Below, piece by piece: positions 1-64,000 of a stretch of DNA of 64,000 bases. How positions within the stretch are numbered: the stretch's first letter is position 1; each line of letters begins with the position of its first letter. Origin of the DNA: Nitrospirota bacterium (GTDB lineage: Bacteria; Nitrospirota; Thermodesulfovibrionia; Thermodesulfovibrionales; UBA1546); the NCBI GenBank assembly GCA_016208915.1, contig JACQXE010000004.1, positions 1 to 64,000 of the forward strand, read 5' to 3'. The notes beneath the pieces were generated by a model that saw only the letters and a list, made by a program, of their open reading frames with translations, was not told the origin of the DNA and searched no databases. The position numbers and the translations under genes were made by a program.

Positions 1-105
1 AGTGTTTTCGAATATATTGAAATGTTCTATAATCGGCAGAGGAGGCATTCAGCCCTGGGATACCGTTCACCGGTATCATTTGAGCTGGAGGCTATGGCAG
101 CCTAA
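1..105 (+). pseudogene. C-terminal end of IS3-family transposase (orfB), truncated by window edge
   Basis: Frame 1 reads [34 protein letters not shown], the typical IS3/IS150 orfB C-terminus; followed by TGTCCGTAAAAACGGGGG, resembling an IS3-type terminal repeat. Confidence 0.85.
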
Positions 106-138
106 CTTAACTTAGTGTCCGTAAAAACGGGGGAAGAT

Positions 139-270
139 CATCCCGATGGAAGAACAACCACTGTGCCACATCATAAAGGAAGAATTTTAGCGCGTCCATT
201 GATAAGAGAAATTTTGCGGGAAATAGAAGTTACGGTTGACGAGTATTCTGAGTATTTAGAAAAACTATAA
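139..270 (+). pseudogene. hicA: HicA-like mRNA interferase, 5' truncated
   Basis: Reads HPDGRTTTVPHHKGRILARPLIREILREIEVTVDEYSEYLEKL*, the HicA/YcfA C-terminal half, directly after the IS end and without a start. Confidence 0.75.
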
Positions 271-352
271 ATGTTAAATCCTCTTTTCTGGGACAAAAGA
301 TAAAAACTGTAGAAACTTTTCGATTTATTTCTCATCATCTACTCCTTTATAA

Positions 353-1630
353 TTGAGCATGAAATTTATTGCAGACCTTCACATGCACTCAAAGTACTCC
401 CGCGCAACAAGCCCTGACATGACACCTGAGAATCTCTGGAAATGGGCACAACTGAAAGGCATAACAGTTCTCGGGACTGGTGATTTTACACACCCTAAAT
501 GGCTGACAGAACTTGAAGAAAAACTTGACGTTTTAGACAATAACCTATTTAAATTAAAAGAAAACTTAACGTTAGGTAATGTGCCGCAATCCTGCCGTTC
601 TGATGTATATTTCATGCTCACTGCTGAGATAAGCTGTATCTACAGCAAAAATGGAAGGCTGAGGAAGATACACAGCATTGTCCTCGCTCCTGATTTTGAT
701 GTAGCAGCAAAGATCAATGCAAGGCTTTCAAAAATAGGAAATCTTTCAGCAGACGGCAGACCTATCCTCGGCCTTGATGCAAAATTGCTTTTGAAGATCT
801 GCCTTGAAGTATCAGATGATGTGATGCTCATCCATGCCCATGCATGGACACCCCATTTTTCGGTTTTTGGCGCGAGTTCAGGCTTTGACTTGCTTGAAGA
901 ATGCTTCGAAGATCTCACCCCACACATCTACGCCATAGAAACAGGACTCTCTTCTGATCCCCGAATGAACTGGAGGCTTTCAGCCCTTGACAGGATAACA
1001 CTAACATCCCACTCAGACGCGCATTCACCTCAGAAGATCGGGCGTGAGGCAAATATACTCGATACAGTCATTTTTTATAAGGCAATAACCGATGCAATAA
1101 AAAATAAAAAAGGATTTTTAGGCACAATAGAATTCTTCCCTGAAGAAGGAAAGTATCACTATGACGGCCATAGATTATGCAAGGTGAGTCTTTCACCCAG
1201 TGAAACGATTAGGCAGGACTATCTCTGTCCTGTCTGCGGGAAAAAAGTCACCATTGGAGTCTTGCACAGGGTCGAAAAACTTGCAGACAGAGAAGACGGA
1301 TTCAGACCAAAAAATGCTCCGGATTTCTTCTCGATAATTCCCCTTCCAGAGATTATCGCTGAGACATTAAAAATCGGGGTAAACAGCAAAAAAGTTATCA
1401 ATGAATATTTCAGAATGCTTGAAAAGCTCGGCAATGAATTCACAATCCTGATGGATCACAGGATAGAGGATATTGAAAAGGCAGGTTTTGAAAAGATTGC
1501 AGAGGCGATATCAAGGATAAGGAATGGCAAGGTGCACATAGCGCCGGGTTTTGATGGAGAATACGGCAAGATAAAGATATTCGAAGCTATCGAGAGAAAA
1601 GAGATAAAGGGACAGGTCAGATTATTCTGA
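353..1630 (+). CDS. Endonuclease Q-like / PHP-domain protein
   Basis: N-term FIADLHMHSKYSRATSPDMTPENLWKWAQLKGITVLGTGDFTHPKW and the CPVCGKK..GVLHRVEKLADR segment are typical of the EndoQ family; ATG alternative start at 359. Confidence 0.8.
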   Translation: MSMKFIADLHMHSKYSRATSPDMTPENLWKWAQLKGITVLGTGDFTHPKWLTELEEKLDVLDNNLFKLKENLTLGNVPQSCRSDVYFMLTAEISCIYSKNGRLRKIHSIVLAPDFDVAAKINARLSKIGNLSADGRPILGLDAKLLLKICLEVSDDVMLIHAHAWTPHFSVFGASSGFDLLEECFEDLTPHIYAIETGLSSDPRMNWRLSALDRITLTSHSDAHSPQKIGREANILDTVIFYKAITDAIKNKKGFLGTIEFFPEEGKYHYDGHRLCKVSLSPSETIRQDYLCPVCGKKVTIGVLHRVEKLADREDGFRPKNAPDFFSIIPLPEIIAETLKIGVNSKKVINEYFRMLEKLGNEFTILMDHRIEDIEKAGFEKIAEAISRIRNGKVHIAPGFDGEYGKIKIFEAIERKEIKGQVRLF

Positions 1631-1713
1631 CTTTGAACTTTTGCTCTTTTGACTTCTGCGCTTCAGTCTTTTGTGCTTGACAATATCATACATTTGTCAT
1701 ACAATTATCATAT

Positions 1714-2214
1714 ATGATTGTTTTCGATGCGTCGACATTAATCCTGCTCGCGAAAATAGACATGCTTGAAGTTTTTATTTCAAACTTTCGCGGCAAGCTT
1801 TTAATTCCGGAGAAAATTAAGGAGGAGGTCTTCATCCGGAGACAGGAGGAAACACCCTTGCTGAGGAAATTAATCGAGAACAAAAAAATCCTTGTTTTAA
1901 AGGCAAAAGATGCTAAGCTGATGAAGAGGCTCATTGAAGATTTTCACATCGATACAGGTGAAGCTGAGGCAATAGCGCTGGCACTGCAAGAAAACGCTTC
2001 CCTTATCGCAACAGATGATAGGAATGCGATAAGGGCTTGTAAAATGCTGAAAGTGGAATTTACAACAGCCATTGCCATTCTGATAAGGGCTTACGAAAAA
2101 AAGCTAATCGCCAGGGATGAAACGCTTATCAAATTACAAAAACTTGAGTCTTTTGCCAGATATAGTCAGTCGATAATCGAAGATGCCGGAAAACAGATTA
2201 AAGGAGGTATTTAA
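1714..2214 (+). CDS. PIN-domain (DUF3368/VapC-like) toxin
   Basis: MIVFDASTLILLAKI...DTGEAEAIALA...LIATDDRNAIRAC acidic PIN motifs. Confidence 0.8.
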   Translation: MIVFDASTLILLAKIDMLEVFISNFRGKLLIPEKIKEEVFIRRQEETPLLRKLIENKKILVLKAKDAKLMKRLIEDFHIDTGEAEAIALALQENASLIATDDRNAIRACKMLKVEFTTAIAILIRAYEKKLIARDETLIKLQKLESFARYSQSIIEDAGKQIKGGI

Positions 2215-2215
2215 A

Positions 2216-2512
2216 ATGCCGAAAACCCTGAGCATACGCATGGATGATAAAGATTACCGTTTTCTTGCGATCCTTGCAGAGGAAGAGCATGAAGATGTTT
2301 CTAAAAAAGTAAGAGAGCTTGTCGATCTCGGCAGGGTAATGCTTGCCATAGAAAAGTATAAAAAATCAGAGGCGTCCATAGAAAAGGCCGCAAGGATAGC
2401 AGGGGTCTCAATCTCAAAGATGATGGACATATTCAAGGAACACGGAGTTGAAGCTAATCTGGAGCATGAGGATTACCTGAAAGGACTAAAATCTCTGAAA
2501 AAAGTCTGGTAA
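2216..2512 (+). CDS. Ribbon-helix-helix/UPF0175-like antitoxin
   Basis: MPKTLSIRMDDKDYRFLAILAEEEHEDVSKKVRELVDLG; AAAGGAGG SD before ATG at 2216; immediately downstream of the PIN gene. Confidence 0.7.
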   Translation: MPKTLSIRMDDKDYRFLAILAEEEHEDVSKKVRELVDLGRVMLAIEKYKKSEASIEKAARIAGVSISKMMDIFKEHGVEANLEHEDYLKGLKSLKKVW

Positions 2513-2805
2513 CAGTCGGGATATCCAGTATTTTTATTGCGCTTCGGACTTCTGCTTTTTTGCGCTTTTGCACTTTTAAACTTTCGCCCTCTTCTAAGCT
2601 GCTGCAAGAAATGTGTAGAATTTTCTTATCGCTTTTTGAGATACTACTGTAAGTTTTGTACTGGGGAAATGTGGAGTTGCAGTTTTTAAGAGAGGAAAAA
2701 GAGAGATGTGGAGCTCTGAGTAGTCTCAAACATGCCATGACCCCATTAAGGGCGACATCCTTCGTGGAAAATGAGCAAGACCCGGAGAGAAACAGAGTTT
2801 TATAA

Positions 2806-3936
2806 ATGAAGGAAATTCTTGAGGAAATCGAAAAAATTGCTGATCGCTGCGACAAAGCCGCTGAAGTCTTTAATAAAGAACCGACCAGATCACTATTTAA
2901 AAGGCTTCATAAAGCTATTGACAGTGTTGGAGAAGGGTGGTCAGGCTCATGGTTAGGATATCACGCATATGTATATATCGAAGGACTTCGGCCTAAAAGA
3001 CCTGGAGAACATTTTGATAGTGAATGGGGTTTAAAACATGCTTTTAGTAATAGAACAACTGGTCCTTGGCGCGAACATGTATTTGAAGAGATCGAAAGCA
3101 CAATACTGAAACGAGCAAAAATATCTGACACCACTCTGATTGAAAAGCTATCGGAAGATGCTGAGAAAATTTTTGAAGAAAGTAAAACTGCACTACTTCC
3201 AACATTTGATGTTCTGCAAGAAACATATAATGATTCTACCTTACAGGATCTACGAAAACGGCTTGGTGATTTAAAAAGTCATATTAACAGAGCAGATATT
3301 TTAAGAGCGGAAATGCCAAAGCATTTTATGAGTCGTGATTCTATGGCTGTAACTCAAGGATTACAGACCCCTCTACATATTGGATATCAGGCTTGGTTAT
3401 TTGAAATGCAATCTTATGAAAACCAGCTTAAGGAATTAGCAAAGATTTCTCGCCATGCTTTGCGTTACATTAAACAAAAGCAGAGGGTTCCAATTATGAA
3501 TACACCAAATGCAAAAAATTCCGGTAATGTTTTTATCGGTCATGGACGTTCCAACATATGGAAAGAGTTAAAAGATTTTCTTCAAGATCGTTTGAAACTT
3601 CCATGGGATGAGTTTAATAGAGAATCACCAGCGGGCGTTACAGCAAAAGAGAGGCTTGAAGAAATGTTAGATAATGCATGGATTGCTTTCTTGGTAATGA
3701 CTGCGGAAGATGAGCACGCTGACAGTTCGTTACACGCTAGGGAAAATGTAATCCATGAAGCTGGCCTTTTTCAAGGGCGATTGGGGTTTCGTCGAGCCAT
3801 TATTTTGCTGGAAGAGGGTTGTAAAACTTTTTCAAATATCTATGGGCTTCAGTATATTCGTTTCTCTAAGGGTCAAATAAAAGCAGCTTTTGAGGAAATA
3901 CGTCAAGTCTTGGAACGTGAAGGAATTTTAAAATAA
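2806..3936 (+). CDS. Protein with C-terminal TIR-like (CAP12/Pycsar effector type, PF10137-like) domain
   Basis: VFIGHGRSNIWKELKDFLQDRLKLPWDEFNRESPAGVTAKERLEEML..AFLVMTAEDEHAD..ARENVIHEAGLFQGRLGFRRAIILLEEGCKTFSNIYGLQYIRF is a recognisable TIR-like nucleotide-binding domain; N-terminal ~230 aa not recognised. Confidence 0.75.
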   Translation: MKEILEEIEKIADRCDKAAEVFNKEPTRSLFKRLHKAIDSVGEGWSGSWLGYHAYVYIEGLRPKRPGEHFDSEWGLKHAFSNRTTGPWREHVFEEIESTILKRAKISDTTLIEKLSEDAEKIFEESKTALLPTFDVLQETYNDSTLQDLRKRLGDLKSHINRADILRAEMPKHFMSRDSMAVTQGLQTPLHIGYQAWLFEMQSYENQLKELAKISRHALRYIKQKQRVPIMNTPNAKNSGNVFIGHGRSNIWKELKDFLQDRLKLPWDEFNRESPAGVTAKERLEEMLDNAWIAFLVMTAEDEHADSSLHARENVIHEAGLFQGRLGFRRAIILLEEGCKTFSNIYGLQYIRFSKGQIKAAFEEIRQVLEREGILK

Positions 3937-3937
3937 T

Positions 3938-4282
3938 ATGCCTCCGAAAGATTTTAGTTGCAAACAATGTGGAAATTGTTGTTTGAATCTTCCCGTAACA
4001 ACGGCTTTAGAAGAAGATTTGCTGCTTTGGGAAGGCGAGGGAAGAGAAGATATTTTAGAATGGGTTGCTCTTATTCCGATTGCTAATAATGTCTTTGCGT
4101 ATGATATCTGGCTTCATCCTAAAACGGGCAGCGATGTCGAAAGATGCCCTTGGTTGAGAAGGTTACCTGGAAAAAATAAGTACGTCTGTCGAATTCATAA
4201 AGTAAAGCCAACTGTATGTAAAGAATATCCAAAATCAAAAAAACATGCTAAGAAAACTGGATGCAAAGGATTTGAAAAATAG
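3938..4282 (+). CDS. YkgJ-family cysteine cluster protein
   Basis: FSCKQCGNCC...CPWL...YVCRIHKVKPTVCKEYP...CKGF cysteine pattern. Confidence 0.8.
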   Translation: MPPKDFSCKQCGNCCLNLPVTTALEEDLLLWEGEGREDILEWVALIPIANNVFAYDIWLHPKTGSDVERCPWLRRLPGKNKYVCRIHKVKPTVCKEYPKSKKHAKKTGCKGFEK

Positions 4283-4461
4283 CTATGAATAAAAAAAGAG
4301 CCGACTTCTGACTGCATATTCATTCTTCACGATTTAATCGCTATACCATCCTCAACACGTGATGAAACAACTCGGTGAAAAACCTCTCTCTCGCAACAGG
4401 ATCGTCCAGAATCTCTATTATATTAAATGTCTTTTCGACTATGAATATCAGCACTTCTGGT

Positions 4462-4701
4462 CTATTTTTGTTTTTGTGGTCTTGATTCTTTGAAATACCT
4501 CGCCTGCAATTTGCCAGCAATAAAATCATTATGCAGCGCCATCCCGCACTCCTCGCACAGCACCGACAACCAAGGCTCTATATCGTTCATATAGAACCCC
4601 TCGCCCCCGTCTATCATGGGATCATCTGCTATGCAGCCAGATGCAGTAGCGTATGCTTTCTCGCCAGCTTCAAATTCTTTAAAACATCCCGTGCAGCGCA
4701 T
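4462..4701 (-). CDS. Small zinc-ribbon-like hypothetical protein
   Basis: MRCTGCFKEF...LCEEC CXXC pairs; same strand as the downstream-facing R-M genes. Confidence 0.45.
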   Translation of the reverse strand: MRCTGCFKEFEAGEKAYATASGCIADDPMIDGGEGFYMNDIEPWLSVLCEECGMALHNDFIAGKLQARYFKESRPQKQK

Positions 4702-4741
4702 AAATTACCTCTTTATTTTTGAATCCCTTTAGCCTCATGCT

Positions 4742-5836
4742 TTAGGTTTCTTTTTTTAAATCAGATGCAAACTGGGTCATCGGCCTTATGTAGTTTCGCA
4801 TACCTGGATGAGCTTTTACCGTCAAATACCGCTCACTGTTATCTGGAAGGTAGAGAATTGCTCGATGACTTCCCATTTCCGTGATTTTGTCATCCGACAA
4901 ATCACGATCATAGGTGATCAAGTGCCATAATGCTTTTATCCTATGCCGATCAAGAAGTCCGAGATCTGTTGTATATGCTTGTTTCCATCTCTCTCTGAGT
5001 GTTCGTTTGCAGGAAATTCCTATGAACCATCCATCCCTGCATTTAATCCAGCGATCTACCTCTAATCCAGTCGTGAAATGTTCAGGAGCATGTGTTGCCT
5101 TAATCTTATAAAAATTCAAAATAAATGAAGTCACGCTTTCGACACCGCGACCTGCTCTGCCTTTTCGTTTTTGGCCTACACGTCTTTCAAATTCTTGGCA
5201 AAAGGCTGTAAGTATGATGTCTATCTCTTTCGGCTTCATTTTGGTATCTAACGATTCTCTAAGATTCCCAAACTTCTTTACAACCTGTGAGCGTTCAGCC
5301 GATAGACAGCCCTGCACGCCAAGATCATCCCAAAGATTAATTATTTCTGATAGGCCGCTTTCTCCCTTTGTCTTCATTAAGGCTGTTGCCATTGATTCTG
5401 CAAATATCCTGTCATCATTAGGGATAACTTTCAGTGCCTCATTGATCGGGACGAGAATTTTCTCGCAAGAGAGTCTAAAAACTTCAATATCTATAATGCT
5501 ATTTAATCTCTTACCGATGTCCTGACAGAGATTCAACACTTGCTTCCTTCGTTTAGTCGAACCCCACCTTTCTAATAAAGTATTCCTAATAAATTCGCTG
5601 GCAGACTGAACTATGCTCTCTTCGTCCGTTTTCCCTTTTAACTTATCAATTAGAACTTCCAACCCAGAAGCAAGCTTTAACATAGTCTCGGTCTCGGCAC
5701 CGACGCCACCATATTTATCCGAGTTTATTAAAAAGCGAGAAAACCAGTAAACGTTATCCCACGGATTTTCGAGAATTCCCAGATCGACTACGTCAGCCTG
5801 CAATTTTTCAGCCTTATCTTTTTTTGATTTTGGCAT
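4742..5836 (-). CDS. Putative type II restriction endonuclease
   Basis: Directly downstream of a DNA methyltransferase; EVDRWIKCRDGWFIGISCKRT is compatible with a PD-(D/E)XK core. Confidence 0.5.
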   Translation of the reverse strand: MPKSKKDKAEKLQADVVDLGILENPWDNVYWFSRFLINSDKYGGVGAETETMLKLASGLEVLIDKLKGKTDEESIVQSASEFIRNTLLERWGSTKRRKQVLNLCQDIGKRLNSIIDIEVFRLSCEKILVPINEALKVIPNDDRIFAESMATALMKTKGESGLSEIINLWDDLGVQGCLSAERSQVVKKFGNLRESLDTKMKPKEIDIILTAFCQEFERRVGQKRKGRAGRGVESVTSFILNFYKIKATHAPEHFTTGLEVDRWIKCRDGWFIGISCKRTLRERWKQAYTTDLGLLDRHRIKALWHLITYDRDLSDDKITEMGSHRAILYLPDNSERYLTVKAHPGMRNYIRPMTQFASDLKKET

Positions 5837-5845
5837 GCATACTCC

Positions 5846-6783
5846 TTATTCCGGTCTCCAAAAATCTAACAGATATTCGTATGTAACGCCCATTGTAATA
5901 TAATTAGATGGCCAGCCAAAAATACCTACTTTGTTTACGATATTTGTTCTATCCCATATAATAATATTCCGCAATTCATATCCACGTTTTCTTAATTCTT
6001 CAACCAGCGCGAATTGTTCCACCACATATCCGGAATATTTATAACACAGTGCCCTTTCACCTTTAAAAGCGGCAGCAATTTTTCATAAATGTCGCCCATT
6101 TCTTTAGTATACTTTTCCAGACTCATTGTGCCGAGGTCGCGTGGATTTTGGCTATATTGTTCGACTTTTAAATATTGCCCATTTTTCCTTTCTTCGCCTC
6201 GGCGACTCTTATTCTTTCTTGCTCTGTTTAGAAGATTTGCATATGGTGGTGATGTAAGGATTAACTTAACGGTTTCCTCTTGCAGGTATGCAGGTATATT
6301 ATAGGCATCGTCCTGAATCGCAATTTGCTTTGTATTACCAAAAAGAGAATTTTGACTGAGACGTTGTCTACTTAACCCAATATATTCTTGTTTTAAATCA
6401 AAGCCAACTGCGTTTCTACCGCAATCGCGGGCTGCAATTAACGTTGTTCCCGAACCAACAAATGGATCTAAGACTAATTCACCGCGATGACTGAAAAGTT
6501 CTATCACTTTCCGTGCGAGAGAGATAGGGAAGGTTGCTGGATGCAAAGTTTTATCTCTGATGTCTCTCTTTTCATAAAAGAACTGCCAGACACCCAATTG
6601 GGATTTAATCCAGTCTTTAGGAGTTTGACAGTTAATGTGTGTCAACTTGCAATCGCATGCACGATGAGTTGGGATATCCAATTTTTGAGAGTAAGCTGCT
6701 TGCGTCTCTCTTAAGGTAAGATATTCCTTAACGTCTTTAGGATATTTAAAATTTGTTTTTTTAGCTTTAGCCGTGCTTTTCAT
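5846..6783 (-). pseudogene. DNA methyltransferase (amino-methyltransferase, TSPPY), apparently frameshifted near 6019
   Basis: LVLDPFVGSGTTLIAARD (motif I) and LILTSPPYANL (motif IV); ORF stops at 5992 but the -1 frame continues EQFALVEELRKRGYELRNIIIWDRTNIVNKVGIFGWPSNYITMGVTYEYLLDFWRPE*. Confidence 0.8.
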
Positions 6784-7121
6784 TTTATATTTTAATATTC
6801 TTTACCTCACTGTCGCTGTGGCGATTGCCTCCTTCTACTTCTCCTTTCTCACCCCTTGAACGGCTCTCTAACGCCAATATAACAAATCGCGTGCGTTTTT
6901 TTTCTTTGTCGTCTTGTACGGTCTTAAGTTAGTAGTCGTCTGCATCGCATCGTCCTTCTCAGTATAATAAATGAAACTTTTGAAAAATTCATCAAGTTTT
7001 ACAACAAAAACTTATTTATTTGAATAATTGTTTCGTTTAATTCTTCTTATCTCTATTTGGATACAGCAGGGGATATTAAAAGGTTGAATTTGGCTGTAAA
7101 GGAATATAATATATCCTCATT

Positions 7122-8426
7122 ATGTATAACCTTATAAGCTTTTCCGGCATATTTATTTTAATGGCCTTTGCCTGGCTGATCTCTGCAAACAGAAAGGTTA
7201 TTAACTGGCGCGTCATCATTTGGGGAGTAATCCTGCAGCTCATATTTGCCTTTTTCATATTCGTAGTTCCTGCTGGCTCAAAGGTATTCCTGTTTGTAAA
7301 TGACACAGTCGTAAAGCTCCTTGACAGCGCCACTGCTGGCACAAGATTCGTTTTTGGAAGGCTTGCCCTTCCTCCGGGCACAAAGAATGAAATGGGTGAA
7401 GAATCCTTAGGGTTCCTTCTCGCTTTTCAGGCATTACCTACAATTGTATTCTTTGCAAGCATCATGGCAGTTCTCTATTACATTGGAATTATGCCGAAAC
7501 TTATAAAGGTATTTTCAAGGATTTTTACAAAGCTGATGCGGATCAGCGGTGCAGAGTCCATGAGTGTATCGAGCAACATCTTTGTTGGGGTAGAGGCAAA
7601 CATGACAGTGCTTCCCTACCTCAAAAAAATGACTAAATCTGAGCTCTGCACAATACTTGCAGCAGGAATGTCCACAACAGCATCCAATGTCTTGGCCCTG
7701 TATGTATTCATCCTCCAGAAACAGTTTCCGACAATAGCCGGACATCTCGTATCTGCATCGATACTCTCAGCCATAGCAGCAATTGTCCTTTCAAAGATAA
7801 TCATGCCGGAAACCGACAAGCCGGAAACGCTTGGCATAGATGTAGTGCCCTATTACGAAAAAGAATCCTCGCTCATGGAGTCCATCATAAAAGGAGCAAA
7901 CGAAGGCGTTAAGATGATTGTCGGCATAGTTGCCCTTCTCCTTGCGTTTCTTGGCATAGTTGCCCTTATAGATCTTTTCATTGGAGGGTTTGGCGTAAGC
8001 TTGAATAATCTCACCGGCATGCAGATGGATTGGTCATTAAAAGGGTTTCTGGGATATATCTTCTATCCTTTTACCCTTGTGATAGGTATTCCATATCCAG
8101 ATGCATTCGAGATCTCAAAGCTCATTGGAGAAAGGGTAGTGCTTACAGAAGTGAAATCATACCAAGACCTTTCCTTGCTCCTCTCTTCTGGTGCGCTTAA
8201 AGATCCCCGTTCTGCAGTGCTTGCAGCATATGCCCTTTGCGGTTTTGCACATATCGCCTCACTCGCCATTTTTGTAGGCGGCACCGCAGCCCTTGTCCCT
8301 CAAAGAACAAAAGACCTTTCTCGTATTGGGCTTAGAGCGCTTATATCAGCCACCCTCGCCTGCCTTATGACAGCTTCAGTCGCAGGAACATTTTTTACTG
8401 AAGGGTCCATCCTGTTTGGTAAGTAA
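7122..8426 (+). CDS. nupC: Concentrative nucleoside transporter (NupC family)
   Basis: SVSSNIFVGVEANMTVLPYL...MSTTASNVLALYV and C-terminal GFAHIASLAIFVGGTAALVPQR. Confidence 0.85.
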   Translation: MYNLISFSGIFILMAFAWLISANRKVINWRVIIWGVILQLIFAFFIFVVPAGSKVFLFVNDTVVKLLDSATAGTRFVFGRLALPPGTKNEMGEESLGFLLAFQALPTIVFFASIMAVLYYIGIMPKLIKVFSRIFTKLMRISGAESMSVSSNIFVGVEANMTVLPYLKKMTKSELCTILAAGMSTTASNVLALYVFILQKQFPTIAGHLVSASILSAIAAIVLSKIIMPETDKPETLGIDVVPYYEKESSLMESIIKGANEGVKMIVGIVALLLAFLGIVALIDLFIGGFGVSLNNLTGMQMDWSLKGFLGYIFYPFTLVIGIPYPDAFEISKLIGERVVLTEVKSYQDLSLLLSSGALKDPRSAVLAAYALCGFAHIASLAIFVGGTAALVPQRTKDLSRIGLRALISATLACLMTASVAGTFFTEGSILFGK

Positions 8427-8495
8427 ATATAAGAACAACTTTTTACCTATGTACAAAAGCTTGAATTAAGCCGGTGTATCCATTATCCTAATGCC

Positions 8496-9167
8496 ATGGT
8501 AGATTTAAAAAAGATCCCCATATTCAACACACTGAGCGCCTCTGATCTGGACGAGATAAAACCCTATTTGATTACGACGAGATTCAAAAAAAAAGAGCTT
8601 ATATTCTCGGAAGGAGATCCTTCTGACTGGCTTTATATAGTAATAAATGGAAAGGTGAAGATAACCAAACTCGCACAGAACGGAAAAGAAATAATACTTG
8701 AAATAATCTCGCCAATGGATTTTTTTGGGGGTGTTGCTGTAATGCGAGGCTTCCCCTACCCTGCAAATGCAGTAGCCATGGAAGACGCAGAGGTCTCGAA
8801 AATCTCAAAGAGCAATCTCATGCGCATTCTTGACAGGTTTCCTAATCTCATGTATTGCATGGCAATGAACATCGGAGACAGGATTAAGGGCTCCCATGAG
8901 GCGTTGAAGAATATTGCAGTTGAAAAGGTAGAGTCAAGAATAGCTTCACTTCTCATAAAGCTCGCTGACAAGACCGGGATTGAATCAGACAGCACAGTTA
9001 CCATTGACATGAAGCTCACCAAGCAGGATATTGCCGAGATGGTCGGGACAACAGTCGAGACATCCATAAGAACAATGAGCAAGTTCAAAAAGCTTGGTCT
9101 GGTGTCAGAAAAAAGCAGAAAAATTATTATAAAGGATGTCAATAAACTGAAAGCTCTTTGCGGTTAA
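8496..9167 (+). CDS. Crp/Fnr-family transcriptional regulator
   Basis: cNMP-binding fold (FSEGDPSDWLYIVINGKVKI) plus C-terminal HTH (LTKQDIAEMVGTTVETSIRTMSKFKKLGLV). Confidence 0.9.
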   Translation: MVDLKKIPIFNTLSASDLDEIKPYLITTRFKKKELIFSEGDPSDWLYIVINGKVKITKLAQNGKEIILEIISPMDFFGGVAVMRGFPYPANAVAMEDAEVSKISKSNLMRILDRFPNLMYCMAMNIGDRIKGSHEALKNIAVEKVESRIASLLIKLADKTGIESDSTVTIDMKLTKQDIAEMVGTTVETSIRTMSKFKKLGLVSEKSRKIIIKDVNKLKALCG

Positions 9168-9193
9168 TAACAGTCCCTGATAGTTTTTAAATC

Positions 9194-9344
9194 AGACAGG
9201 GCATAGTATTCTTACATCATTCTCGGCCTTTGGCCTCCGAGGTATTTTGCCTCACCCCCCTCATATCCCCCCTTAGCAAGGGGGGATGGAGGGGGGTGTA
9301 GGAATATCAGCAAAAGAAATCCGTTCGAATACTATACCCTGTCT
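9194..9344. repeat. Long-hairpin interspersed repeat, copy A (GC-core subtype)
   Basis: Arms AGACAGGGCATAGTATTC ... GAATACTATACCCTGTCT; core CACCCCCCTCATATCCCCCCTTAGCAAGGGGGGATGGAGGGGGGTG. Confidence 0.9.
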
Positions 9345-9348
9345 TTCT

Positions 9349-9762
9349 CTAAGTATTATTCTCTTTCGCATACAATGTCGCAATCATGTTGTAAAAAAAC
9401 AAAAAGATTGATAAGGCCTCTATAATTCCAAATACAACTGTAAGATTTTTATACACCTCAGTCTCAGAATTATAAACCCCAAGCGCATAGAAGCCAAGCA
9501 TCCCCACAAGCCCGATATTTGAAAGCCAGAACTGCATCTCTCCCATTGTCTTGCTCTTTAGAAACCTGCCTGCAAATTTAGGGAGTATGTGATAGCCGAC
9601 ACCGTATATCATCATTGAGACCCATCCGAGAAGCATTAGGTGGGAATGCACAAATTTCAATGAAAGAAGAGACGGTATTCTTATCATGCATATTCCCAGT
9701 ATTGATGCTATTGCAAGATAAACAATGCTCATTAAGATAAAGTTCTTTACAAATTTGTCCAT
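9349..9762 (-). CDS. Small heme-copper-oxidase subunit I (CcoN/NorB)-like membrane protein
   Basis: VHSHLMLLGWVSMMIYGVGYHILPKFAGR resembles the CcoN/NorB HxH region; only about four TM segments. Confidence 0.6.
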   Translation of the reverse strand: MDKFVKNFILMSIVYLAIASILGICMIRIPSLLSLKFVHSHLMLLGWVSMMIYGVGYHILPKFAGRFLKSKTMGEMQFWLSNIGLVGMLGFYALGVYNSETEVYKNLTVVFGIIEALSIFLFFYNMIATLYAKENNT

Positions 9763-9820
9763 AAATCCCTCCTGAATTTTTGTTAATGTTTAAATTATAT
9801 TCAACAGAGAGCGCAATTGC

Positions 9821-9836
9821 TATGATAAAAGTCATA
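9821..9836. promoter_or_regulatory. ATGA-N6-TCAT palindrome (candidate Crp/Fnr site)
   Basis: tATGATAAAAGTCATa, about 60 nt upstream of the minus-strand CcoN-like gene. Confidence 0.55.
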
Positions 9837-9859
9837 ATACAAAACAAATTTTTGTCTTA

Positions 9860-9875
9860 TATGATATTCGTCATA
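9860..9875. promoter_or_regulatory. ATGA-N6-TCAT palindrome (candidate Crp/Fnr site)
   Basis: tATGATATTCGTCATa, about 60 nt upstream of ATG 9933. Confidence 0.55.
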
Positions 9876-9932
9876 GAACTCCTTTTTGAATTAGTGTAAT
9901 TTAGAGATAAGATGATAAAAAAGGAGGAAAAG

Positions 9933-10382
9933 ATGAATACAAATATCGAATGCCCGTCATGTTCAAACATCGGGATTTTAGAAAAACCCGAGAAAAATGA
10001 TTATGGGCTCTCACACTGGCCTATACAGATTAAATTAATGGGGACAGTCATACCTTTTCTGAATAATGCAGACCTTCTCGTTGCAGCAGATTGCACTGCC
10101 TTTGCCGTGAAAGGCTTTCACGAAAGATTTCTGAAGGATAAGAAGCTGTTGATCGGCTGTCCGAAACTCGACAATGCGCAGTTTTATGTCGAAAAATTCA
10201 CAGAGATATTCAGCAACATCCCTATTAAGACTGTCACCTGTCTCAGGATGGAAGTCCCATGCTGCGGCGGCATAACAGCAATATTGAAGGAAGCGATAAA
10301 GAGGTCAGGGAAAGACATACCTTTTGCAGAGACAATTATTGGTGTTAAAGGCAATGTACTTGGAGAAAAGAAGGTTGAATAA
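9933..10382 (+). CDS. Stand-alone ferredoxin-associated C-terminal domain protein
   Basis: LSHWPIQIKLM..PFLNNADLLVAADCTAFA..FHERFLKDKKLLIGCPKLD resembles the tail of 4Fe-4S proteins; ORF track start 9912, SD-preferred ATG at 9933. Confidence 0.6.
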   Translation: MNTNIECPSCSNIGILEKPEKNDYGLSHWPIQIKLMGTVIPFLNNADLLVAADCTAFAVKGFHERFLKDKKLLIGCPKLDNAQFYVEKFTEIFSNIPIKTVTCLRMEVPCCGGITAILKEAIKRSGKDIPFAETIIGVKGNVLGEKKVE

Positions 10383-10574
10383 AAAGCAAGGTACAGTATT
10401 TTCGCTCATTCCCTGCCTGCCGCCTGCCTGCCGGTAGGCAGGGCAGGCAGGTCGGTCGTTCCGACCTCCGAGGCTTTTGCCTCACCCCCCTCATATTCCC
10501 CCCTTAGCAAGGGGGGATGGAGGGGGGTGTAGGAATATCAGCAAAAGAAACCGCTTAAATACCATACCTTGCTT
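10383..10574. repeat. Long-hairpin interspersed repeat, copy B (GC-core subtype)
   Basis: Arms AAAGCAAGGTACAGTATTTT ... AAATACCATACCTTGCTTT; same core plus GCCTGCCTGCCGGTAGGCAGGGCAGGC hairpin. Confidence 0.9.
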
Positions 10575-10583
10575 TTCTAAATT

Positions 10584-10599
10584 TATGACTTAAATCATA
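10584..10599. promoter_or_regulatory. ATGA-N6-TCAT palindrome (candidate Crp/Fnr site)
   Basis: tATGACTTAAATCATa, about 50 nt upstream of DUF1858 gene. Confidence 0.55.
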
Positions 10600-10647
10600 C
10601 AACTTAATAAAAGACAAGCATTAAACTAAAGCAAAAAGGAGGTTAAG

Positions 10648-10860
10648 ATGACAGCAACAAAAATAAAGGTAACAAAAGATACCTTAATAGGAGATGTAAT
10701 AAAAAACAGCCCTTCAGGCACCAAGATTATAGAGAAATATTTTGGCAACGGCTGTTTCACATGCCCGGGAGTAAAGGTTGAATCTATCGCGTTCGGAGCT
10801 ATGATGCACAATGTTGACCCAAACAAGATTGTAGATGAAATAAATGCGCTTTCAGATTAA
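10648..10860 (+). CDS. DUF1858-domain protein
   Basis: KVTKDTLIGDVIKNSPSGTKIIEKYFGNGCFTCPG. Confidence 0.75.
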   Translation: MTATKIKVTKDTLIGDVIKNSPSGTKIIEKYFGNGCFTCPGVKVESIAFGAMMHNVDPNKIVDEINALSD

Positions 10861-11024
10861 TCTGACTTGCTGTTTTAAATTACAGCAAACTTATACCTTG
10901 ACTTATATTTTGATTTTGCTATGCTTCAAATATAGCTGTTCGGCTGCTCAAAAGGGGGTGAAATAAACTGATTTTTTCAGTAAAAGGGGATTATTTTTTA
11001 ATATCTTGAAAAAGGAGGCGTCTG

Positions 11025-12656
11025 ATGCGAAAAAATATCTTTGTATTTTTATTAGCATTCCTTACGCTTATTGCGACAGGTTTTGTTTATTATGCACCGG
11101 CTGATGCACAGAAAGCAGTGACTGAAAAACCTGTCAAGGCAGAGGCATGTTATGGCTGTCATGTAGATATTAAAGACTTTCACACAAAAGGAAAACATTC
11201 AAAGGTAAGCTGTTCGAACTGCCATGAAGGCATAGACAAACATCTTAAGAATTCATCTACAGCGCCTGTCACAAAAATGGATCATGCCACTTGTGGTAAA
11301 TGCCACAAAGAACAATATGAGTCTTTTATTTCAGTAAATCTCGAATCAAAGGCAAAAGTGGAAAAAGCCACATTCAAGAGCAGATCGCCGTTATTCGACA
11401 AGCTGATGGCCCCTCATGGCTTTACAAAAGAGCACGCTGAGCCGAGAAGCCATGTATTTATGCTCATTGACCATTATACTGTTGACAGAGCCTACGGCGG
11501 AAGATTCCAGCTTAAAAACTGGACCAATATAACTGATGGCAAGGCTTCTGAAAAATCAGCATGGGAACTTCTTACAGATAAAGAACCTTCAACATCTGAT
11601 CAGAAAGTATTCATGCCGCAGACTGCAACAGCAGCAAATCCAGTCTGTCTCCAGTGTAAGACTCAGGATAACATACTTAGATGGAAATATATGGGAGACA
11701 AAGACCCAAAGGCAAAATGGGACAGGACATCAAAGGTTGTTGAACTCGCCAGAGATCTGAGGCATCCGATAAACTGCTTTGCATGTCATGACCCGCATTC
11801 AACACAGCCGAGGGTTGTAAGGGATGCGCTCATAGAAGCAGTTGTTGACAGAGGCGAAGGGACGTATCCGTATGATAAAGAAAAGAGCAAGAAGGTCACG
11901 ATAAAAAAAGTTATGTTCAGGGACTTCAGGGCAATCGGCATTCTTAACAAACCTGATTCCAATCTCTTATGCGCCCAGTGTCATGTTGAGTATAACTGCA
12001 ATCCGGGACATAATCCTGAGACAGGCGAAGCAGTCGGGATGACTGACAGAAGGACAAACCTATTTCAGTGGGTAAATGTATTTGACTATAACAAAAAGAT
12101 GGCAGAGTATAAATTTAAAGACTTTAAGCACGCAACCACCGGCGCATCCCTTTCAAAGATTCAGCATCCTGAGGTTGAGACATTCTGGGGAAGCAAACAC
12201 GAAAAGGCAGGAGTTGAATGCAAAGACTGCCATATGCCGAAGATAAAAAAAGGAAACAAGGCATACACATGGCATGGACAGAGGAGCGCAAGATACATGA
12301 AGAGAGATACATGCGTAAAATGTCATCCGGACTGGACAGAACAGGAAGCTGATTATCAGATAGATGCAATCCAGAACTACATCAGGGGGAAACTCACAAA
12401 GGCGGAATTCTGGCTTGGACAGTTCATAGACACATTTGCAAAGGCAAAGGCTGCGGGTGCTCCAGAAGAAACCTTAAAAGAAGCAAGGGCATTGCACGAT
12501 ACAGCCCAAACATACTGGGAATGGTGGACTGCTGAAAACAGCGATGGCTTCCATAATCAGGATGCTGCAAGGGAATCTTTGGCGAGGTCTATTGATGCAT
12601 CTCAAAAGGGAATAAAACTGCTGAATGATGCAATGGCCTCTGCAGCTAAAAAATAA
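11025..12656 (+). CDS. Octaheme cytochrome c nitrite reductase (ONR/NrfA superfamily)
   Basis: Signal peptide; seven CXXCH (CYGCH, CSNCH, CGKCH, CFACH, CAQCH, CKDCH, CVKCH) plus CLQCK as the fourth heme motif, the ONR catalytic-heme arrangement. Confidence 0.8.
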   Translation: MRKNIFVFLLAFLTLIATGFVYYAPADAQKAVTEKPVKAEACYGCHVDIKDFHTKGKHSKVSCSNCHEGIDKHLKNSSTAPVTKMDHATCGKCHKEQYESFISVNLESKAKVEKATFKSRSPLFDKLMAPHGFTKEHAEPRSHVFMLIDHYTVDRAYGGRFQLKNWTNITDGKASEKSAWELLTDKEPSTSDQKVFMPQTATAANPVCLQCKTQDNILRWKYMGDKDPKAKWDRTSKVVELARDLRHPINCFACHDPHSTQPRVVRDALIEAVVDRGEGTYPYDKEKSKKVTIKKVMFRDFRAIGILNKPDSNLLCAQCHVEYNCNPGHNPETGEAVGMTDRRTNLFQWVNVFDYNKKMAEYKFKDFKHATTGASLSKIQHPEVETFWGSKHEKAGVECKDCHMPKIKKGNKAYTWHGQRSARYMKRDTCVKCHPDWTEQEADYQIDAIQNYIRGKLTKAEFWLGQFIDTFAKAKAAGAPEETLKEARALHDTAQTYWEWWTAENSDGFHNQDAARESLARSIDASQKGIKLLNDAMASAAKK

Positions 12657-12658
12657 TT

Positions 12659-12674
12659 TATGATTTAAATCATG
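12659..12674. promoter_or_regulatory. ATGA-N6-TCAT palindrome (candidate Crp/Fnr site)
   Basis: tATGATTTAAATCATg, about 75 nt upstream of HAO-like gene. Confidence 0.55.
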
Positions 12675-12747
12675 GAATAAAAAACAGTTTGATTTTAAAA
12701 TTTTCTGAAATCCAGATTATCTGGTAAAAAAATAACAGGAGGTTTTT

Positions 12748-13977
12748 ATGAATATTTTAAGGATTTTGCTGGTATTGTGCTGCGCTCTTCTGATGAGCAG
12801 TCTTTCATTTGCCGCCGGCCAGAAAAGCGTCTGCATTGACTGCCACAAAAAAATAACTCCCGGTGTAGTTCAGCAGCATCTTGATGGCAAGATGTCAAAA
12901 AAGGGCATTGACTGCTCAACATGTCACGGCTCTGAACATAAGAAGGCTGATGATGCAAAGCTTGCAAAGATGCCTACACCAGAAACCTGTTCCGGCTGCC
13001 ATTCAAAACAGGTAGACCAGTTTAAGGCAGGAAAACATAATCTCGCATGGATTGCGGCAAGCGCAATGCCCATGTGGGCGCATCAGCCAAAGGGTGTTGT
13101 AGGGGAAGGTTATAAGGGCTGTTCAAGCTGCCACAAGATAGGCGTAAAGGGTGAAAAAGAGAAATACGAATATCATTACGGGAATGCCCAGTGCGATTCA
13201 TGTCATACAAGACATTCATTCAAGAAATCAGAGGCGCAGGACCCTCGCGCATGTCAGACATGCCACATGGGTTTTGACCATCCCCAGTGGGAAATGTGGT
13301 CGACATCAAAGCATGGGTCAATCTGGCAGATAGAAGGCAAGGGAAGCAAGCGCGCGCCTACCTGCCAGACATGCCATATGGCTGGAGGAGACCATAATGT
13401 AATGACATCATGGGGCTTTCTTGCATTAAGGCTTCCTGAAGATGACAAGGACTGGCTGAATGACAGGGTGACGATACTTCAGGCACTCGGTGTTCTTGAT
13501 GATAAAGGCAACCCGACTGCAAGGCTTGATGTAGTAAAGGCTGGCAAGGTTGCGAGACTCACAAAAGAAGAGTTCCAAAAAGAACGCGACAAGATGATAA
13601 AGATCTGTGCAAACTGTCATGGAACTTCATATGCAAAAAACCAGCTCGAGGCTGCTGATATGGTTATTAAGGATGTAGACAAGATAATGGCTGAGGCAAT
13701 AAGAGAAGTTCAGGGTCTTTACAAAGATGGAATACTCAAAAAACCTGCGAACTGGACGTTTGCGCCTGATCTGCTTCAGTTCTATGAGGCAAAAAGCTCG
13801 GTCGAGCAGGACCTCTATGTCATGTTTCTCGAATACCGGATGAGGGCGTTTCAGGGCGCGTTCCATATGAACCCTGACTACATGCACTGGTACGGCTGGG
13901 CTCCGATGAAGGAGACATTGCAGAAAATTAAGGATGAGGCAGAAAAGTTGAGGGCTGAAAAGGCTGCGAAAAAGTAA
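12748..13977 (+). CDS. HAO-superfamily octaheme cytochrome c
   Basis: Eight CXXCH (CIDCH, CSTCH, CSGCH, CSSCH, CDSCH, CQTCH, CQTCH, CANCH); STSKHGSIW and NPDYMHWYGWAPM as in HAO-like proteins. Confidence 0.82.
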   Translation: MNILRILLVLCCALLMSSLSFAAGQKSVCIDCHKKITPGVVQQHLDGKMSKKGIDCSTCHGSEHKKADDAKLAKMPTPETCSGCHSKQVDQFKAGKHNLAWIAASAMPMWAHQPKGVVGEGYKGCSSCHKIGVKGEKEKYEYHYGNAQCDSCHTRHSFKKSEAQDPRACQTCHMGFDHPQWEMWSTSKHGSIWQIEGKGSKRAPTCQTCHMAGGDHNVMTSWGFLALRLPEDDKDWLNDRVTILQALGVLDDKGNPTARLDVVKAGKVARLTKEEFQKERDKMIKICANCHGTSYAKNQLEAADMVIKDVDKIMAEAIREVQGLYKDGILKKPANWTFAPDLLQFYEAKSSVEQDLYVMFLEYRMRAFQGAFHMNPDYMHWYGWAPMKETLQKIKDEAEKLRAEKAAKK

Positions 13978-13983
13978 TATATA

Positions 13984-14007
13984 GGGGGGAGCAAGCTCCC
14001 CCCTTTT
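13984..14007. terminator. Rho-independent terminator after HAO-like gene
   Basis: GGGGGGAGCAAGCTCCCCCCTTTT. Confidence 0.85.
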
Positions 14008-14075
14008 CTCTTTATTTTTTTGTTAATAAGGTATTTTTAATAGCTATTAAATTATTCTAAAAAGGAGGATAAGAT

Positions 14076-14237
14076 ATGCAAAAATACAAATGTACTGTAT
14101 GCGGTTACATCTATGACCCTGAAGCAGGAGACCCTGACAGCGGAATACCGCCAAATACACTTTTTGAGAAGCTTCCGGATGACTGGACATGCCCTGTATG
14201 CGGAGCACAAAAAGACCAGTTCGAAAAAACTGATTAA
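14076..14237 (+). CDS. Rubredoxin (absent from the ORF track because short)
   Basis: [63 protein letters not shown]. Confidence 0.95.
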
Positions 14238-14242
14238 GAAAT

Positions 14243-15184
14243 ATGAGACCGAAGGTCCTGAAAAGATTGCTTTTAATCATATATCTTTCTATTTTTGTAA
14301 CAGCCCTATTTTCATCAATATCATCTGCAACAACTGATTATGCCAGGCAAACAGGTCTGCAGTGCAGTGAATGCCATACAGAGGCAATCGGAGGAGGACA
14401 GCTTACAAAGGAAGGCGAGAAGTTTCTTGATGAGATGAGGATCAAAGGCCTATACATGCCTTTGACAATGACCCAGAAGGCAATCCGCCTGATGATCGGC
14501 TACATCCATCTGCTTGTAGCAATTGCATGGTTTGGAACCATCCTTTACGTTCATATCCTTCTGAAACCTGCGTATGCTTCAAAGGGGCTTCCAAAAGGCG
14601 AATTGATTCTTGGGTGGTTTTCTATCATAATCCTTTCCGTAACAGGCACTCTTCTGACCTTATCTATAATACCCGCATGGAAGGCGTTTTACATGACGAG
14701 ATTTGGAATACTTTTAGGCATAAAAATCATCCTTTTCATCCTCATGGTTACAACAGCAGTTATAGTCACATTTTACATTGGTCCCAAGATGAGGAAAAGA
14801 TGGGGGATTAAGGGCAAGGAAGACCTGTCAGGCAATAAAAGAGACCTGACAAGCGAAGAACTCCATAGCTTTGACGGCAAAGAAGGACGTCCTGCATATG
14901 TTGCATATAAAGGAAGCATTTATGATGTTACACAGAGCAAGCTCTGGAAAAACGGCTCGCACCTTCAGAAACATCTGGCCGGTCACAACCTTACAAACGC
15001 CTTAAAAACCGCTCCCCATGGAGAAGACAAGATACTTGCAATGCCGAAGATAGGGCACCTTATTCCTGCTATAGAAAAAACAGCAAAGCCATTTTATGAA
15101 AAGCTTTTTTATTTCTTTGCCTATCTTAATCTTGCTTTGGTGTTTCTCATCGTCTTTGTTATAGCTTTGTGGAAATGGGATTAA
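14243..15184 (+). CDS. Membrane protein fusing monoheme CXXCH, CopD-like TM domain and cytochrome b5-like heme-binding domain
   Basis: LQCSECHTEA; multi-TM segment; LTSEELHSFDGKEGRPAYVAYKGSIYDVTQSKLWKNGSHLQKHLAGHNLTNAL. Confidence 0.7.
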   Translation: MRPKVLKRLLLIIYLSIFVTALFSSISSATTDYARQTGLQCSECHTEAIGGGQLTKEGEKFLDEMRIKGLYMPLTMTQKAIRLMIGYIHLLVAIAWFGTILYVHILLKPAYASKGLPKGELILGWFSIIILSVTGTLLTLSIIPAWKAFYMTRFGILLGIKIILFILMVTTAVIVTFYIGPKMRKRWGIKGKEDLSGNKRDLTSEELHSFDGKEGRPAYVAYKGSIYDVTQSKLWKNGSHLQKHLAGHNLTNALKTAPHGEDKILAMPKIGHLIPAIEKTAKPFYEKLFYFFAYLNLALVFLIVFVIALWKWD

Positions 15185-15211
15185 GGCAGGATTTTGGAAT
15201 AAGACAAATAT

Positions 15212-15239
15212 AAAAGGGGGCAAGATTTGCCCCCTTTTA
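15212..15239. terminator. Bidirectional terminator between convergent genes
   Basis: AAAAGGGGGCAAGATTTGCCCCCTTTT. Confidence 0.85.
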
Positions 15240-15274
15240 AGCAGCAAATAAATCTTGATGCGGCGTTCTTTCTT

Positions 15275-16600
15275 TTAAAATCTCAAGGCATAGGCAATAC
15301 CAAAAGCATTCTGGTACATCTCGATCTTTTCATTACCAGCAGCAACACCAAAATCATTAAAAAGACTCGAGCCTGTTTCTGAGTTTTTGACAGCATGCAT
15401 ATAAGCTATAGTCAGCTCAGAGCTTTTTGTTATGTTGTAGGTTAAACCAAAGGTGTAATGGTCCTGAATAACTCCAGGCGCAAGAATATTAAATGTCACA
15501 TCACGCGACTGAATAGGGTTATCGCAATGGCTATAGCCTGCACGTACAGTCAGATCAGTGAACTGATACTGAACACCGATCTTCCACACATTGACATCAT
15601 CCCAGCCAAAGCCTCTGTCATCATCGCCGCCGAGAGTATTAGCAATTGTTGATCCATGACTTTTGCTTGAATTGCCAACAGAGTTAACATCAGAATAATT
15701 AATACGCTGATAATCAAGAGCAATTGTCAAAGGCTGCATTACCTTCACTGCAATGCCTGCGTTATAATTCTCTGGCATATCAAAATCACCCTGCTCTGCA
15801 AACAAGCCTTTATATTTGTCGAACTTGCTCATATAAATCTTGGTAGAATATGCCGCACCCAGTGTTACTGCATCTGAAATCTTGCCCATCCATCCAATGC
15901 GTGCTCCTAAACCAGTCGCAGTGTCATAGCCATTATTTGTTAGCTTTGTTTTATCCTCTGAATATGCTGCAAATCCCTGCAGTCCTTTTGCCTTGAACCG
16001 CTGATAACCTATCAGAGGAGAAATACCAATAGCATGATTAGGATTAATCTTATACGCAACTGTCGGCGCAATTACCAATTGCGACAGATCAACGCCTAAT
16101 TCAGTTGTACCGCATAATATATTGTTACTTGCTGCAGTTCCTTGACCACCCATGGTAAGAAAATTATTGCAGGTACCAACACCAGCAGCAGACGTAATCT
16201 GACCTGTCGGATAGTCTGTATTCATCCCGCCGTTGGCGTAAACAGTTACTCCAAGAGAAAGATTTTGATTAATCATCCTGTTGTAGGCAAACTCCGGGAT
16301 AAAAAAATTAGTGCTGTCACTGCTAACTGCAGCACTTATTGCTGCAGCACCGGTACGATTAGAGTTACGCTTCGGGCTGAACCAGTCTAACCCAACGTCA
16401 AGCCGCTCTCCGACAAAGACCATCCCGGCCGGATTTGTTGCACCCACCATTGCATCCTGTGCCACTGCAGTTGTGGCCCCTGCCATGCCTTTTGCTTTCA
16501 GTCCATAACCGTGTGAGAAATAACCGTTTGTTGCTTGTGCAATATTGCTAATACCTAAGATTAAAACTAACAACAAAAACAAAAGCAATAGTTTTCTCAT
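15275..16600 (-). CDS. OmpP1/FadL/TodX-family outer membrane protein
   Basis: Signal peptide, NGYFSHGYGLKAKGMAGATTAVAQDAMVGATNPAGMVFVG FadL N-terminus. Confidence 0.85.
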   Translation of the reverse strand: MRKLLLLFLLLVLILGISNIAQATNGYFSHGYGLKAKGMAGATTAVAQDAMVGATNPAGMVFVGERLDVGLDWFSPKRNSNRTGAAAISAAVSSDSTNFFIPEFAYNRMINQNLSLGVTVYANGGMNTDYPTGQITSAAGVGTCNNFLTMGGQGTAASNNILCGTTELGVDLSQLVIAPTVAYKINPNHAIGISPLIGYQRFKAKGLQGFAAYSEDKTKLTNNGYDTATGLGARIGWMGKISDAVTLGAAYSTKIYMSKFDKYKGLFAEQGDFDMPENYNAGIAVKVMQPLTIALDYQRINYSDVNSVGNSSKSHGSTIANTLGGDDDRGFGWDDVNVWKIGVQYQFTDLTVRAGYSHCDNPIQSRDVTFNILAPGVIQDHYTFGLTYNITKSSELTIAYMHAVKNSETGSSLFNDFGVAAGNEKIEMYQNAFGIAYALRF

Positions 16601-16665
16601 CTTTTATCCTCCTTATATTTTTTTACAACTAATGCTGCCATTTATCCCTCTCTTTTCACCTCCCC

Positions 16666-17634
16666 TTACTTGAGATGGGCTGTTGCCATCTCTACAATCT
16701 CATCCTGTATCTTACCGGGCATCTTCATATTTTTCATGAATGCCCAGTTGCCCGCATCTTCAAAATAAACCTTCATCCTGTACATCTCATCCAAAGTGGC
16801 AACCTTTACCTTTCCGCCTTCCTTATAAACAATAACCTCTATCGGAAATGACGAGTTGTGGTCTATTCCAGGAAATTTATAAGAATCAGACGCCCGCTTC
16901 TCACCAGCAATCCTGAATGCCCTTGCCTCTGTCTTTGACTCTGTGACCCCGAAGATTATTGCACCCTGCGCTGAAAGATCAAGGGTGTAAATCAATTTCC
17001 AGTTTTTCCTGTTTTCGAGAATTCCCTTTTTTACATTTTCTGACACTCTTTTAAATGTAGCATCAGAATCATCAGAGGCAAGATAAATCTCCTCTACCTT
17101 ATCAATGAAATCGCCGCCTCCCATTCCTCCAACCCTTCCCTTGCTCCTTATCTCTCCTATCTGCATCTTCACAGCATTGCCTGAAACAGCCTTCGCAATT
17201 GTATCAACCATAGAATTTATTGTAGAGAGTGAAAGGTCATTGAGTTTTGTCTCATGAATGATTGTTCTGTTAATGGACGCAGGATTAATGACAGCAACAT
17301 TAATGCCTGTTTCATCCTCATATATCCCTGCCCTTAAAGGCAAGGCAAATGCGGCTTTTACGCCGTTTGATATGATGGACTTTGTATATGCGGAAGAATC
17401 GAATACTATAACTCTCGAGCGAAACTTACAGCCTTCCGGCACGCCAGTGTTATAGACTGCAAGTATTTCCCATCCTGAATTTTTTAATGCAGCATTAACC
17501 TTATTGCTTATTTCGTCAAAATCTCCCTGGGCCTTTTCAACAACCTTGACATAAACACCATACTCACTGGCAAAACTTACAGATACAAACAAGAAAAGCA
17601 TTAAGCAGATAAAAAGAAAAGTCTTATGCCTCAT
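16666..17634 (-). CDS. Secreted hypothetical protein
   Basis: Signal peptide; long intact ORF in operon context. Confidence 0.6.
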   Translation of the reverse strand: MRHKTFLFICLMLFLFVSVSFASEYGVYVKVVEKAQGDFDEISNKVNAALKNSGWEILAVYNTGVPEGCKFRSRVIVFDSSAYTKSIISNGVKAAFALPLRAGIYEDETGINVAVINPASINRTIIHETKLNDLSLSTINSMVDTIAKAVSGNAVKMQIGEIRSKGRVGGMGGGDFIDKVEEIYLASDDSDATFKRVSENVKKGILENRKNWKLIYTLDLSAQGAIIFGVTESKTEARAFRIAGEKRASDSYKFPGIDHNSSFPIEVIVYKEGGKVKVATLDEMYRMKVYFEDAGNWAFMKNMKMPGKIQDEIVEMATAHLK

Positions 17635-17703
17635 TTCCCTCTCCTTTCAGTTATCCAATTACTCTGATTTTTCCCTCTTGCCTTCAGGTTCTATCTCAGT
17701 CTT

Positions 17704-18183
17704 TCATACGAATAACGTAATGTCTGCATCAAGCGCAAAGTCAAGGAATTCAGCAGCGCCTGCTACCTCTACACCATCAATCAAATCATCTTTGGCAACT
17801 CCTGTCATCTCCAGAGAAGGAGCGCAGGCTATCATCCTGACGCCTCCCTCTAAGCAGGTAGTCAGAAACTCGGGAATAGAAGGCCACTTAATCTTATTCA
17901 CCATCCCCTTCATCATGGCTGTGGCAAGTGCGGTCATGCCAGGAAGCACACCGAGGATATTAGGAAAAGGCACAGGCGATGGCATAGCAGGATTGCCTAT
18001 AGGTGAAACCTTCAACGAGTGATTTTTATTTTTGTTTACTATATCGACACCATAAAGGGTAAAGAATATACCCACTTCCACGTCCATTGCAAAAGCTGTT
18101 GATGCGAGGATCAAGGGCGGGTACGCCATATCAAGACTACCCTTTGAGGCGATGATTGCCATTCTTTTCTTCTTCTCTCCCAC
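17704..18183 (-). CDS. DsrE/DsrF/DrsH-like (DsrE2-type) protein
   Basis: MAIIASKGSLDMAYPPLILASTAFAMDVEVGIFFTLYGVDIV. Confidence 0.8.
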   Translation of the reverse strand: MGEKKKRMAIIASKGSLDMAYPPLILASTAFAMDVEVGIFFTLYGVDIVNKNKNHSLKVSPIGNPAMPSPVPFPNILGVLPGMTALATAMMKGMVNKIKWPSIPEFLTTCLEGGVRMIACAPSLEMTGVAKDDLIDGVEVAGAAEFLDFALDADITLFV

Positions 18184-18210
18184 AACTACACCTCCTTTTT
18201 TTATCAGCGT

Positions 18211-18441
18211 TTATACAATTTTGTTTATTTTAGCTTTAAGAGCCTCTGAAATTGTGTTAGCCAGATTCTTATCAATAAAGAGCGCAACCATCTTGCTTAT
18301 CTTTTCAGCGGCTTCCAATAAACTTTTTTGGTCATCTGACGCATCTTCTATAACAGTCAATACCCTCTTTAAAAAAATAGGACTTGAGGCTTTCTCGAGC
18401 TGTCCATGTATGATGCTCTTTAAATCATGCTTGATATCCAT
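18211..18441 (-). CDS. Small hypothetical protein
   Basis: Intact ORF co-oriented between DsrE-like and membrane genes. Confidence 0.45.
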   Translation of the reverse strand: MDIKHDLKSIIHGQLEKASSPIFLKRVLTVIEDASDDQKSLLEAAEKISKMVALFIDKNLANTISEALKAKINKIV

Positions 18442-18447
18442 TGGCCC

Positions 18448-18744
18448 TTAGAGTCCCAACTCTCTTATGACCTTATAGAAAAGATTGATCACTATCACAA
18501 CAAAGACAGCGCCTGCCAAGAATATTATTCCTACAATGAGTTGCCTGTACATCTCCGGAAGATTCGGGAAAAACGGCGTTGAAAGATACCCTATGGTGAA
18601 AAGAACCACTAGATATGAAAGAAATTTCCAGCTTGCTCCTACAGTTCCTCCAGGAATCTTTTTAGACAGACTGAACACTCTAACCAATGCATAAACCATT
18701 ATGCATATGGCTGAGACTGAAAGCGCTAAAAAAAGCTTGTCCAT
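18448..18744 (-). CDS. Small membrane protein
   Basis: Three hydrophobic segments; co-oriented. Confidence 0.5.
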   Translation of the reverse strand: MDKLFLALSVSAICIMVYALVRVFSLSKKIPGGTVGASWKFLSYLVVLFTIGYLSTPFFPNLPEMYRQLIVGIIFLAGAVFVVIVINLFYKVIRELGL

Positions 18745-18841
18745 CCATACCTCCCTAAAAATTTAGTCATATAATTAATACCATCAAATAAGAAAGATGT
18801 CAATAAAAATGATTTGTCTTCAGGGTAGGTATAGCAGATGC

Positions 18842-18874
18842 TTTTTGGGAGGGGTTTTATCCCCTCCCAAAAAA
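18842..18874 (-). terminator. Terminator downstream of DUF3373-like gene
   Basis: TTTTTGGGAGGGGTTTTATCCCCTCCCAAAAA. Confidence 0.8.
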
Positions 18875-18876
18875 TT

Positions 18877-20391
18877 TTAGAACACGACATCAAAGGTAAG
18901 ATAGAGATCCTTTGCGTTTTTAAGAGGCGCAAACATCTGTGATGTTGTATCACTTGTTGTCAAGTCAGATATCTTATGCGGCGCTCCAACCCAGTTCTGG
19001 CTCCCTGTATACTTGAAAGAGTAATACTGATAACCGAGCCTGAAGAATGCCTTGCCTTTCTTCGAGATTGGCTTCTGATTGAGTTCCTGTATTATGTATG
19101 CCTCATAGACATTGCCTCTTGTGCCGAGCTTGGTTGTCCACATATCATCTGATGCTGGCGTAAATGCAAGCCAGTTCTTTGAACCGCGGTTATATTCCAG
19201 ACCAAGCTTAGTGCCTGTTGCTTTAAGGTCATATCTTCCACCGAGATATATCACATTACCTGTACGGGATTTTTTCCCTTCGTAAGAGTCCCAAAGTAAA
19301 CCATACTGCCCCAAAGCTGCCATAGGTGGATAATAATTATTATTGGGATGAGTCTTGCTGAGAGCAGCAGATAAGAAAAGATTCAGATCGCCCATGCCAA
19401 CATTATCAAGCCTGCCCACAATTACACTGCCATACTGATCCACATCACCAAGATTAGTGTTGGTAGCTCCACTAATATCAGTAGCGCTTGCAAATATATT
19501 GAAGGCCCTGTTCCACTGCAATTCAACATGGAGGTTATCAGTATCGTGGGGAACAATATTAATGCCGAGCATGTCTACATCCTTCAGCCCATTATTAGGT
19601 CTGAAACCGCTGTCGAATCCTTTGCCATAGCAAATCTTTGCATATGCGCCTGGCAAATCAGCTATATCAGGCGCATAACCAACAGTCAGTCCATCAAAAG
19701 CCCAGTCTATCATAAAGCCTGGAACGCCTGCAGTGCTTGTTCTTTCAGTATTCTGCCTTATATTTGTAGGTATGCCTCCTGTTGACGGCCTTCTGCCAAC
19801 AGAAATCCATCCGGGCATACCAGCGACATTGCTCCATGTAGCGTATGCCTGATCAACCCTCAGAGTGTTGTCTTGCGGTGTATGTCCTATATTTGCATCA
19901 AATATGCTTTGCTTGTCAGCAAAATAGGCATTGGAACCTGTAACAGGATCAGAACTCTCCCATCCCCATACCTTATACATCAGCAATCTTGCCTTTACCT
20001 GAATGTCTTCTGTTGCCTTTGCCTTGAGATTCAACCCGAATCGGTTAGTCAGCAGCGCATCGTTTGCGAGATTTTTACCTGCAACACCGCTGCCCATTAC
20101 TTTTGCATCATGCGTCTTTCCTTTCAGGCTGTCGAGTCTGAATCTGTAATCACCGCCTATATCCAGCCATGATTGTCCTGTTGCTTTTTCAGCCTTTTCC
20201 TCGACCTTTGTGATTCTCTCCTCTTTTGCAGTCTCTTTTTTCTGAATTTCATTTAACTGCTGTTTCATTTTTTCGAGTTCCTTTGACAGCGAGTCAATCT
20301 TCTGCATAAGATCTGTCGTTGGGTCAGCAGCTAATGAGGTATAAGGCAGAAACAAAGCGAGTGCAACAAAAACCGCAAACAATCGCTTCAT
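18877..20391 (-). CDS. Putative porin (DUF3373-like)
   Basis: Signal peptide, coiled coil LEKMKQQLNEIQKKE, then beta-rich repeats ending in FDVVF. Confidence 0.7.
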   Translation of the reverse strand: MKRLFAVFVALALFLPYTSLAADPTTDLMQKIDSLSKELEKMKQQLNEIQKKETAKEERITKVEEKAEKATGQSWLDIGGDYRFRLDSLKGKTHDAKVMGSGVAGKNLANDALLTNRFGLNLKAKATEDIQVKARLLMYKVWGWESSDPVTGSNAYFADKQSIFDANIGHTPQDNTLRVDQAYATWSNVAGMPGWISVGRRPSTGGIPTNIRQNTERTSTAGVPGFMIDWAFDGLTVGYAPDIADLPGAYAKICYGKGFDSGFRPNNGLKDVDMLGINIVPHDTDNLHVELQWNRAFNIFASATDISGATNTNLGDVDQYGSVIVGRLDNVGMGDLNLFLSAALSKTHPNNNYYPPMAALGQYGLLWDSYEGKKSRTGNVIYLGGRYDLKATGTKLGLEYNRGSKNWLAFTPASDDMWTTKLGTRGNVYEAYIIQELNQKPISKKGKAFFRLGYQYYSFKYTGSQNWVGAPHKISDLTTSDTTSQMFAPLKNAKDLYLTFDVVF

Positions 20392-20502
20392 AAAAAAACC
20401 TCCTTAAATATTAATTTTAAAAAAGATAACACCAATCAACTGTTAAGTCAAGTTTTTATGTGCAAAACTATGCAACTTTTCTCAGGGAGGTTTCAGACTA
20501 AT

Positions 20503-21144
20503 TTATTTGGTATTGATTCTTGCTATAGCGTCTTCAGCAATAGCACATACACGCTTATCGTTTAACTCTTCATCTTCATAAAATTGTATGAGTTCATTAT
20601 CATTCTTAAGCCTTTCGATTGTTTTTAAATATTCTAAAGTTCCAATCTTTCCGAGCGCAAAAGCAGCAAGCCCGCGAAGCATTGGATCAGGATTATGAAG
20701 ATACTGGAGTATCTGTGGAGCCGAATGTATTACCAGTTCTTTTTTAACCTCGCCTATTCTGCCTATTGCCCAGAGCACACCTCTGCTAAGTTTTTCTTCC
20801 TCGAGGAAAAAGACTATTATTGGAGCAACATCTGCAAAAAGTTCAGGGCTGTTTCTGACTATCTCACCGAGCATTTCTGGAGAGCTCCACCCTATTCCGC
20901 CTGACTCATCCCTGATCATCCACAACAGACGGCCAATGAGATTCCGCACATGCTCAGGCTGCGTCTTTGCAATTTCTTTTGTTATGAGGCCAATTGACTC
21001 TATAGCTCGCCAGCAGACAATGCTTTTTTTATCGTAAGTCAGAGAAATCAGGAGCTTAATAATCCTTCTGTTATCAGCAGCTATGCGCAAAAGTTCATCG
21101 TATCTTTTATCTTCCAATAATCTGATTATTTCTTCTTTGTTCAT
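20503..21144 (-). CDS. HEAT-repeat protein (DVU0298-like)
   Basis: Repeated helical pairs such as DPMLRGLAAFALGKIG. Confidence 0.6.
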   Translation of the reverse strand: MNKEEIIRLLEDKRYDELLRIAADNRRIIKLLISLTYDKKSIVCWRAIESIGLITKEIAKTQPEHVRNLIGRLLWMIRDESGGIGWSSPEMLGEIVRNSPELFADVAPIIVFFLEEEKLSRGVLWAIGRIGEVKKELVIHSAPQILQYLHNPDPMLRGLAAFALGKIGTLEYLKTIERLKNDNELIQFYEDEELNDKRVCAIAEDAIARINTK

Positions 21145-21224
21145 TCTTTGTTATCACAATTGTCCAAAATAAGATTTATGAAAAGGCTGAACGCTTCATA
21201 AATACAATGATTTGTTATATAAAC

Positions 21225-21430
21225 AGATAATGGTATTTTCGCTCATTCCCTGCCTGCCGGCCGGCAGGTCGGTCGTTCCGATGCGACTCCTCCGCCTCAG
21301 GCGGATTCGCCGAGGCGAAGAGGGATTTTGCCTCACCCCCCTCATATTCCCCCCTTAGCAAGGGGGGATGGAGGGGGGTGTAGGAATATCGGCAAAATAA
21401 TACCGCTCAAATACTATATCCTGCCTATCT
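21225..21430. repeat. Long-hairpin interspersed repeat, copy C (GC-core subtype)
   Basis: GGTATTTTCGCTCATTCCCTGCC ... GGAATATCGGCAAAATAATACCGCTCAAATACTATATCCTGCC. Confidence 0.85.
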
Positions 21431-21446
21431 TTCTTTTTTTCTATCT

Positions 21447-22970
21447 TTATCTCTTCTTGCTTATCTTTTCCTTAAGATCAATCATATCTCTCATATTTTT
21501 TAAGTTATTCGTCAGTTCCCACCATCCGAGTTTAAATGCCTGATAATCAGGAGCTCCTGTCATGGCAGATGCATAGCGAATAGAATTCGAATAAAAAAGC
21601 CACTGTTTTACCCACAGCTGCTCTATCGCTTCATCAAATGGATTGGTCTTATCTTCTATCCCTTTTTCCCATGACTCAACCAACAGTAGTGTCGCTGACA
21701 AAGTCATATCATTTGTTTCTTTAATTGTATTTGCGAGTTTTTCAAAATGCCCGTTGGTCCAGTCTGTGCTGTGGCAGCCGCCGCATACCCGTTTCATTGA
21801 TGCAATTCTTCTGTCCTGCTCTGTTTTATCTATCAGATATTCTGAGGCAGGCTCTCCTGTGAAAGTAACAGGCAACGGCAGACCGTCTTTATTTTTTATA
21901 ATACTTGTATTGCCTGATTTCGGCTGCGGATGGCTGTAAACCAGACCAAAAAGCCTGACCCACAATCTTGAACCAAAATCATGCGTTCTCTCAGCAAGCA
22001 CACTGCCGTCAGGAGAAACAAGAAGACTGTTATGGCATGTTGCGCATGTCGGCGCCTTTACATCTTTGCCGATTGTCCAGGGAACTGCGTTAAAATCCCA
22101 TTCATAATATTTCGAAGCATATATGTTCCCGTGCTTGCTCTCTTTATATACATTAAATGCAGGCACATCAGGCTCAAGATGGCACTGTCCGCAGGTATAG
22201 GGCTTTCTTGCAACCTCTATGGAAAATCCGTGTCTTGGATGGCAGGCAGTGCAGGAGCCAAGGCTGCCATCAGGATTCTCCCTTCCTACCCCTTGATTTG
22301 GCCAGTTTGTAAGGTCAGGGACAGTAATCTCGCCCATTTTGGCAGTCATAACTTTTTTCATGCCTTTTACTTCTATTTTTGTTCCATGACAGGCAAGACA
22401 AGTTTCATTAAGAGTAATATCCGATGGTTTATCTGTTGTTATTCTGTTGTTATCTATTTTTTTTACCCCTGTAATAGTGCTCACCAAAGTATGATACACA
22501 GGGTTTTCCATTATATTTTTTATAGCGTGAGCCTTCTTGCTGTCAGAATACTGTTTTACCTCTGCAGGATGACATGTTTGACAGTCATTGGGTGAAGCAA
22601 TTACATTTATCTTATACCCCATATGAGTGAAATTATCCTTATGTTTTTCAGGATTGAGGCTGTGGCACTCATAACATCCAACAATTTTTTCTGATAATTC
22701 AACTGGAATCTCAGCAGCTGAAACTCTTCTCTGAAAAACAGGTTTTTTTATACCCTCTGCCGGAGTTGTCTTTGAATGCCTGCTTGAAAGCCAGTCTTCC
22801 ACAATACCGGGAGTATATATCTTATGACATGCAAGGCATGCCTGTGTCTGAGTGCTGATGTTTGGCTCTGCTTTCTTGTCTATCTTATCTTCAGAGGCGT
22901 TCAGTGACGTCAAAAACAACACCACCATGAAAAACGAAAACATGCCTGTTTTTATTGCCGTGGATTTCAT
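21447..22970 (-). CDS. Second HAO-superfamily octaheme cytochrome c
   Basis: Eight CXXCH (CLACH, CYECH, CQTCH, CLACH, CTACH, CGQCH, CATCH, CGGCH); ESKHGNIYASK matches the SKHGSIW region of 12748..13977. Confidence 0.75.
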   Translation of the reverse strand: MKSTAIKTGMFSFFMVVLFLTSLNASEDKIDKKAEPNISTQTQACLACHKIYTPGIVEDWLSSRHSKTTPAEGIKKPVFQRRVSAAEIPVELSEKIVGCYECHSLNPEKHKDNFTHMGYKINVIASPNDCQTCHPAEVKQYSDSKKAHAIKNIMENPVYHTLVSTITGVKKIDNNRITTDKPSDITLNETCLACHGTKIEVKGMKKVMTAKMGEITVPDLTNWPNQGVGRENPDGSLGSCTACHPRHGFSIEVARKPYTCGQCHLEPDVPAFNVYKESKHGNIYASKYYEWDFNAVPWTIGKDVKAPTCATCHNSLLVSPDGSVLAERTHDFGSRLWVRLFGLVYSHPQPKSGNTSIIKNKDGLPLPVTFTGEPASEYLIDKTEQDRRIASMKRVCGGCHSTDWTNGHFEKLANTIKETNDMTLSATLLLVESWEKGIEDKTNPFDEAIEQLWVKQWLFYSNSIRYASAMTGAPDYQAFKLGWWELTNNLKNMRDMIDLKEKISKKR

Positions 22971-23022
22971 ATCCCCTCCTTTTGAAAGTCAAGACATTAC
23001 AATAATATTAATTGCCGCAATT

Positions 23023-23090
23023 CCGTCATTCCCGCTTGTCGGGAATCCTTCCTGAAACAAGGAGAGATTCTGGACAAGCCAGAATGACAG
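23023..23090. repeat. Small inverted-repeat element (GTCATTCCCG type)
   Basis: GTCATTCCCGCTTGTC ... GACAAGCCAGAATGAC, 16-bp arms with 2 mismatches. Confidence 0.75.
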
Positions 23091-23103
23091 GGTCAAGAAT
23101 CGT

Positions 23104-23598
23104 TTAGTCAACCTTTTTAAATGCCTGTTTTCCTGCACCGCATATCGGGCATTTGTCCGGCGCTTCATCCTCTACAGTATTTCCGCAAACCTGACAAACA
23201 TAATAATCAACATCAGGATTCTTGCTGAGATTTTCAAGAGCTTTTGTGTAGAGCGCAGCATGAACCTTTTCAACTTCATTGGCGTAGACAAAACTCCTCT
23301 CAGCTCCCTTTTTCCCCTCGCTCTTAGCATCTTCGATCATCTGGGGATACATTTTCTGAAACTCGTATGCTTCACCGTCAATCGCCTCCTGAAGGTTTTC
23401 TTTTGTGCCCTTTATCCCTCCGCTCTCTCTCAGGTGATTATGCGCATGAACAGTCTCTGCCTCAGCAGCTGCCCTGAACAGCCTCGCAATTTGCTTAAAG
23501 CCTTCATCTTCTGCCTTTTTTGCAAAAGCAAGGTATTTCCTGTTTGCCTGAGATTCACCGGCAAATGCATCCATTAGATTTTTTTCAGTCTTAGACAT
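23104..23598 (-). CDS. Rubrerythrin
   Basis: AFAGESQANRKYLAFAKKAEDEGF...YYVCQVCGNTVEDEAPDKCPICGAGKQAF. Confidence 0.95.
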   Translation of the reverse strand: MSKTEKNLMDAFAGESQANRKYLAFAKKAEDEGFKQIARLFRAAAEAETVHAHNHLRESGGIKGTKENLQEAIDGEAYEFQKMYPQMIEDAKSEGKKGAERSFVYANEVEKVHAALYTKALENLSKNPDVDYYVCQVCGNTVEDEAPDKCPICGAGKQAFKKVD

Positions 23599-24825
23599 CT
23601 AACCCTCCTTTTCAAATTTTTTATGATAGTCTTTTACTTTCTTCGCAAATTCCCTGCCGAATTCATAACACTTAGCTTCATCCTCAGCAGATGGCCTGTA
23701 TAGAACCTGGAGTCCAGGCTCAAAAATCTCCTGTCCCATTTTCTTGAATTCCTCATAAGCCTCTTTTACTGCGCCGCCTCCCCATCCAAAACTGCCAAAG
23801 GCGCCCATTATCCTGTTCTTCGGTCTCAGGCCTCTGAGATGAGCCATTAGCTCAGCAACAGACGGAAACATGAGATTATTTAAGGTGGGAGTGCCTATCA
23901 AACAGCCCCTTGATTTCCAAAACTCCTTGATAGCAACACTCATGGGCGTTGCCCTGAGCTTTATCACTTTGCAATCAACTCCTTCATCCTTAATGCCCTG
24001 TATTATAGGCAATGTCATATATTCAGTGCTGTGCCACATGGTATCGTAAATGACTGACACGCTGAGATTAGCCTTTCCGTTTGCCATATCCATATACATC
24101 TGCAAGACCTTCTGCGGATTTGCCCTCCAGATTATTCCATGGTCAGGCGCGATCATCTCAATCTCCAAACCCAATTTTTGTATATCTGCAATCTTCGTCT
24201 TTATCAACTGCCCGAACGGCATCAGGATATTGGCGTAATAATCCACAACTGCATCTTCAAGCTCAGACATGGATTCGCAGGTGACGAATTCATCGTCGAA
24301 TCTTACTGCAGATGCAATATGCTGGCCGAATGCATCCTGACTAATAAGGAGCTTTTCTTCTTTTATATATGTCATCATGGAATCCGGCCAATGAAGCATT
24401 GGAGTTTCCAGAAAAAGAAGAGTCCTTCTACCGATTTTCAATGTGTCACCGGTCTTTACAATCTTTATATCCCATTCAGACATATCAAAAAACCTCTCGA
24501 GACCTTTTCTGCCCTTTTCAGTCATGTAGACAGTAGCCTTCGGGGTCAGATTCATTATCCTATCAATGCTCGTTGCATGGTCATTCTCTATATGGTTTAT
24601 AACAACATGCCTTATCTTCGAGGGGTCAACAACAGATTTGATGTTCTTGATGGTAATATCTGCGAAATCGTATTTGACTGTATCCAAAAGCGTTATCTCA
24701 TCATCCATTATCAGATAATTATTATAGGTTGTGCCTCGGGGCGTTATGTAACCGTGGAAATCCCTGACAGCCCAATCAACAGCTCCAACCCAGTAGATAT
24801 CCTTCTTAATCTCAACAGCCTTCAT
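23599..24825 (-). CDS. FprA-family A-type flavoprotein (flavodiiron)
   Basis: HIENDHATSID, metallo-beta-lactamase fold, then flavodoxin VSVIYDTMWHSTEYM...GTPTLNNLMFPSVAELMAHLRGL. Confidence 0.92.
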   Translation of the reverse strand: MKAVEIKKDIYWVGAVDWAVRDFHGYITPRGTTYNNYLIMDDEITLLDTVKYDFADITIKNIKSVVDPSKIRHVVINHIENDHATSIDRIMNLTPKATVYMTEKGRKGLERFFDMSEWDIKIVKTGDTLKIGRRTLLFLETPMLHWPDSMMTYIKEEKLLISQDAFGQHIASAVRFDDEFVTCESMSELEDAVVDYYANILMPFGQLIKTKIADIQKLGLEIEMIAPDHGIIWRANPQKVLQMYMDMANGKANLSVSVIYDTMWHSTEYMTLPIIQGIKDEGVDCKVIKLRATPMSVAIKEFWKSRGCLIGTPTLNNLMFPSVAELMAHLRGLRPKNRIMGAFGSFGWGGGAVKEAYEEFKKMGQEIFEPGLQVLYRPSAEDEAKCYEFGREFAKKVKDYHKKFEKEG

Positions 24826-24855
24826 CTGCTCTCATCCTCCTTTTGTAACAATTGC

Positions 24856-26808
24856 CTATGTTTCTTCTGCTTTCTCTTTATCTTTTTTCATTTGCGAAAA
24901 TTCTGCCATTGCCTTTTTTGCACATTCGGGGCATATACTGTGGGTAAATTCCGCTTCTGAGCGTTCAGTTATATAAGTTTCAAGATGTTCCCAGTAGTTT
25001 TTATCATTTCTGATTTTCTTGCAATAAGAACAGATAGGGACAAAACCCCTTAGTGTCTTTATTCTGGCAAGTGCGTCCTGAAGTTCAGAGGTGAGTTTTT
25101 CACTTTCGGTTAGTGATTTTTTCAACGCTATTGAGTATCTTTCCATCGTGAGCAGATATAATGTCAACAGCGCTGTAAACAGCAAACCCGCAGATAAAAC
25201 AGCCAGAGCGCCTTCAAACAGATAGGAAGGAACTTCTGATGCCTGATAAAACTCCAGAATCCATTTACGGTCCGCCATATTAAAAGCCACAGCGCGGTAA
25301 AACCTGGCACGGCTTACTCCAATATCCTTTGCGCTCGCATACAGCAACTTTTCTTTTTCCTCTGCCATAGCATCAGAAAGACGGAAATCAATGCCTTTAT
25401 AACTAATACCGTACAGCGCTGTTTCAACCATATCCCCTACCCTAAAAACACCGATGGCAAAACCCATCAGATTCTTACGGCGTTCTTCCTCGTTATTGTA
25501 AGAGCTGTCATGCCGGTGAACAGGCAAGAAAATCAGGATGCCTGACTGCTGCCCTGTTTCCTGAACAAGCGTTACTCCTGATGTTGAAGTCATCTCGCCT
25601 GTATCGCGTGCCTTTTCCAAAGCTTTAAGACGGTCCGGCTGAGAAGCAAGGTCATATCCAAGCGCTGATTCATTTCCTTTAAGGGGCTCCACAAAATAAA
25701 CAGGAAAATACCCTTTACGCTGTCCGGCTTTTACAATCCCGCCATTTGCATCTTTTTCAGTAAACTGAAAATCCTTAAATCCATCCATACGTGCAGCTTT
25801 TTCATATCTTGACCTCTCTGAACCCTGTACGCGCAGAACCCACTCAACAGCCTGAATACCGGGATTACTTAGCAGAATGTCCTCCAGAAAAAGTTGAAAT
25901 TCATGGCGTGTTACCTTCTCAGATGCGATAAAAAAAGACCTGACACTTTTAATGACCTCAAGATTTTTGTCAACTTTCCTCTGTAAAGCTATTGACAGGC
26001 TGTCTGTCTGCTGAATAAAGCTGTCCTGAATAGTCTTTAATCTGTTTTTCTGCACAATGCTGTAGAGGGTGAGGGTTATCAAAGCCCCTGTTATGCACAC
26101 AACTGCTGCCGGTAAATAGCGGCCGTGGAATATCGGCATGGTGCGAACCAAAACATCAGCTCCTGAAACAGATAAAGACAGATGCGGCATTACAGCAGCG
26201 AACAGACCCGAACCCAACAGCACAAATGCAATAGCCGTCGGCATGGCTACCGGTATTACAGCTCCTCCATACATCAAGGGGGTTCCAATCAGATAACCAA
26301 TAATTATTGCAAGCCCGGTTATCATTACCCCAGCTGCCATTCCAACGGCAAGATACCTGCCGGGCCTCAGCGTTTGCGGGACACAAAGCATCAACAACTG
26401 GGACAGTCCTGACAAAAGAAAAGACACTGCTGTAACAGGTGACATACGGCCTATAGGGAACCCGTGCAATGTCCTTGATTCACCGGCAAGCAGCCTCTCG
26501 ATTCCGAAATCTGTGCCGATAAAGAACTGGATAAGCATCAGCAGCGCAAAAACAGCGACAAGAACAGCGGATACTTTTGAGAACAGGATTGCAAGATAGC
26601 GTGAGTCCCAGCGTGCGGATACGAATAATGAACCGCCCATAATGATAAATGCCAATGCAGTGCTGGGCGCCATGGGAATGTAATCGGGTCTGATGCTATG
26701 AAGCAGCCATAGATTTGTAAGCCAGCCGATTATCGCAATGAATCCGATGCCGGCTGTTAACAGAGCACAAGTTTGAATAATAACTTTATAGCGGTCTTTA
26801 TTGCTCAT
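24856..26808 (-). CDS. Membrane CHASE-domain protein with C-terminal CSYCKKIR...CPEC domain
   Basis: Multi-TM N-term, CHASE-like RRYEKAARMDGF..YFPVYFVEPLKGNESALGYDL; tail PICSYCKKIRNDKNYWEHLETYITERSEAEFTHSICPEC; no kinase or GGDEF domain seen. Confidence 0.75.
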   Translation of the reverse strand: MSNKDRYKVIIQTCALLTAGIGFIAIIGWLTNLWLLHSIRPDYIPMAPSTALAFIIMGGSLFVSARWDSRYLAILFSKVSAVLVAVFALLMLIQFFIGTDFGIERLLAGESRTLHGFPIGRMSPVTAVSFLLSGLSQLLMLCVPQTLRPGRYLAVGMAAGVMITGLAIIIGYLIGTPLMYGGAVIPVAMPTAIAFVLLGSGLFAAVMPHLSLSVSGADVLVRTMPIFHGRYLPAAVVCITGALITLTLYSIVQKNRLKTIQDSFIQQTDSLSIALQRKVDKNLEVIKSVRSFFIASEKVTRHEFQLFLEDILLSNPGIQAVEWVLRVQGSERSRYEKAARMDGFKDFQFTEKDANGGIVKAGQRKGYFPVYFVEPLKGNESALGYDLASQPDRLKALEKARDTGEMTSTSGVTLVQETGQQSGILIFLPVHRHDSSYNNEEERRKNLMGFAIGVFRVGDMVETALYGISYKGIDFRLSDAMAEEKEKLLYASAKDIGVSRARFYRAVAFNMADRKWILEFYQASEVPSYLFEGALAVLSAGLLFTALLTLYLLTMERYSIALKKSLTESEKLTSELQDALARIKTLRGFVPICSYCKKIRNDKNYWEHLETYITERSEAEFTHSICPECAKKAMAEFSQMKKDKEKAEET

Positions 26809-28571
26809 TTATCAAGAGCCTCTCTTACCTTCTTCAGAAGATTTGCCGGAGACATGGGCTTCGCTAAAAAGTTCAACCCTTCTTCTCGTAGAGTCGAGTC
26901 TACGACAAGCATTCCCTTTTTGCTGATGAAATCTGCTGAATAGCCGCTTGTCATAAGCAGTTTTATATCAGGTTTTACCTTTTTGATTATCTCATATGCT
27001 TCTTTACCGCTCATCTTAGGCATTACAACATCAAGCAGGAGAAGATCAATCTTATCTTTGTTTTCCATGAATTTGCTTACCGCTTCCTTTCCGTCAGCCG
27101 CCTCTATGACCTTATATCCTGACTCCTTAAGCACATCCTTGATGAGTCTTCTGACTGATTCTTCATCCTCTGCAAGCAAAATTGTCTCGGTTCCGCGTGT
27201 TGGAGGAATGTCAACAGTCTCCGCCAGCCTTGCGTCCTTAACTGCTGCTGTTTTAAACACAGGAAGATATATCTTTAATGCTGTGCCCTTGCCAATTTCA
27301 CTATAGCAATTAATATAACCGTCGTGCTGTTTGATTATACCATACACTATTGACAGCCCAAGCCCTGTGCCTTTCCCGACCTCCTTTGTCGTAAAGAACG
27401 GCTCAAATATCCTTTCTCTTGTCGCCTCATCCATGCCTGTGCCTGTATCCGTCACTGTTATAAGCGCGTATGCGCCGGGTTTGCCGTATCCGTGAATCTT
27501 TATGAATTCATTGTCAATATCTATTACTTCTGTTGCAATGGTGAATGTTCCGCACTCTGGTATGGCATCCCTTGCATTCGTGGCAAGGTTCATTAATACC
27601 TGCTCTATCTGGCCTGAATCGGCAAAGACATCTATTGCCCCTTCATGCAATATCGTTTCAACCTTTATATCCTCTCCTATAATCCTCAATAAAAGCTTTT
27701 CAACCATCCTTATTATCCCATTCAGGTCCACAGGCTTCCTGTCCATTATCTGCTTTCTGCTGAAAATGAGAAGGTTCTGCGTAAGGTGCGCCGCCCTGTC
27801 CGCCGCTTTAAGCATATGCTCTATGTTCAAACGCTGCGGGTCGTCCGCTGCCACCTTCATCAGTGCGATATGACCATAGCCAACTATCGCTGTAAGTATA
27901 TTATTGAAGTCATGCGCAATGCCTCCGGCAAGCTGTCCCACTGCGTCCATCTTCTGCATATGGCGGAGCTGGTCTTCAAGTTTCCTGCGTTCGGTTACGT
28001 CCCTGTCGATGCCGCGATAACCGCAAAATTTTCCGCTACTGTCGAAGAACGGGACGCCGCTTGTTTCAAGGACGACCGGATGGCCGTCTTTATGGAGGTT
28101 TGTGTTTTCGAGGTTTGCGAAAGGTTTTTTCGCTGCGGCTATCGGCCCGAATATGTCCGCAACCCGTTTGGCTTCATCAGGCGGCATAAAGTCAAAAGGT
28201 GCTTTGCCAAGCATTTCTTCAGGTTCATAACCGAGCAATACCTTTATTTTCGGACTCACATAAGTATAAAGAGCATTTTCGTCGACCTCCCACACCCAGT
28301 CGCTGGTGGTTTCTATAAGGTTGCGAAATCTCTCCTCGCTTTCCTTCAGCGCCTCCTCCCGCTTGATTAACAGATAAAGAAGCCCGGCGGTTACTATGAT
28401 AAAGAGCCAGCCTTTGTATGTCTGAACTCTGGTGAGCGCTGTAAGGTCTGTTATAAAGAGGGCGATAAGATTGTCAGAGACTAAAATCCACAGGCTTCCG
28501 ACAACTGCATAAATCAGAGCGATCCTGAAGGATGCCTTAATTATCTTCTGTTTTGACGAAGTTCTCTCCAT
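26805..28571 (-). CDS. PAS hybrid histidine kinase with C-terminal receiver
   Basis: PAS, HATPase ([18 protein letters not shown]), REC ([17 protein letters not shown]); start taken at MERTSSKQK rather than the 28709 ORF start, which would overlap the divergent gene. Confidence 0.88.
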
Positions 28572-28685
28572 TGCGCCTTGCTCTCTCTTATCTGAGAATA
28601 CCACCAATTTTGAAATGCTGCAAATACCACTGTCCCCAAAAGGCATTGCAAGCAAAAATCTCCCTGTGTTATTCTGAGGATAAAC

Positions 28686-31535
28686 ATGAACAGCTACCTT
28701 GACACCCAAAAAAGCGTAATAATCTCCTCCCCTGCCGGTTCAGGGAAGACAGAAAAGCTTTCAAGAAGATATATCAGCCTTCTCCTGAGCGGCGTTGAGA
28801 TTGAAAAAATCCTCTGTATTACATTCACTGAAAAGGCTGCTGCTGAGATGAAAGAAAGGATACTCAGCATATTAGGCAAAGAAAATCCCGAGCTTTTCCA
28901 TAAGATCAAAGAGCAGATGCCGCTAATGCGCATATCCACAATTCATGCATTCTGCCTTAAACTGCTGAAACGCTTTTCTATAGAACTCGGAATTGATCCC
29001 TCGCTTGAGATTACAGATGAATTCAATGCCTTGCTTCTCTGGCTGGAAGCAGTTTATGAATGTCTCAGGGAAGAAAGAGAAAAGCCATCCCTGTTCTTTG
29101 AGATGATAAAAAGCAGAGGGATAAAGGGATGGAACACTCTCTATTCGGCACTGAAGAGTCTTTATGAAAAAAGACCTCTCTCAGAACTTCTTTTGCAGGA
29201 ACAATCGCAGCTCGGGGAAGAACATGAACAAGACATTCTCGAACTATACTCAAAGTGCCTCTCTCTATATAAAGAGAAAAAACTTGAACGGCATCTGCTT
29301 GATTTTGATGACCTTGAGCTTCTTGCCTATAACTCACTTTTGAGCCATCCCGAATGGCAGAACATCCTCTACGCATTCGATGAGCATACAGATCACATAC
29401 TCGTTGATGAGTTTCAGGATACGAGTTCTCTCCAATGGAAGATCATAGACAAACTCACTGAGGAGTGGCGTTCCGGCGTTGGAGCAAAAAGGGATTCAGG
29501 GAAAATTCCAACCATATTCCTTGTCGGAGATGACAAACAATCAATCTATCTGTTCAGAGGCGCTAATGTAAGCGTATTCCATGAAGCAAAAGAGAGATTT
29601 ACAGAATGGCTGGGCAAGGAATACTACTATGAAGAGATAAAAGAAAACTTCAGAAGTCTTCCTGCAATAGTAAATTTTACAAATAATCTTTTCGAAAAGA
29701 TAATGCCAAACACTATTGATTCACACTGGCGAACGCGATACATCCCCTTTGAGGCAACAAGGCAGGGCGAAGGACGCGTAGAGTTGATACTTGTTGAAAC
29801 AGGCGGGAATATGAAAAAAAACAGGAACAGAGAGGCTAATCTGCTGGCAAAAAGAATAAGCTCGCTTGTTGGAAGCTATTCTGTATATGACGGAACAGAA
29901 AAAAGACCATGCAGATATGAAGATATGGCAATATTGCTGAGAAAAAGAACCCATCTACCCCTGTTCGAAAATGCCTTGAGAAAAGAATATATCCCATTTA
30001 TTGCAGTAAAGGGTATAGGTTTTTATGACGAACCAGAGGTTGCTGTCTTAAGAGAACTTCTTTCATTCATCATTGACCCGTTGGATGACTACAGCCTTTT
30101 CTGTGTCTTGAGAAGCCCTGTCTTCGGAATAAGTTATGAGACACTTATAGATATAATCTCTGAAGATGAACAACCGTTAATAGAAAAGATAAAGACGAAT
30201 CATGAACAGTGGGCAGTTGAAACTTCAAGGATGCTGAATACATGGATAGAAAAGGCATTGAATATCCCTCTCGCAATACTTCTTGAGGAAGCGCTTACAG
30301 AGACAGGAGGCTGGCAGCATTACTGGGAAAAGCAGAGGCTGGCAAATATAAAAAAATTTATAAGACTGATCGAATCGTATGAATCATCAGGATTCTCGCG
30401 TCTGGAGATCCGGGATAAACTTATCAAGGCACGGGACAGAGACGAACCAAAGGCAAACATCAACACAGAGGGCATGAATGCTGTAAAGATAATGACCATA
30501 CATGCTGCAAAGGGGCTTCAGTTCCCTATGGTCTTCCTTCCATCACTTGACGAGGGGCATACTATCAGAAGCAGTTCTATTGTTATAGACGAAGAAAATA
30601 ATAAACTCTCCATTGCATATGAAGAAGATTCTGACAAAAGGAAAAAGATACCTGAGTTTTTGATAAGGAAGGAAAAAGAGACTGAAGAAGAGAAACGCCT
30701 TTTCTATGTTGCAGTGACGCGGGCAAGAGACTTTCTCTGCATGCTCGGCGCATTGGAAAAAGACAAGCAGCCGAAAGGCAGACTCTCTTATATAACAGAG
30801 AACTTTGACATCTTCAAAAACAAAGAAATTACAAACACTGCCGGACTTTTTCAAATAATGACTGAAGCAGAGGTTGATAACCTTTATTCAGTAATTCATC
30901 CTTCATCCTTCTTCCTTCATCCTTCAAAACCATCAGTCTCAGAGATTGTATATACAAATCCTCTTTCATATGAGCCTGCTGTCAGATGGAGGGATGTCAC
31001 AGAGGATATAGATATCCGTACAAAGCACGGAGAGGACTGGGTCCTGCTCGGCAGGGTCTTCCACAAACTCTTTGAAGAGCTGTCAAAAGGAATACTGGCA
31101 CAAGACGGAGACTCGGCTCTGCGAGACAGGATAAATGAGAGAGCGCTTTTTCTGTTGAGAAATGAATTCGTGTCTGATGAAGATATTCCAAGGCTCAGCA
31201 ATATAATCATAAATGATTTTCAGGGCCTCGAGACAAGCGGCCATCTGAAAGATATAATTTTTCCACGTAATAATGCATTCTCAGAAATGCCGTTTATCCT
31301 CCAAAAAGGCAAGACTGTGTTCAAAGGGAGAGTTGACAGGATCATTGTTGAAGGCAACATTGCCAGCATCTATGATTACAAGACTTTTCCTGTCAAAGAC
31401 AGCGAACTGCCTGAGCTGATAGAAAAATATAAGTTTCAGATGGAGATTTACAGAGAAGCAGTCAGCAAGATACTTTCACTAAAGACAAAAAATTTTCTGC
31501 TTTTTACGCACAGGCCACTCCTCATAGAGGTATAA
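28686..31535 (+). CDS. UvrD/RecB-type helicase-nuclease (AddA-like)
   Basis: SSPAGSGKTEKLSRRYI, ILVDEFQDTSSLQWKII, VGDDKQSIYLFRGA, MTIHAAKGLQFPMVFLP; C-terminal GRVDRII..IYDYKT nuclease motif. Confidence 0.88.
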   Translation: MNSYLDTQKSVIISSPAGSGKTEKLSRRYISLLLSGVEIEKILCITFTEKAAAEMKERILSILGKENPELFHKIKEQMPLMRISTIHAFCLKLLKRFSIELGIDPSLEITDEFNALLLWLEAVYECLREEREKPSLFFEMIKSRGIKGWNTLYSALKSLYEKRPLSELLLQEQSQLGEEHEQDILELYSKCLSLYKEKKLERHLLDFDDLELLAYNSLLSHPEWQNILYAFDEHTDHILVDEFQDTSSLQWKIIDKLTEEWRSGVGAKRDSGKIPTIFLVGDDKQSIYLFRGANVSVFHEAKERFTEWLGKEYYYEEIKENFRSLPAIVNFTNNLFEKIMPNTIDSHWRTRYIPFEATRQGEGRVELILVETGGNMKKNRNREANLLAKRISSLVGSYSVYDGTEKRPCRYEDMAILLRKRTHLPLFENALRKEYIPFIAVKGIGFYDEPEVAVLRELLSFIIDPLDDYSLFCVLRSPVFGISYETLIDIISEDEQPLIEKIKTNHEQWAVETSRMLNTWIEKALNIPLAILLEEALTETGGWQHYWEKQRLANIKKFIRLIESYESSGFSRLEIRDKLIKARDRDEPKANINTEGMNAVKIMTIHAAKGLQFPMVFLPSLDEGHTIRSSSIVIDEENNKLSIAYEEDSDKRKKIPEFLIRKEKETEEEKRLFYVAVTRARDFLCMLGALEKDKQPKGRLSYITENFDIFKNKEITNTAGLFQIMTEAEVDNLYSVIHPSSFFLHPSKPSVSEIVYTNPLSYEPAVRWRDVTEDIDIRTKHGEDWVLLGRVFHKLFEELSKGILAQDGDSALRDRINERALFLLRNEFVSDEDIPRLSNIIINDFQGLETSGHLKDIIFPRNNAFSEMPFILQKGKTVFKGRVDRIIVEGNIASIYDYKTFPVKDSELPELIEKYKFQMEIYREAVSKILSLKTKNFLLFTHRPLLIEV
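30895..30925 (+). repeat. Degenerate heptamer tandem repeat (TTCATCC) inside addA-like gene
   Basis: TTCATCC TTCATCC TTCTTCC TTCATCC TTC. Confidence 0.85.
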
Positions 31536-31541
31536 CTTAGC

Positions 31542-32273
31542 CTAAAAAACCTTATGAAACGCCCCTGACTTAAGCGGTCTTGTAAGCCTGTATCTGATGT
31601 GGTCATTGAGCATATCAGATAACTCTGCCAGAAGATTCCGCGAAGGTTTTATCCGCTCTATTAGAGACAAATCCCATCTGCTCAGGCTCTCATAGAGCTT
31701 GATAGAGGCAGGGGAGAGTTTTATCGGAGAATCCATTCCAGTGATACATCTCTCACAGATGACAGAGCCATGAGATATATAGAAGCTGAATCCTGTTTTT
31801 CCGCAGTTTGCACAGCCGTCAAGTCTTGGCGCATATCCTATGAGATTCAGGAACCGTATCTTATATAGGATTATGTGCAGCGGCAGCGTACAGTCTTTCT
31901 CTGTTTCCTTCAATACGTCCAGAAGAAGCATGAACACCTTTCTGTTAGCCTCGTGCTCAGGCAAAAAACTTGCCGTCAGTTCAAGTATCTCCGAGACCTT
32001 GAGAAAACACTCCAGCCTGTCACGTATTAACTGAAATGAGAGGATAATATCTGACTGTGTGAGGCGTGGAAGATTTGCATCTTCCTTTCCCCAAAATGAG
32101 ATCTTAGAGTATGTTAATGGTTCAAGACTGCTCCCGAATCTGCTTTTTATCTTGCGGGGACTCTTTGCGAATGTTTTTATAAGGCCGAAATCAGAGGTGA
32201 GATGAGTAACAATAAGGTCTGCTTCTCCAAAAAGGGCTGTCTTTAAAACAATGCCCTCAGTTCGACGCAACAT
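31542..32273 (-). CDS. recO: DNA repair protein RecO
   Basis: RRTEGIVLKTALFGEADLIVTHLTSDFGL...CANCGK. Confidence 0.88.
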   Translation of the reverse strand: MLRRTEGIVLKTALFGEADLIVTHLTSDFGLIKTFAKSPRKIKSRFGSSLEPLTYSKISFWGKEDANLPRLTQSDIILSFQLIRDRLECFLKVSEILELTASFLPEHEANRKVFMLLLDVLKETEKDCTLPLHIILYKIRFLNLIGYAPRLDGCANCGKTGFSFYISHGSVICERCITGMDSPIKLSPASIKLYESLSRWDLSLIERIKPSRNLLAELSDMLNDHIRYRLTRPLKSGAFHKVF

Positions 32274-32725
32274 TACATCACATTACCAAAGTCTTCAGGT
32301 TTCAGATTCTTGAGCCATTCTTCGAGTTCATCAGTGCTGCGCTGTTCAAGAACACTCTCCTCAACAAATATGGGTGCATTCACTCTGAGGGCAACAGCAA
32401 TAGCGTCGCTCGGCCTTGAATCCACAGATGTCTCATTCTTGCCGTCCGTAATATAAATAAATGCATAATAGGTATTATCGAGTATCTCTGTAACAACAAT
32501 CTTTGATATCTTAACCTGCAGGTTGTGAATCACATTTTTTATCAGGTCATGGGTTAACGGCCGGGGTGTTACAACCCTTCCGAGTGCAAGCGCAATCGAA
32601 TCAGCTTCTGGTTTTCCGATCCATATAGGCAGTGTAGTCACACCGTCCATATCCTTCAGGAGCAGAATATACATCCCGCTTCTCGGATCGAACAACAAAC
32701 CCTCAACCTTCATCTGGACAAGCAT
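32273..32725 (-). CDS. Bifunctional nuclease family protein (DUF151)
   Basis: LPIWIGKPEADSIALALG..RPLTHDL...VDSRPSDAIAVALRVNAPIFV. Confidence 0.88.
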   Translation of the reverse strand: MLVQMKVEGLLFDPRSGMYILLLKDMDGVTTLPIWIGKPEADSIALALGRVVTPRPLTHDLIKNVIHNLQVKISKIVVTEILDNTYYAFIYITDGKNETSVDSRPSDAIAVALRVNAPIFVEESVLEQRSTDELEEWLKNLKPEDFGNVM

Positions 32726-32793
32726 GCTTTTTAAACCTTAGGTATTGCAGTATACAAATTCAAGATTAATATTATACCATGTAATTATTCAAT

Positions 32794-33984
32794 CTATGTT
32801 AACCTGCTTACAGCCTCTCTGATCCTGTCCAATCCTTTTTTGATGTTATCTATTGAAGTTGCATAAGACAGCCGTATGTAATCATCATTTCCGAACGCCT
32901 CTCCATGCACAAGGGCAACATTTGCCTTTTCAAGAAAATAAATTGCAAGGTCTGATGAAGAAGATATTTTATTTCCATCTGTATGCCTGCCGTATAACTT
33001 TGACGTGTTTGGAAATGCATAAAATGCCCCTGTTGGTGTGAGACAGCTTATGCCTGAGATGGCATTAAGCTCAGTAACCAGAAACTTTCTCCTTTTGTCG
33101 AATTCAGCAAGCATTGTATTTATAAAATCCTGCGGTCCTCTTAATGCCTCAACTGCTGCCTTCTGTGCAATTGATGTTGGATTTGATGTAGACTGGCTCT
33201 GGATATTTGTCATTGCCTTGATTATATCCTTAGTACCTGCAGTATAACCAATCCTCCATCCTGTCATTGCATATGACTTTGAGAGCCCATTCACAATAAG
33301 CGTCCTCTGCTTTATATCTTTACTAAGAGATGCGATGCTTATATGTGTAAAGCCATCGTATGTAAGTTTTTCATATATCTCATCAGAGATTACATAGAGA
33401 TTATGTTTTATAGCAATCTCAGCAATCCCTTCAAGCGTTTTTTTATCATAAGTCACCCCAGTTGGATTTGACGGAGAATTCAGGATTATTGCCTTTGTCT
33501 TTTTTGTGATATGCGATTCAAACACATCAGGCTTAAGCATGAAGTTATCTTTTTCATTGGTCTTAATAAAAACAGGTATTGCGTCATTCAGGATAACCTG
33601 ATCAGGATAGGAGACCCAGTAAGGGGAAGGGATTATTACTTCATCACCTTTTCCATAGAGTGCCTGTGCAATATTATAAAGGCTGTGCTTTGCACCGCAT
33701 GATACAATTATCTCATCACGGGTATAATCAAGATTATTATCCTTTTTGAATTTTTCTATGATTGCATCCTTTAACGGGTCTATGCCTCCAACAGGTGTGT
33801 ATTTTGTAAAGCCTTCCCTTATTGCCTTTATAGCAGCCTCTTTTATATTTTCAGGCGTATCAAAATCAGGCTCGCCTACTCCGAAATTAACGATATCAAT
33901 CCCAGATGCCTTCATTGCCTTTGCCTTTGCATCCATTGCAAGGGTTGGTGATGGCTTAATCTTTCCTGCCCTTTCAGAAAGCAT
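32794..33984 (-). CDS. PLP-dependent aspartate aminotransferase family
   Basis: IVNFGVGEPDFDTPENIKEAAI...NSPSNPTGVTYD...GLSKSYAMTGWRIGYTAG. Confidence 0.92.
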   Translation of the reverse strand: MLSERAGKIKPSPTLAMDAKAKAMKASGIDIVNFGVGEPDFDTPENIKEAAIKAIREGFTKYTPVGGIDPLKDAIIEKFKKDNNLDYTRDEIIVSCGAKHSLYNIAQALYGKGDEVIIPSPYWVSYPDQVILNDAIPVFIKTNEKDNFMLKPDVFESHITKKTKAIILNSPSNPTGVTYDKKTLEGIAEIAIKHNLYVISDEIYEKLTYDGFTHISIASLSKDIKQRTLIVNGLSKSYAMTGWRIGYTAGTKDIIKAMTNIQSQSTSNPTSIAQKAAVEALRGPQDFINTMLAEFDKRRKFLVTELNAISGISCLTPTGAFYAFPNTSKLYGRHTDGNKISSSSDLAIYFLEKANVALVHGEAFGNDDYIRLSYATSIDNIKKGLDRIREAVSRLT

Positions 33985-34020
33985 AAAAACCTCCTCCGTT
34001 TCTAAAAATATTTAAATTCA

Positions 34021-34156
34021 TAGAGACAGGATATAACATTTTCACTCATTCTCGGTCGTTCCGACCTCCGAGGTATTTTACCTCTTTATTATTTGTATTT
34101 TATACTGCCGGAATATCGGCAAAATAATGCCGCTCAAATATTATATCCTATCTCTA
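34021..34156. repeat. Long-hairpin interspersed repeat, copy D (AT-core subtype)
   Basis: Arms TAGAGACAGGATATAACATTTT ... AAATATTATATCCTATCTCTA. Confidence 0.9.
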
Positions 34157-34423
34157 AAATCATGGTTTAGTAATGGCTATTTTAAAACATTCAAAGTTTT
34201 TAATAAAGAGTTCATGAAGGTCAAATGGCTCTAACCAAAATATTTTCTCTTTAAAAAACTTGACATTACCTTCATTAGAAGTTATTTTATCGAAGAAAAT
34301 GAGATTTGATTTCGTCTATTATTATGTCTTTTCTTCCATATCCATTAGTATCTTTTCTGTTATTATCTGTTATGAATCAGCCATCTATTTTAAAATCAAG
34401 GGGAAAAGGGGAGGTAAAAAATA

Positions 34424-35386
34424 ATGGGAATAGCTAAAAAGTTTTTTGTTTTTGCAATATTTTTTTTGAGCATCACCCTATTTTCTGTGAATGCGAGAGC
34501 TGAGAAAAAAATTGGTATCCTTATGTTTAGTGAAGAGAGCCGCTATAACGAGGCGTCAAAAGGCATGATGGATCAGCTCAAAGAAAATGGTTTTGGAGAG
34601 CCCAGCGTAAAGTTCATTATAGAAAATGCAGGAGGCAACAAAGCAAAAGCAGCAGAACTGGTGCAGAAATTCGCTGCAGCAAAGATGGATTTGATTTTTA
34701 CATTAGGCACTTCTGCAACCATAGCTGTTTCACGCGAGATTACGGACGTGCCGATAGTATTTGGCATGGTTTATGATCCTGTAGGAGCAGGGATAGCCAA
34801 GGATTGGAAGAGTTCAGGCAACAACACTACCGGCGTAAGCCCTAATGTTCCAATGTCAATAATAATGGATCGACTGAAAGAGCTTGTTGCAGTAAAGAGA
34901 TTGGCAGTGCTCTACTCTCCCGGTGAAAAAAATTCAGAGATACAACTCAAAAATCTTCAGGAAATTCAAGCGGATTATAAGCTCAAGGTTATTCCGGTTC
35001 CCTTGACCAAAACAGAAGAAGCTTCCCAACTCCTGTCAGAGGTCGTACGCACATCAGACGCAATTTATTTTACCGGCAGTAATCTGGTCAGCACTGTTAT
35101 TCCAATAACCATAGATATGGCGAATAAGGCAAAAGTCGTTACTATAAGCCATCTTGAAGACATAGTAGAGAAAGGGGCTTTGCTGGGCGTATGCCCGGAT
35201 AGCTATCTTCTTGGCCGTCATGCAGGGGAAAAGGCAATAAAGATATTAAAGGGGGCTAAGCCGTCATCCATTCCTATTGAATCTATGAAAGAATATGATT
35301 TAATGATTAACATGAAGACAGCAAAGGCAGGACAGTTTCAGATTCCGCCTGAATTTATGAAAAAGGTAAAGAGGAAAATACAATAA
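34424..35386 (+). CDS. ABC-type substrate-binding protein (PF04392-like)
   Basis: Signal peptide; KIGILMFSEESRYNEASKGMMDQLKENG...TLGTSATIAVSREITDVPIVFGMVYDPVGAG. Confidence 0.85.
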   Translation: MGIAKKFFVFAIFFLSITLFSVNARAEKKIGILMFSEESRYNEASKGMMDQLKENGFGEPSVKFIIENAGGNKAKAAELVQKFAAAKMDLIFTLGTSATIAVSREITDVPIVFGMVYDPVGAGIAKDWKSSGNNTTGVSPNVPMSIIMDRLKELVAVKRLAVLYSPGEKNSEIQLKNLQEIQADYKLKVIPVPLTKTEEASQLLSEVVRTSDAIYFTGSNLVSTVIPITIDMANKAKVVTISHLEDIVEKGALLGVCPDSYLLGRHAGEKAIKILKGAKPSSIPIESMKEYDLMINMKTAKAGQFQIPPEFMKKVKRKIQ

Positions 35387-35410
35387 CTATATATAAAACC
35401 TTAACTATGC

Positions 35411-38061
35411 TTGAATAGAATACTGACAATGTTCAAAGAAAAATATAGACAAAGCTTACAGTTCAGATTTTTGCTTTTTATATTAGCTATTCTTCTGCTC
35501 AGCACTACTATATTAAGCATTGTTATCTCAGCAAACGAAAGAACAGTGTTGATAAACTCCTTGAAACTCCAAGGCCAAAAACGTGCTGCTTTCATCGCTA
35601 AACTCAGCATAGACCCTCTGCTTGCAAACAATACCATTCAATTGGATACTATTGTAAATGATTCAAATAAAGAAGATTTTATATATACCATCATTCAGGA
35701 CACCAAAGGCAACCTGCTAACTTCCCAATATGCCAGTATTAATCATGGGTCGCCCAAAATTATGGCTGTTCTTTCAAAGCTATCAAAAGACACTGAGTTG
35801 CAAGATATTATAAGTGCTATCAAAAAAGCTGAGACTGTTATAGAACTCTCAGCCCCTATCATGATAGACATTAAACCTATCGGTAAAGTTATTATGGGCA
35901 TAACGTTACACAGAATCAATCAGCAGGTTTTAAAAACTATAATGTTTGTTATTACGCTTAACTTGGCTGTAGCGTTTGTACTTGGAATCGTATTGTTTAG
36001 TGCCTCAAAAAGAATAGTCTTGACGCCGATTGCTGAACTTGCCCGAGCAACCTCGGCACTTGCAGATGGAGATCTATCTACACAGGTCAGGATTAAAGCA
36101 ACAGGAGAGATACAGACACTGGTAGACAGTTTTAATAAAATGGCTGCAGACCTTAAGAAGACTATGGTCTCTAAAGAAGCGCTGGAAGACAGCGAGGAAA
36201 AATTTCGGGCAATCACAACTACTGCAACAGATGCTGTAATTCTAATGAATCATGAGGGGAAAATAGAGTATTGGAATCCTGTAGCAGAAAAGATTTTTGG
36301 TTATAGCAGAGATGAAATAAAAGGCAAAGAATTCCATCTAATCATTGCCCCTGAAAGATATCATAATGCCTACAGGGAAGGCTTCAGAAAATTTGCAAGA
36401 ACCGGTGAAGGCCCTGCCATCGGAAATACACTTGAATTTATGGCTGTTAGGAAGGACGGAACAGAATTTCCGATTAAGGTTTCTGTTTCTGCCATTCAAA
36501 GAAAAGGGCAATGGTATGCTGTCGGGATAGTGCGTGATATCACTGAACGCAAGCAGACAGAAGAAGCACTGAAGGATTCTGAAAAAAATACCGAGACCTT
36601 GTAGATAACGCCCTTGTAGGAATTTACAGAACTGATCTGAAAGGTAATTTCCTCTATGCTAACGATGCCTTGGTAAAGATTTTTGAAGCCGAATCACCTG
36701 AAAAATTAATCTCAACGAATGCTATATCAAGATATAAAAACCTTAAGGATCGCGGGGTTTTGATTGAAAATCTTAAGAGTAAAAATCAAATTGACCACTT
36801 CGAACTTGAAATGGTTACAATGTCAGGAAAACCCGTAAATGTACTTATAAGCGCAAAACTGGAAAATGATATCATATCAGGGATGGTCATGGATATCACT
36901 GAGCACAAGAAACTTGAAGCCAAGCTTATACATGCCCAGAAGATGGAGACAGTCGGCACGCTTGCAGGGGGTGTTGCCCATGATTTCAATAATATCCTCA
37001 CGGCAATAATAGGGTACGGAAATCTCTTAAAGATGAAAATGAAAAACGATGACCCGCTTCTGCATTTTACAGAACAGATACTTTCCTCATCAGAAAGGGC
37101 TGCTAACCTCGTACGCAATCTTCTTGCATTCAGCAGAAAGCAGATAACAAATCCAAGACCATTAAATATAAATGAGATAGTAAATAGAGTTGAGAACCTA
37201 TTACGACGGATTATTGGCGAGGATATTGAGCTGAAAATAACGCTTACAGATGAAGATTTAACAGTAATTGTAGACAGCGGTCAGATAGAGCAGGTTTTGA
37301 TGAATCTTGCAACAAATGCAAGGGATGCTATGCCAAATGGAGGCACATTGACCATATGTACAGAACTTACAAAACCGGATGAAGAATTCATAACAGTAAA
37401 TAACCACGAAAAAGCATGGAGGTATGCTTTAATCTCTGTTTCAGACACAGGCATCGGAATGGATAAAGATACAAAGGATAAGATATTTGAGCCATTCTTT
37501 ACAACCAAAGAGGTCGGCAAAGGGACAGGTCTTGGGTTGTCAATAGTATATGGAATAGTCCAACAACACGATGGATTTATTGATTATTATAGCGAGCTCG
37601 GTAAAGGAACAACATTCAAGATATATCTGCCTGTTATTAAATTAAAGGATACTGTACAGACAAAATCAGCAGAGATTACTGAAGTAAAAGGCGGGACTGA
37701 AACAATACTCCTGGCAGAAGACGAGGAAAAGGTTAGAACAATCGCAAAGACTGTGCTTGAGGAGGCTGGATATAAAGTTATAGAGGCTTTAGATGGTGAG
37801 GATGCAATAAACAAGTTTATTGAGAATAAAGACAAGGTTCAGTTTCTTTTGTTTGACATAATAATGCCTAAGATGAGTGGCAGGACAGCATTCGAAAAGA
37901 TAAAAGAAATAAGACCTGATATAAAAGTATTGTTTGTAAGTGGCTATTCTGCTGATTTCATACATGAGAAGGAAATCCTTGAACAAGGATTAAACTTTAT
38001 GTCTAAACCTATAACACCAACAGCACTCCTAACAAGGGTCAGAGAAGTGCTGGATGATTAA
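35411..38061 (+). pseudogene. HAMP-PAS-PAS hybrid histidine kinase with receiver, apparently frameshifted near 36582-36588
   Basis: ORFs 35411..36604 (HAMP, PAS) and 36670..38061 (PAS, HK, REC) join through the -1 frame: EKKYRDLVDNALVGIYRTDLKGNFLYANDALVKIFEAE. Confidence 0.85.
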
Positions 38062-38062
38062 T

Positions 38063-38770
38063 TCAGGGTTCCCTCATCTTTAACAATGCCTCTTTTGCAG
38101 CCAGAGTCTCAGCCTCTTTTTTGCTTCTTCCTGTGCCCTGCCCTAATTTATCGTCCCTGATAAAGACTTCAACAGTAAATATCTTTTTATGTTCTTCGCC
38201 TTCCTGTTTCACCACCCTGTATTCTGGCAGCACGCCAAATCTGAGCTGGCTTTCTTCCTGAAGGTCTGTCTTAAAATCAAAAAACTGTTCTGATGACAGA
38301 GCCATGTCCATCTTGCGCATCAAAAGCCTTAGCACGGCTTTCCGTGCTTCATCATAGCCTCCATCTGAATATATGGCGCCAAACACAGCTTCAATTGTAT
38401 TAGCAAGGATAGATTTTTTCTCTCTTCCTCCTGTCTCTTCTTCACCCTTTCCGAGTCTGACATGCAGTCCAAGACCTATTCCTCCAGCAACATCTGACAG
38501 AACAGATTCCTTTACAAGATATGACTTCATCTTTGACATCGTTGCCTCAGAATAACTTTTATCGTGCTTAAAAAGATATTCCACAACAATCAGACCCAAA
38601 ACAGAATCTCCCAAAAACTCAAGCCTTTCATTATGTGAAGGTGATATCTTGGGTCTCTCATGATGGAATGACTTGTGAGTAAGCGCCTTTAAAAGAAGTT
38701 CCTTGTCTTTAAAAGAATATCCGAGACTTTCTTCCAGTACTGTTATATTATGAACATCTTGCTTTGCCAT
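38063..38770 (-). CDS. rnc: Ribonuclease III
   Basis: HNERLEFLGDSVLGLIVVEYLF; C-terminal dsRBD; start at MAKQDVHN, ORF track start overextended. Confidence 0.92.
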   Translation of the reverse strand: MAKQDVHNITVLEESLGYSFKDKELLLKALTHKSFHHERPKISPSHNERLEFLGDSVLGLIVVEYLFKHDKSYSEATMSKMKSYLVKESVLSDVAGGIGLGLHVRLGKGEEETGGREKKSILANTIEAVFGAIYSDGGYDEARKAVLRLLMRKMDMALSSEQFFDFKTDLQEESQLRFGVLPEYRVVKQEGEEHKKIFTVEVFIRDDKLGQGTGRSKKEAETLAAKEALLKMREP

Positions 38771-38789
38771 TCTCAAATATAATACACTT

Positions 38790-39539
38790 GTGAACAATGA
38801 TGTCAAGATTATGATAAAGCATACGCTTCTTGAAAACATAAAAAAGACATACAGGCGTATGTCTGATTCGGCAATAAGAGCAGAAAGGAATCCTGCAGAT
38901 ATAAAGCTCATCGCAGTCACAAAAATAGTAAGCATTGAAATGATAAGAGAGGCCATAGATGCTGGATTGAGGAGATTTGGAGAAAACAGGATACAGGAGG
39001 CGCAGAAAAAAGTTACGAGTGACGAGTTACGAGTAACAAACAATAGGATTGAGTGGCACCTTGTTGGACATCTGCAATCTAATAAGGCAAGGCTTGCTGT
39101 TGAGTTATTCGATCTCATCCACTCTGTTGATTCCATAGAGCTTGCAGTACTCCTAAACAAGCAGGCTGAAAAACTCAATAAAATACAGAAGATATTAGTT
39201 CAAGTAAAACTTTCAGATGAACAATCTAAGTCTGGAATTTCAAAAGATAATTTACTTGATACATTAAGCAGTATTCAGGGCTTGAATCATTTGGATATTC
39301 AGGGGCTCATGACAATCCCGCCTTTTTTTGACGACTCTGAGATGGCAAGGCCATATTTTAAAGAGTTGTGCGCATTAAGAGATAGAATTAATGAGTTACG
39401 AGTTACGGGTTACGAGTTGCGGGAACTTTCGATGGGAATGTCAAATGACTTTGAAGTCGCAATCGAAGAAGGCGCGACAATGGTAAGAATCGGGGCTGCA
39501 ATATTCGGAGAAAGAGCCATAAAAAAGGAGGTAAAATGA
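38790..39539 (+). CDS. YggS-family PLP-binding protein
   Basis: IKLIAVTKIVSIEMIREAIDAGLRRFGENRIQEAQKK...IEWHLVGHLQSNKA...LSMGMSNDFEVAIEEGATMVRIGAAIFG. Confidence 0.92.
   Translation: MNNDVKIMIKHTLLENIKKTYRRMSDSAIRAERNPADIKLIAVTKIVSIEMIREAIDAGLRRFGENRIQEAQKKVTSDELRVTNNRIEWHLVGHLQSNKARLAVELFDLIHSVDSIELAVLLNKQAEKLNKIQKILVQVKLSDEQSKSGISKDNLLDTLSSIQGLNHLDIQGLMTIPPFFDDSEMARPYFKELCALRDRINELRVTGYELRELSMGMSNDFEVAIEEGATMVRIGAAIFGERAIKKEVK
39012..39037 (+). repeat. Degenerate heptamer tandem repeat (GAGTTAC) inside yggS-like gene
   Basis: GTTAC GAGTGAC GAGTTAC GAGTAAC. Confidence 0.85.
39393..39423 (+). repeat. Degenerate heptamer tandem repeat (GAGTTAC) inside yggS-like gene, second site
   Basis: GAGTTAC GAGTTAC GGGTTAC GAGTTGC GGG. 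Confidence 0.85.
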
Positions 39540-40333
39540 TAGGTTTTATCGGCGGTGGAAATATGGCAGAGGCGTTAATAAAGGGGATCAGGGGCAAGGC
39601 CCAAGGGGCAAGGGAAAAAATACTTGTATCTGAGCCAAGAGAAGAGAGGAAAAAATACCTTGAGCAGGCATATAGCGTAAAGACAACATCTGACAATAAA
39701 GAGGTTGCATCATTGTGTGATATAATCATTCTTGCAGTCAAACCCAAGAATATGGCTACAGTGCTCACTGAGATTAAAGAGCTGATAACAGATAAAAAGA
39801 CCGTGGTCTCAATAGCAGCAGGGATCACACTTTCATACCTGCAATCAAGACTGAATACCAAAAAACTAATCCGTGTCATGCCAAACACCCCTGCCCTTGT
39901 TCAGGAGGGAATGTCTGTGATGTCATTATGTGAATGTTTCTCTGACAGGGATATAGCTGCTATTCGAGACATCTTCATGTCAATCGGCAGGGTGCTTACC
40001 CTCCCAGAAAAATATATGGATGCGGTGACCGCCCTTTCCGGCAGCGGGCCTGCATTCATTGCATTATTTGTAGAATCGCTGGTAGATAGTGGGGTAAAAT
40101 TAGGACTCAGCAGAGACAATTCCTCTGAACTTGCGATACAGACACTCATCGGTACTGCGCGGCTTCTCGAAGAAGGCATGTCTCCTGAAAGACTCAGAGA
40201 AATGGTAACATCACCTGGAGGCACAACTGCAGCCGGATTGAAGGTCTTTGAAGAAAAAGGACTTAAGAATATCGTACTCAATGTCCTTGAGGCAGCAAAG
40301 ACAAGGGCAGAAGAGTTGGGAAGGAGGGAATAA
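39536..40333 (+). CDS. proC: Pyrroline-5-carboxylate reductase
   Basis: IGFIGGGNMAEALIKGI...VMPNTPALVQEGMSVM...ALSGSGPAFIALFVE. Confidence 0.92.
   Translation: MIGFIGGGNMAEALIKGIRGKAQGAREKILVSEPREERKKYLEQAYSVKTTSDNKEVASLCDIIILAVKPKNMATVLTEIKELITDKKTVVSIAAGITLSYLQSRLNTKKLIRVMPNTPALVQEGMSVMSLCECFSDRDIAAIRDIFMSIGRVLTLPEKYMDAVTALSGSGPAFIALFVESLVDSGVKLGLSRDNSSELAIQTLIGTARLLEEGMSPERLREMVTSPGGTTAAGLKVFEEKGLKNIVLNVLEAAKTRAEELGRRE
39588..39614 (+). repeat. Degenerate heptamer tandem repeat (GCAAGGG) inside proC
   Basis: TCAGGG GCAAGGC CCAAGGG GCAAGGG. Confidence 0.75.
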
Positions 40334-40629
40334 TGTTCTTATTTGAGAACCTTATTATCGCTGTTGCAAACATAAGCGACATCGGTCTTGATGTCTATAA
40401 ATGGATTGTAATAATTTCTGCCATAATAAGCTGGGTAAACCCTGACCCATATAATCCTATTGTGAGATTTCTTCATGCTGTAACAGAGCCTGTTTACAGG
40501 CCAATAAGAAGACTGATAGGTTACAGATTAGGACCGATTGACATTTCCCCTTTAATAGTGATTCTTGTTATTATATTTCTTCAAAAATTCCTGATAAAAT
40601 CTTTGATAGATTTTGCTAATAAATTATAA
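40333..40629 (+). CDS. YggT family protein
   Basis: ISWVNPDPYNPIVRFLHAVTEPVYRPIRRLI. Confidence 0.88.
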   Translation: MFLFENLIIAVANISDIGLDVYKWIVIISAIISWVNPDPYNPIVRFLHAVTEPVYRPIRRLIGYRLGPIDISPLIVILVIIFLQKFLIKSLIDFANKL

Positions 40630-40640
40630 AGGAGGTATTT

Positions 40641-41120
40641 ATGCGAATTACCCCGCTGGACATCCAGCAAAAACAGTTTCCCATGAAGTTCAGGGGTTTT
40701 GACGTAGAAGAGGTATATGCATTCCTTGAGGTCATACGTGAAGAGATGGAAGAACTGCTCAGAGAAAATGCATCATTAAAAGAGGCTGTTCAGAGGGCCG
40801 AAAACCAGATCAAGGAATACAAGGATATGGAGACTACCCTCAGGGAAACTCTGATGACTGCCCAGCAGATGGTTGAGGATTATAAAACAAATGCGAGAAA
40901 AGAGGCAGAGCTTCTGGTAAGAGAGTCAGAGATTAGGGCAGATGGAGTGCTAAGAGAGGCACAGGAAAAGGTTATCAAAATACACGAGGATATTGTTGAC
41001 CTGAAGGGAATAAGGGTGCACTTCAAGGAAGAACTCAAGAGAATGATAGAGAGCCACCTCAAGATGCTCGAGTTCGATAAGGAAAGAGAAGGCGAAGAAT
41101 CGCGCAGGGAAGAAGAATAA
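40641..41120 (+). CDS. DivIVA-domain protein
   Basis: ITPLDIQQKQFPMKFRGFDVEEVYAFLEVIREEMEEL. Confidence 0.9.
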   Translation: MRITPLDIQQKQFPMKFRGFDVEEVYAFLEVIREEMEELLRENASLKEAVQRAENQIKEYKDMETTLRETLMTAQQMVEDYKTNARKEAELLVRESEIRADGVLREAQEKVIKIHEDIVDLKGIRVHFKEELKRMIESHLKMLEFDKEREGEESRREEE

Positions 41121-41122
41121 AA

Positions 41123-42382
41123 GTGAAGTATACTGCCCTTAAGGGTATCCATGACATATTCCCTCCTGACATATACATATGGAAAAAAGTGGAATCAGTT
41201 GCAGAGGAAGTATTATCCTCTTACGGATTCCATGAGATAAGGGTCCCCATTATAGAATCAACCGACATATTCATAAGGAGCATAGGCGAGACCACTGATA
41301 TTGTCGAAAAAGAGATGTACACCTTTCCTGATAAGGCTGGAAGGAGCATTACCCTCAGGCCCGAAGGCACAGCGCCTGTGGTAAGAAGCTATATCGAAAA
41401 TCATCTTTATAATATGCCCTCCCCTCAGAAATTCTTTTATGCAGGTCCCATGTTCAGATACGAAAGGCCTCAGAAAGGGAGATTCAGGCAGTTCTATCAG
41501 ATCGGGGCAGAAGCATTTGGCGCTGCAGAGCCGAAACTCGATGCAGAGATAATCTCTATGCTGAAACTTTTTCTTGAAAGACTCAGCTTAAAAGAACTGA
41601 ATTTCGAGGTCAATTCCATAGGATGCGAAATGTGCCGTCCTGATTACAAAAAGGCCTTAACCGCTTTTTTGGGTGACAGGACCGATGCACTCTGTCCTGA
41701 CTGCCAGAGAAGACACAGCCATAATCCCTTGCGAATCCTCGACTGCAAGGTCAATGCGTGCATCGAATTAAGAAAAGGCGCTCCTCAGGTCACAAATTAT
41801 CTCTGCAAAGAATGCAAAGAACATTTCGGGGAACTTCTTGCACTTTTAAAACTTTTAAACATCTCTCATATAATTAACCCGAACATGGTAAGGGGGTTAG
41901 ATTACTATACAAGGACAACATTCGAAGTAACGAGCGAACACCTCGGCGCACAGAAAGCAGTTGCGGCAGGAGGAAGATATGACAGGCTCGTTGAGGAATT
42001 CGGGGGCCCGCCAACCCCTGCAATAGGTTTTGCAATAGGTATGGAAAGGCTCGTGGAAATACTGAAAACCTGCCAATCTGAACTTGAAACTCCATCGCCA
42101 AAAATATTTTTTGCCACAATCGGCAGACAGGCTGACAGGGAAGGACTATCAATAGCCGAGAAACTTCGTTCAAAAGGCATTCAGGTCGAACTCGGATACG
42201 GTAATGCCTCTTTAAAAAGCCAGATCAGGAGGGCTGACAGACTCAACGCAGATTATGTATTCATCATCGGCGAGGACGAACTTAAGTCAGGCAGGATTAA
42301 ATGGAAAAAACTTAAAGATGCCTCTCATGGAGAGATCGGGATTGGGGAGATAGAGAGCTTCAGCGGGCTTTTTCAGAGTTAA
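41123..42382 (+). CDS. hisS: Histidyl-tRNA synthetase
   Basis: LKGIHDIFPPDIYIWKKVE...PEGTAPVVRSYIEN...MFRYERPQKGRFRQF..GLDYYTRTTFE. Confidence 0.95.
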   Translation: MKYTALKGIHDIFPPDIYIWKKVESVAEEVLSSYGFHEIRVPIIESTDIFIRSIGETTDIVEKEMYTFPDKAGRSITLRPEGTAPVVRSYIENHLYNMPSPQKFFYAGPMFRYERPQKGRFRQFYQIGAEAFGAAEPKLDAEIISMLKLFLERLSLKELNFEVNSIGCEMCRPDYKKALTAFLGDRTDALCPDCQRRHSHNPLRILDCKVNACIELRKGAPQVTNYLCKECKEHFGELLALLKLLNISHIINPNMVRGLDYYTRTTFEVTSEHLGAQKAVAAGGRYDRLVEEFGGPPTPAIGFAIGMERLVEILKTCQSELETPSPKIFFATIGRQADREGLSIAEKLRSKGIQVELGYGNASLKSQIRRADRLNADYVFIIGEDELKSGRIKWKKLKDASHGEIGIGEIESFSGLFQS

Positions 42383-42422
42383 GGAAGCACAATAGATGAT
42401 GGGCATGTCCGCTTTTTTATCT

Positions 42423-42575
42423 TCACGCCACTAATTCCCCTGTGAAAGCCCGCTGCATGAGGCTGTTGAAGAGTTCATTGAGCCTCTTTTTACTTTCTGC
42501 CTGTCTCTGCTTCTTGGCTTCAATGTCCTCAACGAGCTTTGCGAATTCCTTCTGGAGAGTGAGAGGGGTCTGACA
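42423..42575 (-). pseudogene. Remnant C-terminus of type I restriction specificity subunit HsdS
   Basis: Minus strand reads TPLTLQKEFAKLVEDIEAKKQRQAESKKRLNELFNSLMQRAFTGELVA*, typical HsdS terminal helix and end. Confidence 0.7.
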
Positions 42576-42580
42576 GGTAT

Positions 42581-42883
42581 TTACTTAGCAACATACTGAA
42601 TTTCCTTCAGCCTATTTATATCCTTGAGTATTCTTTCCTTTATTTTCAGTTCTCCAGCCCATACTATATATTCAGAGTCGCCTTTTTTCATATCTTCAGC
42701 GGTGAATTTTAATAGGAATATTTCTGAGGAAATCTTATACTCCTCTTCAAACTTTGCAATCTGCCTTTCGGTCTTCTGAAGCCCCAGTTCAAGCCGTTTT
42801 ACTTCAGCATTAATTGCAGTTTTTATAATGTCCATAGTATCGTTGTCTGAATCAGACTTTATCTGTACTGTTGTCATGAGCAC
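42581..42883 (-). CDS. Hypothetical coiled-coil protein
   Basis: Intact ORF, helical composition. Confidence 0.4.
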   Translation of the reverse strand: MLMTTVQIKSDSDNDTMDIIKTAINAEVKRLELGLQKTERQIAKFEEEYKISSEIFLLKFTAEDMKKGDSEYIVWAGELKIKERILKDINRLKEIQYVAK

Positions 42884-42989
42884 CCCCTCTCTTTTTGTTA
42901 TATTTTATCTGAACTGACCTTATTCATCAAATGTTTTAAACCATTGCTTATTTTCTCCTCCAGATGCATCACTTTCGAAATAATTGTCG

Positions 42990-43409
42990 TTAAGGATAAA
43001 CCATTAAGCCGAGACTTCTAAAATCTTTATCAAAAGAAAGGCAGGGGATATTGTCAAGCATATGGGTTATTACAACATAGGAAATAGCATCGCAGAAAGA
43101 GAGCCTTTTATCCTTAGAGAGTTTTCTGAAAACAGTCTCAGCAGCGATTCTTACAGAATCATCAAATCGAACTATAGAAAGAGCAGGCTTGACCTTATCA
43201 AAAAATTCAACAGCCGTATTATAATCTGCGCGATATCTTATTAGAGTAATTGTTTCGCCAATAATATCCCACGTTGTATAAAGCACTGTTTTGTTCTCTT
43301 TACAATATTCAAGCAGTTCTCCTGCTTTTTCAAAATTGAAATCATCAGGACACAGTGAGGCAAAAAAGAATGACGTATCACAAAATACCTTATTCTGCTG
43401 GAAAATCAA
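42990..43409 (-). CDS. PIN-domain toxin (VapC-like)
   Basis: KVFCDTSFFFASLCPDDFNF...LSFCDAISYVVITHM...LSFDKDF. Confidence 0.82.
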   Translation of the reverse strand: MIFQQNKVFCDTSFFFASLCPDDFNFEKAGELLEYCKENKTVLYTTWDIIGETITLIRYRADYNTAVEFFDKVKPALSIVRFDDSVRIAAETVFRKLSKDKRLSFCDAISYVVITHMLDNIPCLSFDKDFRSLGLMVYP

Positions 43410-43675
43410 TCTTTGCCCTCAGCAACATACAGGTGCCCTTTGATATTTTCAGATACTGCTGTCTTATATCTTTTCCCTTTATGCCTAAGCCTTTTTCTGA
43501 TTTCGAGCATCTTAGTTGCTGCCTCGCCCGGTTTAATCTTAGGAGGAGTTTTAATCTCCGCAACAATTTCATTGTGAACAGTTATCTGATAAACGGTATC
43601 AGGAAAATGTTTAAGAGACTTTACTATGCCCGGAAGCCTCTTCCTCGCCTCTGTTATGGAAATTACATTCTTCAT
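43406..43675 (-). CDS. Phd/YefM-like antitoxin
   Basis: MKNVISITEARKRLPGIVKSL...YQITVHNEIVAEI; overlaps downstream PIN gene by 4 nt. Confidence 0.75.
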   Translation of the reverse strand: MKNVISITEARKRLPGIVKSLKHFPDTVYQITVHNEIVAEIKTPPKIKPGEAATKMLEIRKRLRHKGKRYKTAVSENIKGHLYVAEGKD

Positions 43676-43772
43676 TTATACCTCTCTATTCTGAAATGTA
43701 CTATCTGTACATTATTGTACAATAAAATAAAAGGTTTGTCACCCGTTGTAATAAGAAAACCAATAAAATCTT

Positions 43773-45863
43773 TCAGATCCCCAGTATAATCTCTCTTTCC
43801 TCCATATCCACCCTGTCAATCCTTACAGTAAGTTCCTTTCCTATAGTAAATGAGCGTTTTGTATTTTTTCCGCGGAGGGTCATTGTGCCTTCATTGAACT
43901 CATAAAAATCATCTGACATATATGATACATGGAGAAAGCCTTCGACATAAAAGTCCTTAAGCCTGACCTTCAAGCCATACGGAGTAATGTTTACAACCTT
44001 TCCTTCGAACATTTCACCTGCCTTATCCTTCATAAACCATACCCTCATTGCATCAATGACTTCATTCTCTGCCTCATCAGCGAACCTCTCCATTCTCGAT
44101 GAACTGAATGCAATGTCAGGAAGTATCTTTTCAAGTTCCTGTATCCTGTTGTCTGAAAGATGTTTTTTATGTGACGCCTCTCGCAATACCCTGTGAACTA
44201 TAAGATCAGGATAGCGTCTGATTGGTGACGTGAAATGGGTATAACAGTCTGAAGCGAGTCCAAAGTGGCCTGCATTCAAAGTGGAATATCTTGCCCGTTT
44301 TAGGCTTCTCAACACCTTGTAATTTATTATCTCCTCTTCGGGTCTGCCTTTTATCTTTTTCAGAAGCTCAGAAAAATCCTTAGCCTTTTTTACCGTCTTC
44401 ATTCTGATAATCGGTTTTATAATCTTCATAAGGTCTTCAAGCTTGGCAGGATCAGGTTCTTCATGTATCCTGTAAATGCCCGGGATTCCAAGTCCTGAGA
44501 GGTGTTCTGCAACAGCCTCATTCGCGGCAATCATAAACTCCTCAATGATTAAATGTGCAAAATTTCTCTCTGCACTTATTATTGCTTCTGGTCTTCCCTG
44601 CATGTCGAGTAGGACCTCAGGCTCAGGGAGGTCGAAATCGAGGCTTCCTCTGTCAAACCTTCTGCTTCTCATGATACTGCATAGTTCTCCCATGAGTTCA
44701 AAATCCTGCAGGAGGTAACCATATTTCTCGCGTTCATGCCTTTCATTGTCAATGAGTATCTTTTTGACAGATGTGTAAGTCATCCTCTCATCGCTCCTTA
44801 TCAGGCTTGGGTAGAACCTTGCATTAAGCCTCTCGCCATGCCTGTCAAAGTCCATTTCAACAGTGAATGCACACCTGTCAAGTTTAGGCCTAAGGCTGCA
44901 TAGATCATCAGAGAGTTCGTTGGGAAGCATTGGTATCACCCTGTCAGGGAAATATACGCTTGTACCCCTTTTCCTTGCTTCAAGGTCAATCTGGGAGTCA
45001 CATGGCACATAAAAACCTACGTCTGCTATATGCACCCACAACTTATAGCCATGTTCTGTAAGTTTTATTGAGACTGCGTCATCAAAATCTTTTGCACGTT
45101 CACCGTCTATCGTAACAGTAGGAAGTCTCCTTAAATCCCTCCGTTTTTCGTCTGTTAATCCTTTCCTTTCCCCATATATCATCTTTGCCTCATCCGCCAC
45201 GGTTTTAGGAAACTTCCTGGGGATGTTAAATTCATCCATTATCGCGTCTATCTCTGATGCAGGGTCATCAGGCCTTTTAATGATCTTCAAAACCTTTACA
45301 GCAGGCGATCTTTTCTCCTCCGGATAATTAATAATCTCGGCAACAACTGTATCGCCGTCTTTGGCCTTGCCTCTGTCCTGGGGAGATACATAAAAATCAA
45401 ATTGAATGAATTTATTCGTTGGCTTGAGATATGAAACATTATTAGAGCTATGGAGCCTGCCTGCTATCCTCGAATGCGCCCTCTCGAGAATCTTTATTAT
45501 CCTTCCTTCTCTTCTGTGCGGGTTTTCTACCCTGATAATTACCCTGTCATTATTCATCGCACCTGAGGTTGCCCGGGATGGAATGAATATATCTCTTTCT
45601 CCCGGTTTTTCCGGAATTAAAAAGCCATAACCTTCCCTGTGAGCCTCAAAACAGCCTGTCAGTAGATTTACATGCTGTGCAGGGACATAAAGCCCTTTTC
45701 TTGTAAGAACAATTTCGCCATCCTTGAGCATCAATCTCAATATCTTTTTTAATGTCCTCATTTCTGAACGGTTTAATTCGAGAAGATGCACTATCTCCTT
45801 GAAACTCAAAGGTCTTTTGGTCTTTTCTCTGAAAAAAGAAAGAATCGCTTGTTTGTCAATCAT
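43773..45863 (-). CDS. rnr: Ribonuclease R
   Basis: TIDGERAKDFDDAVSI...HIADVGFYV...C-terminal S1 domain. Confidence 0.95.
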   Translation of the reverse strand: MIDKQAILSFFREKTKRPLSFKEIVHLLELNRSEMRTLKKILRLMLKDGEIVLTRKGLYVPAQHVNLLTGCFEAHREGYGFLIPEKPGERDIFIPSRATSGAMNNDRVIIRVENPHRREGRIIKILERAHSRIAGRLHSSNNVSYLKPTNKFIQFDFYVSPQDRGKAKDGDTVVAEIINYPEEKRSPAVKVLKIIKRPDDPASEIDAIMDEFNIPRKFPKTVADEAKMIYGERKGLTDEKRRDLRRLPTVTIDGERAKDFDDAVSIKLTEHGYKLWVHIADVGFYVPCDSQIDLEARKRGTSVYFPDRVIPMLPNELSDDLCSLRPKLDRCAFTVEMDFDRHGERLNARFYPSLIRSDERMTYTSVKKILIDNERHEREKYGYLLQDFELMGELCSIMRSRRFDRGSLDFDLPEPEVLLDMQGRPEAIISAERNFAHLIIEEFMIAANEAVAEHLSGLGIPGIYRIHEEPDPAKLEDLMKIIKPIIRMKTVKKAKDFSELLKKIKGRPEEEIINYKVLRSLKRARYSTLNAGHFGLASDCYTHFTSPIRRYPDLIVHRVLREASHKKHLSDNRIQELEKILPDIAFSSSRMERFADEAENEVIDAMRVWFMKDKAGEMFEGKVVNITPYGLKVRLKDFYVEGFLHVSYMSDDFYEFNEGTMTLRGKNTKRSFTIGKELTVRIDRVDMEEREIILGI

Positions 45864-45881
45864 AAAGGGGATTAAATCAAC

Positions 45882-45917
45882 AAGGGGGATAATGGTTCAC
45901 CCATTATTCCCCCTTTT
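45882..45917 (-). terminator. Terminator downstream of ffh-rpsP-khpA
   Basis: AAGGGGGATAATGGTTCACCCATTATTCCCCCTTTT. Confidence 0.85.
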
Positions 45918-45945
45918 AAATTTTAGTGTATAAATCTCTTAATCT

Positions 45946-46191
45946 TTATTCGAGGATCTCAAGAACGCAGCGTTTTCCGAGCTTTGTACCGGAAGCGCTG
46001 AGTATTGTCCTCATTGCACGTGCAGTTTTCCCCTGCTTTCCGATAACCTTTCCGAGGTCGGTCTGTGCAACTCGAAGTTCGAAGACAGTGGTTTTTTCAC
46101 CCTCCACCTCTGAAACTTTTACATCCTCCGGCTTGTCCACCAAAGCCTTAGCCATGTCCTCAACCAATTGTTTCATCTTCTCCACCTCCAT
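45946..46191 (-). CDS. khpA: KH-domain RNA-binding protein (KhpA/YlqC-like)
   Basis: [27 protein letters not shown]; adjacent to rpsP and ffh. Confidence 0.9.
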
Positions 46192-46213
46192 ACCTCCATT
46201 AGAATTTTGACTG

Positions 46214-46450
46214 CTATAGTCCAGCCCGTTGCAAAAGCCTTTTAGTAATATCAGTAGGTTGTGCTCCTCGCTGCAACCAATACTTAGCCCGCTCTAAATC
46301 AACCTTTATCTCAGAAGGTTCTTTCAAAGGGTCGTATGTTCCGAGAATCTCTATGAACGGCCCGTTTCTTTTAGCTTTCGAATCGGTTATTACCAGTCTG
46401 TAAAAGGGTCTTTTCCGGGCGCCCAGTCTTCTCAGCCGTATCTTTACCAA
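46214..46450 (-). CDS. rpsP: 30S ribosomal protein S16
   Basis: [41 protein letters not shown]. Confidence 0.97.
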
Positions 46451-46541
46451 AACTTCACCTCCTCCTGTATTCTCTACTGAAAACGATATAATATCCTGAA
46501 CTTTAAGATTATCAAAAAGATACTAAACTGTCAACCATAAA

Positions 46542-47861
46542 TCAGAAAGGCAAAAATTTCGGCAGCTTCAGTCCCTTCTTTCCCTTAAACATCTTGAGCA
46601 TCTTTTTAAGTTCTACATATTGCTTCACGACCCTGTTTACGTCTGCAGCTGTTGTTCCGCTTCCCATCGCAATTCTTCTCCTTCTGCTGCCATTCAGGAT
46701 ATTATGATTTCTCCTTTCAGAAAGCGTCATAGAGTTTATTATTGCCTCCATCCTGACAAACTCCTTTTCGTCAACTGAAAGCCCTTTCATCTTCTTAAAC
46801 CCAGGTATCATACCTAAGAGGTTTTCGAGCGGGCCCATATTCCGTATCTTTTTAAGCTGTTCTTTAAGATCGTCGAATGTGAACGAATCAGCCAGTATCT
46901 TTTCCTGAAATTTCTCAGCCTCGTTCTGCTCAAATGTCTTCTGCGCCTGCTCTATAAGACTTAATACATCTCCCATCCCAAGAATCCTTGAGGCAACTCT
47001 CTCAGGATAAAAGGGCTCGAGCATCTCAATCTTTTCTCCGATGCCTATGAATTTTATAGGTTTCCCTGTTATCTCCCGTATTGATATTGCCGCCCCACCC
47101 CTGGCGTCTCCGTCCATCTTTGTAAGAATTATTCCATCTACGCCTATCTGTTCATTGAAATTTTTGGCACTATTTACAGCATCCTGCCCTGTCATTGCAT
47201 CAGCAACGAATATTACCTCTTTGGGAGAGACAGTCTCTTTTATTCTTTTTAGCTCTGCCATTAGGCTATCATCTATATGCAACCTGCCGGCAGTGTCGAG
47301 TATTAAAATATCTCTTGCGTCAAGCTTTGCCTTCCTGAGAGAGTCTGCGCAAAGAGTCACAGGATCTTTTATCTCTTTTGAATGAAAAACAGGTACGTCT
47401 ATCTGCGAACCGAGAGTTATCAGCTGCTCTATCGCTGCAGGGCGCTGGAGGTCGGCTGCTACAAGCATCGGCCTTCTTCCTTCCTTTTTGAAAAGCCTTG
47501 CGAGCTTTGCTGAGGTTGTGGTCTTACCTGAACCGTGAAGCCCTACCATCATAATTATAGTAGGAGGATTAGGCGAAAGGAATATTTTGCTATGCGCGCC
47601 GCCTAATAATGCGCATAGTTCATCATTCACTATCTTTATAACCTGCTGTCCTGGTGTGAGACTTTCAAGAACCTCTTTTCCTACAGCCTTCTCCTTAACC
47701 TTCTGTATAAAGTCCTTTACAACCCTGAAATTCACATCTGCCTCAAGCAATGCAAAACGGACTTCTTTCAGAGCTGCGTCCACATCCTCCTCTTTAAGCA
47801 GTCCCCTGCTGCGGAGTTTCTTGAATATTGATTCGAGTTTTTCGGTCAGTGACTCAAACAT
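46542..47861 (-). CDS. ffh: Signal recognition particle protein Ffh
   Basis: MVGLHGSGKTTTSAKLA...VAADLQRPAAIEQL...ILTKMDGDARGGAAISI. Confidence 0.97.
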   Translation of the reverse strand: MFESLTEKLESIFKKLRSRGLLKEEDVDAALKEVRFALLEADVNFRVVKDFIQKVKEKAVGKEVLESLTPGQQVIKIVNDELCALLGGAHSKIFLSPNPPTIIMMVGLHGSGKTTTSAKLARLFKKEGRRPMLVAADLQRPAAIEQLITLGSQIDVPVFHSKEIKDPVTLCADSLRKAKLDARDILILDTAGRLHIDDSLMAELKRIKETVSPKEVIFVADAMTGQDAVNSAKNFNEQIGVDGIILTKMDGDARGGAAISIREITGKPIKFIGIGEKIEMLEPFYPERVASRILGMGDVLSLIEQAQKTFEQNEAEKFQEKILADSFTFDDLKEQLKKIRNMGPLENLLGMIPGFKKMKGLSVDEKEFVRMEAIINSMTLSERRNHNILNGSRRRRIAMGSGTTAADVNRVVKQYVELKKMLKMFKGKKGLKLPKFLPF

Positions 47862-47864
47862 AAT

Positions 47865-48006
47865 CTAAAGTAATCTCTCAATTTCATCAGTTAATTCCCT
47901 GCCAATCTCAGGCGGGTTGCCTAAATGCCTGTTTCTAATCCTGCCCTCTTTATCAATTATTAAACTCAGCGGGATCCCGCTTACGCCATACCGTCTTAGG
48001 GTGGAT
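47865..48006 (-). pseudogene. C-terminal remnant of a TlpA/redoxin-like protein
   Basis: Minus strand reads AVKSTLRRYGVSGIPLSLIIDKEGRIRNRHLGNPPEIGRELTDEIERLL* with no start, abutting the trxA stop. Confidence 0.65.
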
Positions 48007-48339
48007 TTAACTGCTTAGCAGAGAATCTATTTTGGATTTAAGCTGGCTTTTTGGCACAGCCCCTACAATCTGATCCGCCTTTTGTCCGTCCTTGAAAAAC
48101 ATTATAGTCGGGATACCCATTATCTTATATCTGCTCGCCGTATCCGGGTTTTCATCAGTATTCAGCTTGGCTACTTTTATCTTTCCTGCATATTCCTTTG
48201 CAAGCTCTTCAACAGTAGGCGCAATCATCCTGCACGGCCCGCACCACACAGCCCAGAAATCAACCATTACTACTCCCTTATTCTGAATAACCTCATTCTC
48301 CCATGTGGCACTTGTAACCTCTATTATCCCCTCAGCCAT
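48007..48339 (-). CDS. trxA: Thioredoxin
   Basis: VMVDFWAVWCGPCRMIAPTVEELAKEY. Confidence 0.95.
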   Translation of the reverse strand: MAEGIIEVTSATWENEVIQNKGVVMVDFWAVWCGPCRMIAPTVEELAKEYAGKIKVAKLNTDENPDTASRYKIMGIPTIMFFKDGQKADQIVGAVPKSQLKSKIDSLLSS

Positions 48340-48405
48340 TCTAAGCCTCCTCTAAACCATAAAGAGATTATTAATTATATTTCCTGTTCCTGATCTTTGT
48401 CAATC

Positions 48406-50010
48406 TCAAAGAACGCCCTTTCTGAGAATCTTTCCTGTCCTTCTGCCTGTGGATCTGCCTTCCCATAAAGCAGGAACACCATTCACAATAACATAATAAA
48501 TTCCGCCGGGCCTCAAAAAAGGCTTACCGAATTTTGCCTTGTCAATTATCCTGTCAGGATCAAAAATAGTAATATCTGCAAATGCGCCTTTTTTTATAAT
48601 TCCTCTCCCGTTAATGCCGAATGTCTTTGAAGGCAGCATCGTTACTCTGTATATGGCTTCTGACATGCTCATAAGCCCTTCATCCCTTATATATCTTCCT
48701 ATGAATCTCGGGAAAGTTCCAAATCCTCTCGGATGCGGCTTGCCTTTATACGTCGGTCCGTCTGTGCTTCTTGCTGAACTGTCAGAACCTATCATTGTAT
48801 AAGGCAGTGATAAAAATCTTCTAAGATTGTCTTCGTTCATTGATGAAAATATAGCACTAACTCTCAGCTTTTCATCGGTTAAAATCCTGAACAGCGTATC
48901 CACAGGATCTTTATGTATCTTCTTTGAAATATAAAAGAGAGCCCTGCCTTCCATCCATCTGTTTTTCTCTGATGATACAGATGATACACTGACACTCTTC
49001 CAGTAATCCTTATCAGGATGCCTTTGCAATATCTCTTTTTTGATCCTCTCTTTCGTCATTAAATGTTTCAGCCTTTTTATCTCTTCTTCAGAGCCTCCGT
49101 CATAGACCCATGGCGGAAGAACCGCATCAAGGTCTGTGCTTGCAGCAGTGTATGGATACCTGTCACAGGTAACCTTGAGCCCCTTTTTTCTTGCATCCTC
49201 TATCAGTGATATTGCCTTATCAATCTTATGCCAGTTTTCCCTGCCGCTCGTTTTGATATGAGAGATATGAACTCTGATATCAGCCTTAGATGCAATATGC
49301 AGCACCTCTTGAATTGCTTCGATAAGCCTTTCTCCCTCGCTTCTCATGTGCGATGTATAAATAAACCTGTCCTTATCAGATAGTATTCTTGCAAGACTTA
49401 TCAATTCTTTTGTGTCCGAATAAATTCCGGGCGGATAAATAAGCCCTGTTGAAAGACCTATTGCTCCCTCAGAAACCGCCTGCTTCAAAAGTTTCTGCAT
49501 CTTCTTAATCTCAGCAGCATTAGACGTCTTATTCTTATATCCGATTACAGACGCGCGTATATTTCCATGACCTGCGAGGGTAACAAAATTTATAGCTAAT
49601 TTTCTCCTTTCAAGTATCATTAAATATTCTCTGAGCGTCGACCACCGTTCCCTTATACCGAGTTCTCTGAGGTCTTTTTCCCTCTGAATTATTGCCTCAT
49701 TATAAAGCGGCGCTGCAGAAAGCCCGCAGTTTCCGTTTATCTCGGTGGTGACGCCCTGAAAGAGCTTCCCCTCTGCCCTGGGATCAGCAAGCAATGTAAA
49801 ATCAGAATGCCCATGGGTATCAATAAAACCCGGAGCAACTGCAAGACCTCTTGCATCTATGATTTTTTCTGAACGCTGACTGCTGAAAGCTGAAGGCTTA
49901 CTGATAAAAGCTATCTTATCTCCAACAATCCCAATATCAGCCTCAAAAGAATCTTTGCCTGTACCGTCAAATATAGCGCCGCCTTTTATCAGCAGATCCA
50001 TTTTTCTCAT
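48406..50010 (-). CDS. D-aminoacylase / N-acyl-D-amino-acid deacylase family
   Basis: ARGLAVAPGFIDTHGHSDFTLLADPRAEGKLFQGVTTEINGNCG. Confidence 0.88.
   Translation of the reverse strand: MRKMDLLIKGGAIFDGTGKDSFEADIGIVGDKIAFISKPSAFSSQRSEKIIDARGLAVAPGFIDTHGHSDFTLLADPRAEGKLFQGVTTEINGNCGLSAAPLYNEAIIQREKDLRELGIRERWSTLREYLMILERRKLAINFVTLAGHGNIRASVIGYKNKTSNAAEIKKMQKLLKQAVSEGAIGLSTGLIYPPGIYSDTKELISLARILSDKDRFIYTSHMRSEGERLIEAIQEVLHIASKADIRVHISHIKTSGRENWHKIDKAISLIEDARKKGLKVTCDRYPYTAASTDLDAVLPPWVYDGGSEEEIKRLKHLMTKERIKKEILQRHPDKDYWKSVSVSSVSSEKNRWMEGRALFYISKKIHKDPVDTLFRILTDEKLRVSAIFSSMNEDNLRRFLSLPYTMIGSDSSARSTDGPTYKGKPHPRGFGTFPRFIGRYIRDEGLMSMSEAIYRVTMLPSKTFGINGRGIIKKGAFADITIFDPDRIIDKAKFGKPFLRPGGIYYVIVNGVPALWEGRSTGRRTGKILRKGVL
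49869..49896 (+). repeat. Degenerate heptamer tandem repeat (CTGAANG) inside D-aminoacylase gene
   Basis: CTGAACG CTGACTG CTGAAAG CTGAAGG. Confidence 0.85.
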
Positions 50011-50660
50011 TCAGAGCCCTCCTGCCCCTTTGATCCAGATAAGTCAGGAAAAAACATCTCTGGAGAGCGCATGCTCTGCATAAACATCGGAAGGAGAAAA
50101 GAAGCTATAGTCCCTGCCTTTATCCAGAATCCATCAAAATCCTCCCGATCTTTATGATTCTTATAATTTTCAGCAAGATAATCCTTTAGTCTCGGGAAAC
50201 ACTTAAGTGTAAGTCCCATGACCGAGAAAAAATCACTGACAGGCAATCCTATCTTTTCAAAAGGCCTCAACGTATTCCCAAGCGCGCCTACAAGGGTCTC
50301 AAGCGGGGTTGATAGTGTAAGGATCTTCGCGCCTGCGATCATAAAAAATACCCTCAGTGTTCTTACCGTAGCAACAGCAAGCCCTTCTTCTGTAATCACA
50401 ACTGTGCCAAAGCTGTAAAGAACTTTTCCATGACTGAAGAATATATTGCTTATAAAAGTGAATATAAGGAATAGACTTATTGGTATCCAGCCTCTTTTCA
50501 GAAAGGCGAACGGAATTCTGAGAAACACCAGAAATACAACAATCAATAAAAAAATAAGGGCATATGCTGACAGGCTTTTAATAATGAAAAGGAGACCGAT
50601 AAAAATAACATACAGGATAATTTTTAACTCAGGACTGAATAAAGTTCTCAGAAAAAACAA
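50007..50660 (-). CDS. EcfT/CbiQ-like energy-coupling factor transmembrane protein
   Basis: TRTLRVFFMIAGAKILTLSTPLETLVGALGNTLRPFEKIGLPVSDFFSVMGLTLKCFPRL-type EcfT signature region (ORF reads TVRTLRVFFMIAG). Confidence 0.7.
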   Translation of the reverse strand: MFFLRTLFSPELKIILYVIFIGLLFIIKSLSAYALIFLLIVVFLVFLRIPFAFLKRGWIPISLFLIFTFISNIFFSHGKVLYSFGTVVITEEGLAVATVRTLRVFFMIAGAKILTLSTPLETLVGALGNTLRPFEKIGLPVSDFFSVMGLTLKCFPRLKDYLAENYKNHKDREDFDGFWIKAGTIASFLLPMFMQSMRSPEMFFPDLSGSKGQEGSE

Positions 50661-50662
50661 GC

Positions 50663-51862
50663 TTATCTCTGCCTCGCATCAGATTCTTCCAGACCAAAAC
50701 CGGCATAATGACCGGCTATCTTCTGCTCAGAAGGCACCGTATTCATATAAGTGTCAATCCCCCTGGCTATTGCATCCGCGATATGAGCTCTGTAGGCATC
50801 CTTTGAAAGAAGTTTTTCCTCGACAGGATTGCTTATGAACGAGACCTCCACAAGCACAGACGGCATCTTTGCACCTAAAAGCACATAGAAGAGGGCATTT
50901 TTAACGCCATGGTCTACAATATCATTATAATTTCCATTTAAACTTGATACGATTGATTTCTGGACATAATTGGCAAGTTTTATGGATTCATCCCTCTTGT
51001 TCTCTCTCATAAGGTCGCTCAGTATTATGTTAACATCGCTTTTGTATTTATTCATCTGCTCCTTCATCCTCTTCAATGATATCTGATTCTCTCTCGCTGC
51101 GACTCCTATGGACTCCTCGTCATTCGTCCAGTTAAGCAGATAAGTCTCGATCCCTCTCGGGGATCTGTTCGGACTAGCATTGGCGTGTATAGATATAAAA
51201 ATGTCTGCGTGCTTGCTGTTCGCAAAGGCTGTCCTTTCTTCCAGCGGTATAAAAACATCCGTATCCCTTGTCAGAAAAACCATAATATTCTGTTTCTTTG
51301 AAAGGATCTTTTTGAGTTTCAGGGCTATGTCCAGAACAACATCTTTTTCATAAATACCCCGTGGACCGACTGCACCCGGGTCGTGTCCTCCATGCCCTGC
51401 GTCAAGAACTACAATTGTCCTCGGAGCTTCCTGAGTCTTAACTTCCTTATCGTAACCATATACATCAATAATCAGCCTCGAAGGATCATTAAGCATAAAG
51501 GCCTTGACCTCTTTTATTTCCTCCAGATCCAGAACTACCCTCACAGTATCCTGATTAAACTGTCCTGCCCTCACTGTCTTTAATATTCCGTCTCCAACAG
51601 GCAGGTTTGTATGTATGTCTTTCGGGATTTTGCAGTTTTTCAAGTCAAAATAGAGTCTGTCAGGATTTGAGATGCGGCTCTTTGAAAACTCAACAGGCCC
51701 GGAAAGATCCACAACAACCCTTGTATATCCCTTTGACGACCATTGCCGTATATCTTTAACTTCTGCAGATTCTGAAGCGAATGAAAGGCTGGAAAAAATC
51801 AAGACAAGAGCTATCAGTATTGATGGAAAAACTGACCTACAAATGATTTTAAGGTCTGTCAT
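50663..51862 (-). CDS. N-acetylmuramoyl-L-alanine amidase with AMIN domain
   Basis: IVVLDAGHGGHDPGAVGPRGIYEKDVVLDIALKLK...FISIHANASPNRSPRGIETY. Confidence 0.92.
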   Translation of the reverse strand: MTDLKIICRSVFPSILIALVLIFSSLSFASESAEVKDIRQWSSKGYTRVVVDLSGPVEFSKSRISNPDRLYFDLKNCKIPKDIHTNLPVGDGILKTVRAGQFNQDTVRVVLDLEEIKEVKAFMLNDPSRLIIDVYGYDKEVKTQEAPRTIVVLDAGHGGHDPGAVGPRGIYEKDVVLDIALKLKKILSKKQNIMVFLTRDTDVFIPLEERTAFANSKHADIFISIHANASPNRSPRGIETYLLNWTNDEESIGVAARENQISLKRMKEQMNKYKSDVNIILSDLMRENKRDESIKLANYVQKSIVSSLNGNYNDIVDHGVKNALFYVLLGAKMPSVLVEVSFISNPVEEKLLSKDAYRAHIADAIARGIDTYMNTVPSEQKIAGHYAGFGLEESDARQR

Positions 51863-51872
51863 TTTATATGTA

Positions 51873-52097
51873 TCAAACAGCCTGAACAGCGGTTACCTCC
51901 GGTATCTCGCGCCTGATGTTTGTCTCTACCCAGTTTTTTAATGTAAGAGTTGACATAGGGCATGTGCCGCATGCGCCTTTTAACTTTACATAAACAATTG
52001 TATCTTTTATATCAACAAGTTCTATATCTCCCCCTTCAGATTTGAGTCCTGTCCTTACCGTCTCAAGAACGTTCTCGACCATTTCCCTTGATACCAT
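51873..52097 (-). CDS. NifU-like Fe-S scaffold C-terminal domain protein
   Basis: VRTGLKSEGGDIELVDI...VKLKGACGTCPMSTLTLKNWVE. Confidence 0.9.
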   Translation of the reverse strand: MVSREMVENVLETVRTGLKSEGGDIELVDIKDTIVYVKLKGACGTCPMSTLTLKNWVETNIRREIPEVTAVQAV

Positions 52098-52247
52098 AAA
52101 ACCTCCTTCAGCTATATTTTACATAATAAAAGATGCCGATACTTTATTCAAGAGGTTTCCTCATTTGTTCTAAACGCATAACCTCATAGAGTTCTCATAG
52201 GAGAGAAGAATAACTATTGAACTTTCAATGCCTTATAATATTAAATA

Positions 52248-53102
52248 TTGCTATTGATGATTCTGACTCAGTTAACAGAAGATACCTTTGAACAAGTCTT
52301 ATCCATTTCTGAAAAATCACCTATCGATCTTCGTGATGTGATCTTCGTAGACCCTTATGGCATGGTTTCTATCCTTGAAATCGGAGAAATTCTGAAATCC
52401 GAATCCAACAAGAAATCTATTTGTCTGCCGGAGTCAGAAGAAGTTCTTAAATATCTAGAAAGGATGGATTTCTTTAAATTTGCTGATGAGTATTTCAGGC
52501 TCGAACCATTCAAGCCTAAGATATCGGGAAAATATCTGAGGAGTTCATATTCAGATGTCCTTCTTGAGATTACGCCGATAGAAAAATCAGATGACATCCA
52601 TTTTATCGTTGGAAAGGTAAAAGAGCGGGCTAATGCAATCCTCAAAAAACATCTTCACTACGATGAAAAAGTAATAAACGGCTTTATCGTTGCCCTTTCA
52701 GAGGTCTGCCAGAATATAATAGAGCACAGCGAGACAAAGGGATTTGTAGGGATACAGAAATATTTCTGGAAAAACATTGAAAAAAATATTGTCAAAATCG
52801 CGGTGATGGACATTGGAATAGGTTTTAAAAAATCCCTATCAGAGCGATTTCGATTAAACAATGACTTTGACGCAATTGAAAAGGCGCTTTTGCACGGCGC
52901 CTCACGTTATGCTGATGAAGGCAGAGGCCACGGCCTTGCATCTGTAAGACGGTTTGTAAATCAATGGAACGGCAAACTCTCAATCCGCTCTGGCACGGCA
53001 AAACTCTCAATTATTCCAGATTGGGCAAAAGGTAAAGAAAAAGAAACAAGCCTCACGCACTTCCCTGGCAGCCAGATAAATATCCTCCTTCCTGAGGTTT
53101 AA
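52248..53102 (+). CDS. STAS-like/HATPase (anti-sigma-factor type) regulatory protein
   Basis: ALSEVCQNIIEHSETKGFVGIQKY...IAVMDIGIGFKKSL...GRGHGLASVRRFVNQWNGKLSIRSG HATPase motifs. Confidence 0.75.
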   Translation: MLLMILTQLTEDTFEQVLSISEKSPIDLRDVIFVDPYGMVSILEIGEILKSESNKKSICLPESEEVLKYLERMDFFKFADEYFRLEPFKPKISGKYLRSSYSDVLLEITPIEKSDDIHFIVGKVKERANAILKKHLHYDEKVINGFIVALSEVCQNIIEHSETKGFVGIQKYFWKNIEKNIVKIAVMDIGIGFKKSLSERFRLNNDFDAIEKALLHGASRYADEGRGHGLASVRRFVNQWNGKLSIRSGTAKLSIIPDWAKGKEKETSLTHFPGSQINILLPEV

Positions 53103-53106
53103 ATTC

Positions 53107-53145
53107 TTGTCATTGCGAGGTCGCTTCGACCGTGGCAATCTCTCC
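53107..53145. repeat. Small interspersed repeat (TTGTCATTGCGAGG...GTGGCAATCTC type)
   Basis: TTGTCATTGCGAGGTCGCTTCGACCGTGGCAATCTC. Confidence 0.6.
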
Positions 53146-53180
53146 TTCACTTTTCACTTGACTTATACCTCTCTTTTATG

Positions 53181-53200
53181 ATTCAATTGAATCAATTGAA
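53181..53200. promoter_or_regulatory. Tandem TCAATTGA palindromes upstream of TIR/R-M operon (candidate operator)
   Basis: ATTCAATTGAATCAATTGAA. Confidence 0.4.
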
Positions 53201-53260
53201 GTAAAGAGCGCCTAAGGAGCCGTTTAAAGGGGTGAGGAAGGAGAGGTAGAAAGGAGGAAA

Positions 53261-53304
53261 CATGAATAATATTCTACTTTTACATGAATAATATTCTACT
53301 TTTA
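53261..53304 (+). repeat. Perfect 22-bp tandem duplication spanning the start codon of the TIR-like gene
   Basis: (CATGAATAATATTCTACTTTTA)x2. Confidence 0.97.
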
Positions 53305-54165
53305 TATGATACCCAAGAAGAAGATTTAGCCCGGGACTTTAAATATTTACTTGCTGAATTTGCTATTAGAGTAACCATGATTCCTTTATCATCTAATAAG
53401 GGGAAAACCCTTCAAGACAAAGAAGAACACTATTTTGATTTTGCCGATGGCGCAATTTTTATAATTACCCCGGGATCCTATAGATTTGGTAAGACATTCC
53501 CTTCACCAAGCGTTTGCGATGAAATGGGGCAGGCAAAACGCAAGTTCAAAGATAAACCCGAAAAGATAATTTACTTAGTAGACAAAAACTGCACCCTTCA
53601 AGCCATAGATCAGAAGCCTTACATTCCATTTGATCGTAACGATATAAGGTCTATTGTAAAGGCAATCATTTTGTTTATTAAAGACTTAAAACAGGCAGGT
53701 TGTTTTGGTAAAAGCAAGATCGAACAAAAAGAGACTCCAATTAGAGATATAGCTAAATATTCAGAATCGATTGATGAAAAGCTTAAAGAAATTTGTTTCG
53801 ATCTTAGCAAACAACCGAATGGTTTTATAGCACCTACAGAATTTGATAATTTGTTAAAGGCGAAATATAGAATGAACCAACAAGATATAAACTTTGCAAA
53901 AATTGACCTTACCGAAAAAGAACTTGCTAAATATTATCAACCTAATCCACCGCTTTTCGCTGGAGGATGGCAATTAATTAGTATGGGTTGGAAATTAGTG
54001 AGATATGAAAAGGAAGAACAAAAAAAGAGGCAAATATCAAACCATCTTTATGGATTATATGACCCTTCGGCTTTAAGTGAACTTCCTGCTTTACTCACTA
54101 ATTATGTTATTTCTCCTAAAAGAATGGGACTTCTTGATACTTTAAAACGGAAAAATGAACCCTAA
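53284..54165 (+). CDS. TIR-like N-terminal domain protein, first gene of R-M operon
   Basis: NILLLYDTQEEDLARDFKYLLAEFAIRVTMIPL...DFADGAIFIITPGS...SVCDEMGQAKRKFKDKPEKIIYLV has TIR/TIR-like periodicity; overlaps downstream MTase by 11 nt. Confidence 0.55.
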   Translation: MNNILLLYDTQEEDLARDFKYLLAEFAIRVTMIPLSSNKGKTLQDKEEHYFDFADGAIFIITPGSYRFGKTFPSPSVCDEMGQAKRKFKDKPEKIIYLVDKNCTLQAIDQKPYIPFDRNDIRSIVKAIILFIKDLKQAGCFGKSKIEQKETPIRDIAKYSESIDEKLKEICFDLSKQPNGFIAPTEFDNLLKAKYRMNQQDINFAKIDLTEKELAKYYQPNPPLFAGGWQLISMGWKLVRYEKEEQKKRQISNHLYGLYDPSALSELPALLTNYVISPKRMGLLDTLKRKNEP

Positions 54166-55444
54166 ATCCACCATAATCATCGGCGATAGCCGGAGAATGA
54201 GCGAGCTAAATGATGAGAGTGTTCATCTTGTTATTACCTCTCCGCCTTATTGGCAGTTGAAGGACTACGGTAATGGTAGCCAGATTGGATTTAATGACAG
54301 CTACGAAGATTATATAAATAATCTGAATCTTGTCTGGAATGAATGTTACAGAGTTTTACATAAGGGATGTCGTCTCTGCGTCAATATTGGAGACCAATTT
54401 GCAAGGTCTGTTTATTACGGCAGATACAAGATTATCCCTATCAGGGAAGAAATAATAAAATTCTGTGAAACAATCGGCTTTGATTACATGGGTGCAATAA
54501 TTTGGCAGAAGGTTACAACATGCAATACTACAGGCGGAGCAACAATCATGGGTTCTTTCCCATATCCGCGAAATGGGATAATTAAGCTTGATTATGAGTT
54601 TATTTTAATTTTCAAAAAGCTCGGTGACCCTCCAAAAGTCAGCAGAGAGATCAAAGAAAAATCAAAAATCACAACTGAGGAGTGGAATAAATATTTTTCA
54701 GGTCACTGGAATTTTGCAGGAGAAAGGCAGGATAAGCACCTTGCCATGTTCCCTGAAGAATTACCGAGGAGATTGATTAAGATGTTCAGTTTTGTCGGGG
54801 ATACCGTTCTCGATCCCTTTTTGGGCAGCGGCACGACCTGCCTCGCAGCGAAAAATCTTAACAGGAATTCAATCGGATACGAAATTCATAAAGATTTTCT
54901 GCCAACAATAAAGGCAAAATTAGAATCCTCTGATATTGAAATAATCAATCAGAAAAAACTAAAAATTGATTTCAAGGATGAAATTAAAAAACTGCCTTAT
55001 ATTTTCAAAGACCCTGTAAAATTCGACAAAAAAATTGACCCTAAAAAACTAAAGTTCGGCTCCCGTGTTGACAATTCAGATCATTCACGCGAGACATATC
55101 ACACAGTCAAAGAAATCTTAACACCTGAAGTTATTGTCCTTGACAATGGCCTTAAGGTCAGACTTATAGGGGTAAAAGAAAAGAAAGAGACAAATGGAGA
55201 GGCAGTAAAGTTTCTTGCCGAAAAATTCAAAGGCGAAAAGGTTTTCATGAAATATGACAGTCAAAAATTTGATAAGGATGGAAATCTGCAATGCTATCTG
55301 TATCTTAAAAACAAGACTTTTATCAATGCGCATCTAATCAAGAATGGTCTTGCTGAAATAGACACTGAATTGAATTTCAAACTCAAAAGTAAATTTACAA
55401 GTCTCTGGAAGGAATGCCATCATGCCATTCAAGAAGTTCGCTAA
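54155..55444 (+). CDS. DNA methyltransferase with C-terminal SNase-like domain
   Basis: HLVITSPPYWQLKDYG (motif IV), VLDPFLGSGTTCLAAKNLNRNSIGYEI (motif I); C-term VIVLDNGLKVRLIGV...AVKFLAEKFKGEKVFMKYD...YLYLKNKTFINAHLIKNGLAEID. Confidence 0.85.
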   Translation: MNPKSTIIIGDSRRMSELNDESVHLVITSPPYWQLKDYGNGSQIGFNDSYEDYINNLNLVWNECYRVLHKGCRLCVNIGDQFARSVYYGRYKIIPIREEIIKFCETIGFDYMGAIIWQKVTTCNTTGGATIMGSFPYPRNGIIKLDYEFILIFKKLGDPPKVSREIKEKSKITTEEWNKYFSGHWNFAGERQDKHLAMFPEELPRRLIKMFSFVGDTVLDPFLGSGTTCLAAKNLNRNSIGYEIHKDFLPTIKAKLESSDIEIINQKKLKIDFKDEIKKLPYIFKDPVKFDKKIDPKKLKFGSRVDNSDHSRETYHTVKEILTPEVIVLDNGLKVRLIGVKEKKETNGEAVKFLAEKFKGEKVFMKYDSQKFDKDGNLQCYLYLKNKTFINAHLIKNGLAEIDTELNFKLKSKFTSLWKECHHAIQEVR

Positions 55445-56114
55445 AAATTTTGGCAGTAAAGAGATCATCCTGAACTATGCAAACAGGCGCTGGGGTTTTA
55501 CAAAAACTAACAAAGTTGGTGAAGTCATGGCATCGATACGGCAATGCCAACCGCAAACATTCCAAGAATGGCAGGAATGGTATTTTAAAAATGCTTTTAC
55601 AAATACTAAACACCCGATAAAAATAACAAAAGAAATACTCACAGAGCTCGGCCAGAGATTGTATGAAAAGATAACTGAAATCGTTGCTCCGCAATTGCGT
55701 GAGGCGCTTGCAACACTGACCTTGCAGGATTGTATCGATTATGTATACGAATTGACGATTCATCGGACATTTGATGGTTATTTGACTGAAAAGTCAGTTG
55801 TTCATGACATTCTTGCCAAGAAATTTCCTGACATTGTGTTTGAAGAGACGAATCCAGATCTCGACCATGCCGGTGATATTGATTTTATCGGCAAAGTTGG
55901 CAATAAAGCATTTGGTCTTCAGATCAAGCCTGTCACCGCGCAAGCCAGCATGGGTAATTTTTCGGTTACAGCCCGCATGGAACAATCATTTCGTGACTTC
56001 GAACGACAGCATAGCGGAAAGGTCTTTATTGTTTTTAGTGCTGAAGACAAGATTTTCAATAAAGAGATAGTTGAAAAAATCAGGGAAGAAATAGAAAGAC
56101 TAAAAAATGCATAA
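55422..56114 (+). CDS. MjaI-family type II restriction endonuclease
   Basis: NRRWGFTKTNKVGEVMASIRQCQPQTFQEWQEWYFKNA; PD-(D/E)XK candidate DHAGDIDFIGKVGNKAFGLQIKP; overlaps MTase end. Confidence 0.78.
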   Translation: MPFKKFAKNFGSKEIILNYANRRWGFTKTNKVGEVMASIRQCQPQTFQEWQEWYFKNAFTNTKHPIKITKEILTELGQRLYEKITEIVAPQLREALATLTLQDCIDYVYELTIHRTFDGYLTEKSVVHDILAKKFPDIVFEETNPDLDHAGDIDFIGKVGNKAFGLQIKPVTAQASMGNFSVTARMEQSFRDFERQHSGKVFIVFSAEDKIFNKEIVEKIREEIERLKNA

Positions 56115-56336
56115 CTTCACATCCAAATATCTTATCGTAGTTGTCAATAGAGGTATGACAAGCGAGGTCAATTATTTCAATTTTTTTTAAAGAGGCTAAA
56201 GAGAGCCTTTGGAGAGATAGCTCATGATCATGGTTACAAACCATCGGAGATAAACGCCTCAGACAAGTATGATGTCTCGATATGGATGTGGACAGAAGAT
56301 AGGTATGAGAAGGTATTTTGAGATTAGATTTTAACA

Positions 56337-56900
56337 ATGATTAAATATGACCTTTATAAACTCCTTAAGGAAGAACTGAAGAACGGTTCTGCCGACCTTG
56401 TCACGAGGAATTCGGGGCAGGTGATAAGGGAGAGGATTGAAAGGGATATCGCCGGTGAAAAAGACGGAGAGGTTATCGCCCTCGATTTTTCGAAGATTGG
56501 TATAATCGACTACTCCTGCGCTGATGAGATTGTGGCAAAGCTCATTTCAAGGCTTGTCAGCAATGAATACGGGGATAAATATATTGTCTTAACAGGGCTA
56601 ACTGAAAACCAGAAGGAAAACATAGAGGTCGCTCTTGAAAGAAAAGATCTTGCTGTAATGGTGGAGATGAAGAATGGGGAAAAAATTCTTATCGGCAATC
56701 TTAACAATTATTTGCAGGAAACGCTTGCCTTTGTATCCAAAAAAGCAAAGATAACAGCTAATGACCTTTCTGCTACCTTAAAACTTCCTGCAAATACAAG
56801 CGGCACCAGGCTTTTGAATCTCTATAAGAAAAGGCTTGTGAAAAGAATTGATGAGATAAGGGACGGCGGAAGGGTTTGGGTGTATGAATCTTGTTTATAG
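56337..56900 (+). CDS. STAS-like domain regulatory protein
   Basis: EVIALDFSKIGIIDYSCADEIVAKLISRL...KYIVLTGLTENQKENIEVAL. Confidence 0.6.
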   Translation: MIKYDLYKLLKEELKNGSADLVTRNSGQVIRERIERDIAGEKDGEVIALDFSKIGIIDYSCADEIVAKLISRLVSNEYGDKYIVLTGLTENQKENIEVALERKDLAVMVEMKNGEKILIGNLNNYLQETLAFVSKKAKITANDLSATLKLPANTSGTRLLNLYKKRLVKRIDEIRDGGRVWVYESCL

Positions 56901-56974
56901 TATAATCGGAAGAACGTTTTAGTAAAAAAGGAATTCCGCATCAAGTGCGGAATAGTAATAAGAGGATTTAAATA

Positions 56975-59548
56975 ATGTCTGAACTGACTCCTATAATGAA
57001 ACAATACTCAAACATCAAAGAAAAATATAAGGACTGCATCCTTATGTTCAGGCTCGGTGATTTTTATGAGATGTTTGGTGAGGATGCAAAAATTGCCTCA
57101 AAGATCCTGCAGATAGCCCTTACGTCAAGAGATAAATCAAAGGAAGAACCGGTACCCATGTGCGGCATACCGCATTTTGCCTCTGAGACCTATATAACAA
57201 AATTAATTAAGGCAGGACAGAAGGTTGCAATATGCGAGCAACTTGAAGATGCATCAAAGGCAAAAGGGATTGTTCAGAGGGATGTAATTAGGGTGATAAC
57301 ACCGGGAACACACACGCCGGAACATCCGAAAGAAAACAGTTATATTCTAAGCTTTTTCCCGGACGGCAAAAAAAATGGCATAGCAGCCGCCGACATATCA
57401 ACAGGAGAATTTATCATTTACGAGACTTCAGAGCCTGCTGAAGACGAATTCAGCAGGTTTGAGCCGAAAGAGATTCTCTGCCCTGCAGCGCTGAAGGACA
57501 ATCTTCACTATTCAGATATATTAAGGAATTTATATATAACAACATATGAGGACTGGGCATTTGATTATGCTGAGGCTTATAAAGCCCTTTTGATGCACTT
57601 CAAGGTTTCTTCTCTTGAAGGCTACGGCTGCGAAGGTATGAATGCCGCAATATCTGCTGCAGGAGCGCTTATAAACTACCTTGAAGAAACCCAGAAAGAG
57701 AATCTGAATTTTAAAAAGGTCTCAACACTTAAACAGACCTCATTCATGTTCCTCGATTCAGCAACCCAGAGAAATCTCGAGTTAGTACATAATCTCAAAG
57801 ACAGAACAGAAGAAAATACACTCCTCTGGGCGCTTGACGAGACATTAACGCCAATGGGCGGAAGGTATCTGAGGGGGTTGATTCTGCGGCCGTTTATAGA
57901 CATAAAGGAAATACACAAAAAGCAGGCTGCCGTGGAATATCTTATCGAAGATTACGAATTGACCGAGACGCTTCGCACCAATCTGAGAAAGGTACAGGAT
58001 ATTGAAAGACTGTCAAATAGGATTGCCACAAAAAATGCAAACCCGAGGGATCTGATTGCAATAAAAAATTCCATTACATCTCTGCCTTCAATCAGAAAAG
58101 GCCTTCTTTCAGCACAGGAACCATACCTTAAATCAACAGGAGAAGAGATATCAGAGTTCGGCTCGATTAAGACGCTGATAGAGTCAGCCATAATGGATAA
58201 TCCGCCTGTAAGTCTCAGAGACGGCGGAATCATAAAAAATGGCTTTAACAAAGAAATTGATGAGTTGCGAAGGGTATCGAATAGCGGAAAGTCTTTTATT
58301 GCAGAACTTGAGATGCAGGAAAGAGAAAGGACCGGAATTTCATCTCTAAAGGTAGGCTTTAACAAAATCTTTGGCTATTACATCGAGGTGACAAAGACAA
58401 ATCTTGATCAGGTCCCTGACCACTATATAAGGAAGCAGACACTTATCGGAGGAGAAAGGTTTATAACTCCTGAACTTAAAGAATACGAAACAAAAGTAAT
58501 AGGCGCAGAAGAAAAACTGAAAAATATTGAATATCAGGTTTTTAATGATATACTTGATGAACTTCAGAAAGAATCACTGAACCTTTCAAAAACAGCAAAC
58601 GCTGCTGCTGCAATAGACTTTCTTCTTTCAATGGCAGTTATAGCAAAAAGGAACAACTATATTAAACCAATAGTTGATGAGAGCGGTGTAATAGATATTC
58701 TGGATGGCAGACATCCTGTGCTCGAAAGGATTCAGGGAGAGGAACGTTTTATTCCCAATAGCATCCATTTCAATAATGATGACCAGCGGCTGCTGATAAT
58801 AACCGGTCCCAATATGGCAGGCAAATCAACATATATGAGGCAAATAGCGCTTATAGTACTCATGGCACAGATAGGAGGTTTTGTTCCTGCTTCTGCGGCA
58901 GGGATAGGAATAGTTGACAGAATATTCACGAGAATCGGAGCATCTGATTTTATAACAAAGGGGCAAAGCACATTCATGGTCGAGATGATAGAGACAGCAA
59001 ACATCCTCAATAACGCAACAGGGCAGAGCCTTATCATAATTGATGAGGTCGGAAGAGGCACAAGCACATTTGACGGAATAAGCATTGCATGGGCTGTTGC
59101 AGAACATATAGCAAAGACAATCAAGGCAAAGACATTGTTTGCAACCCATTACAATGAACTAACAGAATTAGCGCTTACACTTGAGGGAGTCAAAAACTAT
59201 ACTGTATCAGTAAAAGAATGGGGGGATGAGATAATATTTTTAAGAAAGGTTGAGGCGGGATCCGCTGACAAAAGCTATGGGATACAGGTCGCAAGGCTTG
59301 CAGGCCTCCCGTCAGTAGTAATAACAAGGGCAAAGGAGGTACTGACTAATCTTGAAAAGGAAGAGCTCAACGAGGCAGGCGAACCAAAATTCGCATCCGG
59401 GAAACAGAAAAAAGGTGTCCAGCTTGATCTCTTCTCAGTTATGAGCGAACCTATACTTGCAGAAATAATGCGCCTCGATATAGAAACCTTAACTCCACAG
59501 GATGCATTAACCAAGATTAAAGAGTTCAAAAAAAAGATTACATCATAA
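56975..59548 (+). CDS. mutS: DNA mismatch repair protein MutS
   Basis: TPIMKQYSNIKEKYKDCILMFRLGDFYEMFGEDA...ITGPNMAGKSTYMRQIALIVLMAQIG. Confidence 0.97.
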   Translation: MSELTPIMKQYSNIKEKYKDCILMFRLGDFYEMFGEDAKIASKILQIALTSRDKSKEEPVPMCGIPHFASETYITKLIKAGQKVAICEQLEDASKAKGIVQRDVIRVITPGTHTPEHPKENSYILSFFPDGKKNGIAAADISTGEFIIYETSEPAEDEFSRFEPKEILCPAALKDNLHYSDILRNLYITTYEDWAFDYAEAYKALLMHFKVSSLEGYGCEGMNAAISAAGALINYLEETQKENLNFKKVSTLKQTSFMFLDSATQRNLELVHNLKDRTEENTLLWALDETLTPMGGRYLRGLILRPFIDIKEIHKKQAAVEYLIEDYELTETLRTNLRKVQDIERLSNRIATKNANPRDLIAIKNSITSLPSIRKGLLSAQEPYLKSTGEEISEFGSIKTLIESAIMDNPPVSLRDGGIIKNGFNKEIDELRRVSNSGKSFIAELEMQERERTGISSLKVGFNKIFGYYIEVTKTNLDQVPDHYIRKQTLIGGERFITPELKEYETKVIGAEEKLKNIEYQVFNDILDELQKESLNLSKTANAAAAIDFLLSMAVIAKRNNYIKPIVDESGVIDILDGRHPVLERIQGEERFIPNSIHFNNDDQRLLIITGPNMAGKSTYMRQIALIVLMAQIGGFVPASAAGIGIVDRIFTRIGASDFITKGQSTFMVEMIETANILNNATGQSLIIIDEVGRGTSTFDGISIAWAVAEHIAKTIKAKTLFATHYNELTELALTLEGVKNYTVSVKEWGDEIIFLRKVEAGSADKSYGIQVARLAGLPSVVITRAKEVLTNLEKEELNEAGEPKFASGKQKKGVQLDLFSVMSEPILAEIMRLDIETLTPQDALTKIKEFKKKITS

Positions 59549-59563
59549 AAATTATGTACACTA

Positions 59564-59692
59564 CAGAGCAGGATATAGTATTTTCGCTCATTCTCGGCCT
59601 TCGGCCTCCGAGGTTTTTGCCTCTTGATTATTTATATACATACTGTTGGAATATCAGCAAAAAAATCCGCTCAAATACTATATCCTGCTCTG
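59564..59692. repeat. Long-hairpin interspersed repeat, copy E (AT-core subtype)
   Basis: Arms CAGAGCAGGATATAGTATTTT ... AAATACTATATCCTGCTCTG. Confidence 0.9.
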
Positions 59693-59716
59693 GGATTTAT
59701 ATATAAAGACTTCAAT

Positions 59717-60241
59717 ATGGCAAAAGGATGCATACATATATACACAGGGAATGGCAAAGGGAAAACAACTGCTGTTGTGGGCCTGGCGCTGCGGGCAAAA
59801 AGCAGAGGGTTGCGCGTGCTCTTTGTGCAATTCATGAAAGGCAGTATGGATTCAGGCGAGATCAGTCTATTGAAGAGTATATCTGTAAAGATAAAAAAAT
59901 TTCCTAAAATACTTTCCCCCTATTTCCATCCTGATATAGACAAAAAAAAACTCCAAAAGCACGCAAAAGAAGCAGTTACCTATCTTAAAAAGATCATGGC
60001 AGATAAAAAGTTCGATATGATCATCCTCGATGAATTCAACTGTCTCCTTAAAGAAGGCATCCTAACAGATACCATAGCTATCGACCTTTTATCGGTTAAG
60101 CCGGCCGGCATAGAACTTATACTCACAGGAAGAGGCGCAACAAAAAAACTCATCAGAGCCTCTGATTACGTCACAGATATGCGGATGATTAAGCATCCCT
60201 TTTCCAAAGGCATAAAGGCAAGAGAAGGCATTGAGTATTAG
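59717..60241 (+). CDS. Cob(I)yrinic acid a,c-diamide adenosyltransferase (CobO/BtuR family)
   Basis: MAKGCIHIYTGNGKGKTTAVVGLALRAKSRGLRVLFVQFMKG; start chosen at 59717 after hairpin repeat. Confidence 0.88.
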   Translation: MAKGCIHIYTGNGKGKTTAVVGLALRAKSRGLRVLFVQFMKGSMDSGEISLLKSISVKIKKFPKILSPYFHPDIDKKKLQKHAKEAVTYLKKIMADKKFDMIILDEFNCLLKEGILTDTIAIDLLSVKPAGIELILTGRGATKKLIRASDYVTDMRMIKHPFSKGIKAREGIEY

Positions 60242-60400
60242 CCTTTTGAAAATTTTGATATAAATACTTGATGCCTTGCTTAAAAGAGAGTATTATTAGG
60301 GCAAAATATTGGATTAAGAGGAGGTGATTTCTAAGATAGCATAATATAACTGGATCAGTATTACTAACCTTAAACTCCAACTAAGGGGGAGGATGGATTT

Positions 60401-61945
60401 ATGGAAGAAAAATGTAAGATCGAAAAAAAGGGAGGTTGGTCCAGTCTGTTAAAGAACGAAGACTGGCTTGCTGTCTGGTTAGGAGCTTTAATCATTGTAT
60501 TAATTCTCGCCTCATACAATTGGAAACTTATAGATCTTTCCAAAATCAACGTAAATTTCAAATGGACAACAGACAGTCAGATTGCTTTGCGTACTGCAAA
60601 ATGGAAAAATTCCATAGATCCGCTTATAAAAGAGGCTGAGGCAAAAGGGGAACAGGGAACTGTCATAAGGCTTCAGGCTCTTAAAGAAGCGCTGGATCAG
60701 GGAGACCGGAAGGCTATTGTCAAGGCAGCCGGAAAGGTCGAAAATATAGGTGGAATTCCAGCTGAACTCGGAAAGGAAATTGCAGACCGTTCAAAGGCTG
60801 AGACTGCAAAAACCCTTAAATGGGACAATTTATCCAGTGTTATTAAGATCGGGATAGCCTTTCTCATAATTTCTTCAATCGGGATTATCCTGCTGGGCAG
60901 ATCTATCGGCAAATATATTGCTGGTTTTCCTGTTGTCTTTTTCCTTGCATGGCTTTCTCGATTTTTGGCTGGCAATGCATTGCCAAGTGACTGGGGAATA
61001 GAATACGTTATCTTCGCTCTCATCGTTGGTCTTGCTATAAGCAACACTGTCGGTCTTCCAGGATGGGTAAAAGAGGCTGTACAGACTGAGTATTATATAA
61101 AGACAGGGCTGGTAATTCTTGGTGCTGGACTGCTATTTTTTGAGATACTTCAGGCAGGCGCCCTTGGAATTATACAGGCGCTTCTTGTAATCCTTGTTGT
61201 CTGGTACTGCTGCTTCTGGCTCTGTAGAAAGCTAAAAGTCGATGACGAATTTGCAGTAATGCTTTCAAGCGCAGTCTCTATCTGCGGTGTTTCTGCTGCA
61301 ATAGCAAGTTGCGGCGCAATTGAGGGCGACAAAAAGAAGCTCTCATATGTTACTTCCCTTGTCCTAATCTGCGCTGTACCTATGATGGTCCTGATGCCTT
61401 GGGCGGTCAAGGCACTGGGTATCCCGGATTTGGTTGGAGGCGCATGGCTTGGAGGCACACTCGACACAAGCGGTTCTGTTGTTGCTGCAGGCGCCCTTAT
61501 CAGCGAACCTGCGATGAAAACAGGCGTTATAGTAAAGTTTTCACAGAACGCATTAATCGGTGTTGCAGCGTTTATACTGTCTATCTGGTGGACATTTAAA
61601 AAAGGAGCAGCAGCAGGACAGCGGCCTACCGCTGGTGTCATATGGGAACGCTTTCCAAAATTTGTATTGGGATTTATTGTAGCCTCATTTGTCTTTTCAT
61701 TCATACTGCCTCTCGATACAGTCAACGACACAAAGAAGGCGCTGACCGAATTGAGAACTTGGTGGTTTGCACTCGCCTTTGTATCGATAGGTCTTGAGAC
61801 ACGGTTTCTTGATATGATGAAGATGGAAGGCGGCCGGCCGGCTGCAGCCTTTTTACTTGCACAGAGTTTCAATATAATCTGGACACTAATACTGGCATAC
61901 CTTCTTTTTGGCGGGATTATTTTCGCGGTGCCTGATATACGGTAG
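60401..61945 (+). CDS. YeiH/UPF0324-family putative sulfate exporter
   Basis: VIFALIVGLAISNTVGLPGWVKEAVQTEYYIKTGLVILGAGLLF...GGAWLGGTLDTSGSVVAAGAL. Confidence 0.82.
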   Translation: MEEKCKIEKKGGWSSLLKNEDWLAVWLGALIIVLILASYNWKLIDLSKINVNFKWTTDSQIALRTAKWKNSIDPLIKEAEAKGEQGTVIRLQALKEALDQGDRKAIVKAAGKVENIGGIPAELGKEIADRSKAETAKTLKWDNLSSVIKIGIAFLIISSIGIILLGRSIGKYIAGFPVVFFLAWLSRFLAGNALPSDWGIEYVIFALIVGLAISNTVGLPGWVKEAVQTEYYIKTGLVILGAGLLFFEILQAGALGIIQALLVILVVWYCCFWLCRKLKVDDEFAVMLSSAVSICGVSAAIASCGAIEGDKKKLSYVTSLVLICAVPMMVLMPWAVKALGIPDLVGGAWLGGTLDTSGSVVAAGALISEPAMKTGVIVKFSQNALIGVAAFILSIWWTFKKGAAAGQRPTAGVIWERFPKFVLGFIVASFVFSFILPLDTVNDTKKALTELRTWWFALAFVSIGLETRFLDMMKMEGGRPAAAFLLAQSFNIIWTLILAYLLFGGIIFAVPDIR

Positions 61946-62085
61946 GATCAAGGCTTTATGCGTTATATGTATAATTGCAAGAAACTAAGTAAAACATTAA
62001 AGTGTCACAGTATCACTGTATCAAAGCTTAGTGGCTATGATAACTCTGAATCTGTGATACAAATAAAGGTGAAAGGAGGTGAACT

Positions 62086-62592
62086 ATGAAAAGTATGTTA
62101 AGGACAGGCTTCTCTGTTGCACTGGCCATAATGTTTCTCATGAGCGTAGGATATGCTGTTGATTCAAAATATTCAGCAGACACTATCAAGAAGGTCGATG
62201 AATTTAAGATTCTGAAAAGAGATAAAAAGGACATGCCTGAATCTCTCCCTGGCGTTAAAAATATTAAAGCTGAAGAATTGAAATCTTGGATCGACCAGAA
62301 AAAGAAGATCGTTATTCTGGACAATCGTCCTGCTGATGAATTTGAGAAGGAGCATATACCAGGCGCTGTCAGACTCAATTCAGACGATCTTCTCGATGAC
62401 TCAAAAAAGGCTGAACAGGCAGGTCTTAAGAAAGACGATATCATTGCCGCATATTGCAACGGCGCAAAGTGCTGGCGGTCTCCTGCAGTGTCTGTTATGT
62501 TACAAAATTTAGGGTACAAAAATATCAATTGGTTACGTGATGGGCTTCCTGAATGGGTCAAAAAAGGCTACCCAACAGCAGAAGGCAAATAA
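62086..62592 (+). CDS. Rhodanese-like domain protein, secreted
   Basis: Signal peptide; KKIVILDNRPADEFEKEHIPGAVRLNSDDL...IAAYCNGAKCWRSPA. Confidence 0.88.
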   Translation: MKSMLRTGFSVALAIMFLMSVGYAVDSKYSADTIKKVDEFKILKRDKKDMPESLPGVKNIKAEELKSWIDQKKKIVILDNRPADEFEKEHIPGAVRLNSDDLLDDSKKAEQAGLKKDDIIAAYCNGAKCWRSPAVSVMLQNLGYKNINWLRDGLPEWVKKGYPTAEGK

Positions 62593-62600
62593 TTTTTTTT

Positions 62601-62630
62601 TATAGGGGCATGGGATACTATGCCCCTATA
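62601..62630 (+). terminator. Terminator after rhodanese gene
   Basis: TATAGGGGCATGGGATACTATGCCCCTATA followed by T-rich tract. Confidence 0.8.
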
Positions 62631-62778
62631 TTTGTGTTTTTTTCCGACGGAAAACTATATCTGTGCTTTTTTTTAACACCGTTCTCCTTGAAAAATTATA
62701 TTAGAAAAAATAGCAACCATCTATGTTTTTATATAAATAAAGTATATTATTATAAATTAACAAGATGAGGTGTGACAG

Positions 62779-64000
62779 ATGACAAATTCGTGGCATTCGA
62801 TAGCGGTAGCCGAGGTCTTACAGGAACTAACCACTGATCTTCATAGAGGTTTAACTATTGATGAGGTAAAAACAAGAGTCGAAAGATACGGCACCAATGA
62901 ACTTAAAAAAGAAGGAAAAGTCTCACCATTAAGATTATTCATAAATCAGTTTAAAAATATCCTCATAATAATTCTCATTGTAGCTATCGGATTTTCTGCA
63001 CTTATAGGGGAATTTATTGATGCCATCATCATTAGCGTGATAGTAGTATTCACAGCAGTTTTAGGTTTTATTCAGGAGTACCGTGCAGAAAAAGCACTCG
63101 AGGCACTCAAAAGAATGCTTTTCCCAACAATAACTGCATTAAGAGATGGCAAGGAGAAAGATATTCCTATAAAAGAACTCGTGCCTGGAGATATACTGCT
63201 GCTTGAGGCTGGGGATAAGATACCGGCAGATGCAAGATTGGTTGAGAACTATTCCCTGAGATGTGATGAGTCGTCCCTAACTGGAGAATCGCTGCCTGTA
63301 GGCAAAGATACTGCCTCATTGTCTCAGGATGTGCGAGTAAGTGACAGAAAAAATATGATATTCACAGGGACCACTGTCACGTATGGAAGAGGAAAGGCTG
63401 TTGTTACATCCACAGGCATGAATACAGAGTTTGGTAAAATTGCGAGGGAGGTAATGGAAGTCAAAACTGAAAAAACACCTCTGGAAAAAAGAACAGAAGA
63501 AATAGGAAAATGGCTCGGTATAATCGCCTTGGGAATATGTTTCATAGTTGCAGGTATCAGCATATTAAGAGAGATATTAGGAAGTGGAACGATAGACCTG
63601 CAATTTATTATAACAATGGTTATGTTTGCTGTAGCGCTCGCCGTTGCTGCAGTACCCGAAGCTTTAGCAGCCATAGTTACAGGAGCTCTTGCAATAGGAA
63701 TGCGCCAGATGGCAAAAAACCATGCGCTCGTAAGAAAAATGTCTGCGGTAGAAACGCTTGGATGCACAACAGTTATATGCTCAGATAAAACTGGAACATT
63801 AACAAAGGGAGAAATGACTGTAAGAAAAATATTCTCTGAGCAAAAGTTGATTGAGGTGAGCGGTGCAGGATATGCACCAATCGGAGAATTTAAAGGGGCT
63901 GACATATCAAAAAGTAATTCATATCTTCATATGTTTCTGAAAAGCGGTACTCTATGCAATGATTCAGACCTTCATGAAAAAGATGGCAAATGGCTTATAA
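62779..64000 (+). CDS. Cation-translocating P-type ATPase (P2-type), partial at window end
   Basis: Open frame from ATG 62779 (MTNSWHSIAVAEVLQEL); DESSLTGESLPV, AVPEALAAIVTGALAIGM, CSDKTGTLTKGEMTV; not in ORF track because no stop in window. Confidence 0.93.
   Translation, partial: MTNSWHSIAVAEVLQELTTDLHRGLTIDEVKTRVERYGTNELKKEGKVSPLRLFINQFKNILIIILIVAIGFSALIGEFIDAIIISVIVVFTAVLGFIQEYRAEKALEALKRMLFPTITALRDGKEKDIPIKELVPGDILLLEAGDKIPADARLVENYSLRCDESSLTGESLPVGKDTASLSQDVRVSDRKNMIFTGTTVTYGRGKAVVTSTGMNTEFGKIAREVMEVKTEKTPLEKRTEEIGKWLGIIALGICFIVAGISILREILGSGTIDLQFIITMVMFAVALAVAAVPEALAAIVTGALAIGMRQMAKNHALVRKMSAVETLGCTTVICSDKTGTLTKGEMTVRKIFSEQKLIEVSGAGYAPIGEFKGADISKSNSYLHMFLKSGTLCNDSDLHEKDGKWLI

Follow-up and report, generated by a model that had tools for sequence, protein, structure and literature searches.

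A putative CapK/CapS-type DNA-damage switch enclosing TIR and restriction-modification genes in a Nitrospirota bacterium

Three tightly overlapping genes on a Nitrospirota contig, encoding a TIR-like protein and a type II restriction-modification (R-M) pair, raise the question of whether they form one defence system and what controls them. A sequence-only reading of the window, the 64,000-nucleotide stretch analysed here, had placed a candidate compound defence operon at 53150-56114. The coordinates of its three open reading frames (ORFs 1 to 3) and their overlaps of 11 nt and 23 nt hold, but the operon-sized unit extends beyond them on both sides, from about 52248 to 56900, and the flanking CapK/CapS-like genes, its proposed main regulator, had been missed (Table 1). 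The order is capK-like kinase, promoter/operator, TIR-winged-helix gene, methyltransferase, MjaI-type endonuclease and capS-like repressor, with no Rfam family found in 52000-57100. With moderate confidence, we read the region as a CapK/CapS DNA-damage switch with immune cargo (TIR plus R-M) embedded between kinase and repressor. This reading is based on architecture, homologies, a conserved promoter/operator, retained key residues and swapped cargo, all at the level of sequence; repression, sensing of single-stranded DNA (ssDNA) and phosphorylation would apply here by analogy with the published CapK/CapS mechanism, and TIR catalysis and its trigger we only infer.

Table 1. Features of the unit, numbered by position in the window
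Feature	Position	Strand	Evidence
CapK-like kinase, putative STAS-like N-terminus and GHKL (HATPase_c) domain	52248..53102	+	PF02518 1e-8
Promoter TTGACT-N18-TTCAAT (TG at 53179) overlapping palindromic candidate operator TTCAATTGAATCAATTGAA (53182-53200)	53158..53200	+	element recurs at 21 loci in the phylum
Small-ORF relic: 3' end of a 57-aa frame (...PFKGVRKER-stop)	53220..53249	+	in frame in 5/6 TIR loci
Tandem duplication of 22 bp spanning the TIR start codon	53260..53309	+	sequence; absent from other homologues
ORF 1: predicted TIR domain (residues 1-142, Glu80), MarR-like winged helix (residues ~156-256) and variable tail	53284..54165	+	homologues, profile comparison, structure prediction
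ORF 2: beta-order DNA methyltransferase (TSPPYW before DPFLGSGTT) with SNase-like C-terminus (55196-55393)	54155..55444	+	N6_N4_Mtase 4e-45, SNase 3e-6
ORF 3: MjaI-family type II restriction endonuclease, D154...QIK169 kept	55422..56114	+	RE_MjaI PF09568 5e-30; alignment
CapS-like repressor, STAS-like (DUF4325) domain with Ser60, and winged helix	56337..56900	+	DUF4325; PDB 9z72

In the published system, ssDNA-activated CapK phosphorylates CapS, which is thereby released from palindromes in its own and cargo promoters, inducing immune operons (EMBO J 2026, PMC13373217). The window shares with it a STAS-GHKL kinase followed by a promoter overlapped by a palindrome, a STAS-winged-helix repressor with a conserved serine, and immune cargo, and sequence comparison supports homology of both proteins to CapK and CapS well. 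The kinase, whose N-box Asn156 is invariant in 16 of 16 homologues, aligns across 92-95% of its length, at 26-29% identity, with plasmid kinases encoded ahead of CapS-like genes; one of these pairs (Cytobacillus) stands before a ThiF/DUF6527 operon. Distant kinase-repressor pairs of this kind, with the CapS-like gene after the CapK-like one, occur on Nostoc and Cytobacillus plasmids. The CapS-like protein matches PDB 9z72 (V. cholerae CapS S58A) over its full length (E 4e-5). Its Ser60 is invariant in 18 of 18 homologues and also in Cytobacillus and Nostoc, to which the Asn and Gly positions of the winged helix are likewise kept; because the solved 9z72 chain carries S58A, we equated Ser60 with S58 of V. 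cholerae CapS through the D-x-S motif.

The window kinase differs from CapK in having no N-terminal helix-turn-helix (HTH): none is seen, and its 284 aa leave no room for one. Deletion of the HTH of CapK had no effect (PMC13373217), and the kinase alignment gives no clear equivalent of the ssDNA-binding Trp68. A weak DrmA match of the kinase probably reflects the common ATPase fold, and assignment to VapKSC was rejected: the repressor carries a winged helix, and directly 3' of its gene there is no gene for a PIN toxin.

In relatives, the promoter element reads TTGACA-N17-TTCAAT with a TG before the -10 box, is overlapped by TTCAATTGAWTCAATTGAA and lies downstream of the kinase gene. A search allowing up to one mismatch found this operator in 19 of 198 phylum genomes, at one site each, and the reversed control in none; among 100 genomes scored for both features, it was present in 14 of the 18 with a full CapS-like gene versus 0 of the 82 others (P 7e-14). 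A genome-wide intergenic repeat was rejected because the site is single-copy, and we regard the palindrome over the -10 box as a candidate CapS-like operator, differing from the published sites in being single and in its sequence where those have TTAA half-sites. One genome (G203, L197:5494-8140) carries a CapS-type operator with neither CapK nor CapS nearby; the genes into which it reads encode an SNF2 helicase and a dinG-like helicase. Since 84 nt separate the window operator from the TIR ATG, the genes overlap and no better site was seen, the position of the promoter implies that the TIR and R-M genes would be co-transcribed from it.

We propose that the CapS-like protein, encoded by the last gene, binds the palindrome over the -10 box and represses the cargo together with its own transcription. 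Phage attack or damage would generate ssDNA that activates the kinase, phosphorylation of Ser60 would free the operator, and expression of the TIR and R-M genes would rise together. Repression of a methylase along with its nuclease is unusual and counts against this proposal, although leaky or homeostatic expression could keep the methylase sufficient. Type II R-M systems are usually considered either constitutive or controlled by C proteins. Such C proteins (e.g. that of Kpn2I, PMC6237814) resemble the present arrangement in that a regulator is encoded with the R-M genes and controls itself, and differ from it in being small HTH proteins; here the regulator would be a STAS repressor under kinase control, encoded at the 3' end.

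The content of the CapK/CapS site varies among relatives. The space between operator and repressor gene is empty in G155, G151, G168 and G131, with capK and capS adjacent in, for example, the first three; elsewhere it holds ORF6N genes (G113 by Pfam; G137, G104 and G143 by similarity), an OLD-like ATPase gene (G111) or R-M systems of the TdeIII (G046), EcoO109I (G045, similar in G037) and MvaI/BcnI (G073) types. In G442 it holds an R-M set, a TIR gene and a methylase gene, and in the window the TIR gene and the R-M pair. Five relatives thus have other type II R-M systems at the site, and the window and six relatives have cargo between kinase and repressor, while in G214 and G457 the TIR gene directly follows capS, which is the published order. 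Repair genes often lie beside the site; mutS, dinG, recA and rmuC, as named from sequence, are examples.

Within the window, ORFs 2 and 3 make up an ordinary R-M pair of the MjaI type, which bears out the earlier assignment of the endonuclease (RE_MjaI match in Table 1). Of 396 phylum genomes, 45 encode MjaI-family nucleases, and at the loci examined the same methylase with its SNase-like tail comes before nearly every one, G343 being the exception. The methylase is predicted to be of the N4-cytosine type. It had been described as a methyltransferase-SNase fusion, and both domains do match, but the tail lacks the catalytic Arg, so an active SNase nuclease was rejected. Because the position of Arg87 of Staphylococcal nuclease is Asn in 23 of 23 tails and the Pfam SNase match begins only at profile position 24, the tail, which is family-wide and already spanned by the PADLOC methylase model, is regarded as an inactive OB-fold domain. 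One observation on the same methylase comes from G214 (L043:3995-4678), where a methylase-SNase gene, 86% identical in its methylase part, overlaps by 17 nt the gene of a possible GIY-YIG-type nuclease instead of MjaI, a possible swap of endonucleases on one methylase.

The pair resembles the known MjaI system (PF09568; PMC5867850), whose M.MjaI is a beta-type 4mC CTAG methylase, in gene content, motif order and the strong CTAG depletion of the window (4 sites versus about 200 expected); it differs in the inactive-looking tail and in a divergent endonuclease subfamily, with a putative CTAG specificity here. CTAG stands at 0-0.07 of expectation in MjaI carriers, and some non-carriers are equally low (e.g. 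G035). As CTAG is avoided in most prokaryotes (PMC4687349), depletion was rejected as proof of specificity for being too general. The pair would cut unmethylated DNA, probably at CTAG.

The pair does not depend on ORF 1 for its occurrence: it stands without a TIR gene at about 20 other loci, the 92% identical nearest relative of the endonuclease (L148) among them, and a TIR gene is found in only two of the examined MjaI loci. The compound operon of the sequence-only reading therefore stands as a set of overlapping genes, in which TIR is an accessory and not half of the system.

On its own, ORF 1 gives no Pfam match, and PADLOC and NCBIfam return nothing useful for it. Homologues exist in five further genomes, all of the same class, making six full loci and one fragment among 231 genomes; that only six full homologues are known counts against our main reading. 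The TIR-like N-terminus proposed earlier, with its Glu, is borne out by several lines. TIR_2 (Pfam) matches three of the six homologues (best 0.0012) and CAP12-TIR two, and a profile of the first 142 residues compared with twelve canonical TIR_2 domains from relatives gave a probability of 82.6% (P 1e-5), aligning Glu80, invariant in 6/6 homologues, with the TIR glutamate. Structure prediction, named beforehand as a possible refutation, returned a TIR fold: in AlphaFold models of moderate quality (pLDDT 69 at full length, 75 for the TIR domain), most top Foldseek matches of the N-terminus were TIR proteins, including TIR-STING (7UN8/9LMQ; best TM 0.71), TcpB, PdTIR and SPARTA. The C-terminal half, earlier called unrecognised, is modelled as a MarR-type winged helix, Foldseek returning MarR repressors for residues ~156-256. 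ORF 1 thus shares predicted fold and aligned glutamate with bacterial TIR effectors, and differs from them in its fused winged helix, its absence from Pfam and PADLOC, and the WxxxE motif, whose Trp position is Ser76 in all six. Since Glu80 is invariant even so, NADase activity is plausible, and the protein would most likely act as an inducible NAD-consuming or signalling effector, with the winged helix as an exchangeable sensing or DNA-binding part.

The two halves have evolved differently. The TIR domain is under purifying selection and is the better conserved half, with pN/pS of 0.18-0.33, compared with 0.35-0.68 for the winged helix and near 1 for the tail. Their trees conflict, each being rejected by the data of the other half (AU P 3e-6 and 2e-53), and G214 and G442 have a winged helix in common (48:2:2 sites), whereas their TIR halves do not group together (8:18:8), a conflict that shows exchange of the winged helix within the family. 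No winged helix with other partners was found in the 231 class genomes, tblastn of the TIR protein against plasmid and phage records gave no match, and no viral contig matched the protein or its winged helix.

The TIR gene occurs in several neighbourhoods. It lies at the CapK/CapS site in four of six loci; the other two (G293 and G458), which count against our main reading, and the fragment lie between RNR and RlpA genes. It is followed by methylase and MjaI genes in the window and G293, by a methylase alone, after another R-M set, in G442, by a HEAT-repeat protein, methylase, protein kinase and second methylase in G214, and in G457 it stands with a 368-aa protein of no known family and possible nuclease core; no R-M genes were found at the G458 locus. 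These two insertion sites and varied partners, the frequency of R-M without TIR, and a small-ORF relic common before the gene, suggestive of cassette movement, would suit a defence or mobile gene that is independent of R-M and simply occupies the same cargo hotspots. We consider this unlikely, though with a real chance of being right, since the gene is co-directional with its cargo in all six loci, in three genomes shares 4, 11 and 14 nt with the methylase gene and has R-M or nuclease-like genes directly 3' in five of the six. A lack of co-occurrence with R-M genes, named beforehand as the other possible refutation, was thus not what the survey returned.

Several observations accompany these loci. 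The HEAT-repeat protein directly after the TIR gene (L043:7925-9391) has an N-terminal region resembling a PD-(D/E)XK core, where Pfam finds HEAT only. A second site of defence cargo (L045, L044, L050, L133, L147), bounded by a ribonucleotide reductase gene on one side and rlpA/dCMP deaminase on the other, contains MjaI R-M, TIR, HNH or MazEF-like genes; at L045:6101-7030, the gene preceding methylase-SNase and MjaI encodes, instead of the TIR protein, an HNH_2 protein of 309 aa that has a weak Mrr_N-like winged helix.

The start of the window TIR gene requires separate comment. A Shine-Dalgarno sequence, AAAGGAGG (53250-53257), precedes an ATG at 53262 that is out of the TIR frame and opens only nine codons, with a stop at 53291, while the TIR frame begins at ATG 53284; because the duplication puts the Shine-Dalgarno-proximal ATG out of frame, 53284 is best taken as a displaced start. 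The TIR gene could accordingly be decaying, its ribosome-binding site uncoupled by the duplication, with R-M as the only working cargo. The duplication is unique to this genome among the six TIR loci, and one relative keeps only a fragment (L133). Against decay, the ORF from 53284 is intact, reinitiation is possible because the short frame upstream terminates 5 nt past ATG 53284, and the duplication, which may mean reduced or switched TIR translation, may also be phase variation or an assembly error; we hold decay to be a minority reading, unlikely rather than implausible.

The conserved 30-70 nt before the TIR gene proved to be the small-ORF relic, and an operator directly 5' of the gene and common to the six loci was sought and not found. 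An intact copy of the 57-aa ORF (...GRFIDQKADKDPFKGVRKER) is present at L050:9822-9995. Here and at L147 (near 7185-7358) it lies directly 5' of R-M, TIR or other defence-like genes, in G073 (L194) it is fused to a methylase gene, and it occurs on 66 plasmid and 16 phage records, some of those inspected placing it near WYL regulators, TIR/SIR2 or retron genes.

The MarR-like winged helix, the missing WxxxE Trp and a position 5' of the methylase gene, overlapping it in three genomes, would also fit a controller-like transcription regulator of the R-M genes, in which the TIR domain binds a ligand or dimerises without catalysis. This we judge rather unlikely: the TIR domain is better conserved than the winged helix and retains Glu80, the winged-helix type is not tied to the R-M type (the window and G457 share the former and differ in cargo), and no operator is common before the TIR gene except the CapS site. 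A backup abortive arm triggered when R-M is inhibited or failing, proposed in the sequence-only reading as an alternative to a regulator, has adjacency, overlap and precedents of guard-type effectors beside R-M (PrrC) in its favour, but is quite improbable, as members of the same TIR family are found with R-M or nuclease genes of unrelated kinds and, in G442, with a methylase on its own, no R-M-sensing domain was identified, and CapK/CapS regulation accounts for co-expression without it.

The embedded CapK/CapS switch remains our preferred reading. Besides the points already named, it has against it a kinase with neither HTH nor a clear Trp68 equivalent, the divergent operator sequence, the missing WxxxE Trp and a duplication that may cripple TIR translation in this genome. 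The parts of the unit are of known kinds. Judged by the literature searched, four features are new: cargo placed between kinase and repressor, where all 443 capK genes of the published set are directly followed by capS, with the cargo after both (PMC13373217); the phylum-wide single operator; a type II R-M system as the presumed controlled cargo, here joined by TIR and in Nitrospirota; and the TIR-winged-helix family.

A divergent CapK/CapS system in another phylum, with its cargo inside the pair, thus appears to control type II restriction, and induction of restriction by DNA damage becomes directly testable. Tentatively, with confidence slightly short of even, we further suggest that in Nitrospirota a CapK/CapS-type DNA-damage switch serves as a standing cargo dock, where defence genes are swapped between kinase and repressor and share the promoter and feedback loop of the repressor; one cargo would be a TIR-winged-helix effector family that is new, has winged-helix halves open to exchange and is switched on together with R-M. 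The position of the CapK/CapS site can lead to new defence genes, and one family at this site is an unnamed one whose TIR and winged-helix halves recombine.

Follow-up and report, generated by a model that had tools for sequence, protein, structure and literature searches.

A perfect 22-bp tandem duplication lies across the start codon of a gene for a TIR-like protein in a Nitrospirota genome, within the 64,000-nucleotide stretch of contig JACQXE010000004.1 analyzed here (the window). Does this repeat switch a potentially toxic effector on and off, as the original prediction proposed, or is it a mutation that lowers translation of the gene? We favor, with a probability of about 0.7, a private slippage mutation with an attenuating effect on the TIR-like gene, which would now be translated from its displaced ATG by re-initiation without a Shine-Dalgarno (SD) sequence, over an evolved switch. 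A 22-base copy of the start site in one groundwater-type bacterium thereby probably weakens production of the protein.

The duplication separates the start codon from its Shine-Dalgarno sequence

The array at 53260-53304 (+) consists of two exact copies of ACATGAATAATATTCTACTTTT and one further nucleotide, the letters at i and i+22 being identical for i = 53260-53282. Copy 1 (53260-53281, +) contains ATG1 at 53262, and copy 2 with the additional nucleotide (53282-53304, +) contains ATG2 at 53284. The SD sequence AAGGAGG (53251-53257, +) has a spacing that fits ATG1 and is 22 nt too far away for ATG2. It gave the best anti-SD pairing, -11.6 kcal/mol, at a distance of 3 nt to ATG1 and 25 nt to ATG2; by the same scoring, no comparable site lies nearer to ATG2 and nothing was found within 20 nt of it. 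ATG1 opens only a nine-codon leader ORF, MNNILLLHE* (53262-53291, +), which is a product of the duplication and is missing in all five orthologues. The leader stop codon (53289-53291) starts 5 nt after the A of ATG2, the first codon of the 293-aa TIR-like protein (53284-54165, +). Copy number alters the frame of the native start, the unit length of 22 not being divisible by 3.

The original prediction had described a perfect 22-bp tandem duplication at 53251-53304, and we could confirm both sequence and coordinates, with the array proper slightly wider than the repeat described. The ideal SD spacing of ATG1, the short MNNILLLHE* frame and the placement of ATG2 22 nt farther away in another frame were likewise correct. 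The RNA structure that the two copies can form is weak and does not exceed that of shuffled sequences (z -0.59). We found no conserved operator or other cis element in the duplicated stretch, where synonymous identity over codons 1-18 (0.63) equals that elsewhere. Ahead of the TIR-like gene, the promoter search returned a single weak sigma-70-like match, TTCACT-18-TATGAT (53153-53182, +), whose 9 of 12 matching positions are no more than expected by chance.

The two-copy state is derived

To judge how unusual the duplication is, we scanned 40 windows, each of 64 kb and simulated with an order-1 Markov model, for perfect two-copy repeats with a period of 12-59. None occurred, which indicates that the 22-bp repeat is a real duplication event. 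Stretches of the same genome totaling 1.04 Mb contain 12 perfect tandem duplications with a period of at least 12 (about 12 per Mb). Duplications of this kind are thus not rare here. Two have a period of at least 20, namely the start-codon array and one on another contig, a perfect two-copy 22-bp tandem duplication of different sequence (G000:C76, L033 13176-13219).

Comparison of orthologous loci, which the original prediction had suggested as a check, identified five orthologues in other Nitrospirota/Thermodesulfovibrionia genomes, 55-68% identical. All five carry the 22-bp unit as a single copy and none has the repeat. AAGGAGG stands at normal spacing in four of them, 3 nt from the single ATG in L003, L004 and L005 and 2 nt in L002 by anti-SD scoring, and the SD of the L006 orthologue is weaker than in the other four. 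It follows that the two-copy state is derived and, on the evidence of these genomes, private to this one, and the predicted one-copy state, in which the SD directly drives the effector, gains support as the ancestral arrangement. The other searched members of the same family yielded no orthologue. Searches of the class and phylum returned no further full-length orthologue, and the five genomes matched there look like the same five judging from gene lengths. Searches of plasmids, phages and viral contigs returned none either.

The displaced gene encodes a TIR-like protein under purifying selection

AlphaFold2 modeled the 293-aa protein with modest confidence (mean pLDDT 63). Foldseek comparison of this model showed that the N-terminal half resembles TIR domains, with SfSTING TIR-STING at E 8e-5 and SPARTA, SARM1 and RRS1 TIR at weaker E-values; the TIR matches include 7un8, 9lmq and 8k34. 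The C-terminal half resembles MarR-type winged helices in the same structure comparison. The window protein itself had no sequence match above the curated cut-off and none that was significant, and sequence-based structure searches gave nothing useful, whereas some relatives match Pfam TIR_2 and CAP12-PCTIR_TIR weakly (E about 0.001). The predicted fold and these weak matches in relatives bear out the earlier label "TIR-like", and on the modeled structure the protein is a TIR-fold protein. Glu80 in an SxSxxxEM motif is invariant across the six members and would be the catalytic Glu of a predicted NAD-consuming activity.

The protein thus shares a TIR-like fold and the invariant Glu80 with bacterial TIR effectors such as TIR-STING, the SPARTA TIR and the Pfam families TIR_2 and CAP12-PCTIR_TIR. 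It differs from them in its winged-helix-like C terminus, which takes the place of STING or Argonaute partners, in adjoining a type II restriction-modification pair, and in lacking a significant sequence match of its own. The TIR region is under purifying selection (dN/dS 0.09-0.18 for the window gene). The window gene shows no acceleration, having 7 private substitutions where the other members have 4-14, and we saw no excess of private changes that would indicate relaxed selection after the duplication. The intact, non-accelerated ORF points either to a recent duplication or to continued production of the protein.

The gene heads an overlapping restriction-modification operon

The TIR-like gene is the first in an overlapping operon that continues with a methyltransferase and an MjaI-type restriction endonuclease. 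The gene for the N4/N6 DNA methyltransferase, which carries a fused staphylococcal-nuclease-like domain (54155-55444, +), shares its first 11 nt with the end of the TIR-like gene, and the type II endonuclease gene (55422-56114, +) shares its first 23 nt with the end of the methyltransferase gene. The pair was identified by N6_N4_Mtase (E 4e-45) and RE_MjaI (E 5e-30). The SD of the methyltransferase is weak (-3.5 kcal/mol) and that of the endonuclease better (-5.7). TIR and methyltransferase genes are also linked in L004 and L005, in L002 with a remnant of the methyltransferase, and in L003 with the two genes some distance apart. The methyltransferase-SNase fusion is the modification enzyme of the MjaI-type system; in L005 (7845-8873) the methyltransferase ends early, is devoid of the SNase-like domain and runs straight into a DUF4325 gene.

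Upstream of the array, the window retains the decayed 3' end (..KEPFKGVRKER*, read from the sequence at 53213-53249, +) of a conserved gene for a 57-aa small protein. In five of the six loci the TIR gene has this 3' end ahead of it, and in L006 (6822-6992) the small-protein gene upstream of the TIR gene is intact. Elsewhere in the genome that carries the window, the 3' end also occurs close to a GIY-YIG-like gene and a methyltransferase (L014, about 1499-1549), and homologues of the small protein occur on 70 plasmid records. On the other side of the operon, a DUF4325/STAS-HTH gene (56337-56897) stands beside mutS. By eye, differing defense-type genes, including SIR2-like genes, methyltransferases and restriction enzymes, occupy the 1.5 kb upstream of the DUF4325 gene in about 6 of 11 relatives (L036-L046), so that the DUF4325/mutS site looks like a chromosomal defense hotspot. 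A HATPase-domain protein with a STAS-like-looking N terminus and a weak DrmA match in PADLOC is encoded at 52248-53102. In L003 and L005 such a protein likewise occurs together with DUF4325, and the two may form a regulatory pair.

Probable attenuation through re-initiation without a Shine-Dalgarno sequence

We propose that strand slippage copied the 22 bp spanning the effector start codon in this lineage, recently if the identity of the copies and the intact ORF are a guide. The array resembles spontaneous short tandem duplications made by replication slippage (PMC2991278) in being an exact head-to-tail copy, in its near-zero terminal homology (a perfect match of 1 nt only) and in its confinement to one genome. 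Unlike ordinary duplications of this kind, it lies on a start codon and affects the start of translation rather than the protein sequence. The native SD would now serve the nine-codon leader, and translation of the effector would depend entirely on ribosomes finishing the leader just beyond ATG2 and restarting there without an SD. The geometry, with the SD taken by the leader, speaks for the dependence on re-initiation that the original prediction had assigned to the two-copy state.

As in termination-reinitiation at overlapping genes (PMC6728339), the leader stop overlaps or adjoins the start region of the next ORF. In contrast to such pairs, the leader contains no SD for ATG2, the best site being 25 nt off, and is itself an apparently recent duplicate of the gene's own start. 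Because the leader stop is near ATG2 but no SD is found there, translation of the TIR-like protein is probably cut several-fold rather than abolished. This estimate of size is taken from other organisms: three overlapping gene pairs of E. coli lost 60-90% of re-initiation when the SD was removed and a fourth lost it entirely, and an SD inside the upstream ORF is common, though not obligatory (PMC6728339). Post-termination ribosomes scan in both directions for an SD-preceded start (PMC5972666) and would here return to ATG1, the only such start. One ribosome-profiling study in E. coli argues against re-initiation as a major route of coupling (PMC7538156), in which case the block could be near complete. 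The output of the methyltransferase may drop along with the TIR-like protein because its start lies inside the TIR gene and has a weak SD. Such attenuation is possibly mildly beneficial or neutral. Since slippage between adjacent short repeats can proceed without RecA (PMC2991278), precise loss of one 22-bp copy is possible, and one further event could undo the duplication.

Switch or mutation?

A contingency locus requires variation and, in most cases, a long array that is maintained across strains; in known examples such arrays keep switching rates high. The array studied here has just two copies, at one locus and with no known variant, so a contingency locus is not established. The proposal that slippage toggles the copy number and selection keeps the repeat, with SD-driven translation from one copy and re-initiation from two, draws on a unit that is not a multiple of 3, on its position exactly on the start codon, on a TIR-like protein being a plausible toxic effector, and on the RecA-independent and potentially recurrent deletion of short repeats (PMC2991278). 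The frame geometry of the original prediction stood. The switch itself gained no support, given two copies in one genome, 0 of 5 relatives with the repeat, no second variant in the assembly and comparable duplications elsewhere in the genome at a low background rate, and we regard it as rather improbable; toggling is conceivable in principle, and an evolved on/off switch is unsupported. The simple-repeat contingency loci of Neisseria and Haemophilus (PMC5320596, PMC11868660) are similar in having a repeat at the 5' end with a frame-changing unit, but the present case differs in its two copies in place of an array, in the lack of conservation of the repeat and in a downstream ORF that retains its own ATG at any copy number. 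Our literature search found no account of two-copy 22-bp phase variation at start codons. Somewhat less probable still is a selected two-state translational switch of the effector together with the coupled restriction-modification operon, in which low effector levels would avoid self-damage and revertants would survive phage.

The duplication could instead be neutral and without real effect if ATG2 were reached efficiently by re-initiation or direct initiation. The close overlap of start and stop, the weakly structured region (z -0.59) and the preserved, non-accelerated ORF are consistent with this explanation, but the absence of an SD within 20 nt of ATG2 and the usual weakness of SD-less re-initiation (PMC6728339) make it unlikely. 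It is also improbable, slightly more so than a contingency switch, that the second copy is an assembly or consensus artefact absent from the organism. The genome is a draft of 88 contigs and apparently metagenome-assembled, its catalogued relatives being MAGs, yet the 45-bp array fits well within a short read or large k-mer. It occurs once in the assembly, in the interior of a contig that is 64 kb or longer, and no one-copy version competes with it on another contig. Most repeat assembly errors, moreover, collapse copies instead of creating them. An evolved regulatory leader peptide, acting as an attenuator or uORF that senses the translation state and controls the effector, would account for a nine-codon ORF that overlaps the start of the gene, and some bacterial genes, iraD among them, are regulated by overlapping leaders (PMC5574718). 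This leader, however, merely duplicates the gene's own first codons, is present in 0 of 5 orthologues and is accompanied by no unusual RNA structure, which renders such a role highly improbable.

Implications

A switch at this locus, if true, would matter more than an attenuating mutation, but it is unsupported. Gene callers would annotate the TIR-like gene from ATG2 and overlook that the SD serves a different ORF. Should the attenuation prove real, the locus would be a clean natural case of a one-step, reversible mutation that lowers a costly immune effector through displacement of the start codon, and a methyltransferase translated from inside the effector gene may be lowered as well.
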